64,000 bases of DNA from Deltaproteobacteria bacterium (GTDB lineage Bacteria; Myxococcota_A; Polyangia; HGW-17; SLPX01). Where the stretch lies: NCBI GenBank assembly GCA_021162935.1, contig JAGGXR010000162.1, forward strand, positions 147,159 through 211,158. The letters run 5' to 3'. Positions 1 to 64,000 of the stretch are shown piece by piece; position 1 is the stretch's first letter; every line of letters begins with the position of its first letter. Under the pieces are notes generated by a model, which did no database searches, was not told the DNA's origin, and saw only the letters and a list, made by a program, of their open reading frames with translations. The translations under genes were made by a program, and so were the position numbers.

Positions 1-10
1 AAGGAATCGG

Positions 11-364
11 TCAGGCGGCGTCGTTCATCACGATCTCCCCGGACGTGGCACTGGGTGCAGGCACAGACTTCACCCGTCGATCCACGGCTGTGGCGAAGCC
101 ATCGAAATCAAACTCCGACGAAGGCCCCGCCGTCTTGAGGATCTGCTCCAAAGCATCCTGCGGACATTGCAGGTGTGCCAGGACGCCGGAAATATGGGCG
201 GTCATCAGGGCTTCTCCCAGGTCGACCTGTTGGTGGCAGTAGGAGCATTCGGCCTGGGCATCCGGATCACCGGTGAGCAGACGCGCCATCTGCTGATACC
301 GCTCCCGAAGGGCATCCAGCTCGGCCTTGCTGTGTTCCGTCTCGTCCTGACCCATTTGTGTCAC
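11..364 (-). CDS. Small protein with one Cys pair, function unknown
   Basis: The product is about 117 aa and I do not recognise its family. It has a charged N-terminal helix, then a single CxxCHQQ motif near the middle that resembles half of a zinc ribbon, then an acidic C-terminal part. No signal peptide or membrane segment is visible. Two starts are possible: GTG at 364, 10 nt after a GGAG sequence, or ATG at 355, which has poorer spacing. I chose the GTG. The gene lies about 70 nt downstream of the repeat lipoprotein on the same strand and may be cotranscribed with it. The longer upstream open frame overlaps that lipoprotein and is not used. Confidence 0.55.
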   Translation of the reverse strand: MTQMGQDETEHSKAELDALRERYQQMARLLTGDPDAQAECSYCHQQVDLGEALMTAHISGVLAHLQCPQDALEQILKTAGPSSEFDFDGFATAVDRRVKSVPAPSATSGEIVMNDAA

Positions 365-434
365 CAATCCTGGACTCCTTCGTCCTGACTTTGACCCCCA
401 CGCGCCGGGGTCCCCATCCCGTCGATCTTCTCTC

Positions 435-1988
435 CTACGGACAGCGCGGACAGACCGGGGACACGTGATTCTTGCTCGGATCGTTCGAATCGCAGTACCG
501 GCAGGCAAAATCTGCGCAGTCTGCGTGGCCGTTGCCATCGTTGTCGATCCCATCGCTACAGGTCAAGATACTCCCTTCACAGGAGGTAACGACCATGCTG
601 CCCTGACAGGAAAAGTCCGCACAGTCCGTGAACCCATCACTGTCGTTGTCTACACCATCCGAGCAGGCGGTCTCGGTCGACTCCACGTCCGGACAGACGC
701 CTGCATACTGACAGGAAAAATCCGTACAGTCCGTATACCCGTCACCGTCGTTGTCCACGCCGTCACTGCATTCGGCCGTAGTGTCTTCGACCGCCGTCGC
801 GCAGACCGTCACATTCGCATTCAAAAGACACGAGTAATCCGCACAGTCCGTATACCCATCACTGTCGTTGTCCTGGCCATCAGCGCATTGGCTGTCGCCG
901 GTTTCCTCGTCGGAACAGGTGCCTGCAGCAAGAACCGCGGGTTGGAGGCTGCAGGATGAGTCATCGCAATCCGTCATACCGTCGCCGTCGTTGTCCTTGC
1001 CGTCACTGCACTCTGCTACCGTATTTTCTTTGCAACCACCAGCGTTCTGACAGTCCCGGTCCTGGCAGTCCGTATATCCGTCACCGTCGTTGTCCACGCC
1101 GTCCGTGCAGTCCGTTTCCGCGCAGCTCGGATCGTCCTTGCAGTCCCAGTCGTCGCAGTCCGTGTGGCCGTCCCCATCGTTGTCCAGGTTATCGTCACAG
1201 ATTTCACTACTAGCGGAATCGCAATCCGAATCATTAGCAGCCACCACGAAATCAGCAGCCGACCGGGGCAGGAGCATGTACTTAAAGAAGTAGTTCACCA
1301 CGCCCACCACGCTACTGTAGCACGTTCCCGAGGTCACTACGCTGCCCACGTCCATGAGATCATCTCCCACGATGAGGCCGCCAGAGAAGGTCGCCTCTCC
1401 GTACGAATTCGTCCCGGTGGCACGCACGTTATGGATGGCCACCAGCGTTCCCTCCCACTTTTCCCCGCCTGGATCCGCCATGACATCCTGGGCGCCCGAA
1501 ACATCGTCGGGAGATAGCGCCTGCCCCTGGGCCACCTTCTCTAGATTCGCGCTCTTGATCTCGGTCATGGTCCGGCCCGTGTTATCCTGCCCCTCCAACG
1601 CGAACTCGTCCTTGACCCCGCTCACACTCACGATGTCGCCAACAGCCAAATCATCGATGGTGGTGTTGCTCAGCGTGGGCGCATACACCTTGACGCCGCT
1701 GAACGCCCCTGCTTCGGGCTCTTCCACGTACACGTCGCCCGCGCCATGATCTCCGTAATTGTCGATTGCGGTCACGACGACGCCTTCCAGCGTTACTTCG
1801 GCGCTGGCGGGAATGAAGTCACTGCGGGATTCATCCTGAAGCTGGTACACCGTATCGTCGTTGCTGTTGTTATTCGTATTGGTGTTCGTGTTGTGGTTTG
1901 TGTTGTGGTTCGTGTTGCTGTTCGACCCGTCATCGGGACCACATGCTCCGAGCGCAAAAATAACGAATACAAGTGTCAGTCTCTTCAT
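435..1988 (-). CDS. Cys/Asp-repeat lipoprotein with OB-fold-like N-terminal domain
   Basis: This 517-aa protein has a lipoprotein signal peptide ending LGAC, with the lipidated Cys near residue 16. A low-complexity Asn/Thr/His linker (about residues 20-45) follows. Residues about 65-245 resemble the OB-fold-like domains found beside secreted nucleases (VTLEGVVVTAIDN, VGDIVSVSG), but no nuclease domain is attached. Residues about 262-499 hold seven copies of a CxDGxDNDGDGxxDCxDxxC motif, Asp-rich loops that may bind Ca2+ and are probably disulfide-bonded. The ATG at 1988 is preceded by AAGGAGG at good spacing, so the upstream in-frame start is rejected. Such proteins are common in Myxococcota. 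A surface or periplasmic role is likely, but the function is unknown. Confidence 0.8.
   Translation of the reverse strand: MKRLTLVFVIFALGACGPDDGSNSNTNHNTNHNTNTNTNNNSNDDTVYQLQDESRSDFIPASAEVTLEGVVVTAIDNYGDHGAGDVYVEEPEAGAFSGVKVYAPTLSNTTIDDLAVGDIVSVSGVKDEFALEGQDNTGRTMTEIKSANLEKVAQGQALSPDDVSGAQDVMADPGGEKWEGTLVAIHNVRATGTNSYGEATFSGGLIVGDDLMDVGSVVTSGTCYSSVVGVVNYFFKYMLLPRSAADFVVAANDSDCDSASSEICDDNLDNDGDGHTDCDDWDCKDDPSCAETDCTDGVDNDGDGYTDCQDRDCQNAGGCKENTVAECSDGKDNDGDGMTDCDDSSCSLQPAVLAAGTCSDEETGDSQCADGQDNDSDGYTDCADYSCLLNANVTVCATAVEDTTAECSDGVDNDGDGYTDCTDFSCQYAGVCPDVESTETACSDGVDNDSDGFTDCADFSCQGSMVVTSCEGSILTCSDGIDNDGNGHADCADFACRYCDSNDPSKNHVSPVCPRCP
492..1205 (-). repeat. Seven degenerate coding repeats (DNDGDG-type)
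   Basis: The 3' half of the lipoprotein gene contains seven imperfect tandem units of roughly 75-110 bp. Each encodes one DGxDNDGDGxxDC module, with variable linkers between modules. The units are similar at DNA level (the run corresponding to DNDGDG recurs) but not identical, so this is an old protein repeat rather than a recent microsatellite expansion. Confidence 0.8.
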
Positions 1989-2037
1989 GATCGTAAACCT
2001 CCTTGGTTTCGCCAAATCGGCGAGCAGACAATGGCTT

Positions 2038-2046
2038 AATATAGCA
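2038..2046 (-). promoter_or_regulatory. Possible extended -10 promoter for the repeat lipoprotein
   Basis: On the minus strand TGC TATATT fits an extended -10 element (TGnTATAAT). It lies between the terminator of the ribosomal operon and the lipoprotein start, about 50 nt upstream of the ATG. No good -35 hexamer is visible at 17 nt. The position is right for an independent promoter but the match is modest. Confidence 0.35.
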
Positions 2047-2068
2047 CAAGTCGCTTCTGCGCCAGACC

Positions 2069-2104
2069 AAAAAAAAACGAGCCGGGTCAGTTACCCGCCT
2101 CGTT
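2069..2104 (-). terminator. Rho-independent terminator of the ribosomal/rpoA operon
   Basis: On the minus strand, about 50 nt after the rplQ stop, a hairpin (AACGAG-C-CGGGT, five-base loop, ACCCG-G/C-CTCGTT, one mismatch) is followed directly by a run of nine T. This is a textbook intrinsic terminator and marks the end of the cluster. Confidence 0.85.
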
Positions 2105-2154
2105 GTCACCGTATTCTGACCGTGCCGTTCAACACGGCTAGCGGGCCGAACGAA

Positions 2155-2616
2155 TCATTCCTTGGAGGCCTCAGCCTCTTCTTCTGGCTCCTCGTTCGTT
2201 TCCTCCTGGCTCAACAACTCGATATAGGCCATCGGTGCATTGTCACCATGGCGAAACCTATAATGCCGGATGATCCTCGTGTATCCCCCCGGTCGTCCAG
2301 CCAACTGCGGACCAACCTCGTCGAACAACTTCTTGAGGATATCCTTGTCCTTGAGGACTCGCTTCGCCATGCGCACATGATGCACGAGCTTGGACCGCTG
2401 ATCAGCGGTCAATTTGTCCCGTTCGGTGCTCAGGATATCCCCAAGAGAGGTCGCCCAGGTAATCGTCTTTTCGGCGATGCGCCGCAGTTCCTTCGCCTTC
2501 GCCTCCGTTGTCTTGATGCGGCCGTGCTCCACCAGGGAGGCGACCATGTTCGACCACATCGCTTTCCTATGGCTGGACGTACGCCCCAACGTTCTACCGG
2601 ACTTTCTATGTCGCAT
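2155..2616 (-). CDS. rplQ: 50S ribosomal protein L17
   Basis: L17 is a 50S subunit protein near the peptide exit tunnel. The 153-aa product begins [20 protein letters not shown], the family signature, and keeps the [15 protein letters not shown] and RPGGYTRI stretches. It is longer than the usual 117-130 aa because of an acidic tail (EEP/EEE-rich, about residues 138-153). It is the last gene of the cluster, 63 nt after rpoA, and is followed by a strong terminator. Confidence 0.97.
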
Positions 2617-2679
2617 CGTCTCTACCTACCCTTTCATATCGTCCATCGAAGGCCGCGCGTTCCCAAAATCGCGTCCGTA

Positions 2680-3729
2680 TCAGCCCTCGACGTCTCCACC
2701 AGAGACCGGTCCGACTCCGTCGGCCGGAAAACCGTCGAGATTCATGCCGAGCCTCAGGCCCATATCCGCCAAGATTTCCTTGATCTCCTTCAAGGACTTC
2801 CGGCCGAAATTCTTCGTCTTGAGCATTTCCTGCTCACTCTTCTGCACCAATTGGTAAATGTACTTGATGTTTGCGTTCTGCAAGCAGTTCGCGGATCGAA
2901 CCGAAAGCTCGAGTTCGTCCACCGACTTGAACAGATACTCGTTGAGGTGGTCGAACGATCCCTTCTCCTCCCCCTCGGCGGGCTCTGCAGGCTCATTGAA
3001 ATTGATGAAGATCTGCACCTGCTCTTTGAGAATCTTGGCCGAATAGGCAACAGCGTCCTCAGGTCGAACGGTTCCATTCGTCCAAACCTCGAAAACCAGC
3101 TTGTCGTAGTCGGTCCGCTGGCCCACGCGTGCATTCGTGACCGTGTAGTTCACCTTCACGATCGGGCTGAACACCGCATCGATCGGAATGGCGCCCACGC
3201 CCAGCCCCGTGTCCTTGTGGTGCTCCGCCGGAACGTACCCACGGCCCAGACGCACCATCAACTCGGCCCGCAAATGCGCGCTCTTGCTACTCATGGTGCA
3301 AATCGGATGGTCCGGGTTCACGATCCGAACCCCTTGGATCTCCTGAATGTCGCCGGCGGTCACCACACCTTCACCGTGCTTGTCGATGATGAGCACCTTG
3401 GGCTTCACGTCGCTCATGGAAACAATGACACCCTTGAGGTTCAGAACGATATCCGTCACGTCCTCGACCACGTTGGGAAGATGGGTGAACTCGTGCAGCG
3501 CACCATCCACCTTCAATGCGGTGATGGCGGCACCCTGCAGGGAACTGAGCAGGACCCTTCGCAGGCTGTTGCCGATGGTGACGCCGAAGCCGTGTTCGAG
3601 GGGCTCGCACACGAACTTCCCATATTCCTCACGCAGGCTGTCCGCCTCTATTTCCAGACGCTGGGGCCGAATCAGGTCCCGCCAGTTCCTCGCAAACCAC
3701 TGGGGAGCTGTCTGCACATCTGTCGCCAT
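2680..3729 (-). CDS. rpoA: RNA polymerase alpha subunit
   Basis: RpoA dimerises to nucleate RNA polymerase assembly, and its C-terminal domain contacts activators and UP elements. The product is 349 aa. The N-terminal domain (residues about 20-240) has the [20 protein letters not shown] signature, and the C-terminal domain (about 265-335) has the helix-hairpin-helix stretch ending [10 protein letters not shown]. Two ATGs lie 6 nt apart. The second, at 3729, has the better distance (9 nt) to GGAGG, so I chose it. It follows rpsD by 65 nt in the standard alpha-operon order. Confidence 0.97.
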
Positions 3730-3794
3730 GGTCATCTGCCTCCGGGGGGGTGCCGATTGGCTGAGTCAGCCTTGCGGCCCCCCAAGATCCTCGA

Positions 3795-4424
3795 TTACTT
3801 GGAATACAACTCCACGATGAGCTGCTCGCGAATCGGCATCGTGATGTCCTGCCGTGAGGGCAGGGTGGTAATTTTGCCCTTGAAGCCTTCTTTGTCCAAT
3901 TCGAGCCAGGCGGGCAGCCCGCGCCGCTCCACGGCACTGAGCGCCTGTTCGATCTTCGCAACGGACCGGCTCTTCTCCCGCACCTCGATGGCGTCGCCTT
4001 CTCGCACCTGATACGAAGGGATGTTCACACGCACCCCATTCACCGTGAAATGGCGATGCAGCACGAATTGACGCGCCTCCGCCCTGTTACAGGCGAAACC
4101 AAGACGAAACACCACATTGTCGAGCCGCCTCTCCAGCAGGCCCAGGAGGTTCTCACCTGTGACGCCCTTCATCCGGCTAGCGCGATGGTAATAATTCTTG
4201 AACTGCCGCTCCAGTAGGCCATACATTCTCTTGACCTTCTGCTTCTCGCGGAGCTGCTCTCCGTAGTCCGATTGCTTACGTCGCCGTTTCTGACCCTGTT
4301 GGCCTGGGGCGTAATTCCTGCGCTCAAAGGCACACTTGTCCGTGTAGCAACGATCGCCCTTGAGAAAAAGCTTCTCTCCCTCTCTGCGGCACAGCCTGCA
4401 GACAGAACCTCTATAACGTGCCAT
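3795..4424 (-). CDS. rpsD: 30S ribosomal protein S4
   Basis: S4 is a primary 16S rRNA binder that starts 30S assembly and in many bacteria also represses the alpha operon. The product is 209 aa. The N-terminus carries a Cys-containing zinc-type motif (CRLC near residue 9, then two more Cys), and the S4 RNA-binding domain lies at about 98-160 ([20 protein letters not shown]). It sits between rpsK and rpoA as usual. Confidence 0.97.
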
Positions 4425-4435
4425 CAGGCCCTCCT

Positions 4436-4828
4436 TTACACCCTACGCCGCTTGGGCGGTCGGCAACCATTGTGAGGAACAGGGGTCACGTCACGAATGA
4501 GCGTCACCTTGAACCCTGCGCCCTGCAAAGCACGCAGAGCCGACTCCCTGCCAGCCCCCGGGCCCTTGAGAAAAACGGCCAGGCTCTTCACCCCGTGCTC
4601 ACGCGCTTTGTTCGCCGCGTCTTCTCCGGCCAACTGCGCCGCAAAGGGCGTCGACTTTCTCGACCCCTTGAAGCCGCGGCACCCGGAACTCGACCACGCA
4701 AGCGTATTGCCCGCGGGGTCCGTAATGGTCACGACCGTATTGTTGAACGTCGACGAGATGTGAGCCACTCCCGCCGGGACATTCTTCTTCACTTTCTTCT
4801 TTGCGGTTTTCCGCTTCACTTTCGCCAT
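4436..4828 (-). CDS. rpsK: 30S ribosomal protein S11
   Basis: S11 sits on the 30S platform near the E site. The 130-aa product has the family core [16 protein letters not shown] and ends [14 protein letters not shown] basic Lys-rich N-terminus precedes the fold. The MAK start at 4828 is 6 nt after GAGGA. A second ATG directly upstream (4831) is also possible. The longer open frame overlaps rpsM and is discarded. Confidence 0.96.
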
Positions 4829-4853
4829 CATTTTCCTCGCTTCGATCGGCCCG

Positions 4854-5222
4854 TCAACGCTTCTTACGAACCATCCCGCGCCGCGGACCTTTCCTGGTCC
4901 TTGCATTCGTGTGGGTTCTCTGGCCTCGCGCAGGCAGACTGCGGCGATGCCGAAGTCCCCTGTAGCAGCCCATGTCCATCAATCTCTTGATGTTCATGGC
5001 CGTTTCCCGACGCAAGTCTCCTTCGACCTTGTAGTCAGCGTCGATGATCTGCCGAATGCGCCGGGCCTCATCTTCTGTAAGATGATCGGATCGTGTTTCC
5101 GGACTGACCTCCGCCCTGCCTAGAATCTCGAGCGACTTCGCTCGCCCGACTCCAAAGATGGCGGTCAGTCCCACGTCCATACGTTTGTTGCGCGGTAGAT
5201 CGACGCCTGCGATACGTGCCAC
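4854..5222 (-). CDS. rpsM: 30S ribosomal protein S13
   Basis: S13 is in the head of the 30S subunit, contacts the P-site tRNA and forms the B1 bridge. The 122-aa product begins [20 protein letters not shown] and ends with the basic [13 protein letters not shown] region, both diagnostic. It follows rpmJ by 30 nt and precedes rpsK by 25 nt. Confidence 0.97.
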
Positions 5223-5252
5223 GATTCGAACTCCTTTCCTTGCCGGGCCCTG

Positions 5253-5366
5253 TCAGCCCTGACGCTGCTTGTGACGAGGATCCGAACAGATCACCCTGAC
5301 CACGCCCTTGCGACGTACGATCTTACACTTGTCACAGATCTTCTTGACTGATGCGCGTACCTTCAT
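5253..5366 (-). CDS. rpmJ: 50S ribosomal protein L36 (zinc-binding form)
   Basis: L36 is the smallest 50S protein and stabilises 23S rRNA tertiary contacts. The 37-aa product starts [14 protein letters not shown]. It keeps Cys11, Cys14, Cys27 and His32, so it is the zinc-binding (C+) form. It lies 14 nt after map and directly before rpsM. infA, which often lies between map and rpmJ, is absent here. Confidence 0.95.
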
Positions 5367-5380
5367 CTTCTTTGCTCCAA

Positions 5381-6151
5381 CTAAAACCGGCTAAGCACAA
5401 TTGGCCCATCCGGGGTAATGGCGATCGAATTCTCGAAATGTGCGGACAACTTTCCGTCGATAGTCACGACCGTCCAGCCGTCGTCGAGGATTTCGACCTC
5501 CCAATCTCCTTCGTTCACCATCGGTTCGATGGCAATCACAAGCCCGACCCGCAACCGCATCCCGCGACCGGGCCGTCCAAAATTCGGCACCTGCGGGTCT
5601 TCGTGCATGGCCCGACCGATGCCGTGGCCCACGAACTGACGAACGACCGAGAAACCATCGCTCTCGGCACGCCTTTGTACAGCATAGCCGATGTCCTGCA
5701 AGCGATTTCCTGGCTGCGCCATGGCAATACCTTCCGCCAGGGCCTGTTCGGTCGCATCCATAAGCCGACGAGCGGTCTCCGAAACCGTCCCGACAGCAAA
5801 AGTCCGTGCGGCATCGCCACAGTATCCGTCCTTGAAGGCACCAAAATCCACGCTCACGATGTCTCCGTCCTGGAGGACGCGATCTCGATTTGGAATTCCG
5901 TGCACGACCTCTTCGTTCACTGAGACACAGAGCACCGCAGGATACGCGGTCATGTCTGGCGCGGGCTGATAATGCAAAAACGCGGACTTGGCTTTTCGTT
6001 TTTCCAGAATCCGTCGAGCCTTTTCCTCAAGATCCCAGGTCGTCAGCCCCGGCCGGACCATTTCCCCACAGGCAGCCAAAACTTCGGCAACCACCGCATT
6101 CGCGCGGCGAAGCTTGTCGATCTCAGCATTGGTCTTGAGCACTGGTGCCAT
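5381..6151 (-). CDS. map: Methionine aminopeptidase, type I
   Basis: Map removes the initiator Met from nascent proteins using a dinuclear metal site. The 256-aa product carries all catalytic residues in the expected spacing: His84, Asp102, Asp113, His176, Glu209 and Glu240. Start ATG 6151 is preceded by GGGAGG and lies 1 nt after the adk stop, so translation is probably coupled. The secY-adk-map-rpmJ order is conserved in many bacteria. Confidence 0.96.
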
Positions 6152-6152
6152 T

Positions 6153-6797
6153 TCAGCCTCCCAACACAGCCCGTACCCGGTCCAGGACAACATCCACCGA
6201 GCCCTGACCGTCGAGGGGCCGAAGCAGCCCCTTGTTCCTGAAATATGAAATCAACGGAGCCGTTTGCTCCTCGTACGTCCTGAGTCGCTGCCGCACGGAC
6301 TCCGGCCGGTCGTCCTCGCGCCACACGAGTTCCACGCCGCACACGTCACAGAGGTTGTCGTTCTTCGGCGGGGTGAACTCCACGTGATAGGGCCTCCCAC
6401 ACTTCGGACAGGAACGCCTACCCGACAACCTTGCCACGAGCACGTCCTCGGGAACGTCGAGCTGAACCACGTGGTCCACGGTCCTGCCATTGCGCTCCAG
6501 CATCGCCATCAAGGCATCAGCCTGGGCCTCGGTCCGAGGGAAGCCATCCAAGATGAAGCCCTTGCTCGCATCCGGCCGGGCAAGTCGCTCTTCGACGAGT
6601 CCTACGACCACATCGTCGGGGACCAAGCGACCACTATCCATATATTCGGCGGCCTTGCGTCCCAGATCCGTACCCGAACGGCGAGCTTCGCGTAGCATGT
6701 CTCCGGTGGAGATATGGGGCACACCGAGTCGAGCCTTGAGAGGCGCGGCCTGGCTGCCTTTTCCTGCTCCTGGAGCTCCTAGCAAAATCAAGTTCAT
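6153..6797 (-). CDS. adk: Adenylate kinase, long form with zinc LID
   Basis: Adk interconverts ATP + AMP and 2 ADP. The 214-aa product begins with the P-loop GAPGAGKGSQ (residues 7-16) and contains the NMP-binding and LID regions. The LID carries a CPKCGRPYH ... CDVCG four-Cys zinc knot, as in Gram-positive and some deltaproteobacterial enzymes, whereas the E. coli LID lacks it. It starts 10 nt after the secY stop. Confidence 0.97.
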   Translation of the reverse strand: MNLILLGAPGAGKGSQAAPLKARLGVPHISTGDMLREARRSGTDLGRKAAEYMDSGRLVPDDVVVGLVEERLARPDASKGFILDGFPRTEAQADALMAMLERNGRTVDHVVQLDVPEDVLVARLSGRRSCPKCGRPYHVEFTPPKNDNLCDVCGVELVWREDDRPESVRQRLRTYEEQTAPLISYFRNKGLLRPLDGQGSVDVVLDRVRAVLGG

Positions 6798-6807
6798 ACT
6801 CCGACTC

Positions 6808-8133
6808 CTATTTCGCCTTCCTGCCCTTCATCCGACCTCCTCTCGGGCCGCCAAACCCATCGTAGTGTCGCGTGATCAGATGGGCTTCCATTTGTTGGAG
6901 CGTATCCAAAGAAACGCCGACCACGATGAGGAGGCTCGTTCCGCCAAAGTAGAAGGGCACGTGCATCTTGGCGCGGAGCACATTCGGCAACACGCAAACT
7001 GCAGCCACGTAAATGGCACCACCGAAGGTGATTCGAGTCAGCACCTTATCAATGTATTCGGCAGTCTTCTTCCCCGGCCTAATTCCAGGCACGAACCCAC
7101 CGTTCTTCTTGAGGTTGTCCGCAACGTCTACAGGGTTGAAGGTGACCGCAGTGTAGAAGTACGTGAAGAAGATGATCAGGGTCACGTACAGCACGTTATA
7201 TCGCCAATCCACCGGGCTGAGGACGTCCAGCAAGGAACGTAGCCATGGATTATGCGACCCGGAAAACACCTGCATCGGGAAAAGCAGGATCGACGAAGCA
7301 AAGATAGGCGGAATGACACCCGCCGTATTCACCTTCAAAGGCAGGTGAGTGGACGACGCACCGTAGAGCTTGCGCCCAACCACCCGCTTTGCATAAGCGA
7401 CAGGAATCCGCCGCTGCCCCCTTTCAAAGAAGATGATCACCGCAATGACAGCAAAAATGATTGCGCCGATGATCGCCAGATCAAAAGCTCCCAGGTCGCC
7501 CATCTTGGCCTTGTTCCAGAGCTGAACCACGGCGTCGGGGAATCGGGCCACGATGCCAGCGAAAATGATGAGGGAGATGCCGTTGCCGATGCCTCGTTCC
7601 GTGATCTGCTCACCGAGCCACATAATGAACACGGTTCCGGTGGTCAGGGTGAGCACAGTCATGAGCCTGAAGCTCCATCCTGTATGGATGACCACCTTGC
7701 CGAACTGGGCGTAGTTGATGTTGTTGCTCTCGAGCCACGTGGCAATGAAGAACCCCTGGATGAGGCACAGCAGAACCGTGCCGTACCGAGTGTACTGGTT
7801 CATCTTCCGCCGGCCCAGCTCACCTTCCTTGTTGAGCTGCTCGAGATGCGGCACGACCACCGTCAAGAGCTGCAGGATAATGGACGCACTGATGTAGGGC
7901 ATGATCCCCAAGGCAAAGATACTGAGTTGCCGTAGGGCGCCCCCCGAAAACATGTTGAACATGCCCAAGAAGCTGCCCGACGCGGCACCCATGATCTTGC
8001 CCATGACGTTCCGGTCCACGCCCGGCACGGTCACGAAAACCCCGACGCGATACACGAACAACAGCGCCAACGTAAACGTGATCCGCCTACGCAACTCTGG
8101 CACCTTGGGTATGTTTGCAAATCCACTCGCCAT
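6808..8133 (-). CDS. secY: Protein translocase subunit SecY
   Basis: SecY forms the inner-membrane channel of the Sec translocon with SecE and SecG. The 441-aa product has the N-terminal [15 protein letters not shown] segment, ten predicted transmembrane helices, and the conserved cytoplasmic loops with [11 protein letters not shown] and the late [23 protein letters not shown] segment. It lies in the usual place between rplO and adk. Confidence 0.97.
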
Positions 8134-8156
8134 AGATTATCTCCGCGGCAACCGGG

Positions 8157-8627
8157 TCACTTCCTGTCGCCAGAGGGTCGTTCTTCGACAAGCACAGCCT
8201 TGCCGCCCGCCTTCTCGATCTTCTCCAAAGCCGCTTTGGAAAAAGCATGCACCCGAATCGTAAGCGGCTTCTTGAGATCCCCATTCGCCAGGACCTTCAC
8301 TCTGGCCGCCTTGTTTGGCACGATGCCCTTGGCCTTCAGATCTTCGATACCCACCTCGCCACCATCAAACACGTTGAGACGCGCCAGGCTCACCGCCGCC
8401 ACCGGCTCACGGAAAATGTTGATGAATCCACGCTTTGGCAGCCGCCGCAACAGAGGCATCTGGCCGCCTTCGAACCCACGGCGGATTCCGCTGCCGCTCC
8501 GGCTGCGCTGTCCTTTTTGCCCCTTGCCGCTCGTCTTACCCCAATTACTCCCGGGGCCACGGCCAACTCGTCTCGCCCTGTGCTTGGCCCCCGTAGGCGG
8601 CACCAGCTTTGAAAGTCGCTCTGACAT
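8157..8627 (-). CDS. rplO: 50S ribosomal protein L15
   Basis: L15 is a 50S protein that organises 23S rRNA domains II and V. The 156-aa product shows the Gly/Arg-rich N-terminal extension (GRGPGSNWGKTSGKGQKGQ) and the RRLPKRGF motif typical of the family. ATG 8627 follows GGAGG by 5 nt, so the TTG four codons upstream is not used. It lies 25 nt after rpmD. Confidence 0.96.
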   Translation of the reverse strand: MSERLSKLVPPTGAKHRARRVGRGPGSNWGKTSGKGQKGQRSRSGSGIRRGFEGGQMPLLRRLPKRGFINIFREPVAAVSLARLNVFDGGEVGIEDLKAKGIVPNKAARVKVLANGDLKKPLTIRVHAFSKAALEKIEKAGGKAVLVEERPSGDRK

Positions 8628-8652
8628 CTTTTCCTCCAATGGAGCCCGCAGC

Positions 8653-8838
8653 TTATTCCACCGGCTCGACGCGAACCAGATGCTGCACCTTCCGGATCAT
8701 CCCCCGAATCTCAGGTGTATCCAGAAGCACCTTACTGCGGCCTCTCCTGGTGAGACCAAGCCCCAGAAGCGTCCTGCGCTGTGCCGGTGGCCTTCCGATA
8801 CCCGATCCAACCTGTGTCACTCTCAGCTTGATCGCCAT
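8653..8838 (-). CDS. rpmD: 50S ribosomal protein L30
   Basis: L30 is a small 50S protein. The 61-aa product ([20 protein letters not shown], then [20 protein letters not shown]) has the expected length and motifs. It is tightly placed between rpsE (9 nt) and rplO (25 nt). Confidence 0.96.
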
Positions 8839-8847
8839 GGCGTCCCT

Positions 8848-9351
8848 CTATTCTCCAGTCACTGCGCTCGCAGCGATTCCTCGCCGCTTGGCCGTCTCTT
8901 CGACGCTGCGCAAATGCTTCAAACCATCAACGGTCGCATGCAGGAGGTTGTGTGGATTCCGGCTCCCAAGACATTTCGTCAGGATATCCTGCACCCCGGC
9001 AACTTCCAAGATGGCCCGGACAGCTCCACCGGCAATCACCCCGGTTCCGGGGCGTGCCGGCTTGAGGAGCACCCTCCCGGATCCGAATTCACCCACGATC
9101 TCGTGAGGAATCGTGGATTTCTCCAACGGGATGGTGAACATGTCCCGCCGGGCCTTCTCGAAGCCCTTGCGAATGGCCTCGGGCACCTCGTTCGCCTTGC
9201 CGAGCGCATACCCCACGGTCCCATTCTGGTCACCGACCACGACCAGAGCACTGAAGCTGAACCTTCGACCACCCTTGACCACTTTCGCGACGCGGTTGAT
9301 ATGCACAACGCGATCGACGAATTCGGATCCTTCATCTTGTATCAGAGCCAC
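8848..9351 (-). CDS. rpsE: 30S ribosomal protein S5
   Basis: S5 contributes to decoding accuracy and to mRNA unwinding at the 30S entry. The 167-aa product has the double-stranded RNA-binding-like fold signature ([21 protein letters not shown]) and the later [19 protein letters not shown]. The start is taken as GTG 9351, 8 nt after AAAGGAG. The open frame runs further upstream into rplR but that part is an overlap artefact. Confidence 0.95.
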
Positions 9352-9365
9352 TACCACTGCTCCTT

Positions 9366-9728
9366 TCAGAATCTCAGGCCCGCCTCCCTGGCTCCATCGG
9401 CCAGGGCCGCGACGCGACCGTGATAACCAAACCCATTTCGGTCGAAGACCACCTTCGTGATCCCCGCCTCCAGGCATCTCTTGGCAACCGCCTCACCGAC
9501 CTTCTTCGCCGCTTCTTTCTTTGCAAGCTTGGCGAACTCGGAGGCAGCCGTCTTGCCCAGCGACGAAGCAGCAGCAAGACTCTTGCCGGCCACGTCGTCG
9601 ATCACCTGCGCGTAAATATGCCGGGCGCTTCGGAAGACGGTCAGCCGCGGCCGCTCCGCCGTACCGGCGACTTTCTTTCGGATGCTCCTCTTGCGGCGCA
9701 TCCTGATCTCAACTTTTTTCTTGGCCAT
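9366..9728 (-). CDS. rplR: 50S ribosomal protein L18
   Basis: L18 binds 5S rRNA with L5 and L25. The 120-aa product contains [18 protein letters not shown] and ends [25 protein letters not shown], both family signatures. It is in the standard spc-operon position between rplF and rpsE. Confidence 0.97.
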
Positions 9729-9749
9729 TGCCTCTATCCTCCTGGAACC

Positions 9750-10295
9750 CTACGCCGCTCCGGTCTTACCGACCTTGCGCCGCACATGCTCATCTGTCAG
9801 GCGAATTCCTTTGCCTTTGTACGGCTCGGGGGGCCTCATGGCCCGCACGTTTGCAGCGATCTGCCCGACCTTTTCCTTGTCGATGCCACTGAGGCGGATC
9901 TTCACGCCGCGGTTCTCCACCGCGACCGACACCCCCTCGGGCATGGTGAGCTCCACGGGATGCGAATGCCCGACGCTCAGTGACAGCATCTTGCCGTCCG
10001 TCGTCTCCGCCCGGTACCCAACCCCGACGATATCCAACTCTTTGCTGTAACCCGCCGAGACCCCGGTCACCATGTTCTGGACCAAAGCCCTCACCAGACC
10101 GTGAAAAGCTCGGTTCTCGCGGCTGTCGTCTGGACGCACCGCCTCCACCTTGCCTTCCGACACCTTCAGCTCGATCACCCCGGGAATCGGCCGACTCAAC
10201 GTTCCTTTGGGTCCCTTCACCTCTACGGTACGGCCAGACACCGTGACCGTAACGCCTTTGGGAACCTCAATCGGTAGTTTGCCTATGCGTGACAC
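9750..10295 (-). CDS. rplF: 50S ribosomal protein L6
   Basis: L6 lies near the factor-binding centre and the sarcin-ricin loop. The 181-aa product starts MSRIGKLPIEVPKGVTVTV and ends with the conserved PEPYKGKGIRLTDEHVRRK segment that follows the second alpha/beta repeat. Gene order rpsH-rplF-rplR is canonical. Confidence 0.97.
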   Translation of the reverse strand: MSRIGKLPIEVPKGVTVTVSGRTVEVKGPKGTLSRPIPGVIELKVSEGKVEAVRPDDSRENRAFHGLVRALVQNMVTGVSAGYSKELDIVGVGYRAETTDGKMLSLSVGHSHPVELTMPEGVSVAVENRGVKIRLSGIDKEKVGQIAANVRAMRPPEPYKGKGIRLTDEHVRRKVGKTGAA

Positions 10296-10306
10296 GGCTC
10301 ACCTCA

Positions 10307-10705
10307 TTACCAGACGGCGCAAACGACTTCGCCGCCGACAGACTGCCGCCTGGCTTCTTTGTCCGTCAGCACGCCCCGAGATGTCGTCAGGATGGCCACC
10401 CCAAGTCCGTTACGGACCTTGGGTAACTCATTCTTGCCAACGTAATGACGCTGGCCCGGCTTCGACATTCGCCTCAGCCCCTCGATGGCGCTTCGATGCT
10501 GATCGTCGTATTTAAGCTCGATTTCCAGGATACCCTGCCTGTTGTCTTCCACCAGACGATAATCCCGTATATACCCTTCTTGCTTGAGGATCTCCGCAAT
10601 CCGAAGCTTCAATTTCGAAGCTGGAATGCTGGCTTTCTCTCTCCTGGCCCCAATCGAATTTCGAATCCTGGTCAGGAAATCAGCAATGGGATCGGTCATG
10701 GACAT
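10307..10705 (-). CDS. rpsH: 30S ribosomal protein S8
   Basis: S8 is a primary 16S rRNA binder and, in E. coli, the repressor of the spc operon. The 132-aa product has the [14 protein letters not shown]-terminus and ends [28 protein letters not shown] chose ATG 10705, preceded by a weak GGTGAG. The frame extends upstream without any family similarity. Confidence 0.95.
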
Positions 10706-10768
10706 GGTCTCACCTGCCTGCTCTGCGCGCCCCAATGTGGGGCCATTCTCTCCGGCCGGGCTCCGGCC

Positions 10769-10948
10769 TCACCAGCTCGATTTCGTAACTCCCGGAAGGT
10801 GTCCCTCGAGCGCAAGCTTCCGGAAGCAAATCCGGCACATGTCGAACTTCCTCAAATACCCCCGCGGGCGGCCGCACAAGGGGCAACGATTTCGGTGCCG
10901 CACCTTGAACCTAAGCTTCTTGGGCACCATCTGAGATGTTCTCGCCAC
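10769..10948 (-). CDS. rpsN: 30S ribosomal protein S14, zinc (type Z)
   Basis: S14 helps assemble the 30S head and the A-site side. This 59-aa product begins at GTG 10948 (V-A-R-T-S-Q-M) and keeps the two zinc-binding pairs CPLC and CRIC plus the C-terminal LPGVTKSSW, so it is the short zinc-containing form. An internal ATG six codons later is also possible. It sits between rplE and rpsH. Confidence 0.94.
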
Positions 10949-10975
10949 CTCGATTCCTCCTTGCCACGCTTCGAC

Positions 10976-11629
10976 TTACTTCCTGAAAGGCATGCCCAGA
11001 TGCTTGAGCAGGGCATGTCCTTCCTCGTCCGTCTTCGCCGTGGTCACAATGGTCACGTTCAGGCCCTTGATCTTCTCGATCTTGTCATAATCAATCTCCG
11101 GAAACACGATCTGCTCCCGAAGTCCAAGTGTATAGTTTCCACGTCCATCAAAGGCCTTCGGGGGCAGGCCTTTGAAGTCGCGAACCCGCGGAATCGCCAG
11201 GTTCACCATCCGATCGAAGAACTCGTACATCTTCTCCCGCCGAAGCGTCACGGTGACGCCCACCTTCATTCCTTCGCGCAGCTTGAAACTGGCGATGGAC
11301 CTGCGCGCCTTCGTGACCACCGGCCGCTGGCCGGTGATGGTGCCCATCTCGGCCACAGAGCTTTCGATGAGCTTCGGATTCTGGATGGCCTCCCCCAGGC
11401 CCATATTCACCGTCATCTTGGAGAGCCGTGGCACCTGCATCACGTTCTTGTACCCGAACTCCTTCATCAGGGCAGGGATCACTTCCTCTTTGTACTTGGT
11501 CACCAGACGCGGGGGCTTATCCCTCTTGATGGCCTCATACTGGAGTCCCTTCTTGGCCTTCTTTTTCTTCCCCGAACCCTTGGCTTTCTTCTTGCCTGCG
11601 GGCGCTTTTGTCTCTTTGCTCTTGGCCAT
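10976..11629 (-). CDS. rplE: 50S ribosomal protein L5 with Lys-rich N-terminal extension
   Basis: L5 binds 5S rRNA and contacts P-site tRNA and S13. The product is 217 aa against about 179 aa in most bacteria. The first ~40 residues are an additional Lys/Ala/Gly-rich stretch ([17 protein letters not shown]), after which the normal fold begins ([20 protein letters not shown]). The core motifs [14 protein letters not shown] and FPEIDYDKI are intact. The extension is in frame and has no internal start with a clear ribosome-binding site. Confidence 0.96.
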
Positions 11630-11643
11630 CTTCTTCGCCTCAA

Positions 11644-11967
11644 TCAGTTGAAGGTTTCGCCGCTCCGCTTCGAATACCGCACCTTGCGGCCATCTTCGAG
11701 CGTCTTCACGCCGACACGGCAGGGCTTGCCATCGGACGGATCAACGAGCATCACGTTCGACAGGTGCACCGGAGCCTCTTTTTCGATGATGCCACCGGCC
11801 TGGTTGGTCTGCGTGGGCTTCGTGTGCCGTTTTACGATGTTCACCTTCTCGATGATCACCCGCTTCTTCGACAACAGAACCTCGAGCACCTTGCCCTGCT
11901 GACCGCGAATCTCACGGCTACCGGACACCACGATGACGCGATCGCCCTTCTTGATTCTCGTTCCCAT
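11644..11967 (-). CDS. rplX: 50S ribosomal protein L24
   Basis: L24 is an assembly-initiator protein of the 50S subunit. The 107-aa product starts [20 protein letters not shown] (KOW motif) and includes [10 protein letters not shown] and [17 protein letters not shown], all diagnostic. Its start overlaps the last base of rplN, so translation is probably coupled. Confidence 0.97.
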
Positions 11968-12335
11968 CAGAGCACCTCCGGCGCCAACGAGATGATCTTC
12001 ATGAATTTCTTCGCCCGAAGCTCACGAGCCACGGGTCCGAAGATGCGGGTTCCAATGGGCTCCTGCTGCGGGTTGATCAGCACAGCAGAGTTCGTGTCGA
12101 ATCTGATGTACGATCCATCCGGCCGCCCTATGGGCTTCGCCGTCCTGACGACGACCGCCTTCATGACGTCACCTTTCTTCACCTTTGCGTGCGGTATCGC
12201 CTCCTTGACGGAGACAACGATGATGTCTCCCACCGAGGCATACTTGCGACGCGAACCACCGAGCACCTTCACACACATGACCTTCTTGGCGCCCGAATTG
12301 TCTGCTACGTCCAGCACTGTCTGCATCTGGATCAT
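11967..12335 (-). CDS. rplN: 50S ribosomal protein L14
   Basis: L14 lies at the subunit interface and contacts 16S rRNA helix 14. The 122-aa product ([20 protein letters not shown] at the N-terminus, [11 protein letters not shown] near the C-terminus) is a full-length, well-conserved family member. It overlaps rplX by one base. Confidence 0.97.
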
Positions 12336-12371
12336 GATCTCACCTCACGGACCGCAAGCGATCCTCGAATC

Positions 12372-12641
12372 CTAGAGAATCTCCTGTCGCTCGATCAACG
12401 ACTGAACCCGCCATCGCTTATTCCTCGACAAGGGACGACTCTCGATGATCTGCACCCGATCGCCAAGACGGTACTCGTTCCTCTCGTCGTGGGCCTGGTA
12501 CCTCGCCTTCCGGTTCAGGTACTTCTTGTACAACTTGTGCTTGACCAGATGGGTCACCTCGACGACGACGGTCTTGTCCATCTTGTCGGAAACGACCGTT
12601 CCCGTCAGGACCCTTCTTCTGCCCCGATTGCTCTCCGTCAT
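12372..12641 (-). CDS. rpsQ: 30S ribosomal protein S17
   Basis: S17 is an early 16S rRNA-binding OB-fold protein. The 89-aa product has RRVLTGTVVSDKMDKTVVV near the start and GDRVQIIESRPLSRNKRW near the end, as in the family. Start ATG 12641 lies 10 nt after the rpmC stop. The longer open frame runs into rpmC and is rejected. Confidence 0.96.
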   Translation of the reverse strand: MTESNRGRRRVLTGTVVSDKMDKTVVVEVTHLVKHKLYKKYLNRKARYQAHDERNEYRLGDRVQIIESRPLSRNKRWRVQSLIERQEIL

Positions 12642-12651
12642 CACTCGCTCC

Positions 12652-12888
12652 TCAATCCTTCTCGTCGGAGACCGACGCTTCCTTGCCAAGTTCTCGCGCC
12701 CGCAGAATCGTCCGCACCCTGGCGAGCTCACGACGGCTTCCCTTAATGACGCTCGTGTCCTGCATCCGGCTCGTCACCCTGGCGACCTCGTGCTCGAACA
12801 GATCCTGCTCCACCTCGTGCACCAGGGCACGCAACTCGGCGTCCGTCCGATCCCGAACGTCCTTTGCTGTCAATGTCTTCCGGCTCAT
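12652..12888 (-). CDS. rpmC: 50S ribosomal protein L29
   Basis: L29 is at the tunnel exit and is part of the docking site for trigger factor and SRP. The 78-aa product is a two-helix hairpin protein ([19 protein letters not shown], then [20 protein letters not shown]), slightly longer than the usual 63-70 aa because of an acidic tail. Its start overlaps the rplP stop by 4 nt. Confidence 0.95.
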
Positions 12889-13301
12889 AACACGCCCTCC
12901 CGAGACACGAATCGCGTGTTCAGCCCCAGCTTATGGTGGGCCAGACGAAAGGCCTCCCGAGCCACGGCTTCCTCGACGCCCTCGATCTCGTACATCACCC
13001 GACCAGGCCTCACAACGCAGACCCACTCCTCCGGGGCGCCCTTGCCCTTGCCCATGCGGGTTTCAGCAGGCTTCTTGCTAATCGGCTTGTCCGGAAACAC
13101 CCGGATGTAGATCTTGCCGTGTCGCTTTACGTGACGTGTGATCGCGACTCGAGCCGCTTCGATCTGGCGGGCGGTCACCCAGCCAGGCTCGGTGGCCTGA
13201 AGCCCGAAATCACCAAAGGTCACCACGTCGCCACCCTTGGACCGGCCGCGCATCCGGCCTTTCTGCACCTTGCGGTGTTTCACTTTCTTTGGACTCAGCA
13301 T
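12885..13301 (-). CDS. rplP: 50S ribosomal protein L16
   Basis: L16 is at the A-site tRNA elbow and completes the peptidyl-transferase region. The 138-aa product begins [19 protein letters not shown] and contains the conserved [22 protein letters not shown] and [23 protein letters not shown]-type region. It overlaps rpmC by 4 nt. Confidence 0.97.
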
Positions 13302-13326
13302 GCCCTTATCTCCTGCGCACCAACGC

Positions 13327-13971
13327 CTACGGCCTGTGCTCCCTGTGCGGCAGCACCTCGCCCTTGTAGATCCAAACCTTCACGCCGATGGCTCCGTAGG
13401 TCGTGTGCGCCTCGGCAAACCCATAATCAATGTCCGCCCGCAGCGTGTGAAGGGGCACCCGACCATCGCGGTACCATTCGCGCCGGGCCATCTCGGCCCC
13501 CCCGAGACGACCCCCGCAATGAACCTTGACACCCTTTGCGCCAAACTTCATCGCTGTCTGCACAGCCTTCTTCATGGCCCGACGGAACGCGATGCGTCGC
13601 TCAAGCTGCGTGGCGATGTTCTCCGCCACGAGCTGCGCGTTCAGCTCAGCCTTGCGGACCTCGACGATGTCGATGAACACGTCGTTCCCAGTCAGCTTCT
13701 GGACACCCTTCTTGAGCTGCTCCACCCCGGCACCCCGCTTGCCGATCACAATCCCCGGCCGGGCTGTGTGGATCTTGACCTTCGCCTTGTTCGCCGCACG
13801 CTCCACCTCGATCGAAGCGACGGCCGCATGCGAGAGCTTTTCCTTGAGATATTTCTTGATGGCCAGGTCTTCGTGGAGCCAAGTAGCGTACTGCTTCTCC
13901 TCGTACCATTTCGAACTCCAGGTACGAATCACTCCCAGCCGGAATCCCAGCGGATGGGTCTTCTGTCCCAC
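13327..13971 (-). CDS. rpsC: 30S ribosomal protein S3
   Basis: S3 lines the mRNA entry tunnel and has helicase activity with S4 and S5. The 214-aa product begins [18 protein letters not shown], has the KH domain with the [12 protein letters not shown] loop, and ends with the [20 protein letters not shown] segment and a basic tail. It lies in the S10-operon order between rplV and rplP. Confidence 0.97.
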
Positions 13972-13995
13972 GGCACAACCTCCTAAAAACCGTCT

Positions 13996-14331
13996 TCAGT
14001 CACCAATGTCCAATTCCACGGTGACATGGCTCGTCTTCTTGTTGATTCGAAACGCCCGGCCCTGGGCCCGAGGACGCCACCTCTTCATCGTCGGCCCCTG
14101 GTCCACCATGATCGTGCGGACCACGAGGTCGTCGGTGTTCATCTCTCCGTCCTGCTCGGCATTCGCCACCGCGGAAACCAATAGTTTCCGAATGACCGGC
14201 GCTGCAGCACGCCTCGTGAACGTCAGGAGGCTGACGGCTTCCTCGACCGGCCGGCCCCGCACCATGTCTGCAACGACACGAAGCTTACGGGGAGCCATTC
14301 GGACATGTCGCAATGTCGCTCTCGCTGCCAT
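13996..14331 (-). CDS. rplV: 50S ribosomal protein L22
   Basis: L22 forms part of the exit-tunnel constriction with L4. The 111-aa product shows the VRMAPRKLRVVADMVRGRPVE signature and ends with the tunnel-loop region QGPTMKRWRPRAQGRAFRI. The spacing to rpsS (20 nt) and rpsC (24 nt) is normal. Confidence 0.97.
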   Translation of the reverse strand: MAARATLRHVRMAPRKLRVVADMVRGRPVEEAVSLLTFTRRAAAPVIRKLLVSAVANAEQDGEMNTDDLVVRTIMVDQGPTMKRWRPRAQGRAFRINKKTSHVTVELDIGD

Positions 14332-14351
14332 CTTTCTCTCCCTGGGCGGCC

Positions 14352-14642
14352 CTAACGCTTACCCGCCGCCTTCTTGGCCTTCCGGTCGGCCGCATGGCCG
14401 CGGAAGGTTCTCGTAGGCGAAAATTCGCCCAGCTTGTGACCAACCATATTCTCGGTGACGAACACCGGAATGAACTTCTGTCCGTTGTGGACGGCAAACG
14501 TCAAGCCAACCATCTCCGGAATGACCATCGATCGACGCGACCAGGTCTTGATGACCGGCTTCTTGGTGGCGTTACGTGCCTCGATCACCTTCTTCACGAG
14601 ATGATCGTCGATGAACGGACCTTTCTTTACCGAACGAGCCAT
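14352..14642 (-). CDS. rpsS: 30S ribosomal protein S19
   Basis: S19 pairs with S13 in the 30S head. The 96-aa product starts [19 protein letters not shown] and has [19 protein letters not shown] and [15 protein letters not shown], all family hallmarks. ATG 14642 was chosen; the open frame extends 32 codons upstream without homology. Confidence 0.97.
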
Positions 14643-14661
14643 GGAACCTCCCCGGGCGGAA

Positions 14662-15489
14662 TCACTTATTGCGCCGCCGCACGATGAAGCGTTGCGTCCT
14701 CTTGTTTCGACGCGTCCTGTACCCCTTTGTGGGAACACCCCAGGGGCTCACTGGATGACGACCACCAGAGCTGCGGCCTTCACCGCCGCCCAATGGGTGG
14801 TCCACTGGATTCATGGTGACACCTCGGTTGTGGGGCCGGCGACCGAGCCACCGCTTTCTGCCGGCCTTGCCGAGGCTCAAGTTGCCATGTTCCACGTTGC
14901 CGACCTGACCGACCGTCGCGCGGCAACGAACATGCACCAAACGAACCTCACCCGAGGGAAGCCTGATGTGCGCGTAGTCGCCTTCCTTCGCCATCAACTG
15001 CGCGCTGCTCCCTGCGGACCGGCAGAGCTTGCCGCCTCCACCGATCTGCAGCTCAATGTTATGGACCGTGGTCCCAAGGGGCATGGAACTCAGTGGCATC
15101 GAGTTGCCAGGACGAATCTCGGCGTGCTTCGCCGACATGACCTGGTCCCCTTCCTTGATGCCGTTGGGAGCCAGGATATATGTCTTTGCGCCATCTGCAT
15201 ACTGGAGCAAAGCGAGGAACGCGGACCGATTCGGATCGTATTCGATCGCCTTGACCGTCGCCGGCACACCGGTCTTCTCCCGCCGGAAATCCACGACTCG
15301 GTAACGCCTCTTGTGGCCGCCGCCACGGAAACGGGTCGTGGTACGGCCATAGCTGTTACGTCCACCGGAGCTGTGATTGGGCTCCAGCAGGGACCGCTCA
15401 GGCTTCTTGCCCTTGGTTACCTCGGAAAAATCGTTCGCGCTCATGAAGCGCCGACCGGGCGACGTGGGCTTGTATTTCTTGATTCCCAT
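14662..15489 (-). CDS. rplB: 50S ribosomal protein L2
   Basis: L2 is required for subunit association and the peptidyl-transferase centre. The 275-aa product begins [15 protein letters not shown] and keeps the conserved C-terminal region with [20 protein letters not shown]-type sequence (including the essential His) and [18 protein letters not shown]. Start 15489 is the MGIKKYKP methionine, one base after the rplW stop. Confidence 0.97.
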
Positions 15490-15490
15490 C

Positions 15491-15781
15491 TCAGACCCCT
15501 TCAAACATCTCGATGGCGTCGCCCTCGGCCAGCTTCACCACCGCCTTCTTCCAGTTTTTCTTCCTGCCCAGATACTTACCCCGGATGACGTTCTTGCCGC
15601 GCACGTTCTGGGTCCTGACGGAAAGCACCGTGACGTCCCACAGTTTTTCGACCGCAGCGCGAATCTCGATCTTGTTGGCTGCGGGCGAAACTTCGAAGAG
15701 ATACTTATTGTCCTCTTCACCCATCCAGGTCCCCTTCTCAGTGATCAAGGGGCGGACGATGATGTCGCGTGCCGACTTCAT
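15491..15781 (-). CDS. rplW: 50S ribosomal protein L23
   Basis: L23 is the main docking protein at the tunnel exit for trigger factor and SRP. The 96-aa product ([14 protein letters not shown] near the start, [20 protein letters not shown] in the extended loop) matches the family in length and motif. It overlaps rplD by 4 nt and ends 1 nt before rplB. Confidence 0.96.
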
Positions 15782-16431
15782 TCCGACCTCCTGTCCTTCG
15801 GCCGCACCGGCGAACGGAGACGTTCGTCGGCAGCCTTGGCTGCTGCCACACTCACCACCACGTTCTTGTGGTTGAGCAGGTCATACACGTTCAGGCCCTC
15901 GACGGGAAGGAACTTGTGATCAGCAAGGTTCCGGGCCGACAGCACCAGATTTGCATTGGCCTTGTCGTCCACAATCACCGACGAGTTGGCATCGATTCGG
16001 TTCAGAACCTTCGCCAGATCGGCGGTCTTGGGCACCTCGAACTGCAGGTCGTCGAGAACCTTGAGGCCGCCCTCGGCCACCTTCAAGGTCAAAGCAACAC
16101 GCAGAGCCGCGCGCCGCACCTTCTTGGTGACCTTCATTTCGTAGCTCCTCGGGACCGGACCGAAGGCCACGCCCCCACCAACGAAGGTCGGTGACTTCTT
16201 CGTGCCGTGACGGGCTCGGCCCGTCCCTTTCTGGCGGTACATCTTCGCAGTGGTGCCCCGCACGGCGGACCGCCCTTTGGTGGCTGCCGTCCCAGCGCGC
16301 CGCTTGGCCCGCTGCGCCCGCACGACCTCCCACAGGAGATGGTCCTTCACCTCAGCGCCGAACACCTCGTCGCTCAGATCGACCTGGCCAACTTTCTGGC
16401 CATCTTTGTCCAATACATCTACAGTCGGCAT
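15778..16431 (-). CDS. rplD: 50S ribosomal protein L4
   Basis: L4 lines the exit tunnel with L22 and in E. coli also represses the S10 operon. The 217-aa product has the basic extended loop ([20 protein letters not shown]) and the C-terminal [19 protein letters not shown] 16431 is preceded by GGAG with 6-nt spacing. Only 47 nt separate it from rpsJ, so rplC (L3), which normally lies here, is missing. Confidence 0.96.
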
Positions 16432-16478
16432 GGTTCTCTCCACGGCCTCTTCTCAAAGAAAAACAACCCGGCAACCCG

Positions 16479-16781
16479 TCAGGTCTTGATTTCCACGTGC
16501 ACCCCGGCCGACAGGTCGAGTTTCATCAGCGCATCGAGCGTTTGGGGGGTCGGATCCACAATGTCCAAGAGACGATTGTGCGTCCGCACCTCGAACTGCT
16601 CCCGGGATTTTTTGTCCACGTGCGGGGAACGCAGCACGGTGTACTTGCTGATCCGCGTCGGAAGCGGGATCGGACCCACAACCTTCGCGCCGGTTTGCTT
16701 CGCCGTGTCCACGATCTCCATGGTCGACTGGTCGAGCATCCGGTGATCATAGGCCTTGAGGCGGATTCTTATCTTTTGCAT
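16479..16781 (-). CDS. rpsJ: 30S ribosomal protein S10
   Basis: S10 is a 30S head protein and also NusE in transcription antitermination. The 100-aa product begins [20 protein letters not shown] and includes [29 protein letters not shown]-type sequence. It directly follows tuf (13 nt), joining the str and S10 operons. Confidence 0.97.
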
Positions 16782-16794
16782 CGATTGATTCCCT

Positions 16795-17979
<1,185 letters not shown>

Positions 17980-18222
17980 CTTGTCCTCCTCAGCGGTGGG
18001 GGCCGCAGCCCCGAACGCATCCTCAAGCTTGCAGACGCCGCAGACGCCTGTGGCCCTTGTCCCGGCAGTTCGACCGTGTCGCTTACCGAAAGAAGGGCTC
18101 TGTTGCTCCGGGCTCTGTGATTCTTTAGTTTCGAGTCGTCAGGAACAGGCCTTGGTCCTCATTCCATGCCTGCCCTCAGGCCCTGCGTGATGCTCTTTTC
18201 CTGTGCTCTATACTCCTACCAG

Positions 18223-18744
<522 letters not shown>

Positions 18745-19116
18745 TCACTTGGGTTTCTTCGCTCCGTACTTGGAGCGCGCCTGCTTGCGGCCTTCGACTC
18801 CTGCGGCGTCCTGGGTCCCTCTGATGACGTGATACCGCACACCAGGGAGATCCTTGACCCTACCGCCGCGAATCAGCACCATGGAGTGTTCCTGCAGGTT
18901 GTGGCCCTCGCCTGGAATATAGGCGGTCACTTCCATGCCGTTCGTCAATCTCACACGGGCCGTCTTCCGAAGGGCCGAGTTCGGCTTCTTCGGAGTCGTG
19001 GTGTACACGCGGACACAGACTCCTCGCTTCTGAGGGCAGCTCTTCAGAGCGGGGGAAGAGTTTTTCTTGAATTGCGGCTTTCTCTTACGCCGCACCAATT
19101 GGTTTATCGTCGGCAT
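18745..19116 (-). CDS. rpsL: 30S ribosomal protein S12
   Basis: S12 controls decoding accuracy and is the target of streptomycin-resistance mutations. The 123-aa product has [13 protein letters not shown] at the start, [13 protein letters not shown] (wild-type Lys in the streptomycin-relevant loop) and [21 protein letters not shown]. It is the first gene of the cluster, about 76 nt downstream of a strong promoter. Confidence 0.98.
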
Positions 19117-19191
19117 CTTCGATCCATACAGCTTTTCGCCCGCGTTCGGGCATTTTTATTCGAACAGTTTTCCACAATCGAAAACGCCGGT

Positions 19192-19219
19192 ATTATAAGG
19201 ACCCACCCTTGCCTGTCAA
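19192..19219 (-). promoter_or_regulatory. Near-consensus sigma70 promoter of the ribosomal cluster
   Basis: On the minus strand TTGACA, a 16-nt spacer and TATAAT match the housekeeping consensus exactly in both hexamers. It lies about 76 nt upstream of rpsL and is well placed to drive the whole str-S10-spc-alpha run. Confidence 0.85.
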
Positions 19220-19343
19220 GTGATTTTGATGAATGTTTTTTTGCGTGTTTTTTCAATGGATTAGAACAGAACCTGTGGGACATTTGAAGACCTTGGGGAT
19301 CCAAAGTCCCACTTTTCGAGAATCCACGGTGGCCTTTGGGATC

Positions 19344-20333
19344 TCATTTTCCATCCTCGCCGTCCCCCATGTCCAAGAAGCCTGCAGCGCCTTTTCGTGC
19401 GAGATCCGCCAGACCATGCCCCAACATGTCGGCGAGTTGCCTACCCTCATCGTCCGGGTTGAGACCGTCGAGCAGATCTTCGGCAATGGCTGACGCGCCG
19501 TAGTATGCGCCAGCCAAGGCTCCCGTCAAGGCCCCGATGGAATCTGTGTCCCCCCCGGCGTTCACGGCGATGGCAACAGCCTCCTCGAATCCGTCGGCGG
19601 AAAGGAACGCTGCCAACGCCGCCGGAACACTTCCAACGGCGCTGGAATCCATGGGAAACACCTGCGCCAGCCTCCTGGACCTGCTCTCCAAATCTCCAGA
19701 AAGGCTCACATCAGCCAGGCGCTCCAACCCACGGGACAGGGCATCCCCGTACTCCGACGACGTTGCCACGAGCAATTCCACGAAGGCGGCCCTGTCGACC
19801 CTCATGTCGATCACACCCAGTCGGACCGTCTCAGCCATGGCCACCGCCTGGACCACGGCGCCAGCAAGAGCGTTTGGGTGGTCGTCTGTGATACGACAGC
19901 AGGCCTCAGCCATTTCCTTCAGGTCCTCGGCGCCGCAATACAGCAAACCAATAGGGCCGCAGCGAACCGCGGGCCCGTTCGTCCAGGACTCACCACCCAA
20001 ATTCCATGGCTGACCGGACCGGACCTTGGAGATGAAGTTACAGGTCCTCGTGTCGTACCCACGCCACAGAGTGAACCGCCCCGCCAGCGCATGAGCCACC
20101 ACGTCGGCCGAGAAACCACCGCCCGCCACCAGACCCTCTGTCACGGCCAGCGTCATCTCCGTTTCGTCCGTAAAGGTTCCTGCCGGGAGCCTCCCCGGCA
20201 CGAACCCGCGCAGCATCCCGTAGGTCGATGCAATCCGTCTCCACGGCCATCCTTTCACCGGCATGCCCATGGCATCGCCCACCATGGTGCCCAAAAGGAA
20301 TCCCTGCGCTGCGTCCACCAGATTCTTCGCCAT
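19344..20333 (-). CDS. ADP-ribosylglycohydrolase family protein
   Basis: The 329-aa protein belongs to the DraG/ARH fold family, which cleaves ADP-ribose from modified proteins or small molecules with two Mg ions. Metal-site motifs are seen: GDAMG at residues 19-23, TDETEM at 55-60, and NAGGDTDSIGALTGALAGA near residue 282. The usual TDDT is TDET here, a conservative change at a metal-site position. ATG 20333 has AGGAG 7 nt upstream. It lies 44 nt after a metallophosphoesterase gene and probably shares its transcript. The substrate is unknown. Confidence 0.85.
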   Translation of the reverse strand: MAKNLVDAAQGFLLGTMVGDAMGMPVKGWPWRRIASTYGMLRGFVPGRLPAGTFTDETEMTLAVTEGLVAGGGFSADVVAHALAGRFTLWRGYDTRTCNFISKVRSGQPWNLGGESWTNGPAVRCGPIGLLYCGAEDLKEMAEACCRITDDHPNALAGAVVQAVAMAETVRLGVIDMRVDRAAFVELLVATSSEYGDALSRGLERLADVSLSGDLESRSRRLAQVFPMDSSAVGSVPAALAAFLSADGFEEAVAIAVNAGGDTDSIGALTGALAGAYYGASAIAEDLLDGLNPDDEGRQLADMLGHGLADLARKGAAGFLDMGDGEDGK

Positions 20334-20377
20334 CGAAACACTCCTGCTCGACGGTGCTCCAAACGAGCACGACGAGC

Positions 20378-20860
20378 CTATGCCCCCAAAATCACCTGTT
20401 CCAAGTCCAGAGTCTCCAGGTCCATCACCGCAAAGCTCGCCCGACCAGTCAGATAACCGCAGAGCTCTCCAGGATTAACCACGAGCACTCCGTCTCGATG
20501 CTCCTTCTTGGCTCGGTGGGTGTGCCCGCAAACCAGCAGGTCCAGACCGTGCAGTTGGTCGTCCGCAAGCCTGCTCTCGTCATGGATGACGCCAATCGTG
20601 CGTCCTTGCAACTGCATCGTAAGCCAAGTTTTTGCAACGCGCCCCTTCGACGCCTTTTCTAGCCCCACCCGCTCTCCATCGTTGTTGCCGAAGACCCCGC
20701 GCCAGTCGGCATCGAGATGATCCAATTCCTTCAACGTGAACGGCGCGACGAAATCGCCAGCATGGATCACAAACGCCACACGGGCCTCGTTGAGGGCATC
20801 CACTGCCGCCTTCAACGTGTCGGGACGATCGTGACTATCTGAAATCAAACCGATCCGCAT
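20378..20860 (-). CDS. YfcE/MJ0936-type metallophosphoesterase
   Basis: The 160-aa product is a small calcineurin-fold phosphodiesterase of the YfcE/MJ0936 family. It has the metal ligands in order: DSHD (residues 8-11), HAGDF, GNND, and CGHTH in the C-terminal half. These enzymes hydrolyse phosphodiesters such as cyclic nucleotides or model substrates; the physiological target is usually unknown. The MRIGLISDSHD start at 20860 fits the fold, while the longer frame adds an unrelated leader. Its partner downstream is an ADP-ribosylglycohydrolase. Confidence 0.85.
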   Translation of the reverse strand: MRIGLISDSHDRPDTLKAAVDALNEARVAFVIHAGDFVAPFTLKELDHLDADWRGVFGNNDGERVGLEKASKGRVAKTWLTMQLQGRTIGVIHDESRLADDQLHGLDLLVCGHTHRAKKEHRDGVLVVNPGELCGYLTGRASFAVMDLETLDLEQVILGA

Positions 20861-21049
20861 CCTGTCCACCGTCCTCTGTGGTCCGAACTCAGCCGTTCCG
20901 TCCAAGACGGTCATCCTGTCCGACCCATTCTGTCCAGGAAAGGCGAAGCCGCCAACCAGCACAGGCCGTGTTTATATCACAGACGCGCCCAGCCTCAACT
21001 TCTCGACCATCGGCCGCCCCCACCAGCCCCATCACCCCCCAAGGAGGCA

Positions 21050-22855
21050 TCAACGAAACACGGCGCCGAGCCCTTTGGCAAGCCAGGTCGCCACCTGCGC
21101 AGGCCGCTCTTCCCCAGGAGGACCCAGCCAGACAAGGTCTGCCGATACGAGATAGGGCGCCATCCGATTCGGGGCAAGCAGTCGGGCCATGGCCGCCTGA
21201 CGACGAGCCTGTCGGATGTGCCCCAGACCGACCTGGGCCCGCGCCATGCCGAGATGGCACATCCATGGCTGCCAGTAACCGTAATCCAGGGCACGTCGGT
21301 ACCACATCAAGGCAGTACGAACATCGCCGCGATCCAGTGCTACGGATCCTTCGAGCAACAAGGCAGGAGGAAAGCCTGGCCGAAGCAACAACGCCCGATC
21401 CGCCAGAGCTTTGGCCGATACAACGTCGTGCTGCTGCAGGCGGTGCTCCCCGTGGCCCACCAAGGCTCTCGGTTGGCAGGGAGCCTTCCTGGCGGCCACC
21501 TGCCACAGAATCGGGTCGTTTCGATACTGTTCCAGAGTGGACTGGAGCCCGGCCGTCCACCACACGACGAAGGGCAGCACGAAGGCGGTGGCCCAGGCCC
21601 AGACCGGCACTCTGCCCAGCAGCCGGTCCTGTTGCTTCGCCGACCAGTCCCGCGCCGCAGCGGCCACCCACCAGGCAACGGCAACCATCAAGAAAACGAA
21701 GCCGATCGAGGGCCAATAGGCAAACCGATCCGCACGCCGATTCGGCATCCATACCAGGTTGGATGTGGGAAGAAACGTGATCCCATAAAAGATGAGTCCG
21801 GAGACAGCAAGCCGCCCGGCCTTTCCGGCCCGCCTCACGGCGAACCAACTCCAGGCCACGAAACCACCCAAGGAAAGCAGGGCCAACAGAAACCACCCGT
21901 TCAGGCCCACCGAGACATCGCAATACTCGGGCGAAAGACCAAAGCCGCCCGACGCGACCCCACCAAAACTCAAAAGCGTCGAGCGCAAGGCCCACAGGGC
22001 GCGCACGCCCCACGAGGCCTGCCACAGATCTCCTTGGTGCCGGTATAACGGGCCAGCATAGGGGTCGAGCCCGCCGAACAACACGAATCGAAACAGCACG
22101 ATGGCCGCCAGCCCAGCGGCTGCCCAGACATACTCCACCGACCCTGAACGCAACTCGGAACGCAGCCCACGCCCCGACAGAACCGCCATGGAAAACGGTA
22201 CGGCCACCAGAGCCACGGCCGCCGATTCCTTGCTCATCACGGCCGCCAACAACAACAGGCTCACCAGAGGCGCAACGATCATGCGCAGGCGAAAAGACCT
22301 TCGACGATTGTGGAGCAGGGACAGCCACCAGCCCGTGGCGAGCACGCAAACCAGGGAGTCCTCGCCAAAACTCGGAACCGCAATCACTTCTGCGTGCACC
22401 GGCAGCACAGCGAACAGCACCCCCGCTACCACCGAGGCCCAGAGCCTGCCCAGCAACTCACGCACGAGAAAAAATAGCAGAACCGCTGCTCCCACGTGCC
22501 ACAGGAGCCCGACCACGTGGTACCCAGAAGACGCCCCGCCGAAGAGCCGCCACTCCATCCAGTTCAGAAGGACCATGGCTGGGCGACCGGCGTCTGGACG
22601 CGCCAGACTCGCGGCTGTCCCGTCGAACAGATCCGCCCACACGTGGGCGCCGTGGAGAAAATGGTTATCCACGATGGTCCAAAAATCATCATAGGCGAGG
22701 CCGAATCCGAGCACGCGCACCGAAGACACGAAGGCCACGAACCCCACGACCAGAGCCCACAACCAGGCATCGGCCTTGGCCGCGCCATGCGCCTCGTCGA
22801 GGGAACCTCCTGGACTGCTCGAATGATCCTGTTGCTTGGAAGCGGGCAGTGACAT
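21050..22855 (-). CDS. TMTC-like multi-pass membrane protein with C-terminal TPRs
   Basis: The 601-aa protein has about 10-12 hydrophobic segments (residues about 30-440) followed by a soluble helical region with TPR-like repeats (about 460-590, e.g. ALADRALLLRPGFPPALLLEGSVALDRGD). The YDDFW motif in the first extracytoplasmic loop and SSGYHVVGLLWH resemble GT-C glycosyltransferases of the TMTC/PMT type, which transfer sugars from lipid carriers. The acceptor is unknown. ATG 22855 is chosen over an upstream TTG. The gene starts right after the gdhA terminator, so it probably has its own promoter, which I could not identify. Confidence 0.7.
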   Translation of the reverse strand: MSLPASKQQDHSSSPGGSLDEAHGAAKADAWLWALVVGFVAFVSSVRVLGFGLAYDDFWTIVDNHFLHGAHVWADLFDGTAASLARPDAGRPAMVLLNWMEWRLFGGASSGYHVVGLLWHVGAAVLLFFLVRELLGRLWASVVAGVLFAVLPVHAEVIAVPSFGEDSLVCVLATGWWLSLLHNRRRSFRLRMIVAPLVSLLLLAAVMSKESAAVALVAVPFSMAVLSGRGLRSELRSGSVEYVWAAAGLAAIVLFRFVLFGGLDPYAGPLYRHQGDLWQASWGVRALWALRSTLLSFGGVASGGFGLSPEYCDVSVGLNGWFLLALLSLGGFVAWSWFAVRRAGKAGRLAVSGLIFYGITFLPTSNLVWMPNRRADRFAYWPSIGFVFLMVAVAWWVAAAARDWSAKQQDRLLGRVPVWAWATAFVLPFVVWWTAGLQSTLEQYRNDPILWQVAARKAPCQPRALVGHGEHRLQQHDVVSAKALADRALLLRPGFPPALLLEGSVALDRGDVRTALMWYRRALDYGYWQPWMCHLGMARAQVGLGHIRQARRQAAMARLLAPNRMAPYLVSADLVWLGPPGEERPAQVATWLAKGLGAVFR

Positions 22856-22858
22856 GGC

Positions 22859-22901
22859 CAAAAACAATACGGCCCCTGCTCGATTTGATCAAGGGCCGTA
22901 T
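22859..22901 (-). terminator. Intrinsic terminator of gdhA
   Basis: On the minus strand a perfect 9-bp inverted repeat (ATACGGCCC ... GGGCCGTAT, 17-nt loop) is followed by TGTTTTT. It lies about 60 nt after the gdhA stop and only a few bases before the next start codon. Confidence 0.75.
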
Positions 22902-22960
22902 CTCGGTTTTCAGACTTCAGTCGATCGCAGGGACCGACCACCGATCTTCAGGGCGACGAA

Positions 22961-24435
<1,475 letters not shown>

Positions 24436-24500
24436 TCCCGTCCTGCCCGAAATTCTTTTTTTTGGTGCTCACGAAAATTTGGATGCACCGACAGCGCCAC

Positions 24501-25784
24501 CTAACGATGCCAGACACGTCTGGCCACCACGAACGATCCTGCCACGAAAAAACCAACCACGGCCACCGGCCAAAAAGGTGAACGGGCCCCCACATGGAAC
24601 AAAGCGGCACGATCCACCAGCCAACCCAGCAGAGGGGCAAGTAGCATGGTCGCCAGCGCCTTGCCCTGACCCTCCACGGACAAAATCGTGGCCGCCTGAT
24701 CCTCGGAACTATGAGCAAAGAAACGGCTGATCAGGACCGGCCGCCAGAGGTTCTGCAGGACCACCAAGGCGGCCAGCGCTACGATCATCGTCGGGGGGGA
24801 TCCGAACCACATGGCCACCGCCAAACCAACGAACAGGCCGAGCAGGGTCAGCCACAGAAGATCCGCCGCATCCTCTTCGGTCCGTTGCTTGGCCAGACGA
24901 CCCGCTTGGCGACTCGCAACGGCGGACAGGAGATACAACGCAAAGTAGACAGGTCCCACCAGGAGAGCCACCCGTGCGTGCTCACCCAGCCCACGCGCCA
25001 GCGCCACAGACGCCCCGAGTTGGAGGGCCGCCGCCTTGAGGACAGGCTGCAGATAGTCCTTGGATGCCTTGACGATCCCTTCGAATCCCATGGCCTCGGC
25101 CATGACCCGCCTGAGTTGTCCCCGATGCATCACAGAACAAAGAGTCTCCTTGAGATGGCTGGTGATCCGCACCCAGGCCTGCCACAGCCCAGACTCGTCG
25201 CCAGTCTCTGATTGTGGGCTCCGATCCAACTCTTTCGGATACGTAGCAAGGTTGACGAGGTCCGCCAGGTAGGGCAGCATCGCCACAAAGAAAATGATCT
25301 GATAGCTCCTCCACAGAAGCACGAACACGGCCGCCAAGGTTACGGACACGGCGGATCCGATCTGACTCCAGGACCGGGTCAGGCCGTAAATCGAAATTTT
25401 TTCGTCCAGACGGCCCTCAAGCCGCAGCCACGTCAAAATCATGGCCTTGTGGGTCCCGGAACGAAAGGCGTCGCCAAGGCCGAACAGTGCCATCCCCACG
25501 GCCAGGATCGCAGGGTGCTGTGCCAGGCCCAAAATCGCAAAGCTGACGAGATACGACGAAAAGGAGAACACCATGGCCCGGCGGCGGCCGTATAGATCCG
25601 CCACCACGCCGGAAAGCACCTCAAAAAGGTTCACCGTAACCTCTCGGACCGCCACAAGCAACCCAATCGAGAAAAACGACAGGCCCTTGTCCAAAAAGAT
25701 CAAGATGAGGAAGGGTTCGAAATACCGCTGATTCTTCAGGAATCCGTAGAGGCAGAACCGAAACAGCATGCGGGACCGGCCCAT
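24501..25784 (-). CDS. Major facilitator superfamily transporter
   Basis: The 427-aa protein has twelve hydrophobic segments and an MFS motif A-like loop between TM2 and TM3 (GVVADLYGRRRAM). The charged central loop (about residues 185-210) separates the two six-helix halves. The substrate is unknown. The ATG lies 3 nt after the stop of the upstream lipoprotein gene, so it is the last member of the sulfatase/PEP-binding/lipoprotein run. No clear ribosome-binding site is present, which fits translational coupling. Confidence 0.8.
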   Translation of the reverse strand: MGRSRMLFRFCLYGFLKNQRYFEPFLILIFLDKGLSFFSIGLLVAVREVTVNLFEVLSGVVADLYGRRRAMVFSFSSYLVSFAILGLAQHPAILAVGMALFGLGDAFRSGTHKAMILTWLRLEGRLDEKISIYGLTRSWSQIGSAVSVTLAAVFVLLWRSYQIIFFVAMLPYLADLVNLATYPKELDRSPQSETGDESGLWQAWVRITSHLKETLCSVMHRGQLRRVMAEAMGFEGIVKASKDYLQPVLKAAALQLGASVALARGLGEHARVALLVGPVYFALYLLSAVASRQAGRLAKQRTEEDAADLLWLTLLGLFVGLAVAMWFGSPPTMIVALAALVVLQNLWRPVLISRFFAHSSEDQAATILSVEGQGKALATMLLAPLLGWLVDRAALFHVGARSPFWPVAVVGFFVAGSFVVARRVWHR

Positions 25785-25787
25785 GGG

Positions 25788-27359
25788 TCAGTTTCGAACC
25801 TGGACCCGACGTCGAGCGATGATCCGCTGGTTTCCATCCGTGTCCGTGGCACGGACATCGATGAGATGCGGACAGGACGTGAGTTGGGTGGTATCCAGGG
25901 TGCCGTGATACCCCACGTCGCTGCAATGCGGATATCCGGGCCAGACGAGACAGACGTCCGGCCGGTTGGATCCATACGTCATGGGCACCACGGTGGTGCC
26001 ATCGATCACCAGGTCCACGGCTGACACGCCTTTGTTGTCCAGAGCCCATCCAGAGACGGTCACCTGACCAGACAATTGGCCATCTGCCGTGGGCTGGTCC
26101 AGGGAGCCGAATGGGGCCAGATGCTGATCGAGCCAGGCCGCATTCGCTGTCACGGTGGATTGGGATCCGATGATCAAATAGGCACGGGCTCGGACTGTGC
26201 CGTTGGCGGGAATCCCGAAGGAGAAGAGACCGCGAAAATTATTGAAGGGCAGCGACCGCTGCTGCCAGCCCTGAAAGGCCGTCAGTCGGTTCTCCATGTA
26301 CAGGCCGACTCCATAATCGAGATTCGAATCCTGCATGGTCACCCAGCCGCCGGGGCTTTGGAACTCCACGTGATGGAATCGATTCTGGCCATCCGTATCT
26401 ATGGGGACCTCGGTCCCGTTCGAATCGAAGAGGCGCCACAAATCGGGCCCGCCATGACCGTTGGCCGTGTACACGGTGGGCATTTCTTGGGCAGTAGCGC
26501 GGTGCTCCATGGCGGACAGATTCGTCAATGTATAGTCCAATTCCACGATGTAGTGGGCCACGAAGCGAAGCCGCTCGACGACCTGGACGTCGCCGCGACG
26601 CTGCCTGAGATTCGAATCGTTGCAGGCATTCGAATCACAGTCCCGGCGGTCCCAGTTCGGATTCCAAAACAATGGTGTCGTGGTGACGGTGATGACCCCA
26701 CCGGTCAGGTCCACCGAATCGGTGCCCGAGCCCACGTTGCAACGATTTCCGCCCTGAACCGGGTCCCAGCCCAGGAAGGTAATGGAGTTTTCACAGTGGG
26801 TGGGCGTCGTGGCACAGACGGCGTCCGCGGCGCAGTCTTGCATCTGACGGTCCGGATCGTAAAAGGCGACCTGCACCTCTCTGCCCGTATCGTTCGCGTC
26901 GATGACGTTCGTACCGTTTATGCCCTGATGCCCATCGTCCATTCCAAAGTAGACGATGGTGCCGCCCCACTCCCTTCGAATCCCGACCTTGAGCGTATGA
27001 CTCTGATTGTAGACGAAGTCGTCGTGGAATGCATTCTCCTGGACCGACTCGAATGAGCCGGCTGGCGACTGCCCCCGAAGCGACGAATCGGAAACAGGGT
27101 CGGGCTCGGCCACCTGTTGGCAGTTGCCGCTCCCGTCCGGCTGGACCTGGCCGTCGGCGGCCCCATCGGCATGAGCCTGCCCATCGAGGCGTGCATCCAA
27201 GAAGCCATCGACCATCACGGAGCCATCTCCCGCATCGACGGAGGCTGCATCCTGCGTCGCACCGCCACCAGAGGAACCACCACAACCCGGGGCGAGCCAG
27301 ATGATCGACAGTCCAACAAGGACTATCGTTCTCGGCAATGAACTGTTTTCCCTCTTCAT
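25788..27359 (-). CDS. Secreted lipoprotein with C-terminal Ig-like domain
   Basis: The 523-aa product has a lipoprotein signal (LAPGC, Cys26) after MKRENSS. An Asp/Gly/Ala-rich linker (about 30-75) leads to a large beta-rich domain of unknown family (about 80-430) with several Trp and Cys. The last ~90 residues contain GQVTVSGWALDNKGVSAVDLVIDG, the pattern of bacterial Ig-like modules that often follow catalytic domains. ATG 27359 follows GGAGG by 7 nt, and the longer frame overlaps the upstream gene. It lies 28 nt after the PEP-binding gene. Confidence 0.75.
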   Translation of the reverse strand: MKRENSSLPRTIVLVGLSIIWLAPGCGGSSGGGATQDAASVDAGDGSVMVDGFLDARLDGQAHADGAADGQVQPDGSGNCQQVAEPDPVSDSSLRGQSPAGSFESVQENAFHDDFVYNQSHTLKVGIRREWGGTIVYFGMDDGHQGINGTNVIDANDTGREVQVAFYDPDRQMQDCAADAVCATTPTHCENSITFLGWDPVQGGNRCNVGSGTDSVDLTGGVITVTTTPLFWNPNWDRRDCDSNACNDSNLRQRRGDVQVVERLRFVAHYIVELDYTLTNLSAMEHRATAQEMPTVYTANGHGGPDLWRLFDSNGTEVPIDTDGQNRFHHVEFQSPGGWVTMQDSNLDYGVGLYMENRLTAFQGWQQRSLPFNNFRGLFSFGIPANGTVRARAYLIIGSQSTVTANAAWLDQHLAPFGSLDQPTADGQLSGQVTVSGWALDNKGVSAVDLVIDGTTVVPMTYGSNRPDVCLVWPGYPHCSDVGYHGTLDTTQLTSCPHLIDVRATDTDGNQRIIARRRVQVRN

Positions 27360-27387
27360 CCCGCTACCTCCAGCACGAAGCGCGCTT

Positions 27388-30363
27388 TCAAAATTGCGCT
27401 GCATCCATGACCACGCCGACGCCTTGAACGCCGTCCACGAACGCCTCAATGGGGACATCCAGTCGAATGTGGCGGACCGCCCCGTCCAGTTCCGTCCGAA
27501 TCGGTTCGTGGGCATGGAGCCAGCCCAGGTCCAGCCGACCGCCCGGGCCGATCTGGTGCACGTGGAAATAGGCGACACCGAAACAGGTCAAATTATGAAA
27601 AAAGTGGGATCCCTGGGAGGGCTCCACCTTGAGATCGGCGAAATCCGTCTCCACGATGACCCGAGCCGTGGAAATCTGGGACCAGGCCACGGGAATACCG
27701 AGCCACGGGTCGCGCGATCCCCAACGGCCTGGACCGATAAGCACGCAGGGACGATGCTCCTCGAGGAGTTCCTGGTTGATGGAATCGATGACGCGCGCCA
27801 CCCGCTGGGTGTCCACCCGATTGAGGCGTTTTGGATCCACGTAGACCACGTCCAGAATCGGACCGGACCGACCGTGGCCCAAAGTCTGCTTCGAAAAGAC
27901 GACCGCTTTGTCGATCTGGTCCGACCCAATGTCGATATCTTCCGAGGTCCGGGCGGACACCATCGGCCGGACCTGCAGGACGTGAAACCGCTGGTCTCCC
28001 ACCGCAGAAGAATCGACATCCAGGGCAAACTCGATCTCGACAGGCGTGCCGATCCCCTCCTGAAGAACTCCGAGCAACCCGTCGAGTAGATCCGGAAGGG
28101 GCATCATCTTCTGACTCAGCAGAGACGAAAAGGTCACCAGTGGTGTGCCCCGGCCCACGCCCGCCACGATCCGGTCGTTATCCGGTTCGTACGTGGAAAA
28201 AACGTAGTTCGCCCAAATCGCGCGCGACGCCTCCACCGTGCTCGTGCGCAGCAAACTCGCGTCCTCGTCCATCCCCGGAATGAGGTCGGACCGCTCCATG
28301 TCCAACGCGTAAAACATGCGCTGAGCATTGTCGAGCTTGTCTTTCACCGACGAGAACTGCGGAAGCACCTGAGGATGGCGAGGACAGAACCGAAGAGCCT
28401 CAAAACCATCCACGACCGACTTGCCCAGCCCGACCGCCAGCAGAGCCACCCCATCGTCGGGCCGCACGTTCCCGAACGGATAGTAATTGTACGAGGACGC
28501 CACCCCAGAAATGGTTGGATAAAACAGGGTGCCATGCTGCGACCCCACCAAATGCTGGACGAGCACGGCCATGCGCTCCTCCTCGATGCGATGAGGCGTG
28601 GTGGCGAGATAGTTGCGCGCATCGCGAAAATACGTGGAGGCGTAGACCACTTTAATGGCTTCAATGAGCTGCGCGAGCCGCACGTCGAGCGAAGGATGAC
28701 AGTTGGGCAGCATCACCGTGGCATACACGCCGGCAAAGGGCTGATACAATGAATCTTCCAGGATACTCGAGGATCGGACCGCCAAAGGCCCCGTGGACTG
28801 CCTGAGCAAAGCGGCAAGATCACGCCGTATGGGCCTGGAAAACCGCCCCCGTCGAAAGTCGTCCAGGATCTCCTGGTCCGACATGAGCGCAGCCTGGCTC
28901 ATAAAATCCTGCAAATCGTTCTGCGCCAAGAACTGTTCGAAGATGTCTGACGCGAGCACCACGGTGGATGGAATCGTGACGTGCACGTTCGGAAGGTCCA
29001 CCTTCTTCTGCGCCAGCAATTTGTTGACGAAGGCAAGTCCTCGCCCCTTGCCCCCCATGGACCCCGACCCAATTTTCGAAAAAATGACGTATTCGTCGTA
29101 GGTGTCTGCTTCAAAATCAACGATGATGTGTCGCTGAATTTCACGCAGATACGCGGTGATCGTGCTCACAAGATGCTCGCGCAACTCGGCGGTGCTCGGA
29201 AATTCTCCCACGGTGACTGGACGAAGCATCGTGGCCAACTCGAATTCGGATCGAGCCTTGAGCCACGCCGAAAAGTGATTACGACGCGCATGGAAAACCA
29301 CGGACTCGTCTGGCACGACGAGGAGCTTCTTGCCCAATTCCTTGAGGTCCTTGGCGCGACCGACGACGGCGCCGTCAGGCGTTCGGAACACAAAATCCCC
29401 GAACCCGAAGTGGGCGAGCATGAATCGCCGTAGCTCGTCGAGGAGATTGGGCGAGGTTTTGGAAATGAACTCAGCGCCTGCCTGCCGGGCGAGTATCTCA
29501 TGAGACGGGTCGGTGGATTGCAACAAAACGGGCACGTCCGGAAGCTTCGTGCGGACATAACGAGCCAAATCCATTCCGCTCGTGAGATATTCCTGGCCGT
29601 GTTTGGGAAAGCTGACGTCGGAGATGACCCCGAGGAGACTTTCTGCATAGCGGTCGATCAGGGCGGTCGCTTCTTCGTAATTGTGGGCCAACAGGATCTT
29701 CGGCCTTGCCCGAATCCGCAAGAGCCGATGGGGAAGGTTGAACCCCTCGGCCATCAGACGCGATGTCTGGGACGTCACTTCCGTATAGATTTGCGGCAGG
29801 AAGACCGAGTAGAAACGAACCTCGTCCTCGACCAAAACAATGACCTGGACCCCACCTTCGAGGACATCGTGGTCCGCATTCATGCGGTCTTCGACCTGCT
29901 TGATCATGGCGAGCAGGACCTTGACGTCTCCCTGCCACAGAAACAGCCAGTCCACGGCGCCACAATTTCTCAAAGCGTCCAGTTCTGGTAAATCCCATGC
30001 ATGGGCGGCAAGAACTCCGATGGGCACATCCTGCGTCTTTTTCACCTCTGCGGCAAGATCGGCCACATCCATATCCTGGAGTCGGGCCGTGGCCACCACC
30101 ATGTCCACCGATTGCGTGGCCAAAATGTCGAGCGCCTCCTTGGCCGACGACGCCCGATAGAATTTAGGCACGTACCGCATGTTCAGATCGAGATTTCGGT
30201 ACTCCTGAAAAATCAACTCGGCGAGCTGACCATCCTCTTCCATGATGAACGCACTGTAGGGAGCCGCCACGATCAAAATGTCCCTGATCCGATGCTCCAT
30301 CAGGGCGGAGAACTCTTCGAGCCTCATCCCGTAGCGGCTGTCCAACTCCATCTTGCGCTTCAT
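27388..30363 (-). CDS. REC-like/PEP-pyruvate-binding domain protein (PPDK_N)
   Basis: The 991-aa product has two receiver-like domains (residues about 25-160 and 172-320; DILIVAAPYSAFIMEEDG, VIVLVEDEVRFYSVF) and then an ATP-grasp-like PEP/pyruvate-binding domain (about 425-790) with GGKGRGLAFVN (438-447) and RSSSILEDSLYQPFAG (530-545). The phosphohistidine and PEP-utilising domains of true PEP synthase or PPDK are not seen, so it probably phosphorylates or senses rather than making PEP. Similar stand-alone proteins occur in Bacteroidetes and deltaproteobacteria without an assigned role. ATG 30363 follows AGGAGG. It follows the sulfatase gene by 64 nt. Confidence 0.8.
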   Translation of the reverse strand: MKRKMELDSRYGMRLEEFSALMEHRIRDILIVAAPYSAFIMEEDGQLAELIFQEYRNLDLNMRYVPKFYRASSAKEALDILATQSVDMVVATARLQDMDVADLAAEVKKTQDVPIGVLAAHAWDLPELDALRNCGAVDWLFLWQGDVKVLLAMIKQVEDRMNADHDVLEGGVQVIVLVEDEVRFYSVFLPQIYTEVTSQTSRLMAEGFNLPHRLLRIRARPKILLAHNYEEATALIDRYAESLLGVISDVSFPKHGQEYLTSGMDLARYVRTKLPDVPVLLQSTDPSHEILARQAGAEFISKTSPNLLDELRRFMLAHFGFGDFVFRTPDGAVVGRAKDLKELGKKLLVVPDESVVFHARRNHFSAWLKARSEFELATMLRPVTVGEFPSTAELREHLVSTITAYLREIQRHIIVDFEADTYDEYVIFSKIGSGSMGGKGRGLAFVNKLLAQKKVDLPNVHVTIPSTVVLASDIFEQFLAQNDLQDFMSQAALMSDQEILDDFRRGRFSRPIRRDLAALLRQSTGPLAVRSSSILEDSLYQPFAGVYATVMLPNCHPSLDVRLAQLIEAIKVVYASTYFRDARNYLATTPHRIEEERMAVLVQHLVGSQHGTLFYPTISGVASSYNYYPFGNVRPDDGVALLAVGLGKSVVDGFEALRFCPRHPQVLPQFSSVKDKLDNAQRMFYALDMERSDLIPGMDEDASLLRTSTVEASRAIWANYVFSTYEPDNDRIVAGVGRGTPLVTFSSLLSQKMMPLPDLLDGLLGVLQEGIGTPVEIEFALDVDSSAVGDQRFHVLQVRPMVSARTSEDIDIGSDQIDKAVVFSKQTLGHGRSGPILDVVYVDPKRLNRVDTQRVARVIDSINQELLEEHRPCVLIGPGRWGSRDPWLGIPVAWSQISTARVIVETDFADLKVEPSQGSHFFHNLTCFGVAYFHVHQIGPGGRLDLGWLHAHEPIRTELDGAVRHIRLDVPIEAFVDGVQGVGVVMDAAQF

Positions 30364-30427
30364 GAAACCTCCTCGAGGGACCAACCGAATCCTACCACCT
30401 TCCCATCCCCGAACAGCAGCCGCAAAC

Positions 30428-32860
30428 TCAACGGATCGGCCCACCCTGGACCGGATGAAAGCCAGGCTTGAGGTTGGAGGCCTGACCCCAAACCGTCTTG
30501 TGCCACCAGGGCAGATACGCGTTGTTCAATCCAAAGACAGTCCTCAGGAGCCGCAGCGCGATGGGAGCCCGTTTGGCGAGGTTGTGCTGCTCGTGCGGGT
30601 CGGTCACGAGATCATAAACCTGAACCCGACCCGGCGTTTTGATGATCATCTTGTAGCGACCAATCCGAACGGACCGACTCCGATGATAGTTATACGAAAG
30701 CGCCGACAGCATCACCGGCTCGTGATCCAGCTTGAGCAGCGGCAGGAGACTCGCCCCCTGAGCCTGGGGATCGGCTGGCAGACCAGCAAGGTCCAAAAGC
30801 GTGGGCAGCAAGTCGCAGGCTTCTGTATCCCAGGTGAATCGGGCAGGGTGCTTCGCCAGACCAGGCCACCAAATCATCAGAGGAATAGCGATTTCTTCTT
30901 CGTACAAATGATCGCCGTGCCCCACGACTCCATGCTCGAAAAACTGGTCGCCGTGATCTGCCAGCATCACCACCACGGACTGGTCGGCGATCCCCATCGT
31001 TTGGAGGTCCTTACGGAAGTTGCCGAACCAAAGATCGTTGTACGTCACCTCACCCAAGTACAGCGCTTTGAGGTACTTTCGGTCCACGGGATTGTCCAAC
31101 GTGACCTGGCCCTTGATGATCTTTCCCAAAAAGAAACCTGTGACCCGACGGGGGACGGGCCCGTGGTAGTCGCCGGGGAAGTACATCTTGAGCATGGAGG
31201 TCGGTGGATCGTAGGTCACATGAGGATCGATCGTGGCCAGGTACAAAAACACCTTCTTGCCGAGGACTTTCTTGAGATATCGCTTTGCCGTCCCCCACAA
31301 ATACTTGGCAGCGTTGGCCTTCTTCTCCCGGATGAAATTCCGGTACTCGTCCAGGCCCCGTTTGAATCCCCAGCGGTCCGAAACATACCCATTCGAGGAA
31401 AACAGTCCTGTGGTCCAGCCCCCCTTCTTAAAAAGACTGAACACGAGAGGCACTGTGTCCGGAATCCGCCTGGACGCCACCTCGAAGCCGTGCACAGGCG
31501 GTGTCTCGCCGGTCACGAAGCTCCCGTGGCTGGGCATGGAGTGATTGCCTGGGACCGTCGCCTGGGTAAACACCACCGCATCCTTGGCGAAGGCATCGAA
31601 ATTGGGCGTCTTGGCGTCCTTGGACCCAAGGGTGCCGACAGCATCCCGCCGCAACGTATCCGCCACCCAGACGAAAACGTACTTGATGGGTTTCTTGGTC
31701 CAGGTGATCGGCTTGCGGACCGGGCTGTCGATCCACTGATCGGCCACGGCCACGGCGCCTTTGGATCCAGCAAAATCGATAGCGACGGCCCGGCCATCCA
31801 ACACAGGAAGCCGTATCGACATGGGCGTCCAGGTGGCCCCCAGCGCCTTGGAGAAAATCCGACGCCTCGGCTTGCCGTCGGTCTGCATCCACACTTCGAG
31901 CGACGCACCCGACGTGAGGGCGACGGCCGACAGGCTCACCATGGCGTTCTTGGGCAAACTCAAATAATACCGCACCAGCCCGCCTCGACCAATCCGCCAG
32001 GCAGCCTTCCGGGCACCTGCATACTTGAAGGCCGCCATGAATCGAACGGGATCCTTATCCGCCGGCGGCAGCACGAATCCGTCCGGGCCCAGCCCGATTC
32101 GGAGAAAAGCCGCTGAGGTCCGGGCGTTGACCGCCGCCTTCCTGCGACCCAGACCCGTCACAATGCCCGAAACGCCCACCAACCCGGGACGTACGATAGA
32201 CTTCCCAAAGACGAATCGGACCCTGTTGTCGCCCTTGTGCAGTAAATCGGCAGGAATCTTGATGTTCATGACGTTCATGCCGACCTTGAGCGACACCGTC
32301 TGGAGCCTCTTCCCGTTGATCATCACGGTCACCCGGCCTTTGCTCCAGGCGGCCAACTCCACGGCCAGAGCCGCGGGTCCAGTGAGAGCTTGAACCGGCA
32401 AGTTCATCGTTCCGGCTCTGCCTCCGACCAAGGCGGCCTGAACCACCCGGCCCGCCACTCGGACCTTCCGTCCCAAAAGCCAGGGGTTCTTCCATCCACC
32501 ATCGACGAACTTGGCGAAGGCAGACCCGCCGCAGTCGATCACCAAAGCGCCGCCCTCAAACCGATAGGCGGAAACCTGGTTATCCCCAAAAGAATATGCC
32601 GGTTTGAACCCTGCGGGCGATGAGGGCTGATCCACCGTCCCGGCAGGAGTCCCTGCGGCCCCTTGCCCGGCGGCAGGAACCTGGGACCGTGATGCCGCAT
32701 TTTTACCTGCCGGCGCAGCCGTCGTCCCCCGAGCCACCTTCGAGGCTTCCTGCTTCGTGTTCTTCTTTCCGCAAGCGGTCACCAACGCCAGCGCCATGAC
32801 CACCAAGACGAAGGTCCTCACACGATCCGTTCCCAGCCATCGTTTCACATGTGCTCGCAT
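30428..32860 (-). CDS. Sulfatase/alkaline-phosphatase-fold lipoprotein
   Basis: The ~810-aa protein has a lipoprotein signal ending LVTAC (Cys30), an Ala/Lys-rich linker, two beta-rich regions (about 80-370) and a C-terminal sulfatase-type domain (about 395-770). Within it, VADTLRRD, the presumed nucleophile region VPGNHSMPSHGS, LADHGDQFFEHG and VGHGDHLYEEE are seen. The classical formylglycine motif C/S-x-P-S-R is SMPSH here, so the nucleophile may be an unmodified Ser, as in related phosphotransferases. The substrate is unknown. A GTG eight codons earlier is an alternative start. It is first in its operon behind a clear promoter. Confidence 0.75.
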   Translation of the reverse strand: MRAHVKRWLGTDRVRTFVLVVMALALVTACGKKNTKQEASKVARGTTAAPAGKNAASRSQVPAAGQGAAGTPAGTVDQPSSPAGFKPAYSFGDNQVSAYRFEGGALVIDCGGSAFAKFVDGGWKNPWLLGRKVRVAGRVVQAALVGGRAGTMNLPVQALTGPAALAVELAAWSKGRVTVMINGKRLQTVSLKVGMNVMNIKIPADLLHKGDNRVRFVFGKSIVRPGLVGVSGIVTGLGRRKAAVNARTSAAFLRIGLGPDGFVLPPADKDPVRFMAAFKYAGARKAAWRIGRGGLVRYYLSLPKNAMVSLSAVALTSGASLEVWMQTDGKPRRRIFSKALGATWTPMSIRLPVLDGRAVAIDFAGSKGAVAVADQWIDSPVRKPITWTKKPIKYVFVWVADTLRRDAVGTLGSKDAKTPNFDAFAKDAVVFTQATVPGNHSMPSHGSFVTGETPPVHGFEVASRRIPDTVPLVFSLFKKGGWTTGLFSSNGYVSDRWGFKRGLDEYRNFIREKKANAAKYLWGTAKRYLKKVLGKKVFLYLATIDPHVTYDPPTSMLKMYFPGDYHGPVPRRVTGFFLGKIIKGQVTLDNPVDRKYLKALYLGEVTYNDLWFGNFRKDLQTMGIADQSVVVMLADHGDQFFEHGVVGHGDHLYEEEIAIPLMIWWPGLAKHPARFTWDTEACDLLPTLLDLAGLPADPQAQGASLLPLLKLDHEPVMLSALSYNYHRSRSVRIGRYKMIIKTPGRVQVYDLVTDPHEQHNLAKRAPIALRLLRTVFGLNNAYLPWWHKTVWGQASNLKPGFHPVQGGPIR

Positions 32861-32918
32861 GTCCACCAAATCCTTCCTCGCCACGAACTCAATGCTCGCG
32901 GATCGAACGTCGTCTATC

Positions 32919-32930
32919 CTGCGTACGCAG
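32919..32930. other. Perfect 12-bp palindrome upstream of the sulfatase operon
   Basis: CTGCGTACGCAG is a perfect palindrome between the -10 region (33000-33005) and the start codon at 32860, about 65 nt downstream of the expected transcription start. It could be an operator or a leader hairpin. The 32861-33264 intergenic stretch otherwise holds only the two divergent promoters described here; I see no gene in it. Confidence 0.35.
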
Positions 32931-32999
32931 TATCACATGAAGCCAATGGGACACAGGACGAAAAACATGAAAAGCATCCATAGATACATGCTGCCGCCC

Positions 33000-33028
33000 T
33001 TCATAGAAAAGCCTGTATGCATTGTCAA
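33000..33028 (-). promoter_or_regulatory. Sigma70 promoter of the sulfatase/PEP-binding operon
   Basis: On the minus strand TTGACA, a 17-nt spacer and TATGAA are found about 140 nt upstream of the sulfatase gene. The -35 is perfect and the -10 matches four of six bases. It is the best promoter in the divergent intergenic region. Confidence 0.7.
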
Positions 33029-33103
33029 ATGACCCGGCGTGGCCGTCACACCAGCAAGGAAGGAAACATCTCCTGCTGGGTCGTTCAATGATCGAACAGA
33101 GAC

Positions 33104-33132
33104 TTGAGCCCACCTGCCGTTTCGGATAGGAT
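33104..33132 (+). promoter_or_regulatory. Possible promoter of the PilZ-like gene
   Basis: On the plus strand TTGAGC, a 17-nt spacer and TAGGAT lie about 130 nt upstream of the PilZ-like gene. Both hexamers are four-of-six matches at ideal spacing. Confidence 0.45.
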
Positions 33133-33264
33133 AGCGCCGTCGTGGTCGAACAAGACGCACGACGAACAGGACACCACGGCAAGCGCCCTGCGGCGGCTCT
33201 GGCCGACCGTCCTGATCACCGACGATACCCAACCCGAGTCCACCGGGACCACTGGAGGTTTGAA

Positions 33265-34248
33265 ATGACACAATCCGCCGAAGAAACCCTGACCATCCGG
33301 GTTTCCTACCACGGCCACGTCCTGAAAAAAGCGACATCTCTCGAAGAACTCAAGCGCACGAGTTGCTTCGTGCCGTACGAAGCTCCCATGCCCGTGGGCA
33401 CCACCTTGGTGGCCCGTTTCTGCACGGTGGACGGTCGCGGCATGGGGCCCAACCTGGTGTCCAGGGTGGCCCATGTCGAAGAGATCTCCACAAGAGACAA
33501 ATCCGGACATCCGGGCATGGTACTCAATTTTGAAGAATTGAACGAACAGGAGCAGGACTTCATCGTCCACATCGGCGATGCCATGAGCCTCGAGGAGGCC
33601 TCGGCGGAGTTCCCCGACGAGCCGGATCCCATCCCCGAACCAGATATCGAAGTGCCGGACAGCCCCGAGGTTCCAGATGTCGTCGAGAAGGCGGCAAGCG
33701 TCCAGGATGCACCAAGTGAATCCGCGCCGGGCAGCCCTTCGGACCCAGAAGCGCCCCCGCAAGCACAGGATCAAAAACAAGACAAAGACATCCACGGCCG
33801 AGATTCCGTTTCCGCAGCCGGGGAAATCGGCAACTCGTCTGCAGGCGAAATCCAGGTTCCCCCCGCCGCGCCCGAAACGCCGTCGGTGGAGCTGGCCGAC
33901 TTGGAGGCAACCCAGGAGACCAACCAGCCTGAGCCTTCAACAGAAGCTCATTCATCGTCCGCTTCCGACCCGGAACCAACTGAAGAAGAGCCGGAGGAGA
34001 AGCCCAAAAAGAAACGGAGGAGAAGAAAGAAAAAGAACGACGACCAAAATGGAGGCAATGCGTCACAGCCCCCAGACCCCTCGTCTGATGCAGACCAAGA
34101 CGCCGCTCCTGCCCAAATGGAACTGGGGACGTCCGACGTCACGGAATCTTCGGAAACGACGGACACAACAAACGAAAATGACGCACACCACGACGAGCCA
34201 AAGAAAAAGAAGCGCGGACGCAGGCGCCGCAAAAAGAAGACGACGTGA
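33265..34248 (+). CDS. PilZ-like protein with long disordered acidic/basic tail
   Basis: The 327-aa product has a folded N-terminus (residues about 8-105) resembling the Myxococcota PilZ-like family: CFVPYEAPMPVGTTLVARF corresponds to the strand-loop after the usual RxxxR motif. I do not see an RxxxR, so c-di-GMP binding is doubtful. The remaining two thirds are Pro/Glu/Ser-rich and disordered, with two very basic clusters (KKKRRRRKKK near 260 and KKKKRGRRRRKKK at the end). GGAGG lies 6 nt before ATG 33265. The stop overlaps the GTG start of the LD-carboxypeptidase gene. Confidence 0.75.
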   Translation: MTQSAEETLTIRVSYHGHVLKKATSLEELKRTSCFVPYEAPMPVGTTLVARFCTVDGRGMGPNLVSRVAHVEEISTRDKSGHPGMVLNFEELNEQEQDFIVHIGDAMSLEEASAEFPDEPDPIPEPDIEVPDSPEVPDVVEKAASVQDAPSESAPGSPSDPEAPPQAQDQKQDKDIHGRDSVSAAGEIGNSSAGEIQVPPAAPETPSVELADLEATQETNQPEPSTEAHSSSASDPEPTEEEPEEKPKKKRRRRKKKNDDQNGGNASQPPDPSSDADQDAAPAQMELGTSDVTESSETTDTTNENDAHHDEPKKKKRGRRRRKKKTT

Positions 34249-35207
34249 CCCCACAGCCCAGCCCGCATCTGCGCCCAGGGGACTTGGTGGCAGTCTGTGC
34301 CACGTCGAGCCCCAGCGATTCTGAAAAACTGACCTCCGGCCTCTCTATCCTATCCAAGCGATACCGAATCAGCACAGACTCCCTTCTGGATCATCGCAAA
34401 CAGGAGTATCTTGCGGGAACAGACGAACAACGGGCCGAAGCACTCATGCGTGCCCTCGCCGATCCAGACGTGCGAGCCATCTTCATGACCCGCGGTGGCT
34501 ATGGAGCCCTGCGAATCGTCGACGCCTTGGACGCAACGATCCTGCGTCGTGATCCCAAGCCGTTGTGTGGATTCAGTGATGGAACCGTCCTGCTCAACTG
34601 GTGGCTCCAGCAGGGCGTGGTGTCCATCCATGGGCCGGTGACCACGCAACTGAGTCGCCTGTCGCCCCAGGCACTCCAGCACCTATGGCGCCTGCTCGAA
34701 GACCCGGACTACCGGCCCTCATATCGCCCGGTGGCCGATGAAACCGCCGGACCACCACATCCAAACACGGACGAAGACGAAGGAGTCGACCACTGCTGTG
34801 CCGGTCGGCTCTGGGGCGGAAATCTCGCCACCTTGACCACCATGCTCGGCAGCCCCTTGGCTCGCCCCCTGTCGGGAGGTGCCATCCTCGTCCTCGAAGA
34901 CGTGGCCGAGCCAGCCTACCGCCTGGACCGCATGATCACACAGATGCACCGAGGTGGGTGCCTCGAAGAAACCCGATGGGCTGCCCTGGGGTCGTTTTCC
35001 GCCCCTGCTGGGGCAGCACCAACCGAGAGCAATCTAAGCACTCCGAATCTGGCAGGCGTCATCGCCAACCGACTCGACGACTTCGGCATCCCTACCACCA
35101 GCGGCTTCCCATGGGGACACGGCAGCCGCAATCGGGCCATTCCGCTGGGCGTTACCGCCGAATGGAACGACCAAGCCCTCTTGGTGACCAGCGGGGCCGT
35201 CCAGTAG
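34245..35207 (+). CDS. ldcA: LD-carboxypeptidase (peptidase family S66)
   Basis: The 320-aa product matches LdcA-type serine peptidases, which remove the terminal D-Ala from tetrapeptides during murein recycling. The triad residues are visible: Ser111 in GFSDGT, Glu218 in LEDV and His292 in WGHGSRN. No signal peptide is seen, so it should act in the cytoplasm. It begins with GTG inside a GTGA overlap with the PilZ-like gene, so the two are probably translated together. An unusual acidic insertion (about 163-185) interrupts the middle of the protein. Confidence 0.9.
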   Translation: MTPQPSPHLRPGDLVAVCATSSPSDSEKLTSGLSILSKRYRISTDSLLDHRKQEYLAGTDEQRAEALMRALADPDVRAIFMTRGGYGALRIVDALDATILRRDPKPLCGFSDGTVLLNWWLQQGVVSIHGPVTTQLSRLSPQALQHLWRLLEDPDYRPSYRPVADETAGPPHPNTDEDEGVDHCCAGRLWGGNLATLTTMLGSPLARPLSGGAILVLEDVAEPAYRLDRMITQMHRGGCLEETRWAALGSFSAPAGAAPTESNLSTPNLAGVIANRLDDFGIPTTSGFPWGHGSRNRAIPLGVTAEWNDQALLVTSGAVQ

Positions 35208-35250
35208 ACCCGCAGGTCCCTTAGGCCCGACCGGAACCGCCCAGCAACGC

Positions 35251-35562
35251 CTAATGAAAAACCGGATGCTCGTCGCTCGCTGGCGAAATGGGGCCAAACC
35301 GCTCCTCGAACTTGTCTACGTTCGTCTGAACCGCCTGGAGAAGCCGCAGGACGTGTTTGGGAGACAGGATGATCCTCGCCCGCACCTTGGCCCTAGCTGG
35401 CTGTGGTCCCGGCTGGATGTATGCAAAATCCAGAACGAATTCATTCTCTGAATGATAGATCATCGCCAGATTCGAATAGATGCCCTGGGCCGTTCCGTCG
35501 TCTATCTGGAGCTGGAGTTGGGGCTGTCCCGGGCCGCCTTTGGTTTGGTCGTCATGCGCCAT
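35251..35562 (-). CDS. DUF3467 family protein
   Basis: The 103-aa protein fits the DUF3467 family: a short Gln/Asp N-terminus, then GIYSNLAMIYHSENEFVLDFAYIQPG, then RIILSPKHVLRLLQAVQTNVDKFEERFG. The family is widespread in bacteria and archaea and its function is not known. GAGGAG lies 7 nt before the ATG. It is convergent with the LD-carboxypeptidase gene, 43 nt away. Confidence 0.85.
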   Translation of the reverse strand: MAHDDQTKGGPGQPQLQLQIDDGTAQGIYSNLAMIYHSENEFVLDFAYIQPGPQPARAKVRARIILSPKHVLRLLQAVQTNVDKFEERFGPISPASDEHPVFH

Positions 35563-35745
35563 GTTTCATCTCCTCACTGCGACGATCCCGTCGCTCCTCC
35601 GTGCTTACCGCCAATGCCCATTCCTGACAAGTCTTCCTGAGATGCCGGCCAACGATCCCCTCGCAAAACAGCGATTTGGGAAGGCAATAGCAGACATTTT
35701 CGTCACCCATTCCTGTGAACCCAAAACGTTCTATTTTCAAAAAAG

Positions 35746-35774
35746 TGGCACGATGTAAGTTTTTTACCTACAAT
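35746..35774 (+). promoter_or_regulatory. Weak promoter candidate upstream of the orphan gene
   Basis: TACAAT is a good -10 and lies 17 nt after TGGCAC, which is a poor -35. It is 33 nt upstream of the next start codon in a locally AT-rich stretch. The TGGCAC also recalls a sigma54 -24 element, but the matching -12 TTGC is absent. Confidence 0.35.
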
Positions 35775-35807
35775 CATTGAAGCAGTCACGACCAGGAGGA
35801 CGATCCA

Positions 35808-36137
35808 ATGCAAAACAAAAACCGAGAACGCAGGCACCACCGAATGTTCCGAACGAAGAACACGGAATACCACTTCCGGGATACGCTCTGTGTGGGAGTC
35901 CGTGACCGTCACACGGGACAATGGCTCCCAAAACACAAGGCCCTGCGAGCCCATTTGACCGGCTACCTGGACCGGGAGCGCCGAGTGTGGAACAAGCCCT
36001 ATCGGGGCCGCCGCCTCCACCTCATCACCCCGACAGGATGGGTGCTCACCTCTCCGTTGCTCGAAATGGACCGTCCGTCCAAGGCCGTCATCTGGTCCTA
36101 CACGAGCCTCATTCAATCCGGAGAGATCCAGGGCTAA
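35808..36137 (+). CDS. Small basic protein, unknown function
   Basis: The 109-aa protein has no recognised domain. It is rich in Arg/His in the first 20 residues and contains aromatic/Pro patches (LITPTGWVLTSPLLEMDRPSK) towards the C-terminus. No signal peptide or membrane helix is seen. GGAGG with 8-nt spacing precedes ATG 35808, and a -10-like TACAAT lies upstream. It stands alone between a DUF3467 gene on the other strand and the ASPIC protein gene, which has its own promoter. Confidence 0.6.
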   Translation: MQNKNRERRHHRMFRTKNTEYHFRDTLCVGVRDRHTGQWLPKHKALRAHLTGYLDRERRVWNKPYRGRRLHLITPTGWVLTSPLLEMDRPSKAVIWSYTSLIQSGEIQG

Positions 36138-36235
36138 AAACGGATCGGAGCCATCACGACCCGACGACCAGTCTTCGGCCTGGCCAAAAGAATGGGACTG
36201 ATGCCCTGGGCGGAGCCTGATCTGCGTCATGCCTC

Positions 36236-36264
36236 TTGACAGGGGCCTGCCCCGTTTCAATACT
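36236..36264 (+). promoter_or_regulatory. Sigma70 promoter of the FG-GAP/ASPIC gene
   Basis: TTGACA, a 17-nt spacer and AATACT lie 68 nt upstream of the start at 36332. The -35 is perfect and the -10 matches four of six. The spacer itself is a short GC inverted repeat (GGGGCCTGCCCC). Confidence 0.6.
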
Positions 36265-36331
36265 CCCTGCGTCGCCACTTGCACCGATGACACCGTTTCC
36301 GCCATGTTCTCACGCGACAGGGAGGCCCACA

Positions 36332-38638
36332 ATGCTCGGACGCATCTGCACGACGATCGCAACGATCCTCTTCCTCCTTTCATCCGGTCGAGCCGCCGCC
36401 CAGCAGGCCGAATTGACCTACGATGACGGAACCGCCGCCGGGGCCCTCCAGAACCTGTCCGGCGGCGACATCGAACTCGTGAGGATGACGCCAGCACACC
36501 CAGCCCAGGTCACGGCAATCCACCTGTACTTCGCCATTGCCGAGGGCTGCCAGGCACACGTCAAGATATGGGGAGACAACGGCGGCAACGCTCCGGACCT
36601 GGACCAGATGCTCTTCGAGCAGGACGTGGTCGTGGACGCAACGGGATGGCTCGATCTGCCGGTGGACGGTGTCACCATCGACCCACCCAAAAATTTCTAT
36701 GTCGGTCACGTCCTCGACGACCTCGGCCCGGCCTGTCAACTCGCCTGGGACGGGAGTGGTTCAAATGAAACCCACAGTTTGGCCCGAATCGGTGGCTCCT
36801 GGTTCTATGTCTCCGACGGATCGGATCCACCCAAGTCCATCGATGCCCTGGCTCGGGCGGAAGTGACCTATTTCGACGTGGTGGATCATCCCTGGTTCAC
36901 CGATGTCTCGGACGAAGTGGGCCTGCCCCATGCCATGCGCCGCGTGGCCTGGGCAGACTACAACAACGACGGGGCCCCGGATCTGCTCGTGTCGGGCAGG
37001 CAACTCTTTCGAAACAACGGCGACGGAACCTTCACGGACGTGACCGAAACAGCGGGTATCGGAGACGTCCCAGCAAATGGCGGCGTCTGGGCGGACTACG
37101 ACAACGATGGATTCATCGACTTCTATGCCACGGTCAACAACTACCTACCCAACTGCACCACCAAGGACGACTGCGTGTACTGCACCCTGACCACGGCTCC
37201 GGACGGCTCGCACGCATGTGATCAGTACCAACACGATTTCACATGCAACCAGAGTCGATGCACGCCGCCATCGGGCAAGCAGGCCCACGACGTCCTGTGG
37301 CACAACGAAGGGGACGGAACCTTCTCCGATGCGAGCGAAAGCGCCGGCCAGCCCTACGACTACCTGCCCACCGAAGCGGCCGCCTGGGGGGACTACGACA
37401 ACGACGGATTCGTGGACCTCTACGTGGCAAACTACGAAACACCGGCCACATGGACCGAAGGGGCCCCGGGGCGTGGCACCGCGGACCTGTTATGGCACAA
37501 CGAAGGCGACGGAACCTTTACCGACGTTTCCGAGGGGGCTGGCCTGCGCGTCTTCGGGCAAAATCTCTGTGGTCGGGGGGTGGCCTGGGCGGATTGGAAT
37601 GAAGACGGAAACCTGGATGTCTATGTGGCAAACTACCGATTGAACTTCAACTATCTCTGGAAAAACAGGGGAGACGGCACATTCGAAAATGTATCCGGGG
37701 ACACGAATAGCGCCGGCGTCCTCATCCAGGGACAATATGGCCACTCCATCGGAGCGGACTGGGCGGACATGGACAACGACGGAGACTGGGATCTGTTCGT
37801 GGCCAACCTGGCCCATCCCCGCTTCATCACCTTCTCGGACAAGAGCATGCTCTACGTCAACGGTGGAGCACCTGATTATCACTTCGTCGACCAACGCGCC
37901 GAGGCGGGAATCACCTACAGCGAAACCCACTCGGATCCGGCCTGGGGTGATTTCGACAACGACGGATGGCAGGACCTGTTCATCACGGATGTCTACGTGG
38001 GATACCGCGCATTTCTCTATCACAATGAACAAAGCGCTCCGGACAGACCTTCGTTTAAGGACGACACCTATCCGTCCGGTGTGGTGGTGGACAACGGCTG
38101 GGGCAGCGCCTGGGTGGACTATGATGGTGATGGGGATCTGGATCTGACCGCAACCGGTTTGTGGCGCAACGATGCCCCCAAACCCGGCCACTTCCTCGAG
38201 GTCCACCTGCGCGGCACCCGCTCGAACGCTTCGGCCATCGGTGCGGTCGTGACGGTAAGCGCCGACGAGTTGCACCTCAAACGTCAGGTGGAGGGGGGCC
38301 GGGGCACAGGGAACCAAAATCCACTGACCCTCCATTTCGGGCTGGGGGGACACGACCAGGCCGACGTCCAAATCCGCTGGCCGTCAGGCCTCGTGGAAAT
38401 GCACCATGCGGCGGCCGACCAGCGGGTCTCCTACGTGGAAAACGACGAGGCGGACGACGGGGGGCTCCAAGACGGGGGCTTGGACGGGGCGACCCAGGAT
38501 GCCGGCGACGCCACGGGGCCCACGCACGATGGCTCGGGCTGCTCCTGTCGCAACGAACCCTCTTCGGATGGCCCCCTTGCCATCCTAATGGCCCTGTGGC
38601 TGATGGTGCTGCGGCGTAGGCGCCGACGGTCGGCCTGA
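36332..38638 (+). CDS. Exported FG-GAP/VCBS repeat protein with ASPIC-UnbV domain and MYXO-CTERM-like tail
   Basis: The 768-aa protein has a signal peptide (cleavage after AAAQQ likely), a beta-rich N-terminal domain (to about 190), then at least six FG-GAP/VCBS Ca-binding blades with D-x-D-N-D-G patterns (WADYNNDGAPDL, WADYDNDGFIDF, WGDYDNDGFVDL, WADMDNDGDWDL, WGDFDNDGWQDL, WVDYDGDGDLDL) forming a probable beta-propeller. Residues about 610-690 are an ASPIC/UnbV domain (LEVHLRGTRSNASAIGAVV, then IRWPSGLVE). The end reads GCSCR, a hydrophobic helix and RRRRRR, which fits the MYXO-CTERM surface-sorting tail. GGAGG precedes the ATG. Confidence 0.9.
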   Translation: MLGRICTTIATILFLLSSGRAAAQQAELTYDDGTAAGALQNLSGGDIELVRMTPAHPAQVTAIHLYFAIAEGCQAHVKIWGDNGGNAPDLDQMLFEQDVVVDATGWLDLPVDGVTIDPPKNFYVGHVLDDLGPACQLAWDGSGSNETHSLARIGGSWFYVSDGSDPPKSIDALARAEVTYFDVVDHPWFTDVSDEVGLPHAMRRVAWADYNNDGAPDLLVSGRQLFRNNGDGTFTDVTETAGIGDVPANGGVWADYDNDGFIDFYATVNNYLPNCTTKDDCVYCTLTTAPDGSHACDQYQHDFTCNQSRCTPPSGKQAHDVLWHNEGDGTFSDASESAGQPYDYLPTEAAAWGDYDNDGFVDLYVANYETPATWTEGAPGRGTADLLWHNEGDGTFTDVSEGAGLRVFGQNLCGRGVAWADWNEDGNLDVYVANYRLNFNYLWKNRGDGTFENVSGDTNSAGVLIQGQYGHSIGADWADMDNDGDWDLFVANLAHPRFITFSDKSMLYVNGGAPDYHFVDQRAEAGITYSETHSDPAWGDFDNDGWQDLFITDVYVGYRAFLYHNEQSAPDRPSFKDDTYPSGVVVDNGWGSAWVDYDGDGDLDLTATGLWRNDAPKPGHFLEVHLRGTRSNASAIGAVVTVSADELHLKRQVEGGRGTGNQNPLTLHFGLGGHDQADVQIRWPSGLVEMHHAAADQRVSYVENDEADDGGLQDGGLDGATQDAGDATGPTHDGSGCSCRNEPSSDGPLAILMALWLMVLRRRRRRSA

Positions 38639-38660
38639 CCGGCCAAGATGAAACAAAAAC

Positions 38661-39479
38661 TCAGCGATGCGGTCCCTGCAAAAAAGCCTCGGGAATCGTA
38701 TGGCCATGGAGGCGCTTCGCTTCCAGATATCGCTTGTTGTGATCCGTCAGGCCGCAAACCAAAGGTTCGACCGAAGCAATGGTGACCCCCATGCTTTCGA
38801 GTTGTTGTTGCTTCATAGGGTTGTTCGTCAAGAGTCGAATCCCGTTTCCTTGAGGCCTCAAGGCCTTGAGCGCCACACCAGCATCTTCGAAGGAGCGCGA
38901 ATCCGCCGGCAGACCAAGAGCCTCGTTCGCCTGATAGGTATCCTGACCCATGTCTTGAAGGAGATAGGTCACAGCCTTGGCCCACAAACCGATGCCGCGT
39001 CCCTCGTGACCAGCCATGTACACGATCGCCCCACAGCCCTCGTCCACGATGAGCTCCATCGCATGATGGAGCTGGGGACCACATTCACAGCGCCGAGACC
39101 CAAGGACATCCGACGTCAAACAACTGGAATGGACCCGAACCAACGGGTGGCTCGCCGTCGAGAAGTCGCCGTAACTCAGCAGTGAATTCACAGCCATGTA
39201 CGAGCTGACCAGCGGGAAGAGATCCCGAAGACGGTCCTTGCGCACCTCGTCGGCGGCTTTCTCGATATTGGCCAGGTCACTGCGCCGAACAAAGGGATAC
39301 CACTGAAAGGTCACCTCGTGGTCCCGCACCCACACAGGAATTGGGACCGGGCCGATCATGCTCAAAAACGGCTGCCCCGATGCCGGGCAGCCAAGGGCTC
39401 TCCCCTCGCGGTCCACATGCATGATCTTCCGCTCGTCGCAAAGCAGATCACTGATCCGTTCATCAATGTACGCAAACAT
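38661..39479 (-). CDS. ribA: GTP cyclohydrolase II
   Basis: RibA opens GTP to the first committed riboflavin intermediate (2,5-diamino-6-ribosylamino-pyrimidinone phosphate). The 272-aa product is longer than E. coli RibA (196 aa) because of an N-terminal extension of about 70 aa. The zinc ligands Cys120, Cys131 and Cys133 (VHSSCLTSDVLGSRRCECG) and GHEGRGIGL are intact. No DHBP synthase (RibB) domain is fused and no other rib gene is near. It is convergent with the ASPIC gene, 22 nt away. Confidence 0.9.
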   Translation of the reverse strand: MFAYIDERISDLLCDERKIMHVDREGRALGCPASGQPFLSMIGPVPIPVWVRDHEVTFQWYPFVRRSDLANIEKAADEVRKDRLRDLFPLVSSYMAVNSLLSYGDFSTASHPLVRVHSSCLTSDVLGSRRCECGPQLHHAMELIVDEGCGAIVYMAGHEGRGIGLWAKAVTYLLQDMGQDTYQANEALGLPADSRSFEDAGVALKALRPQGNGIRLLTNNPMKQQQLESMGVTIASVEPLVCGLTDHNKRYLEAKRLHGHTIPEAFLQGPHR

Positions 39480-39500
39480 GAGCTTCGAACCTCTTTTTCA

Positions 39501-39515
39501 GACCCATTCTGGGTC
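39501..39515 (-). other. Short hairpin in the ribA leader
   Basis: GACCCA-(3 nt)-TGGGTC is a perfect 6-bp stem 22 nt upstream of the ribA start and just before its AGAGG ribosome-binding site. It is far too small to be an FMN riboswitch, and no conserved RFN element could be seen in 39480-39700. It may modulate ribosome access. Confidence 0.35.
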
Positions 39516-39706
39516 GGTGACTTTCCGCAACGACCAGGTTATGTAGACGTATTATGCTGCGAAGGCAAGGTTTGTTGCGAAGCTGAAACATGCCGGTACA
39601 AGGAACCGCAGAGCCGTGGGCTCGGTGCTCGCCCGTCGAACCGATTCATTTTTCCTTCCAAAAAAAACGGGGGGGCGATCTTCTCGTGTCGTCGCATCCT
39701 GGCCTG

Positions 39707-39735
39707 TTGCTGATTCGCCCGGTCTGCAATATAAT
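39707..39735 (+). promoter_or_regulatory. Sigma70 promoter of the C25 peptidase gene
   Basis: TTGCTG, a 17-nt spacer and a perfect TATAAT lie upstream of the C25 gene. The expected transcription start (about 39742) is only 13 nt before the first ATG (39755) and within its putative ribosome-binding site. This supports the downstream start at 39797. The rest of 39480-39796 shows only the ribA leader hairpin and an A/G-rich run at about 39660-39675. Confidence 0.7.
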
Positions 39736-39796
39736 AGGAAGGTGGTAGCAGAACATGAGACGGCATGGTGATACAACGAATCCAACAGGACCCCCA

Positions 39797-41554
39797 ATGC
39801 GGATGTGCCATCTGTTGCCGTGCCTTTTCGGAATCATTGGTCTCCTGCTGTCCCTGACCAACACTGGCTGCAGCAGGACCCAATCCAGCCCTTCGGCCCA
39901 TCTGTGGTTCCCCCATGCACCCGACCCTCTCGCTTGTCCCGGAGTTGCAGGGGGATCCGATGGCCGTCACCAAGACGGATCGTGGCAACGGGACGATGCA
40001 GCGGACCGGCCGACATGGATCGTGCTCAGTGCCGACCCACTCAAACACACGGCGAACCAATGGGCATCCTACCGAAGGCGGCAGGGATACCAGACCCTGG
40101 TCTTCACCGTGTCGGACGTCCTGGCGGGACGCCAACAGACTTGGGAGGAATTCCTGCCAGCATTCAAACACCTCTTGGTGGAGGCGATCGGCACCAAGCA
40201 TCCCAAGCACCGCACCTACCTCATGCTCCTTGGGGATTCGAATGACGTGGGCCTCGATCCCATCGTCCATCCCAGCCTTGTACCCACCACGAACTGGAAT
40301 GATGAATACCTGAGCGACCTGCCCTATTCAGACCTGGACGATGACGGCCTGCCGGACCTGGCCCTTGGGCGGGTCCCGGTGGAAAACCCCGACCAGGCCC
40401 ACACGGTCCTCGACAAGGTCATCCAGTATGAGACCAACCCCGTGGTGGGCCCTTGGCGACAACGAGTGCTGGTCTTCGCCTCCGCTGCGGAATTCGGCCC
40501 CGTGGCCGATGCAGTCATCGAAAAAATCGGCCAGGACATGCTGGCAAGTATCGGATACGTCTGGGCCGTCCGATTCATCCACGCCTCCAAATTCTCGCCT
40601 TTTGGTCTGCCGCCGTCCCTCTACGAAAACACCCTCATCGACTCGTTCAACTCCGGAACCCTCCTGGCGATCTACACGGGCCACGGCTACCTGTCGAGCC
40701 TCGAGGACGTTCGGTGGGGGCCTGAGGATGCAGCGCCCATCCTCGATGCGGACGGAATCGACCGGATCCACTGTGGTCGACGCTGTCCGGTCTTGGTTCT
40801 GGCGGCCTGCCACACGGGAGACTTCGGTCACGGGGACAGTCTGGCGGAATTGCTCCTGCGACAGGCCTCGGGGCCACCGGCCGTGGTGGCGGCCACGGAC
40901 GTCTCCCACCCATTCCCGAACGCAATGCTGGCTCTCGGTCTCGCCCGCGCCATGTTGACGGACCGAGTCCCCATCCTGGGAGACGCCTACAAACAGGTTC
41001 TCCAAAACCTGGGTCATCCGAACACTCCGATCGAACATCGAATCGACGTGCTCACGTCCTTGCTATGGAACCACAAGGAGCGCAGTGCCATTCTGAACGA
41101 AAACCGACGCATGTACGTCCTCTTGGCCGATCCGGCCCTGAGGCTGCCCCTTGGTCCCTCTCCAATCCGCATGACGATCCGAAGTCAGACGAACCACACC
41201 CTCTCTGTCTGCGGTGCAACCGACGAGCAAGGAAGCAAACAGGTGCACCTCGTCCTGGAGACGAAACGAGGCCAATTGGTCCATTCCCCCATGCCACTCC
41301 CCCAGGACCGGTCGCAACGCGATCGTGTCGCCGAAGACAACTGGCAGCAGGCCAATGACCGCACCCTATGGCGAAAGACAGTCCCACTGCATGGGCGCCG
41401 CTTCACGGTAACCGTCCCACTGCCGAAGGTGCCCCATTTTTCAACCTATATCTTGAGAGCCGCCACCTTCGATGCGGAAGGAACCGCAGCAGGAACGGTC
41501 TCCATTCAGGTGCCCGTCACGCGGCAGCCGGCGGCAGCAGCCAAAACACCCTGA
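39797..41554 (+). CDS. Peptidase C25 (gingipain-like) lipoprotein
   Basis: The 585-aa protein has a lipoprotein signal (LTNTGC, Cys25). The caspase-like C25 domain spans about residues 70-390: DLDDDGLPDLALGRVPV, a catalytic His in YTGHGYL (His296) and a catalytic Cys in LAACHTGDF (Cys338). A C-terminal beta domain (about 430-580) follows. C25 cysteine peptidases are best known as gingipains and as PorU sortase of the type IX system, but no other T9SS gene is present here. The target is unknown. The start was chosen from the promoter position and lipoprotein signal length; ATG 39755 is the alternative. Confidence 0.85.
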   Translation: MRMCHLLPCLFGIIGLLLSLTNTGCSRTQSSPSAHLWFPHAPDPLACPGVAGGSDGRHQDGSWQRDDAADRPTWIVLSADPLKHTANQWASYRRRQGYQTLVFTVSDVLAGRQQTWEEFLPAFKHLLVEAIGTKHPKHRTYLMLLGDSNDVGLDPIVHPSLVPTTNWNDEYLSDLPYSDLDDDGLPDLALGRVPVENPDQAHTVLDKVIQYETNPVVGPWRQRVLVFASAAEFGPVADAVIEKIGQDMLASIGYVWAVRFIHASKFSPFGLPPSLYENTLIDSFNSGTLLAIYTGHGYLSSLEDVRWGPEDAAPILDADGIDRIHCGRRCPVLVLAACHTGDFGHGDSLAELLLRQASGPPAVVAATDVSHPFPNAMLALGLARAMLTDRVPILGDAYKQVLQNLGHPNTPIEHRIDVLTSLLWNHKERSAILNENRRMYVLLADPALRLPLGPSPIRMTIRSQTNHTLSVCGATDEQGSKQVHLVLETKRGQLVHSPMPLPQDRSQRDRVAEDNWQQANDRTLWRKTVPLHGRRFTVTVPLPKVPHFSTYILRAATFDAEGTAAGTVSIQVPVTRQPAAAAKTP

Positions 41555-41591
41555 GCGGTCGCCTGGTGAGGGCTTCGACCCCTTCTTGCCC

Positions 41592-41630
41592 AAAAAAAAG
41601 AACTCAGTCCGGTTGGAGAACCAACAGACT
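41592..41630 (-). terminator. Intrinsic terminator overlapping the end of the NifX-like gene
   Basis: On the minus strand AGTC-T-GTTGG-(4 nt)-CCAAC-CG-GACT forms a 9-bp stem with a small internal loop. Eight T follow 6 nt after it. It overlaps the last codons and stop of the NifX-like gene and would end the lysine/radical-SAM run. Confidence 0.6.
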
Positions 41631-42005
41631 CCGTTCCTGACCGGCATCGAGGGCGTTCGACAGCTCATCCTTGTGCGCCTCGAGGAGCGCCACGGCCTCG
41701 GCAACGGTGTCTACCCTGGTCCGGACACAAACGAACCGATGAAGCATTCTCTTGACATTCGGACCAAACCGCTTGCCCACAATCCCGTCCAGGTCCTTGA
41801 GCAACGAACCCATGGCCGCCGCCTTTTTCGGGTCACCGTGGGCCAGGGTCTCATCCTCTTCGATCGCGACATTTCGACGATCCTCCTCAAACACCACCTC
41901 TTCATCCGTCACACGATATACGCGATAGCGTTCGGCGCTCCCGACGTGATCATTATTAAGAAGGGTCCCGTCGTTGGTCCCAATGGCGAAACGCAGTGGT
42001 GTCAT
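41604..42005 (-). CDS. NifX/NifB-type iron-molybdenum cluster-binding protein
   Basis: The 133-aa protein matches the dinitrogenase cofactor-binding family (the NifX, NafY and C-terminal NifB fold): FAIGTNDGTLLNNDHVGSAERYRVYRV and later LDGIVGKRFGPNVKRML. These proteins bind Fe-S or Fe-Mo cluster precursors, and many homologues lie outside nitrogen-fixation clusters with unknown roles. The N-terminal HVGSAERY matches the usual HFG(R/K)A region, giving a conserved His. AAGGAG lies 6 nt before ATG 42005. It lies 90 nt after a tandem radical-SAM gene on the same strand. Confidence 0.8.
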   Translation of the reverse strand: MTPLRFAIGTNDGTLLNNDHVGSAERYRVYRVTDEEVVFEEDRRNVAIEEDETLAHGDPKKAAAMGSLLKDLDGIVGKRFGPNVKRMLHRFVCVRTRVDTVAEAVALLEAHKDELSNALDAGQERSLLVLQPD

Positions 42006-42095
42006 ACTCGCTCCTTCGATTGTGATCCCGTTTCCGCAACAGCTCTTGCCAAGCCCACCCAACGCGCCACCCAACCCCTCACCCAACATCAAGCG

Positions 42096-43895
42096 TCAGG
42101 ATACCGCAACAAGGCCTTCAACGCCATAAATTGCCAAATATTCAGGATACAAACCAGCACAAAACGCAGCCAACCTGCAGGTTGGTGCCAAGGGACAGCA
42201 GACCCGACGCTTGAGCAGCGCCCCTCGCTCCTCCAAAATCGCCACGGGCTCGGGCAGAGCGAGGCCCACGTCACTGTCTCGCACGGAAATATGCAAGAAC
42301 CGATCAAGGAGACAAGGCGGCACTTCGGCAAGCAACAGGTGGGCCAGTCGCCGCCTCGTGGCCTCGTCTCGATGAGCCACTTGCCGTCCCCATTCCTCGA
42401 CCGCCTCTGGCAGGAAAAACGCAATCCGTTCATATCGCTCCAAGGCCCAACTCGCCGGTGCGGCCACAGAAACATGGGAAAATGTTCCCGCTTGGTTGGC
42501 CCGCTCCATGATCTTCAACAAAAAGGCAGCATTGTCCCGCACCAAGACCGTATGGAACACAATCTTGTTCAGATGTGCCTCGTGCAGATGACCAACCCCA
42601 ACCATGGTCTCGTCGAAAGCGCCGACCCGACCGGCCACCGCATCGTGAACCGCGGCGTTCGGCCCCAACAAAGGAATATCCACCCCAGCCAACCCAAGTC
42701 GAACGATGCCATCCGCAAAGGCTGCATCTGCAAAACGCACGCCGGACGTGTCCATCCAGACCGGCCTTCCGCTCCATCTCGCAGCAGCAGCCACAATCAC
42801 CGAAATATCGGGGTGCTCGGCCGGCTCGATCGCCACGAACCGCACCTGTGGACGATCGACAACAGCGTGGCCACCCGAACCTCCCACTGCAACGAACTCC
42901 TCTCGCAGCCCGGCGAGCACGTCGAACAGGTCGTCGACCGACCATAGACACTCGTTGTCTTCGTGGATCACGGCCGTGGTGCAAAACGAGCAGACGTTCG
43001 AGCAGGTCGTCCGAAGCACGATTCTGAGTTCACCGTCCCTGTACTCGCGATGGAGCGTCGATCGATCGGATCGCTGCACCATCGCATGCGGAGGCCTCGA
43101 ACCGGCAGCAGGAAATCGCCCTGGCGCAGGGAGGCCGTCTTTGGACAGGAGCACTGGTTGCTCGCTGCCCACGCAGCCTTGCCTCAGGGCACAACCCACA
43201 CACAAAGGATCCAAAAGCCGGGGGGTGACGGGCTCTGCACCCGATACGAAGAGATCGTCCAGCCTCGAGCGCCCGGGCCAGGGAAGCAGTCCAATCAAAT
43301 CGCAGGCAGCCAACCCAGCCACCCGACCCGCCAGCCCGGCGCGCCAAGCGCGCCGGACCGCCCCGGCCACGCTCGGCCCGACCAAATCCGCCGACAGTCC
43401 GATGGCGTTTGGACCGAGCCACAAAAACCGCACCTCGTCACAGCCCAGGTCGGCCGCCAGGTCCACCAAGTGCCCAAGGTCATCCAGATTCTCCACAGTC
43501 ACCAAAAGACGGAGGCTGACCGGAACGCCCGCCGCCACCAGGTTTTCGATTCCTGCAATGGTCTGCGCATAGCTCCCCGGCACCCTGGTATGATCATCGT
43601 GCATCGCCGCCTTGGAGCCGTGCACCGAAACCACGACCCTGGCCAAGGCAAAACCAACGTCATCCACGAAGGACCGGTAGGCAAAGCGACGACCGTTCGT
43701 GTGGAGTTCCACCCGACCCAAAGAACGAAGCAGGTCCATGAATCCAGGCTGAAGCGTTGGCTCCCGACCACGGATCACGACCGGCGCATTCCCCGGCAAG
43801 GAAGCCAGCGAGGATGCCCCCCTAAGCCGGCCCGTACAGACGACACAGTTGTTGTTGCAGTCTCCGTCGAAATGATAGACGAAGGCGTCAGCCAT
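42096..43895 (-). CDS. Tandem radical-SAM domain protein
   Basis: The 599-aa protein carries two radical-SAM CxxxCxxC motifs: C13-N-N-N-C17-V-V-C20 and C298-S-N-V-C302-S-F-C305. Between them is a CVGCALRQGC cluster (Cys232, 235, 241), like the auxiliary Fe-S SPASM-type region. The C-terminus has four more Cys (RRVCCPLAPTCRLAAFC). Residues about 14-190 and 295-470 could form two partial TIM barrels. The reaction is unknown. ATG 43895 has GGTGAG at 9 nt; ATG 43943 is the alternative. Its neighbours are lysine degradation and a NifX-type protein. Confidence 0.8.
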   Translation of the reverse strand: MADAFVYHFDGDCNNNCVVCTGRLRGASSLASLPGNAPVVIRGREPTLQPGFMDLLRSLGRVELHTNGRRFAYRSFVDDVGFALARVVVSVHGSKAAMHDDHTRVPGSYAQTIAGIENLVAAGVPVSLRLLVTVENLDDLGHLVDLAADLGCDEVRFLWLGPNAIGLSADLVGPSVAGAVRRAWRAGLAGRVAGLAACDLIGLLPWPGRSRLDDLFVSGAEPVTPRLLDPLCVGCALRQGCVGSEQPVLLSKDGLPAPGRFPAAGSRPPHAMVQRSDRSTLHREYRDGELRIVLRTTCSNVCSFCTTAVIHEDNECLWSVDDLFDVLAGLREEFVAVGGSGGHAVVDRPQVRFVAIEPAEHPDISVIVAAAARWSGRPVWMDTSGVRFADAAFADGIVRLGLAGVDIPLLGPNAAVHDAVAGRVGAFDETMVGVGHLHEAHLNKIVFHTVLVRDNAAFLLKIMERANQAGTFSHVSVAAPASWALERYERIAFFLPEAVEEWGRQVAHRDEATRRRLAHLLLAEVPPCLLDRFLHISVRDSDVGLALPEPVAILEERGALLKRRVCCPLAPTCRLAAFCAGLYPEYLAIYGVEGLVAVS

Positions 43896-43955
43896 CAGCG
43901 CCGACTCACCGGGAATCCGCGGTGGAACACCGCGGCAGCTCATACCACCCCATCA

Positions 43956-45275
43956 TCAGTCCAGTCCTGTTTCGTGACAGGAAATCCCCATCTCTTCGAG
44001 TTCCGCCAGGATGGGTTCGTAAATCGCTTGTTCCACGGGAATCTTCACCCCGGTTAGCGGAAGCTTGCCCTCCAAGATGAGTTTCGCCCCGACTGCAGCG
44101 GGAAGGGTGACCGTTCTGGCCATGGCTGAATGACCATTGGGAATCCCTTCGTCCACCATGGTGGAGGTGATGGTCTGCTTGCGCTGTCCATAGTCCGCCA
44201 CGAACTGATGGTGGAGCACGATGAGATCCCGCTCTCCTGGCGCATATTGGAGCTTCTCCTGGAGCCGGTGCGACAACACGTCCAGCAAGGTAGGCTCGTC
44301 GGGCACAGGTTCATCACTGAGCAGGCCGAGCCACTTCCAACGATCCAGGACGTCACCCTTGGAGTCCAAACCCAGATGCCGCGCCAGATCCTCTTCGAGG
44401 GTCTCCTCTTTGGCATTGGGTACCAGGCTCGTAACCAGGGCTCGATAGGTCTTGCCCGCCAGATCGTTCCTCTTTTCCAGGTTGAGGACCCCCAGGTCCA
44501 CGAGCGCCTTCCAACAATCGCACCAACCTTTGTAGCGCAGTGTGCCCCGCAGCATCGTCTGCACGTCATCGAGACCATAGATTCCAATGTAGCTCATGCT
44601 GTCCCGATTGGGATAGGCTTCGAAGGTGCCCGCGCCGGGGACTTCCACGTACCAGTGGTTGGCGAACAACTCGGGTCCGGGAATATTCACCTCCTTACCA
44701 TCCTGGAGATACCGGGCCGAATTCGTCCCGGCCACGACCACGCCACGAGGGCTCCAAGAGAACTTGTATCCCCATGGATTCGTATTCGCATCCGCCGCAG
44801 GAAGCCCGCCGCAATACGACTTGAAGCTCACCACCTTGCCGCCAGCGGCCTCCACCCGATGAATGACCCGCATGGCGGACATGTGGTCGATCCCCGGGTC
44901 CAACCCGAGTTCGTTGAGCAACAGCACCCCCGCCTCTTTGGCCTGGGCGTCGAGGGACTTCATTTCAGCGCTCACGTACGACGCCGTCACAAGCGGCTTG
45001 TGGTGGGCCAGGCAGGCCCGAGCCACGTTCACGTGGTAGGTTGCGGGCAGCAGGCTCATGGCCAAATCCGTCTCCGCGACGAGTTCCTCCAAGAGATTGT
45101 CGTCAGCCACGTTGAAGGCCTGGGCCCGACCGTCTTCGACCCCTTCGACGAGGGCCTCGCCCTTTGCGACCGTCCTGCTCGCCACGGTCACGGCAAATCC
45201 AGCCTTGGACAAATACTCGACGGCGGGCCTCGTCACGAGACCGGCACCCAAAATAAGAATCTTTTTCTTCGCCAT
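43956..45275 (-). CDS. Saccharopine dehydrogenase (glutamate-forming type)
   Basis: The 439-aa protein is of the saccharopine reductase/dehydrogenase family: Rossmann start KKILILGAGLVTRPAVEYL, LLNELGLDPGIDHMSAM, and the substrate-domain region SFKSYCGGLPAADANTNPWGYKFSWSP. In the saccharopine route it oxidises saccharopine to glutamate and 2-aminoadipate semialdehyde. GGAGG lies 6 nt before ATG 45275. The upstream partner gene is lysine-ketoglutarate reductase, 142 nt away, in the same order as the fused animal AASS enzyme. Confidence 0.9.
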   Translation of the reverse strand: MAKKKILILGAGLVTRPAVEYLSKAGFAVTVASRTVAKGEALVEGVEDGRAQAFNVADDNLLEELVAETDLAMSLLPATYHVNVARACLAHHKPLVTASYVSAEMKSLDAQAKEAGVLLLNELGLDPGIDHMSAMRVIHRVEAAGGKVVSFKSYCGGLPAADANTNPWGYKFSWSPRGVVVAGTNSARYLQDGKEVNIPGPELFANHWYVEVPGAGTFEAYPNRDSMSYIGIYGLDDVQTMLRGTLRYKGWCDCWKALVDLGVLNLEKRNDLAGKTYRALVTSLVPNAKEETLEEDLARHLGLDSKGDVLDRWKWLGLLSDEPVPDEPTLLDVLSHRLQEKLQYAPGERDLIVLHHQFVADYGQRKQTITSTMVDEGIPNGHSAMARTVTLPAAVGAKLILEGKLPLTGVKIPVEQAIYEPILAELEEMGISCHETGLD

Positions 45276-45417
45276 GATGTCCTCCAAAATGCTTTTCGAA
45301 TCCATCGTCTCCGTTCGTGTCCCTTCGAGCCACCAAAGGCTCGCCACGCTCAGGTTTCCAACAATCCGTGTTTCTCACTCGATGAGCAGCACCCTTGCCC
45401 CACGCCACCCTTTGCTC

Positions 45418-46719
45418 TCACAGATACTTCTCCAGATACCGAAACGATTCTGTCAGGCCCCCTCGATGCACGATGACCGCCCGCTCCAACTCAGGGGGCA
45501 ATCCAGTCTGTGCCAGAGGCTTTCTCATATCTGCAAACGCCAAACCGGGCGCGAGGGCCCGCAAGGCCCCACTGAAGGCTTGTGACGACTCCAGCGGCAA
45601 CTCCGTGGGCAGGTTGTCGACCGCCAGGACGGCAATCCCTTTGCCCTCGAACCCACTGACTGTTTGTGCCGTGGCCGGGTCGTACAGGAAGACGGGATCT
45701 TGCGAAGACGTGCAGCGCACCGTTGCTTCCACGGCGCCAGCCACGTCGCAGGAAATGTCTCCAATGAGGCGCAGCTTCGGCAGCGACGTTCCAGCGAACA
45801 GGTCCGTCAGCTTCTCCCTGGTCACCAACCTGGGATATCGCTCCTCCCAATAGATGCAATTCATGAGCACCGAAAGTTGATCGACATATTGATCGAATCG
45901 TCCCTGATAATGCTCGGGGTGCTGATAGTAATCCTGAAGGTCGAAGCGGTGGCCGGCAAGGGGCTCTACCAGATGCTCTTCCTTGAACACCACTTTGTAC
46001 ACTCGATCGGCCGAAGGCGGCAGCCCTGCCAGGAGGTCCTGTGGTGTCACCTCGACGGACGGCAACAAATCCCAAATCTCCTGAGCCCCCTTCGAAACGT
46101 GCCCGTAGCCCGAAAATCCGCAAACCAACGGCCGAAGGGAGGATGGGACCTTACCCGCCGCGAGTTCACGTCCCACGGCCGACACCGCCTCCTTGGCTCC
46201 CGCCAGGTTGGCAAAGGCATGTGCTGGACGAAGATGGGAAAAGGGCGTGACCGCACCCTCTTGCACGTTCAGGCGCTGCCCCAACGCCCAAAGGCCGTCG
46301 ATCATGCCGGCCAGTCCGGCATAGCGCCCGAAAAAGATGAGGCGTCGGCCCTGCTCGTCCGTGATCTTTTCGTAGTCGATGAGGTCACAGCCCAACTCCA
46401 GCAGGCGTCGCAGCATCCCCATGTTGTAACTCTGGCCCTTGATGGTGTGTGAAAAGTACACGTACGTCCGCTCCGGCTGGAGCAGCTTCGTCGGGATCTC
46501 CTTCACCCCGAACACCACCGGACAGATGCTGATGTCCTCGACCACCGACGCGCCCACATCGTCGTACTCGTGGTCCTGGAACACGCGGTGCGGTGAGGGC
46601 TGCACGGCAAACTCCAGGCCGTGCTCGGCCATGAGCCCCGCCACGTCCTGTGGCACCAGGGCAACCCGTCGCTCCCAAATACTCTTATCCTCTCTTCTGA
46701 TACCCAACATAGACCGCAC
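45418..46719 (-). CDS. Lysine-ketoglutarate reductase (saccharopine-forming)
   Basis: The 433-aa product resembles the LKR half of animal AASS and the alanine dehydrogenase/PNT fold: IRREDKSIWERRVALVP, then PERTYVYFSHTIKGQSYNM and DYEKITDEQGRRLIFFGRYAGLAGMID. It condenses lysine with 2-oxoglutarate to saccharopine with NADPH. The chosen start is GTG 46719, 8 nt after GGAGG; ATG 46710 is the alternative but lies 17 nt away. A weak TTGACC-17-TACGGC lies upstream (46767-46795). It heads the lysine run. Confidence 0.88.
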   Translation of the reverse strand: MRSMLGIRREDKSIWERRVALVPQDVAGLMAEHGLEFAVQPSPHRVFQDHEYDDVGASVVEDISICPVVFGVKEIPTKLLQPERTYVYFSHTIKGQSYNMGMLRRLLELGCDLIDYEKITDEQGRRLIFFGRYAGLAGMIDGLWALGQRLNVQEGAVTPFSHLRPAHAFANLAGAKEAVSAVGRELAAGKVPSSLRPLVCGFSGYGHVSKGAQEIWDLLPSVEVTPQDLLAGLPPSADRVYKVVFKEEHLVEPLAGHRFDLQDYYQHPEHYQGRFDQYVDQLSVLMNCIYWEERYPRLVTREKLTDLFAGTSLPKLRLIGDISCDVAGAVEATVRCTSSQDPVFLYDPATAQTVSGFEGKGIAVLAVDNLPTELPLESSQAFSGALRALAPGLAFADMRKPLAQTGLPPELERAVIVHRGGLTESFRYLEKYL

Positions 46720-46941
46720 CGTTCGCACCTCCTCGTTCCACGACAAACCATTTCAAGACCGGTTGTGCCGTACTCGAAACATGCTTGGAGGTCAAGTGTC
46801 ACGCTCCATTTTTCGATTCCGTCCTGCCGGTTGCCATCGACCGGCGGCCGTGGTAACCGAAATCGGTCGAGGCCGATCCTCGATTCTGGAGCGTCTCGAT
46901 GGAATCGGGAATGACAAGACATGAAGACAAGGACGCTGCCC

Positions 46942-47445
46942 ATGGCTGTCGAAGACCACAAGAAGCAAGCTCCGACTTCGGTCCGCTGCATGGTCGTCAC
47001 CGTCTCAGACACGAGGACCCAGCAGGATGACCGTAGCGGAAATCTTGCTGCCACGCTCTTGACCGCGGCCGGCCACGAACTCGTGGCCCATCGAATCATT
47101 CCAGACGACCGAGCCGTCCTGTCCGCTCTCGTACGAGAGGTGGCCCTGTCGGCAGAAATCGACTGCCTGTTCCTCACGGGAGGCACCGGTCTCTCGCAGC
47201 GGGACCAAACCTTCGAAGCCGTCTCCTCGGTTCTGACGAAACGCATGAATGGGTTTGGTGAACTGTTCCGTCTCCTGAGCTACGAAGCTATCGGCCCGGC
47301 GGCCATGCTCTCTCGTGCCGTTGCAGGTGTCTGCGGCAAGGTCGTGGTCTTTGCAGTACCCGGGTCCCCGAATGCCGTCCAGCTTGCCTTGAGCCGTCTC
47401 ATCCTTCCCGAGTTGGGACATGCGGTCCGCGAGGCCAAACGATGA
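46942..47445 (+). CDS. moaB: Molybdenum cofactor biosynthesis protein MoaB
   Basis: The 167-aa product is a MoaB/MogA-type molybdopterin-binding protein: VVTVSDTRTQQDDRSG, TGGTGLSQRDQTFEAV and LSYEAIGPAAMLSRAVAGV. MoaB-type proteins adenylylate molybdopterin or are silent paralogues of MogA. The start is taken at ATG 46942, with AGGA 8 nt upstream; ATG 46921 is the alternative. No other moa gene is in the window. It lies 71 nt before ccmA on the same strand. Confidence 0.88.
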   Translation: MAVEDHKKQAPTSVRCMVVTVSDTRTQQDDRSGNLAATLLTAAGHELVAHRIIPDDRAVLSALVREVALSAEIDCLFLTGGTGLSQRDQTFEAVSSVLTKRMNGFGELFRLLSYEAIGPAAMLSRAVAGVCGKVVVFAVPGSPNAVQLALSRLILPELGHAVREAKR

Positions 47446-47447
47446 CC

Positions 47448-47470
47448 GTTTCGTCTCGATGCAACGAAAC
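47448..47470 (+). other. Hairpin between moaB and ccmA
   Basis: GTTTCGT and ACGAAAC form a 7-bp stem with a 9-nt loop immediately after the moaB stop. No U-run follows, so it is probably not a full terminator. It could partially uncouple moaB from the ccm genes or stabilise one mRNA end. Confidence 0.35.
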
Positions 47471-47516
47471 GATGGCCGCCCCTGTCAGCCCAGTGTGGAA
47501 AGGGTGATCTTCCCCC

Positions 47517-48191
47517 ATGCCCGGACCTTTGCGCAAACTGTGCTGTCACGGCCTCACCCATCGATTCGGTAACCGGTACGCCCTGCTGGACCTATCCGTC
47601 ACCATCAACCAAGGCACTTCCCTGGTCACCGGTCCCAACGGCAGCGGGAAGTCCACGTTCCTGTCCATCCTCGCGCTGCTCCTACGCCCTTCGGCCGGCA
47701 CCCTTCGTTATGAAGACCACCGGGGACGCCCCATCGCCCCCCAGCACATCCGACGACACCTGACCTACGTGGGACACGGATCTATGGTCTATCCCGACCA
47801 CACCCCACTGGAAAATGTCCGATTCTTCGCCGGGTTCTACGCGGTCCCAGACCTGGAGGACCGCTGCCGATCCGCCTTGGCCACCATGGGCATGGATCCA
47901 GACGACCGACGTCTGTGTGGACAACTGAGCCATGGACAGCAACGGCGAGTCTCCCTTGCACGCGCCCTGGCCACCCAGGCGCAGATCCTCATCCTGGACG
48001 AACCGGAAACCGGTCTCGACGAAGCCTCCATCGAACTCCTGGTCGAAGCGCTCGCCCAAACGCCGCGTGACGACATCCTCGTGCTCGCCAGCCACGACGA
48101 GCGACTCATCCAGACCACGGCAGACAGGCGCATTGTCCTGTCCCGAGGACGCCTCCAACAGATCCCACGAACGAACGGAGGCGCCCCGTGA
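47517..48191 (+). CDS. ccmA: Haem exporter ATP-binding protein CcmA
   Basis: CcmA is the ATPase of the CcmABC(D) complex that loads or releases haem on the chaperone CcmE in cytochrome c maturation (system I). The 224-aa product has Walker A GPNGSGKST, the signature LSHGQQRRVSLARAL and Walker B ILILDEPE. It is followed by ccmB with a GTGA overlap. The short length and isolated context fit CcmA rather than a general ABC ATPase. Confidence 0.9.
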   Translation: MPGPLRKLCCHGLTHRFGNRYALLDLSVTINQGTSLVTGPNGSGKSTFLSILALLLRPSAGTLRYEDHRGRPIAPQHIRRHLTYVGHGSMVYPDHTPLENVRFFAGFYAVPDLEDRCRSALATMGMDPDDRRLCGQLSHGQQRRVSLARALATQAQILILDEPETGLDEASIELLVEALAQTPRDDILVLASHDERLIQTTADRRIVLSRGRLQQIPRTNGGAP

Positions 48192-48847
48192 GTTTCGTGT
48201 CTCAGATCGCCTGGCTCGTGAAACGGGAACTCCGCGCCGAATCACGCCAGCCGCGGCTCATTGCCACCGCCTTTCTGCTCGCTTTGGCCACCGTCCTCTT
48301 GCTGGCCTTCGGGGCGGAAAAACCGTCGGCCGATCTGGCCCCAACAGCGCTCTGGGTGGGCATGACCCTGGCGGCGGTCGTGGCGGCATCCGACCTGTAC
48401 CGGTCGGAACATCAGGAGGCGACCCTCGATGTCCTCCTGGCGGGCCCCATGAAGCCCGCCGCGCTCTTCGTCGCCAAGGCGGCCGTCCTTTGGTTCCACC
48501 TCGCGCTCATCGCCGCAGTGAACCTCCTGGCCTGCGCGCTCCTCTTCGACGTATCCATCGTAGGCTCCGGCTGGCTCCTGGCCGCCATCCTCCTTGCAGC
48601 CACCGCAGGGCTCAGTCTGTTGGCCAGTCTCCTCGGCGCACAGATGGGCGGCTCCACATCAGACCTCGTGGTGGCCCTAGCCATGATGCCACTGGCCGTG
48701 CCACAGGTCATCGCCGCAAGCCGCGCCACGGCAGCCCTGTTTGGACCGGGACCACCACCTGTGACATGGCTCGGCTTTCTGCTCGGCTTCGACCTGCTGC
48801 TCGCCGTGGTGGGCCTGTGGATTTTCGAGCCCCTGGTGCGCAAGTGA
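48188..48847 (+). CDS. ccmB: Haem exporter permease CcmB
   Basis: CcmB is the membrane partner of CcmA. The 219-aa protein has six hydrophobic helices and conserved family stretches (VKRELRAESRQPRL, SDLYRSEHQEATLDVLLAGP, MMPLAVPQVI). It begins with GTG overlapping the ccmA stop, so translation is coupled. A 234-nt spacer separates it from the next gene, ccmC-like; no clear promoter was found there. Confidence 0.92.
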   Translation: MSFVSQIAWLVKRELRAESRQPRLIATAFLLALATVLLLAFGAEKPSADLAPTALWVGMTLAAVVAASDLYRSEHQEATLDVLLAGPMKPAALFVAKAAVLWFHLALIAAVNLLACALLFDVSIVGSGWLLAAILLAATAGLSLLASLLGAQMGGSTSDLVVALAMMPLAVPQVIAASRATAALFGPGPPPVTWLGFLLGFDLLLAVVGLWIFEPLVRK

Positions 48848-49081
48848 TCTGACGAAGAACCGAGAGCTCCCCCAACCACACGAACCTCATCGCAAGATCC
48901 ATCGTTTGGGCGCAAGCCCAGAATCTGTTCTTTCCTTGCAGTCCCGGGTCTGTTGTTCAATAAAAGAACCATGACCCGACCCTAATCGGGACGATCGTAC
49001 GAGCGAGCTGCGACACATCGGCTCTTCTCGAATGCAGCGGCCATGCGGTTCGCGGACCGCCGAACGGACACGAGGTATCAC

Positions 49082-50305
49082 GTGATCGAACAGACCCCAA
49101 ACACCAAAAAGGCGCGATCGAGCAACGACTCCTCGACTCGACAGCATGATTGGCTACCCCTGGCCACCATGGCGGTTGCCGTAGGCCTGGCCCTCTCGTT
49201 CCTGCTCGTCTTCTTCTGGGCGCCCCCCGTGATCGGTCTCGGCCTGGACTTCAAAATCTTCTTCTTCCATGTCCCGGCGGCCTGGATGATGCTCCTGTCC
49301 GCGGTCACGGCCGGTGTGGCCGCTCTGCGCGCCCTCCTCGGTCATCGCCCAGATTGGACCGCCATGGCTGCTTTGGACCTTGCCTTTCTGTTCGGTCTCG
49401 TCGTCATAATCACAGGCCCCCTTTGGGCATGGAGGGCCTGGGGAACGCCTTGGGTCTGGGAACCCCGGCTGACGACCTCTTTGCTGTGTTGGCTCACCTT
49501 TGCCGTCGCCATCCTGTTGCGAAGCACCGCTGGTGCCGATGGCCGAAAGACCGCCCTGCTCCTCGCAATCCTAGCGGCCGCCGAGGTGCCTCTCGTGTAC
49601 CTGTCGGTGCGTTGGTGGAGCGGGGCCCACCATCCCCCCACGAGTCTGGTGCCCCATCTGCACGGACGGATCGCCGTGACCCTACTCGCCGCCACCCTGT
49701 CCTCTACCGCCCTTTGGGGCCTGTTGCTCATTCTGACCCGCAGGCTCCTGCAAGCAAAAGACCGGGCCACCAACCGGGAGGCGCGACTGTTCGCCTCCCA
49801 TGGGACCGACGGAGCACTTCCCCTTGCCATCCTGCTCGTCGCTTCCTTGGCCCTACCGACCGAAGCCGCTGCCCAGACCGCACCCCGCACAAGCCCGGCA
49901 CCCGGCATGACCGCAACCATGGCAGCACCTGCAAGTCGCCCCTCCGCGTCCGACGACCAAATGCGCCCACAGCGTCCATCCACAACACCCAGGCCCAGAG
50001 TCGTGCGATCGACGCCCCCCCGACCGCCAGCCGCCAGACCTTCGCCGAGCGGCCGAGTACGGAAAACAAACCAAGGATTCGTCCCGTATCGAGTCCAAGC
50101 CAAGAAACACACCGGATCCCTTGCGGCCGTTCTGGCGGCCTATCTCACCTTCTGGCTCTTGATCCTGCTCTACCTCGTTCAGCTCCACCTTCGAATGAAA
50201 AAACTCGAGGACCACATAAAGGCCATCGGGAAGGGAGCAACCAGCCCCGCGGCTGCCAAGGAACCGAAAAGCAACTCTGGCGAAACACCAGGAGATGCGG
50301 CATGA
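49082..50305 (+). CDS. ccmC: CcmC haem-handling protein fused to a CcmD-like segment
   Basis: Residues about 28-215 of this ~407-aa protein are CcmC: six helices, FKIFFFHVPAAW, and the WGTPWVWEPRLT haem-handling motif (Trp-rich; Glu where many have Asp), plus HPPTSLVPHLHG. After TM6 there is a seventh hydrophobic segment (GALPLAILLVASLALPTEAAA), a Pro/Ser/Thr-rich linker of about 95 aa, and a final helix AAYLTFWLLILLYLVQLHLRMKKLE that looks like CcmD. Start GTG 49082 follows GAGG by 6 nt. The topology fits a periplasmic linker. It overlaps the macro-domain gene by ATGA. Confidence 0.8.
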   Translation: MIEQTPNTKKARSSNDSSTRQHDWLPLATMAVAVGLALSFLLVFFWAPPVIGLGLDFKIFFFHVPAAWMMLLSAVTAGVAALRALLGHRPDWTAMAALDLAFLFGLVVIITGPLWAWRAWGTPWVWEPRLTTSLLCWLTFAVAILLRSTAGADGRKTALLLAILAAAEVPLVYLSVRWWSGAHHPPTSLVPHLHGRIAVTLLAATLSSTALWGLLLILTRRLLQAKDRATNREARLFASHGTDGALPLAILLVASLALPTEAAAQTAPRTSPAPGMTATMAAPASRPSASDDQMRPQRPSTTPRPRVVRSTPPRPPAARPSPSGRVRKTNQGFVPYRVQAKKHTGSLAAVLAAYLTFWLLILLYLVQLHLRMKKLEDHIKAIGKGATSPAAAKEPKSNSGETPGDAA

Positions 50306-50871
50306 ATGAACGTTCGGACAACACGAACAGCCTTCGAATTGGAGAGACGACCATCACGTTGGTCGAAGGAGACATCACCACCCAAGACGTGGACGCCATC
50401 GTCAACGCGGCGAATTCAGGCCTCATTGGCGGCGGCGGCGTAGACGGCGCCATCCACAGAGCCGCCGGCCCCACCCTCAAAGATGCCTGTCAAATCATCG
50501 TAGAACGAGAAGGACGCCTGCCGGCCGGCCAGGCGGTCATGACCGACGGGGGCCGACTGTCGGCCCGCGTCATCCACACGGTGGGACCGCGCTACCGGGG
50601 CCGACCGATGGACCGAGACACCCTCGCATCCTGCTATCGAAATTGCCTTTGCCTCGCTCGGGACGCATCGCTTCGCCGGGTAGCATTTCCCTCCATCAGC
50701 ACTGGCGCATATCGCTATCCCATCGAAGAAGCCGCGCCTATCGCCATGAAGACCGTCGCGCATTTCCTTGGCCAGCCGACAGAGCACCAACTCGCGGAGG
50801 TGCGCTTCGTGCTTTTCGACCACCGGACGTTCCTGGCGTATCAGCAGGCAATGGAACGGATCCGTCCCTGA
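50302..50871 (+). CDS. Macro-domain protein (ADP-ribose hydrolase type)
   Basis: The 189-aa product is a YmdB/MacroD-type macro domain: ITLVEGDITTQDVDAIVNAANSGLIGGGGVDGAIHRAAGP covers the ADP-ribose pocket, and PSISTGAYRYPIEEAA the second loop. Such enzymes deacetylate O-acetyl-ADP-ribose or remove ADP-ribose from Asp/Glu. The AGGAG site is 7 nt upstream and the ATG overlaps the ccmC-like stop (ATGA). It is unusual to find it translationally linked to cytochrome c maturation. Confidence 0.92.
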   Translation: MNERSDNTNSLRIGETTITLVEGDITTQDVDAIVNAANSGLIGGGGVDGAIHRAAGPTLKDACQIIVEREGRLPAGQAVMTDGGRLSARVIHTVGPRYRGRPMDRDTLASCYRNCLCLARDASLRRVAFPSISTGAYRYPIEEAAPIAMKTVAHFLGQPTEHQLAEVRFVLFDHRTFLAYQQAMERIRP

Positions 50872-50942
50872 GGGCTGGTTTATCGATGGATCGGGCGCAA
50901 GCGGCATCCCGCCCAAGCAACCGACACCCCAACCGTTTTGGC

Positions 50943-52367
50943 CTAAAAAAATCGCATCAGGAGAAGCGCACCCACCACGCCCACGGCAACACCGAGGCCG
51001 ACTCCGGCCACGAACCAAACGGTGCGCCAGGATCTGGGGCCCCGTCCCACATTGAATGGCAGTGCCACTGGCTGGGTGACCTCGGTTCGCTCCTCGGGCA
51101 CCGTCCGATCTGCCGCACCCCACCCATCGACCGGGATTCCCGAACTGGCGCCAGATGAAGACGGCTCGCTCGATGTGAGTTCAGCGGGCAACGTCGACAA
51201 GACCGGTCCGGTGCTCTCCCCGTCGACGGCAGCCAACCGCTGACCCTCGCGATTCGCGGATTCAGCCGCCGAGACACGTCGCCGCACCGGCAGGTCGACT
51301 GCACCGTCCGGATCCGCCAGCAACTCGGCCGTCTGCACCACGAGTTGCTCAAACGAGGCACCGGCGGTGGCCATGGATCGACTTTGCGCCTCCTCGATGG
51401 CATCCAACCGCGCGATCACGGAATTCATCGATGCAGGCCTGAGATCTGCCGGCTTCTGGAGACACTCCATGACGAGGCCTTCGAGATCCTGCGGGATGTC
51501 CACGTGGACATGCAGTGGCTCGGGTTCCTCGTTGAGATGCATGTACAGGACATCCACGGCCGCATCGGCATAAAAGGGCACACGTCCGGACAGCATCTCG
51601 TACATCATCACGCCAAGGGCATAGACATCGGTGCGCGCATCCACCGCCCTGCCGCGACACTGCTCGGGCGCCATGTAATATGGGGTCCCGACGGTAGACC
51701 CCGTCCTGGTCTGAGGACCGTTTTTGTACCGGGCCTCGATCAGCTTTGCCAGGCCAAAATCAAGGAGCTTGATGCGGGGCGGCCAAAGGGGCGTGCCTGC
51801 GGCTCCGGACATATCTGACAGGAGAAAAACGTTTTCAGGTTTGAGGTCCCGATGGATGATCCCCTTGGCATGAGCAGCGGCGAGCGGTTCGGCAATCCTG
51901 CGCACCAAAGACAGCAGATGCCAGGCCTTGAGCGGGCCATGGACATCGAGATAGTCGAGCAGATGCTGACCTTCGAGAAACTCCATGACGATATACTGAC
52001 GTCCATCGACGTGCTGTCCGAAACCAAAAATATCCACGATGCCCGAATGGCGGATGGCGTTGACCGCCCGAGCTTCCTGGATGAACCGGGCCACCGCCAC
52101 ATCTTGGGTCGCCACATGGGGATGGAGCACCTTGATGGCAGCCTTCTTGCCAATGACGGGGTGCACCGCTCGATAGACCACCCCCATGCCGCCTTCGTCC
52201 AACAGGCCCTCGATGAGATAGTCCCCCACCATGGTTCCTGGCTGAATGTCGTCACTCGCCATCACGAAGGGACTGCCGGCCGAGGCGCCGACAGCATGAC
52301 GCGACCGTCGTCCCGAGGATGAGACCGGGCGACCCTCGTCACGTCCGCCATGTCGTCCAGCAACCAT
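50943..52367 (-). CDS. PknB-type serine/threonine protein kinase with C-terminal membrane anchor
   Basis: The 474-aa protein has a complete eukaryotic-type kinase domain (about 50-310): glycine loop LLDEGGMGVVY, Lys79 in AAIKVLH, HRDLKPEN (172-179), DFG (203-205) and MAPEQCRG. After a Ser/Glu-rich linker a single helix (about 450-472, WFVAGVGLGVAVGVVGALLLM) anchors it in the membrane with a tiny exterior tail, so no sensor domain is present. Start ATG 52367 has AGGAG at 10 nt; ATG 52262 is possible but lacks a ribosome-binding site. It is divergent from bamD. Confidence 0.88.
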   Translation of the reverse strand: MVAGRHGGRDEGRPVSSSGRRSRHAVGASAGSPFVMASDDIQPGTMVGDYLIEGLLDEGGMGVVYRAVHPVIGKKAAIKVLHPHVATQDVAVARFIQEARAVNAIRHSGIVDIFGFGQHVDGRQYIVMEFLEGQHLLDYLDVHGPLKAWHLLSLVRRIAEPLAAAHAKGIIHRDLKPENVFLLSDMSGAAGTPLWPPRIKLLDFGLAKLIEARYKNGPQTRTGSTVGTPYYMAPEQCRGRAVDARTDVYALGVMMYEMLSGRVPFYADAAVDVLYMHLNEEPEPLHVHVDIPQDLEGLVMECLQKPADLRPASMNSVIARLDAIEEAQSRSMATAGASFEQLVVQTAELLADPDGAVDLPVRRRVSAAESANREGQRLAAVDGESTGPVLSTLPAELTSSEPSSSGASSGIPVDGWGAADRTVPEERTEVTQPVALPFNVGRGPRSWRTVWFVAGVGLGVAVGVVGALLLMRFF

Positions 52368-52554
52368 GCCTGTCGTTCTCCTGATCAGTATCGCAACAAA
52401 TTCGTTTGGATGCTATCATGAGGCCTACATGCTTGCAACCGAGAGCCTCGGCCATTTCTACCCAAAAACCACGGATCGCATATGCGCCTGTCGAAGGTGG
52501 ATGCCATATTCGCCTGGCGTACCTCGTGGCAACCCACAGAGCCGCAAGATCGTG

Positions 52555-52584
52555 TTGACAAGAACAGACATCTCCCCCTATGAT
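52555..52584 (+). promoter_or_regulatory. Sigma70 promoter of bamD
   Basis: TTGACA, an 18-nt spacer and TATGAT lie 31 nt upstream of the bamD start. The -35 is perfect and the -10 is five of six. Confidence 0.7.
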
Positions 52585-52614
52585 GCAAATCCTGGCTTGG
52601 ACAGAGGATTTTCC

Positions 52615-53415
52615 ATGCAATATCAAAAAATTACGCTTGTTTTTTTCCTTGCGCTCATGGGGTGTTCCACCGGCCCTACGACCACACGAGCGCTCAGCTA
52701 CTCAGTGAACGCCAAAAAAAACTACCAAAATGGTGTCCGGGCTCTCCGGAAAAAACAATTCGAAGAAGCAAAAAAATATTTCACCTACGTCCGATCCCAT
52801 TTCGTGCTGTCGAAGTACGTAGTCTTAGCTGAGTTGCGTTTAGCCGACCTCCTTTTCAAGCAGGGAAAATACCTCTCGGCCATGGATGCATATCAAAACT
52901 TCATCAAGGAGCACCCCCACCACCGAAACGTGCTGTCCGGGTACGTTCCGTTTCAGGTGGGGTATTGCCAATGGAAGATGACGCCGTCCGGATGGTGGCT
53001 CATGCCCCCAACCTATGAAAAGGACCTGACCCCTGCCGCGGGTGCCATGAAGGTGTTCCGCCTCTTTCTGAAGCGATTCCCAGACTCAAAATATGCCCGG
53101 CGTGCGAGCCGCTACTACCGAAAGGCAATCCGCATGCTCGCAAGACACGAGATGTACGTGGCCCGGTTCTACCTGTCGAGAAACAAGCCGAAGGGCGCCA
53201 TCCTTCGCCTCGAAGGACTCATCAAACGCTATCCCGATGCCGGATATGAATCATCGGTGATGCTGTTGCTCGGGAAGACCTATTTGAAGCTCGGCCGGGT
53301 CAAACAGGCGACCAACACGTTCAAGCGGATCATCGCACGGCACCCAAGCAGCCCCAATGCATCACGGGCTCGCCTCTATGTGCGATTCATCAATCACAGG
53401 TACCGCCCTCGATAG
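52615..53415 (+). CDS. bamD: BamD outer-membrane assembly lipoprotein
   Basis: BamD is the essential lipoprotein of the BAM complex that folds beta-barrel proteins. The 266-aa product has a signal ending LALMGC and several TPR-like helical repeats (ALRKKQFEEAKKYFTYV, AMDAYQNFIKEHPHHRNV, AMKVFRLFLKRFPDSKYA, GRVKQATNTFKRIIARHPSS). The YCQWKM segment and the PTYEKDLTPAAGAMKVFRLF run fit the family. A GAGG site and a near-consensus promoter precede ATG 52615. It is followed by a TPR gene 31 nt downstream. Confidence 0.85.
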   Translation: MQYQKITLVFFLALMGCSTGPTTTRALSYSVNAKKNYQNGVRALRKKQFEEAKKYFTYVRSHFVLSKYVVLAELRLADLLFKQGKYLSAMDAYQNFIKEHPHHRNVLSGYVPFQVGYCQWKMTPSGWWLMPPTYEKDLTPAAGAMKVFRLFLKRFPDSKYARRASRYYRKAIRMLARHEMYVARFYLSRNKPKGAILRLEGLIKRYPDAGYESSVMLLLGKTYLKLGRVKQATNTFKRIIARHPSSPNASRARLYVRFINHRYRPR

Positions 53416-53446
53416 CGAGGTCCCGGTCGCAAGGAGCATCGATACC

Positions 53447-54148
53447 ATGGAGGATCGAATCAAACGACTGCTTGCCCTTGGCAGAGAACATTTCGACCAC
53501 AACGAGTTTTCGCAGGCCGAGGCCATTTTCAGAGACATCCTCAAGGAATATCCTGGTTTCGCCGATGTCCTCAACATGCTCGGTGTCATCTACCATAGCC
53601 AAGGCGAATTCGAAAAGGCCGCCGCCTACCTCGAAGAAGCGCTCCGCCTGAACCCACGCTACACGGATGCAGCCTTGAACCTGGCAGTCACGTACAACGA
53701 CCTCGGCCGGTACGACGATGCCCGCAGGGTATACTCCGACGCGGTCAATCGCTCGAAGTCCGCGCCACGCCGCCTCGATCCCTATGCCAAGGGCAAACTC
53801 GCCAACATGCACGCGGACCTCGGATCCGCCTACCTCGGCCTGGGTATGTACGACGAAGCGATCGATGAGTTCGGCAAGGCGCTGCGTCTCTGCCCCGACT
53901 TCGTTGACATCCGGACAAAGCTTGCGGACACGTATCACGACAAGGGAGACATGACACGGGCCGAACAGGAATTTCAAAAGGCAAAGACCCAGAAGCCCAC
54001 CTTCCTGCCTGCGAGGATCCATCTCGGGTTCACCTACTACCGCCAGGGCAGATTCGAGGAAGCGTCCTCCGAATGGCGCGAAGCCCTCAAAATGGACCCG
54101 ACCAACAAGCGGTGTCAGCTCTACCTGGACATGCTCGACAAGAAATAG
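53447..54148 (+). CDS. TPR protein, probably cytoplasmic
   Basis: The 233-aa protein is built of about five TPR units (e.g. NEFSQAEAIFRDILKEYPGF, GEFEKAAAYLEEALRLNPRY, GMYDEAIDEFGKALRLCPDF, GRFEEASSEWREALKMDPTN). No signal peptide, membrane helix or catalytic domain is seen. AAGGAG lies 10 nt before ATG 53447. It probably shares the bamD transcript and may act as a scaffold in assembly or regulation. Confidence 0.8.
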   Translation: MEDRIKRLLALGREHFDHNEFSQAEAIFRDILKEYPGFADVLNMLGVIYHSQGEFEKAAAYLEEALRLNPRYTDAALNLAVTYNDLGRYDDARRVYSDAVNRSKSAPRRLDPYAKGKLANMHADLGSAYLGLGMYDEAIDEFGKALRLCPDFVDIRTKLADTYHDKGDMTRAEQEFQKAKTQKPTFLPARIHLGFTYYRQGRFEEASSEWREALKMDPTNKRCQLYLDMLDKK

Positions 54149-54192
54149 AACGAACCTCGGAAAGAATCGGAACAGAAGGGACGAGGCGAAGG

Positions 54193-54223
54193 GATTCCCT
54201 GCCGGCCAGGCCGGCAGGGAATC
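54193..54223. terminator. Perfect 15-bp inverted repeat between convergent genes
   Basis: GATTCCCTGCCGGCC and its exact reverse complement are separated by one base. The stem is very stable and lies between the convergent TPR and Cys-rich lipoprotein genes. No T-run follows on either strand. It could act as a bidirectional transcript stop or a 3'-end stabiliser. Confidence 0.55.
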
Positions 54224-54242
54224 TGGTTGGCCAGCGAGTCGG

Positions 54243-55970
54243 CTATGGGGTCATGTGCACGTAGACCTCGACCCACAGCACATGCGAGTTGTCCCAGGCA
54301 CTCGCACCCACCTTTGCATTCACGTAGCACTTCTCCGTACCACAGTACATGTAGGGCTCAACGTTCCCCACGTCGTTGTTGTAGAGGTCTTCGTAGCCGC
54401 CGACCGTTTGGTCGGGCAACAGGTCGAACTGAAACGAGTCCCAATTATAGAGGTACATCTCGGCTCCATCTCCGAACAAGGCATCGTCATAGCCATAGAC
54501 CTCCACCCGAATCGAATCCACACAAGACGAATGCTCCTTGGCAAACTCGACGAAAATCTCGGCTGAGCCACTGGAAAGACCCGGGCTGAGCAGCACCCAT
54601 GAGTCTCCTTCCTCCGAGTCGGGATCCTCGTAGGAATCGTACAGCATGAGTTCGTCGCCCCATCGCCAACCAATGCTCACCCAACGATCCCGACAGGGAT
54701 CTGTGCTGTTGGCGGGACAGTCCGGATCGTCGCCAACGGGGCACCATGTGTCGCAATGTCCATCATCGGAACAAGCATCCTCGTTCAACTCGCAATCAGG
54801 GTCGCACGTACAGGTGTCCGAGCTGTTCTGGGCATCGGCTTCGCAATACTCATTGTAGTCGCAACCGCACGAGCAGTCCGGGTCCGACCCCGACGGGCAC
54901 CAGGTGTCACAATGGGAATCCGCGGTGCAGGCGGACCCATTGCTGCAGTCGTCGTCGCATGAACAGGCCTGGCTGGACCCTGGAGCCGACGCCTCACACA
55001 CACCAGGGAAGAAATCACAATTGCAAGGCTCGATACAGGCGCCACTTTGACAGGCCTGGCCCTGGTCACACGAAATGACCGGGCCCCAAGTGAAACAGGT
55101 ACTCGTGTCATTATTGACACTGCAAACTTGATACCCGTCTCCCGACGCCGTGCATTGGCGTTCGCCTTCGCTGTCGCATTCATTTTGGCAGGTCGCGCCG
55201 CACTGGCCCATGGAGCATGTCTCGCCGTCGGCGCAGGCAATCGTCGATCCCCACTCCAGACAGGAATCCGCGTCGAAATCACCACATTCTTGATACCCAC
55301 CAACGCCATCACAGCGTTTCGCCCCAGTCACACACTCATTGGTGCATTCCGCCGAACACCTGCCGTTCGAGCAGGTCTCGCCGCTTTGACAGGCCGTGAT
55401 GGGACCCCAATCCATGCAATTATCCGAATTGTGGTCAGCGCAGACCTGAAATCCATCCCCGGCGCACTGTCGCGAATGCTCAGCGCACTCGTCGTGGCAG
55501 GAGGACGAACACTTGCCCGCCGAACAGGTTTCCCCAGTGTTGCACGGCGTGGTCTCGCTCCAGTGGTAAAAGCCATCCTGTCCCAACTCGCAGCTCTGTG
55601 TCCCCTCGGTGCTCGTGGCTGGATCGCAACGCACGGCGAGCTTGACGCAATCGTCCACACCACCAGCCTGACACTTGCCGTCGGTGCATTTCTCGCCCGG
55701 GTCACAGGGGGTCACGGGCCCCCACTCGAGACAGGAGTCGGCATCGTAGTTCCCACAGACCTGGAACCCGCCGGTGACGCACTGCACATCTCCTTCGTTG
55801 CAGCGATTCTCGCACTGACTCGCGTCCGGTCTCGGCTTCGCATCGGGGAACACGTACGCATCGCGGTCCACCACGTTATTTTGATTTCCCCCGGATGAAT
55901 TCCCGTCCGGACCGCAGGCCACCAGGCCAAGCGCCAGAACGGCCATCATTGCATTGCCATGCCGCTTCAT
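54243..55970 (-). CDS. Cys-rich repeat lipoprotein with C-terminal beta domain
   Basis: The 575-aa protein has a lipoprotein signal ending LVAC (Cys19) and an Asn/Gly-rich linker. Residues about 53-312 hold five ~50-aa repeats of the form CxxxC...GFQVCGxxDxDSCLEWGPxxxCxxGExCxxGxC, each with 8 or more Cys. Two further repeats (about 337-368 and 387-418) have CSCDDDCSNGSACTADSHC-type order. Residues about 425-575 are a beta-rich domain without recognised family. Disulfide-stabilised surface protein is likely. It is divergent from glnA (106 nt). Confidence 0.8.
   Translation of the reverse strand: MKRHGNAMMAVLALGLVACGPDGNSSGGNQNNVVDRDAYVFPDAKPRPDASQCENRCNEGDVQCVTGGFQVCGNYDADSCLEWGPVTPCDPGEKCTDGKCQAGGVDDCVKLAVRCDPATSTEGTQSCELGQDGFYHWSETTPCNTGETCSAGKCSSSCHDECAEHSRQCAGDGFQVCADHNSDNCMDWGPITACQSGETCSNGRCSAECTNECVTGAKRCDGVGGYQECGDFDADSCLEWGSTIACADGETCSMGQCGATCQNECDSEGERQCTASGDGYQVCSVNNDTSTCFTWGPVISCDQGQACQSGACIEPCNCDFFPGVCEASAPGSSQACSCDDDCSNGSACTADSHCDTWCPSGSDPDCSCGCDYNEYCEADAQNSSDTCTCDPDCELNEDACSDDGHCDTWCPVGDDPDCPANSTDPCRDRWVSIGWRWGDELMLYDSYEDPDSEEGDSWVLLSPGLSSGSAEIFVEFAKEHSSCVDSIRVEVYGYDDALFGDGAEMYLYNWDSFQFDLLPDQTVGGYEDLYNNDVGNVEPYMYCGTEKCYVNAKVGASAWDNSHVLWVEVYVHMTP
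54717..55814 (-). repeat. Coding repeats of the Cys-rich lipoprotein
   Basis: Five units of about 150 bp and two shorter units encode the Cys modules. The first, third and fourth protein units are most alike (for example DADSCLEWG in units 1 and 4). They are diverged at DNA level, so expansion is not recent. Confidence 0.7.
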
Positions 55971-55988
55971 CGATCATCCTCCTGTCTC

Positions 55989-56004
55989 GACGAAATTTTT
56001 CGTC
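55989..56004. promoter_or_regulatory. Inverted repeat in the glnA/lipoprotein divergent region
   Basis: GACGAAA-TT-TTTCGTC is a perfect 7-bp inverted repeat in the 106-nt region between the divergent Cys-rich lipoprotein and glnA starts. It may be an operator or a short hairpin. A weak TTGCTT-17-TAAACA lies beside it toward glnA. Confidence 0.4.
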
Positions 56005-56076
56005 TTGCTTTTCGAGCCCCTCGGCCCTAAACACCACCCTGTGTCAACAGATAACGCAGCGAGGGAGGATCTGTCA

Positions 56077-57402
56077 ATGCCTCAAAAAGAAACCGTTCTC
56101 AAAGTGGTCCACGACGAATCGATCCCGAGAATTTGGCTCTGGTTCACCGACATCCTGGGCCAACTGAAGGGGGTCGAAATCCCCCCTAGCGAACTGGAGA
56201 AAGCTCTCGAAGAAGGAATGGGGTTCGATGGTTCTTCGATCGAAGGATTTGCGCGCATCGAAGAAAGCGACCTCATGGCCATCCCGGACCCATCCTCCTT
56301 CTCCGTGTATCGAGATCCGGCCACGGGTAGGCCCCGATCCGCCCAAATCTTTTGTGACCTGTTCGAGCCGGACGGCTCTCCGTACAAAGGGGACCCAAGA
56401 AGGGTGCTCCGCAACAACCTCAAGAAACTCGACGAAAAAGGCTATTGTTTCCATGTTGGGCCGGAAATGGAATACTTCTACCTCCAGTCACCACATGACC
56501 CGGTTGGGTTCGACCAAACGGGGTATTTCGACGCCTCCATGATCAACCGGGGCACCGACCTACGCAGACGGACCGTAACCGCCCTCCAGGGAATGGGTGT
56601 GCATTGCGAATACTCACATCATGAAGTGGCTGCGAGCCAGCACGAAATCGACGTGCACCACGGCGACGCCCTTCGAATGGCTGACACGGTCATGACCATC
56701 CGCTACCTGGTCAAGGAAATCGCCACGGAAGCGGGCGCGTACGCAACCTTCATGCCAAAGCCCTTCTATGGAAAAAACGGCAGTGGCATGCACGTGCATC
56801 AGTCCATCTTCGAGGGAAAGCAGAACCTGTTCTTCGACGAGAACGACCCGTATCACCTCAGCACCTTTGCGCAGCATTACGTGGCCGGTATCCTGCGACA
56901 CATCCGTGAAATCACGGCCGTCCTGAACCAGTGGGTCAACAGCTACAAACGCCTGGTCCTGGGATACGAGGCCCCCGCCTACGTCTCGTGGGGCCAAAAG
57001 AACCGGTCAGCCCTGGTGCGCGTTCCCAGGTATCGCCCAGGAAAGCACAATGCGAGCCGCGTGGAAGTCCGGAGCCCGGACCCAGTCTGCAATCCGTACC
57101 TCGCATTTTCCGTCATGCTCGCTGCCGGCTTGAAGGGCGTCGAAAACCAGTATCCCCTCCCGGACCCGATCGAAATGGACCTCTTCCGCATGAGTGATTC
57201 GGAGCGCAACGCCTTCGGGGTCAAAACGCTCCCGGGCAATCTGCACGAAGCCATCCAGGTCGCACAAGAAAGTGAATTGCTCAGACAAACCCTGGGAGAG
57301 CACGTGTTTTCCAAATTCATCGAGAACAAGAAAATCGAGTGGGACCAGTATCGCACCCAGGTCACGGACTACGAATTGCGTACCTATCTGCCCATTCTCT
57401 GA
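56077..57402 (+). CDS. glnA: Glutamine synthetase, GSI-alpha type
   Basis: GlnA makes glutamine from glutamate, ammonia and ATP. The 441-aa length and the C-terminus (ALGEH-like LGEHVFSKFIENKKIEWDQYRTQV) match the GSI-alpha class, which lacks the GSI-beta insertion and is not adenylylated. Motifs seen: FDGSSIEGFARIEESDL, EYSHHEVAASQHEID, FMPKPFYGKNGSGMHVHQS and NRSALVRVPRYRPG. The Arg in EGFARIEES is the residue linked to feedback inhibition in Bacillus. GGAGG lies 8 nt before ATG. No glnK/B or ntr gene is near. Confidence 0.95.
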   Translation: MPQKETVLKVVHDESIPRIWLWFTDILGQLKGVEIPPSELEKALEEGMGFDGSSIEGFARIEESDLMAIPDPSSFSVYRDPATGRPRSAQIFCDLFEPDGSPYKGDPRRVLRNNLKKLDEKGYCFHVGPEMEYFYLQSPHDPVGFDQTGYFDASMINRGTDLRRRTVTALQGMGVHCEYSHHEVAASQHEIDVHHGDALRMADTVMTIRYLVKEIATEAGAYATFMPKPFYGKNGSGMHVHQSIFEGKQNLFFDENDPYHLSTFAQHYVAGILRHIREITAVLNQWVNSYKRLVLGYEAPAYVSWGQKNRSALVRVPRYRPGKHNASRVEVRSPDPVCNPYLAFSVMLAAGLKGVENQYPLPDPIEMDLFRMSDSERNAFGVKTLPGNLHEAIQVAQESELLRQTLGEHVFSKFIENKKIEWDQYRTQVTDYELRTYLPIL

Positions 57403-57467
57403 CGCATCTTTTTCCAACCATCGCCATCTCTGCCCACAGACGCACAACGCTCTCCAGGTTCACAGGA

Positions 57468-58163
57468 TCAGCGTGAAGCGGTCAGCAGACCGTGGTCCGC
57501 AAAACTGAAGAACGCCCCCCCCGTCACCACGAGGTGATCGAGCACCCGGATCCCCACCAGACCGCCCGCTGCCACGAGGCGTTTCGTCAGATCCAGATCC
57601 TGAGGGCTTGGAGACACGTCCCCACTAGGATGATTGTGCACCAAAATCGTGGACACGGCCCCCATCCGAACCAGCGAACGAAAGACCTCCCTGGGGTGGA
57701 CCTCCACCCCGGTCGAATGACCTTCCGCCACGCGCTGGGCCTGGAGGACCCGATTGCGCACATCCAGGCCCAGGACCCAGAACACCTCGTGTTCCAGCAC
57801 TCCGAGTTCCTGGCGAAACCACTGGGCGACATCAGCGGGCCCCGTCAGGACGCGACCCAACGGAGATCCTTCGGCCACGGATCGACGCCCCACTTCCACA
57901 GCAGCCAGGAGACGACTCGCCTTGGCAACCCCAAGGCCGCTGAGATGCTCCAGTTCACTCACGTCGGCACGGGCAACGCCCCGCAGGGACCCAAAGTGGC
58001 TCAGAATCCGTCCTGCCAAGGAGAGCACGTCTTCCTGCTTCACGCCGGACGTCCCCAGAACAAGGGCCAACAGCTCCACGTCCGACAGAGCGTCGATACC
58101 CAGCCGAGCCAAACGTTCCCTGGGGCGCTGGGAAGGAGGCAGATGGTTCATGAGCAACGACAT
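57468..58163 (-). CDS. radC: RadC family JAB-domain protein
   Basis: The 231-aa protein has an N-terminal helix-hairpin-helix region (DVSELEHLSGLGVAKASRLL) and a JAB metalloprotease-like domain with HNHPSGDVSPSPQDLDLTKRL. RadC proteins were once linked to DNA repair but the role is unsettled. Start ATG 58163 is chosen by family length; ATG 58151 is possible. It is convergent with glnA. Confidence 0.9.
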   Translation of the reverse strand: MSLLMNHLPPSQRPRERLARLGIDALSDVELLALVLGTSGVKQEDVLSLAGRILSHFGSLRGVARADVSELEHLSGLGVAKASRLLAAVEVGRRSVAEGSPLGRVLTGPADVAQWFRQELGVLEHEVFWVLGLDVRNRVLQAQRVAEGHSTGVEVHPREVFRSLVRMGAVSTILVHNHPSGDVSPSPQDLDLTKRLVAAGGLVGIRVLDHLVVTGGAFFSFADHGLLTASR

Positions 58164-58386
58164 CACACACCCACTTCCACCAAAAAATCGTGACCGGCAT
58201 TCTGTCCACCACATCCGATCCACAAAACGGACAAAAGTGAAACAAATGTAAAGAAATCAGGCACGTTATAAAATTTGCAACCTGTGGAAAACCTGTGTGT
58301 AATCCAGCAACGCGGTTTTGTCTTGACGTCCATTGCGTTCCTGATCATGCTAGGAATACGATACACACGATCCAGGAGACGCTTAG

Positions 58387-58593
58387 ATGGCGAAAAAGCA
58401 AACACGACGGTCCATTTCCATTCGGGGCGACATCTATGCCCAAGTAAAAAAATTCTGCGACGCCAAAGGCATCAGCATGAGTGCCTTCGTCGAAGAACGC
58501 ATCATCGAATATCTGGGGGGCGGCAAGAAAACGAAACGCTCGGCAAAAGACAAGGACGTGGAGGTGGAAATTTCACAGCACTTCACGTTCTGA
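58387..58593 (+). CDS. Small ribbon-helix-helix protein
   Basis: The 68-aa protein has RRSISIRGDIYAQVKKFCD followed by GISMSAFVEERIIEYL, the strand-helix-helix pattern of CopG/Arc-type DNA-binding proteins. Its tail is basic then acidic. No toxin gene is adjacent, so it may be a stand-alone regulator. AGGAG lies 8 nt before ATG 58387. A weak TTGCGT-18-TACGAT is upstream. Its 3' end overlaps the maf stop by 11 nt on the opposite strand. Confidence 0.7.
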   Translation: MAKKQTRRSISIRGDIYAQVKKFCDAKGISMSAFVEERIIEYLGGGKKTKRSAKDKDVEVEISQHFTF

Positions 58594-59218
58594 ATCGAGT
58601 CCCCCTCGTTTCCGAACCAGCCTCCACCACGATATCGACACCCACCTTCCTGAATAGGCGCGCCAGGCGCAGCAGCGACAACCCAACGACCGCAGTCGGG
58701 TCCTGTCCCTCAATGGATTTGAACAGGGCGACACCAAGACTCTCGATCTTGTAGGCCCCGGCACAATCGAATGGTCGATCGAACGCCACGTATCGCCTGA
58801 TCGTTTCCTCCTCCAACGCTCTCATGGTCAGCACCGTTTCTTCCACCTCCACCTCCACCAAACCCTGGCTGGGCCAAACAAGGGCCACGGCGGTCAGGAG
58901 TCGATGGGATCGGCCGGCAAGGCGCCTCAGTTGCGCCTCGGCACCCAACCGGTCACCTGGCTTGCCTAAGACATGCCCTTCGATCTCTGGCGCCTGATCC
59001 GATCCAATGATGATCGAATTGGAGAAACGCTCGGCCAGACTCTTCGCCTTGTTGAGCGCCAACATCCTGACCAGTTCCTTTGGCGGCAGGGCCAGGTCAT
59101 GCTCTTCGACGTACGCGGGCGCCTCCACCACGAAATCCACGCCCAAGCGCGCCAACTGCTCACGGCGATACCTGGACGTCGAAGCCAATACGATACGGTC
59201 GAAACGATCGGCACACAC
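58583..59218 (-). CDS. Maf-type nucleotide pyrophosphatase (YceF-like)
   Basis: The 211-aa product is Maf-like: IVLASTSRYRREQLARLG, GSDQAPEIEG with the DQ pair typical of the YceF/7-methyl-GTP subgroup, and VVGLSLLRLARLF. These enzymes hydrolyse non-canonical or modified nucleoside triphosphates. The start is taken as GTG 59218, 6 nt after GAGG and 1 nt after the stop of the upstream gene. The frame extends upstream without homology. Confidence 0.88.
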   Translation of the reverse strand: MCADRFDRIVLASTSRYRREQLARLGVDFVVEAPAYVEEHDLALPPKELVRMLALNKAKSLAERFSNSIIIGSDQAPEIEGHVLGKPGDRLGAEAQLRRLAGRSHRLLTAVALVWPSQGLVEVEVEETVLTMRALEEETIRRYVAFDRPFDCAGAYKIESLGVALFKSIEGQDPTAVVGLSLLRLARLFRKVGVDIVVEAGSETRGTRFRT

Positions 59219-59219
59219 A

Positions 59220-59750
59220 TCACACCTCACAAACATGATCACAACGATCACGCTCTGCATCATTCCACTGACCATCGGTCGCCGCAAGTCTTGCCGACTC
59301 CTCGCAAAGCCAGGCGAGTTGGCGCCCCACTTTCTTGGATTGAGCCAGCAGCAGATCCAGACGACGACTGTTCCGGCGGGCCATCCATTCGTATGCAAGA
59401 CCCCGAAGCGCCATGTTGGCACAGGCAGCGCCCGCCAGATTCCTCAATCTGGCGGCGGCCCCACTCGCCTGCGACGCCCGCTTGAGATACCGCTCCACCT
59501 GGACCACGGCAAGGACCAGGGCGCGACCCTGACTGGTCGCGTCATCGCTGGCGAGGTCATCCGCAATGCCGGCCAAAACAAAGACAGACCGGAAGGTGGT
59601 TGCCACCTGGTCCCACCAGGTTGGCCCGTGCAAAGCAGGCATCTGCTGGTCCCTCGTAGTCTCCACCCCCGCCCGCCTGCCATCGGTTCCCTCGGTCACC
59701 GACACCCTTGGACGCAGCTTCCTGGTCAGCCGACTCTCATACCGTTTCAT
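59220..59750 (-). CDS. Unknown protein between comM and maf
   Basis: The 176-aa product has no recognised family. It is basic at the N-terminus (MKRYESRLTRKLRPRV), then helical and Ala-rich from residue 45 on (VLAVVQVERYLKRASQASGAAARLRNLAGAA), with a Cys pair at the end. No signal peptide or membrane helix is clear. AGGAGG precedes ATG 59750, which overlaps the comM stop by 4 nt (ATGA), and maf begins 1 nt after its stop. The strict coupling suggests a real gene linked to both neighbours. Confidence 0.65.
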   Translation of the reverse strand: MKRYESRLTRKLRPRVSVTEGTDGRRAGVETTRDQQMPALHGPTWWDQVATTFRSVFVLAGIADDLASDDATSQGRALVLAVVQVERYLKRASQASGAAARLRNLAGAACANMALRGLAYEWMARRNSRRLDLLLAQSKKVGRQLAWLCEESARLAATDGQWNDAERDRCDHVCEV

Positions 59751-61327
59751 GATGCCCTCCTCCTGCCTGTCCAGATTCTCTGCTCGTCGCCAGTGCTCTG
59801 CCCGCCCCAATCCAAACTTCGATATGAAATGGCCTCTGCGAGATGCGCCACTCCAATCCGGTCGTCGCTATCGAGATCCGCAATGGTCCTGGCCACCTTG
59901 AGGACCCGATGCACCGCCCGGGCACTCAACCCCAGCCGGGAGGACGCCTGCTTGAGCAGCTCGTGCCCCTTTGGGCCGACGCGACAGAATTCCTCGAGGT
60001 CCGCCACCCCCATCTGGGCATTGCTCAACGGCCTGGACGGACCAACGACCCCGGAAAATCGTTCCACCTGGCGCAGCCTCGCCTCGGCCACCCGATCGCG
60101 AACCTGGGCCGACGTCTCATCCGGCCGCTCTCCCGCCAATTCGTCATAGCTCAACCTCGGCACATCGATCTGAATGTCCACTCGGTCCACCAGCGGACCG
60201 CTGAGCCGACTTCGATACCGCGCAACCTGCGCGGCGCTGCAGACACAGGCCCGATATGGATCACCGAGGTGCCCGCACGGGCAGGGATTCATGGCCCCGA
60301 CGAGCATGACCCTGGCAGGAAAGGTGACCGAGGCCTTGGCCCGGGTGATGGTGATGCTGCCATCTTCGAGTGGTTGGCGCAACGATTCGAGGGTGCCCCG
60401 TTGGAATTCGAGCACCTCGTCCAAAAAGAGGACGCCGTTGTGCGCTAGAGTCAGCTCCCCTGGCTTGGGTCCCGGCCCACCGCCCACGAGCCCGGCCATG
60501 CTCACCGAATGATGGGGAGCCCGGAATGGACGTCGGTCAATGAGCCGCCGTGCCCCCAGCAATCCTGCAACCGAGTAAATGCGCGTGCATTCCAAAGATT
60601 CCTGTGTCGTCATGGGAGGAAGAAGCGACGCCAGGCGCCTGGCCAACATGCTCTTCCCAGAACCAGGAGGGCCGATCATCAGCAAGTTGTGCCCACCGGC
60701 GGCCGCAACCTCCAGGGCCCGCTTCGCCGCCTCCTGACCACGCACATCCACCAGATCGGGCGCGCGGCGATCCGGTTCAGCCGCTGCGGATGCGAGGACC
60801 GGGACTGGCATGTCCGCCTCCCCGCGCAGGTCGGCGACCACCTGTGCCAGATTCGTACAGCGTCTCACGTCGAGGCCAGACACCAAGGCGGCCTCCTGAG
60901 CATTTTCATTGGGCACGATGAGTCGCCCAAGCCCTTCTTCCCGAGCAAGCATGGCCACCGACAGGACCCCTCTGACCGGTCGAATCGAGCCGTCCAGGGC
61001 CAATTCCCCCACCGCCATCACGCCGTCCAGCGCCGACTGGGGTATCAGGTCGAGCCCCGCCAAGATACCGAGGGCAACAGGGAGATCGAACGCCGTGGTG
61101 TCCTTGCGCATTTCAGCAGGAGCCAGATTGACTGTGATCTTTCGGGCGGGGAGTGCCAGGCCGGTATTGGCAAGAGCGGTTCGAATCCGCACCCGCCCCT
61201 CGGCGACGGCGGTGGCCGCCAGACCCACCAAATGATAACCCGGCAGTCCGCCGCCCACATCCACCTCGACCTCGACTTTGTAGGCGTCCACTCCGACCAG
61301 GTCTGCGCTGTATATTTTGACATGCAT
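59747..61327 (-). CDS. comM: ComM/YifB family Mg-chelatase-like ATPase
   Basis: ComM is a hexameric AAA+ helicase that promotes branch migration during natural transformation. The 526-aa product has the N-terminal S5-like domain (DVGGGLPGYHLVGLAATAVAEGRVRIR), Walker A GPPGSGKS, Walker B LFLDEVLEF and the C-terminal Mg-chelatase domain (AHRAKD-type SARAVHRVLKVARTIADLD). The C-terminal four-Cys stretch PCPCGHLGDPYRACVC is intact. Start MHVKIYSADLVG at 61327 fits the family. It overlaps the next gene by 4 nt. Confidence 0.93.
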   Translation of the reverse strand: MHVKIYSADLVGVDAYKVEVEVDVGGGLPGYHLVGLAATAVAEGRVRIRTALANTGLALPARKITVNLAPAEMRKDTTAFDLPVALGILAGLDLIPQSALDGVMAVGELALDGSIRPVRGVLSVAMLAREEGLGRLIVPNENAQEAALVSGLDVRRCTNLAQVVADLRGEADMPVPVLASAAAEPDRRAPDLVDVRGQEAAKRALEVAAAGGHNLLMIGPPGSGKSMLARRLASLLPPMTTQESLECTRIYSVAGLLGARRLIDRRPFRAPHHSVSMAGLVGGGPGPKPGELTLAHNGVLFLDEVLEFQRGTLESLRQPLEDGSITITRAKASVTFPARVMLVGAMNPCPCGHLGDPYRACVCSAAQVARYRSRLSGPLVDRVDIQIDVPRLSYDELAGERPDETSAQVRDRVAEARLRQVERFSGVVGPSRPLSNAQMGVADLEEFCRVGPKGHELLKQASSRLGLSARAVHRVLKVARTIADLDSDDRIGVAHLAEAISYRSLDWGGQSTGDEQRIWTGRRRAS

Positions 61328-61475
61328 ACCCGCATCCAACGCACGAACCATGCCAGTCGGAAGAACTGCGAAAAATCAATGAAAACGAAAGGGAACGCGC
61401 GATCGAATGCAGCGTTTGTGGCCAAAAACAGCCCATTGTTGGCCAAAAAACGATCGGAACCCGCACCCCAAAGCA

Positions 61476-62258
61476 TCAAGACAAATCGAAGGTCGCCATC
61501 AAAACCGTGTGATCGGATGGTTTGGTCTCCAGCCGAGGCTGGAGATCGATGGAACAGTCCTTGGCCCGATGGGCCATGGATGGGGTCACCAGGATATGGT
61601 CGATGCGCCAGCCAAGACCCCTTTGCACCGAACCCCGTCGACGATAATCGAAGAACGTATACTGGCCAGGCTCAGGATGGAACCGGCGAAACAGATCTTC
61701 GAATCCCCAGGTCCTGGTTCGTGCAAAGGCCTGTCGTACCGCCTCGTGGAAACAGACGTGGTTTCGGTGACTGTCCGGATCGTGCACGTCTTCTGGTTTG
61801 GGTGCCACGTTCAGATCTCCACACCAAACGAGGTCTTCAGCCGGGCTGTACTCTGCATCGAACAAAGCAGCGAGACGATCGAACCATTGCAGCTTGTACG
61901 CATAGTTTTCATGATCGATGGCCCGGCCTTGTGGGACGTACGTGTTCACGATCGACACCCCCTGCACGCGGCATCGCAGCAAACGACTGGCATCTACGGG
62001 ACCATTCGTTCCATCGAAACCCACGGCGACATCCTCGATGGCGTGTCGACTGGCAATGGCGACGCCGTTGTATGACTTCTGCCCCTTAAACGCCACATTG
62101 TACCCAATGTCCCGAAAGGCATCCTGGGGGAACACCTCATCGGTCACCTTGGTCTCCTGGAGGCAAATCACGTCGACCTGATGTCGTTCCAACCAGGGAA
62201 TCAAGACGTGGAGACGCGCTCGGACGGAATTCACGTTGAATGTTGCAAGGGAAAACAT
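61476..62258 (-). CDS. xth: Exodeoxyribonuclease III
   Basis: The 260-aa protein is an ExoIII/APE1-type AP endonuclease: ATFNVNSVRARLHVL, QETKVTD, GDLNVAP, the DHILVT segment and the final SDHTVLMATF. It cuts at abasic sites and trims 3' blocks in base excision repair. The ATG at 62258 forms a TGATG overlap with the stop of the upstream lipoprotein gene. GGAGG lies 10 nt upstream; GTG codons at 62261 and 62264 are alternatives. Confidence 0.94.
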   Translation of the reverse strand: MFSLATFNVNSVRARLHVLIPWLERHQVDVICLQETKVTDEVFPQDAFRDIGYNVAFKGQKSYNGVAIASRHAIEDVAVGFDGTNGPVDASRLLRCRVQGVSIVNTYVPQGRAIDHENYAYKLQWFDRLAALFDAEYSPAEDLVWCGDLNVAPKPEDVHDPDSHRNHVCFHEAVRQAFARTRTWGFEDLFRRFHPEPGQYTFFDYRRRGSVQRGLGWRIDHILVTPSMAHRAKDCSIDLQPRLETKPSDHTVLMATFDLS

Positions 62259-63166
62259 CACCACGAGTCCTCCTCGACATGGCCGGTGGCGCCTGCCGTG
62301 GTTCCTTCACGAACCTGCGCTGGGCGATCCTTTGCCTGCACGCGCTCGAACGGCACGCCTTCCGACTCGGTACAATCCAAGAAACGCTTTGGAAATCCGG
62401 TAGGCAGATTCAATCGAAAGGCGGCATCGGGAAAATGGACGCCTGGCTCGATCTTCTTATATCGAAGGAGGAGATCCGCCTTGCGCCCCGGCTGCAGATA
62501 CCGAACCCACGTGGGTATCCAACTCCCTTTCCTGTGTCGAAATTTTTTGTACTGCACCTCGATGAGGGTCTTGCCCGCTCGGTTTCGTATCCGACTGCCT
62601 TCGATCCGCCAGCCGGACCCTTTCCTGCGAATTCGAATCTCTTGCCTCAATCCTCTTGCTCGATTGACGAGCAACAGCACCTCACGGCCGTGACAACGAT
62701 CCCAATGAAGGGTCATCAAATCATGTGTCAAAACTGGAATACCGCCCAACAACACGAGCGCCACGTGCTCCGCGTCCAAAGGAATATTGAAGATGCGCGC
62801 CACGTTGCAGGCCTTGGCCGGGCCCGTATAGGCGATACGATGCTTAAAATCCACCGATGAAAAAGCCTGCCCATCCGAGGCCAATGCCGCCACGGTGTTG
62901 TCCAGGACCGTGGCCTCCATCCGCAGCCTTCCACCCAACCCGACCAGGAGAAAAACATTCAGTTTGAGACGCCCTTTCCGGGTCATCTGGTCCGCCGTGA
63001 CTTTGGCCCGAAGGGTCTCGACCGCTCGGTTCCGACCCCGCACTGCCGCCAGCAGGACCGACGTCCCAGGAACCGGGTAATGCCGCACCTGCCGACAACA
63101 GCCCGAACCAACCACCACCGCACAGGTCACGGCCACCATGCCCCATCGCCTTCTCGATCCCATCAT
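62258..63166 (-). CDS. DUF4292/LolB-like outer-membrane lipoprotein
   Basis: The ~302-aa product has a lipoprotein signal (VGSGC) and a fold resembling LolA/LolB and DUF4292 proteins: TLRAKVTADQMTRKGRLKLNVFLLV, then LRMEATVLDNTVAALASDGQAFSS, and a second half with IEGSRIRNRAGKTLIEVQYKKF. LolB-like proteins bind lipoproteins for insertion in the outer membrane; here the role is inferred only. It lies 4 nt after the stop of a TPR gene and is coupled to xth. Confidence 0.7.
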   Translation of the reverse strand: MMGSRRRWGMVAVTCAVVVGSGCCRQVRHYPVPGTSVLLAAVRGRNRAVETLRAKVTADQMTRKGRLKLNVFLLVGLGGRLRMEATVLDNTVAALASDGQAFSSVDFKHRIAYTGPAKACNVARIFNIPLDAEHVALVLLGGIPVLTHDLMTLHWDRCHGREVLLLVNRARGLRQEIRIRRKGSGWRIEGSRIRNRAGKTLIEVQYKKFRHRKGSWIPTWVRYLQPGRKADLLLRYKKIEPGVHFPDAAFRLNLPTGFPKRFLDCTESEGVPFERVQAKDRPAQVREGTTAGATGHVEEDSW

Positions 63167-63170
63167 ACCC

Positions 63171-64000
63171 TCACAGCTTCCTCCCTGTCCCACGACAGGC
63201 GGCGAACGCAGCCAGCCGCATGCGGACCCAACGCCTCACTTCCGGGGCGACCCTCAGACGAAGCGCCCTGCGGTACCACCGTCCGGCCTGGACCATTCCA
63301 TCGCCTTCTCGACAGTTCACGCGACCGACCCGATTCGAAGCTCCCGCCGCCACCTCGACCGCCCACCCACGATGGGCTGCAATCTCTCCGTCGACAGGCA
63401 ATAGTCTCCAGGCGAAAGCAAGAAGCCCCTCCGCCTCCCGACGTCGTCCGGCGAGCAACAAGGCCCAACCATAACTGTCTGCAACGGCTGGGTCCAGAGG
63501 ATCCAACAGATGGGCGATTCGCAGTATCCCAACGGATTCGGCCGCCCTGCCGTGGTTGGCCATCGTGTACCCATACAGATTCAGGGCGCTGGCGTCGTCC
63601 GGTTCGCGAGCAATCAACGCCGAGACGATCCGCCAGGCCCGCTGCATCCAACCGGCACGATCCGCCACGACGGCCATCAGATACCCCAACCCACGCTGGG
63701 TGCCACAGTTCCAATGCACGACCCCAAGGCTCCTCCTTGACCAGTTCCGGTCACCACAAGACGCCTCCAGATAGGAACGTGCCAGGATTCGGTATCCCAT
63801 ACGGCGACAGCGCCAGGTCCGGTGGCGGTCGTCGGGCAGGTGCACGCTCTTCTTGATGATCCCCAACGCCTCACGACAGAAACCATACCGCACGACCCGC
63901 TGGACGACGTCTCCCAGTTGGGGCACCGAACCGCCCAACGCAACGAGGCGGCCAAATCGGTCGAGCGCCTCGCGCCGCCGCCCATGCGCCAACGCCGCCC
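63171..64000 (-). CDS. TPR-like protein, N-terminus beyond the window
   Basis: The open frame continues to the right-hand edge, so only the C-terminal ~275 residues are seen. They form TPR-like helical repeats (RAWRIVSALIAREPDDASALNLYGYTMANHG, AVADSYGWALLLAGRRREAEGLLAFAWRLLP, GMVQAGRWYRRALRLRVAPEV). It is followed 4 nt later by a LolB-like lipoprotein gene, a pairing seen in several Gram-negative genomes. Signal peptide and start cannot be seen. Confidence 0.75.
   Translation of the reverse strand, partial: AALAHGRRREALDRFGRLVALGGSVPQLGDVVQRVVRYGFCREALGIIKKSVHLPDDRHRTWRCRRMGYRILARSYLEASCGDRNWSRRSLGVVHWNCGTQRGLGYLMAVVADRAGWMQRAWRIVSALIAREPDDASALNLYGYTMANHGRAAESVGILRIAHLLDPLDPAVADSYGWALLLAGRRREAEGLLAFAWRLLPVDGEIAAHRGWAVEVAAGASNRVGRVNCREGDGMVQAGRWYRRALRLRVAPEVRRWVRMRLAAFAACRGTGRKL

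Follow-up and report, generated by a model that had tools for sequence, protein, structure and literature searches.

A fused tandem radical-SAM protein with HxsC-like units and its NifX-like neighbour in a genome of the class Polyangia

Introduction

The described systems closest to the locus considered here are the Hxs maturases HxsC and HxsC4, NifX/NafY, NifB and FO synthase. The Hxs (His-Xaa-Ser) systems are represented in the literature searched by a bioinformatic definition only, and no description of their chemistry or product was found. FO synthase (FbiC) carries two radical-SAM domains in one chain (PMC11917521), and in the nitrogenase field NifX ligates NifB-co through His35 (PMC13128457). 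No description of a tandem radical-SAM gene paired with a NifX gene, or of the radical-SAM gene arrays noted below, was found in the literature searched.

The window, a stretch of 64,000 nucleotides analysed as a whole, lies on contig C4 of a deltaproteobacterial genome (5.1 Mb in 168 contigs, 97 % complete). It encodes a tandem radical-SAM protein followed by a NifX-like protein, which an earlier note on the sequence had compared with the two modules fused in NifB, here split and doubled. The analysis points, with somewhat better than even confidence, to a maturase formed by fusion of two HxsC-type units and belonging to a scattered Hxs-like system (HxsB/HxsC/HxsD) which is widespread in the class, with the NifX-like gene as a lineage-specific neighbour.

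Architecture of the tandem radical-SAM protein

The tandem gene (42096-43895, minus strand) encodes a HxsC/HxsC4-like protein of 599 amino acids, recognised from its open reading frame, Pfam and NCBIfam matches and a tree; an alternative in-frame ATG at 43943 would add sixteen residues. Two CxxxCxxC motifs are present, CNNNCVVC in unit 1 (residues 13-20; 43836-43859, minus strand) and CSNVCSFC in unit 2 (residues 298-305; 42981-43004, minus strand), and two such motifs occurred by chance in 2/20,000 shuffles of the protein. Radical_SAM is the sole Pfam match, over the cut-off in two stretches (50 bits; cut-off 29.5), such that the two motifs in one protein and its description as doubled are both borne out. 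No SPASM domain was matched in the Pfam search; unit 1 nonetheless ends in CX2CX5C.

This ending forms part of a CX2CX5CxG motif (CVGCALRQGCVG; residues 232-243; 43167-43202, minus strand) identified in the motif survey, while unit 2 closes with a CX5CX5CxG motif (CPLAPTCRLAAFCAG; residues 567-581; 42153-42197, minus strand) recognised in both the survey and the alignment, with the C-terminal cysteines at positions 566, 567, 573 and 579. One or the other variant occurs in 67/96 motif-bearing proteins from the window and related loci, a collection which includes a few proteins that are not radical-SAM enzymes, and the terminal three-cysteine motif is a hallmark of this radical-SAM family. Because such motifs close each unit, the middle cysteine-rich region and the last cysteines repeat one element and form no extra domain. 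The extra cysteine-rich region and four terminal cysteines claimed earlier are thus both present, the former being the terminal motif of unit 1. This middle motif is absent from the orthologue described below, which shares the CX5CX5CxG ending of unit 2 with the window protein and a stand-alone relative (L105:5113-5997).

The usual GGEP SAM-binding motif is replaced by GREP in unit 1 (43758-43769, minus strand) and, as seen in the sequence and alignment, by AIEP in unit 2 (42822-42833, minus strand), with AVEP in the orthologue. The departure from GGE affects both units, and the catalysis of either or both might differ as a result. A degenerate paralogue, with one or both units having lost radical chemistry and serving another radical-SAM enzyme as its scaffold or regulator, would also fit the CNNNCVVC motif, whose third cysteine is not preceded by the customary aromatic residue, the long branches and the existence of two known copies. 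However, the six radical-SAM cysteines, the Glu-Pro following the GG position and the terminal cysteine motif of unit 2 are all kept across 36 % identity to the orthologue, and related genomes have further radical-SAM units with GREP; degeneration is considered unlikely. The predicted structure of the tandem protein is poor (pLDDT 61) and served only to confirm the radical-SAM folds. In the fold search, NifB is one among many radical-SAM matches, and the best solved-structure matches include BlsE.

Family assignment and origin of the fusion

The NCBIfam models that both halves match best are HxsC and HxsC4, with scores far below the curated cut-offs. The tandem protein scores 104.1 bits over two stretches against the HxsC equivalog TIGR03977 (E 6e-30; cut-off 267.9) and 74.1 bits against HxsC4 NF038332 (cut-off 500), with its orthologue reaching 121.2 bits against the latter (5e-35; cut-off 500). 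In a tree of 99 radical-SAM units, with SH-aLRT values from a quick search and several long branches, the N-terminal half groups with other divergent N-terminal units (93), and the C-terminal half with that of the orthologue (92) and with the stand-alone L105:5113-5997 of genome G194 (95), a protein of 294 amino acids. The halves belong to different subfamilies, and the tandem protein is therefore a fusion of two radical-SAM units. Internal duplication of one unit was rejected on the placement of the halves in different clades and their weak mutual similarity (blastp E 4e-5). Relatives with one radical-SAM unit are common, including the stand-alone C-half relative; such relatives, in the terms of the earlier note, point to an ordinary role for the large protein. 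A defence function was also discarded, as neither the tandem nor the NifX-like protein has a PADLOC match.

Among 318 genomes of the class, the full tandem orthologue occurs in the window genome and G049 (a JAFDER01 MAG) only, the latter encoding the sole true orthologue found. A single-sequence scan of the genome contigs gave no match, and an alignment-based scan recovered the contig of the orthologue itself, plus a single-domain radical-SAM protein from an archaeon that is unrelated. In G049 the tandem gene is followed, on one strand, by genes for an HxsD-like protein, a 991-aa double radical-SAM protein, an HxsC-like protein and a further radical-SAM protein. The HxsD-like gene, which is over its curated cut-off, lies 77 nt after the tandem gene, and the gaps in the locus are about 80 nt or less.

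Other tandem radical-SAM proteins of about 600 amino acids are encoded in the class (L102:7385-9196, L103:6268-8106 and L104:3249-4949). They have the same layout as the window protein, with CX2CX5CxG closing each unit, but their halves fall in other clades and both units carry GGEP; a separate fusion is the reading of their sequences on both counts. A tandem radical-SAM gene at G240:C503:2553-4085 (L104) is interrupted near its 5' end by a single in-frame TGA. Furthermore, a 1069-aa open reading frame (L060:7489-10698) has three CxxxCxxC motifs and apparently three radical-SAM units. In L045/L046 (G028:C72), L047/L048 (G036) and L049 (G075), radical-SAM genes form conserved arrays, with about ten members in a few tens of kilobases; B12-type/HxsC4 fusions are encoded there, as is a protein of 1466 amino acids bearing two radical-SAM motifs.

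Association with HxsB and HxsD

Contig C161 of the window genome encodes HxsD, an HxsD-like protein and HxsB in a row, with HxsB well over its equivalog cut-off (532.6 bits; cut-off 370). The tandem gene itself adjoins neither HxsB nor HxsD, both being on C161. The row recurs in several genomes of the class, and is a tight three-gene set in L095:4767-7014 and also in L130, L131, L133, L134, L050 and L056. G194 carries such a set within about 13 kb of sequence that also holds the stand-alone C-half relative and a further tandem radical-SAM gene.

Across 96 relatives, HxsB is found in 26/26 genomes with at least five matches to the window protein and in 2/70 of the others. Both states of this co-occurrence with the radical-SAM expansion are found inside five families, where the two vary together. 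The agreement within families is a better argument for the HxsB link than the Fisher test (p 2e-21), since the latter ignores kinship. Taken with the HxsC/HxsC4 matches and the HxsD-like gene beside the orthologue, this association supports the RiPP-like half of the earlier proposal of an unknown metallocofactor or a RiPP-like pathway.

No match to HxsA (TIGR03979), the known Hxs target family with His-Xaa-Ser repeats, was obtained in the window genome. Proteins very rich in cysteine (up to 106 Cys), many of them resembling lipoproteins, are encoded near several radical-SAM genes (L054:5157-6980 and 8764-11532; L052:5986-7395; L043:4960-7290; window 54243-55970). Such lipoproteins were set aside as substrates: they are often near radical-SAM genes, yet common in the phylum.

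Upstream neighbours and transcription

Two dehydrogenase genes, assigned by Pfam, immediately precede the tandem gene on its strand, encoding a saccharopine-dehydrogenase-like protein (43956-45305, minus strand) and an AlaDH/PNT-domain protein resembling lysine-ketoglutarate reductase (45418-46710, minus strand). Elsewhere in the window, 36332-38638 encodes a protein of 768 amino acids that combines FG-GAP repeats with a UnbV_ASPIC domain. The consensus scan found no promoter-like site at the locus and terminator-like sites are near chance frequency; a transcript shared by the dehydrogenase pair, the tandem gene and the NifX-like gene is thus plausible as far as sequence signals can indicate.

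These neighbours could suit an enzyme acting, as FO synthase does, on a small molecule, perhaps a lysine-derived compound. The window protein has the architecture of FbiC (PMC11917521), and BlsE, among its best solved-structure matches, acts on a small molecule. However, G005 and G002, which belong to the same order, retain the two dehydrogenase genes with neither a radical-SAM nor a NifX gene, the orthologue sits instead among HxsD-like and radical-SAM genes, and the CofG and CofH models are not among the best 25 of 33 NCBIfam matches. Small-molecule modification is accordingly held to be decidedly unlikely, and membership of the tandem gene in a lysine-type dehydrogenase operon was rejected, given the occurrence of the dehydrogenase pair elsewhere without a radical-SAM gene.

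The NifX-like neighbour

The next gene on the strand of the tandem gene (41604-42005, minus strand) begins exactly 90 nt downstream, with AAGGAG before its ATG, and encodes a NifX-like (Nitro_FeMo-Co) protein of 133 amino acids, recognised by Pfam, predicted fold and alignment. Its hmmscan score against PF02579 is 25.9 bits (cut-off 26.3), and over the cut-off when counted with the neighbouring frame; against the NifX equivalog TIGR02663 it scores 20.9 bits (cut-off 112). The predicted model (pLDDT 84) has NifX of the NifEN-NifX complex (9ian) and the NafY core (1p90) as its best Foldseek matches. Position and predicted fold together uphold the earlier identification of a same-strand NifX-like gene. 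His20 (codon 41946-41948, minus strand) aligns with the NifB-co ligand His35 of NifX, and cluster binding is for this reason a credible property of the protein.

The NifX-like protein has four scattered relatives (about 30-34 % identity), with a radical-SAM gene beside 0/4, and was matched in two other genomes among 95 relatives and in 2/378 drawn from the phylum. No NifX gene lies beside the orthologue or any other tandem examined in the class. The conserved radical-SAM/NifX co-occurrence in related genomes that the earlier note would take as support for a new cofactor pathway was thus not seen; the gene looks like a lineage-specific neighbour, paired with such a radical-SAM enzyme in the window genome alone. 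NifX-like domains also occur in other settings. In L063:1213-1857 and L099 the domain is fused to a ferredoxin and adjoins two MinD/NBP35-type ATPases with ferredoxin-like cysteine motifs, while in the window's own genome an Mrp/NBP35-type ATPase is fused to a NifX-like domain (L097:5964-7307).

The 97 %-complete genome has no match to the nitrogenase NifDK family (PF00148), and nowhere does it exceed the NifB cut-off (TIGR01290; 343.65 bits), the only match, at 19.4 bits, being to the NifX-like region of a different gene. No nif genes were found in these profile searches, and a nearby nif cluster was rejected as a candidate. A split, doubled NifB analogue, with the tandem protein as assembler of a complex Fe-S or metal cluster that its NifX-like neighbour passes to another enzyme, would account for two genes 90 nt apart, for the NifX/NafY fold with a His that ligates NifB-co in NifX (PMC13128457), and for a genome with no nitrogenase to serve. 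Nevertheless, the radical-SAM units match HxsC rather than NifB by sequence, NifB does not stand out in the fold search, and neither the orthologue and every other tandem examined nor the four NifX-like relatives repeat the pairing. The earlier reading as split NifB is not supported, and such an analogue is judged very improbable. Also very improbable is a radical-SAM maturase outside nitrogenase that either receives a complex Fe-S cluster from a NifX-type chaperone or hands one over to it, so that nif-like trafficking would serve a modification or cofactor pathway beyond nitrogen fixation. A new metallocofactor pathway is possible but lacks support beyond the adjacency in one genome and the conserved His.

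Proposed function and significance

As a fused HxsC-type maturase, the window protein would comprise two HxsC-type units joined end to end, each with its own terminal cysteine motif. Each unit is expected to bind a [4Fe-4S] cluster through CxxxCxxC and to cleave SAM to a 5'-deoxyadenosyl radical, with the terminal three-cysteine motif probably holding an auxiliary cluster or metal. The small HxsD and HxsD-like proteins may act as recognition or docking partners, and the two active sites could introduce two successive radical modifications on a peptide or protein substrate. The NifX-like protein, if of any help, may carry an Fe-S cluster. The sub-cut-off Hxs scores, the lack of an adjacent HxsB or HxsD, the failure to find HxsA in the window genome, the single true orthologue, the altered GGE motifs and the poor tandem model all count against this explanation.

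In one class, HxsB is tied to a radical-SAM repertoire that is large and mostly dispersed and includes double-domain fusions of independent origin. This raises the testable question of what is modified where a single genome encodes at least ten HxsC-like enzymes, and provides a limited set of enzymes, with their small HxsD-type partners, for reconstitution. The NifX neighbour is of lesser importance and looks like a local arrangement.

Comparison with known systems

The radical-SAM and NifX-like modules are neighbours here and are fused in some NifB proteins; unlike in NifB, the window units are doubled, not NifB-like by sequence and not fused to NifX. The NifX-like protein resembles NifX and NafY (PF02579) in its fold and cluster-binding His, but falls far below the NifX cut-off, adjoins an HxsC-type enzyme and has a host devoid of nitrogenase and NifB. 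FbiC (CofG-CofH) similarly has two radical-SAM domains per polypeptide, whereas its domains appear to belong to other radical-SAM families, its gene context differs, and the terminal three-cysteine motif on both units is a feature of the window protein. From HxsC and HxsC4 the window protein differs in having two units per chain, altered GGE motifs and sub-cut-off scores, in a genome with no HxsA match and with the tandem gene unlinked to HxsB on the chromosome. Nonetheless, these are the best NCBIfam models of both halves, the HxsB and HxsD families are present in the same genome, and an HxsD-like gene adjoins the orthologue.
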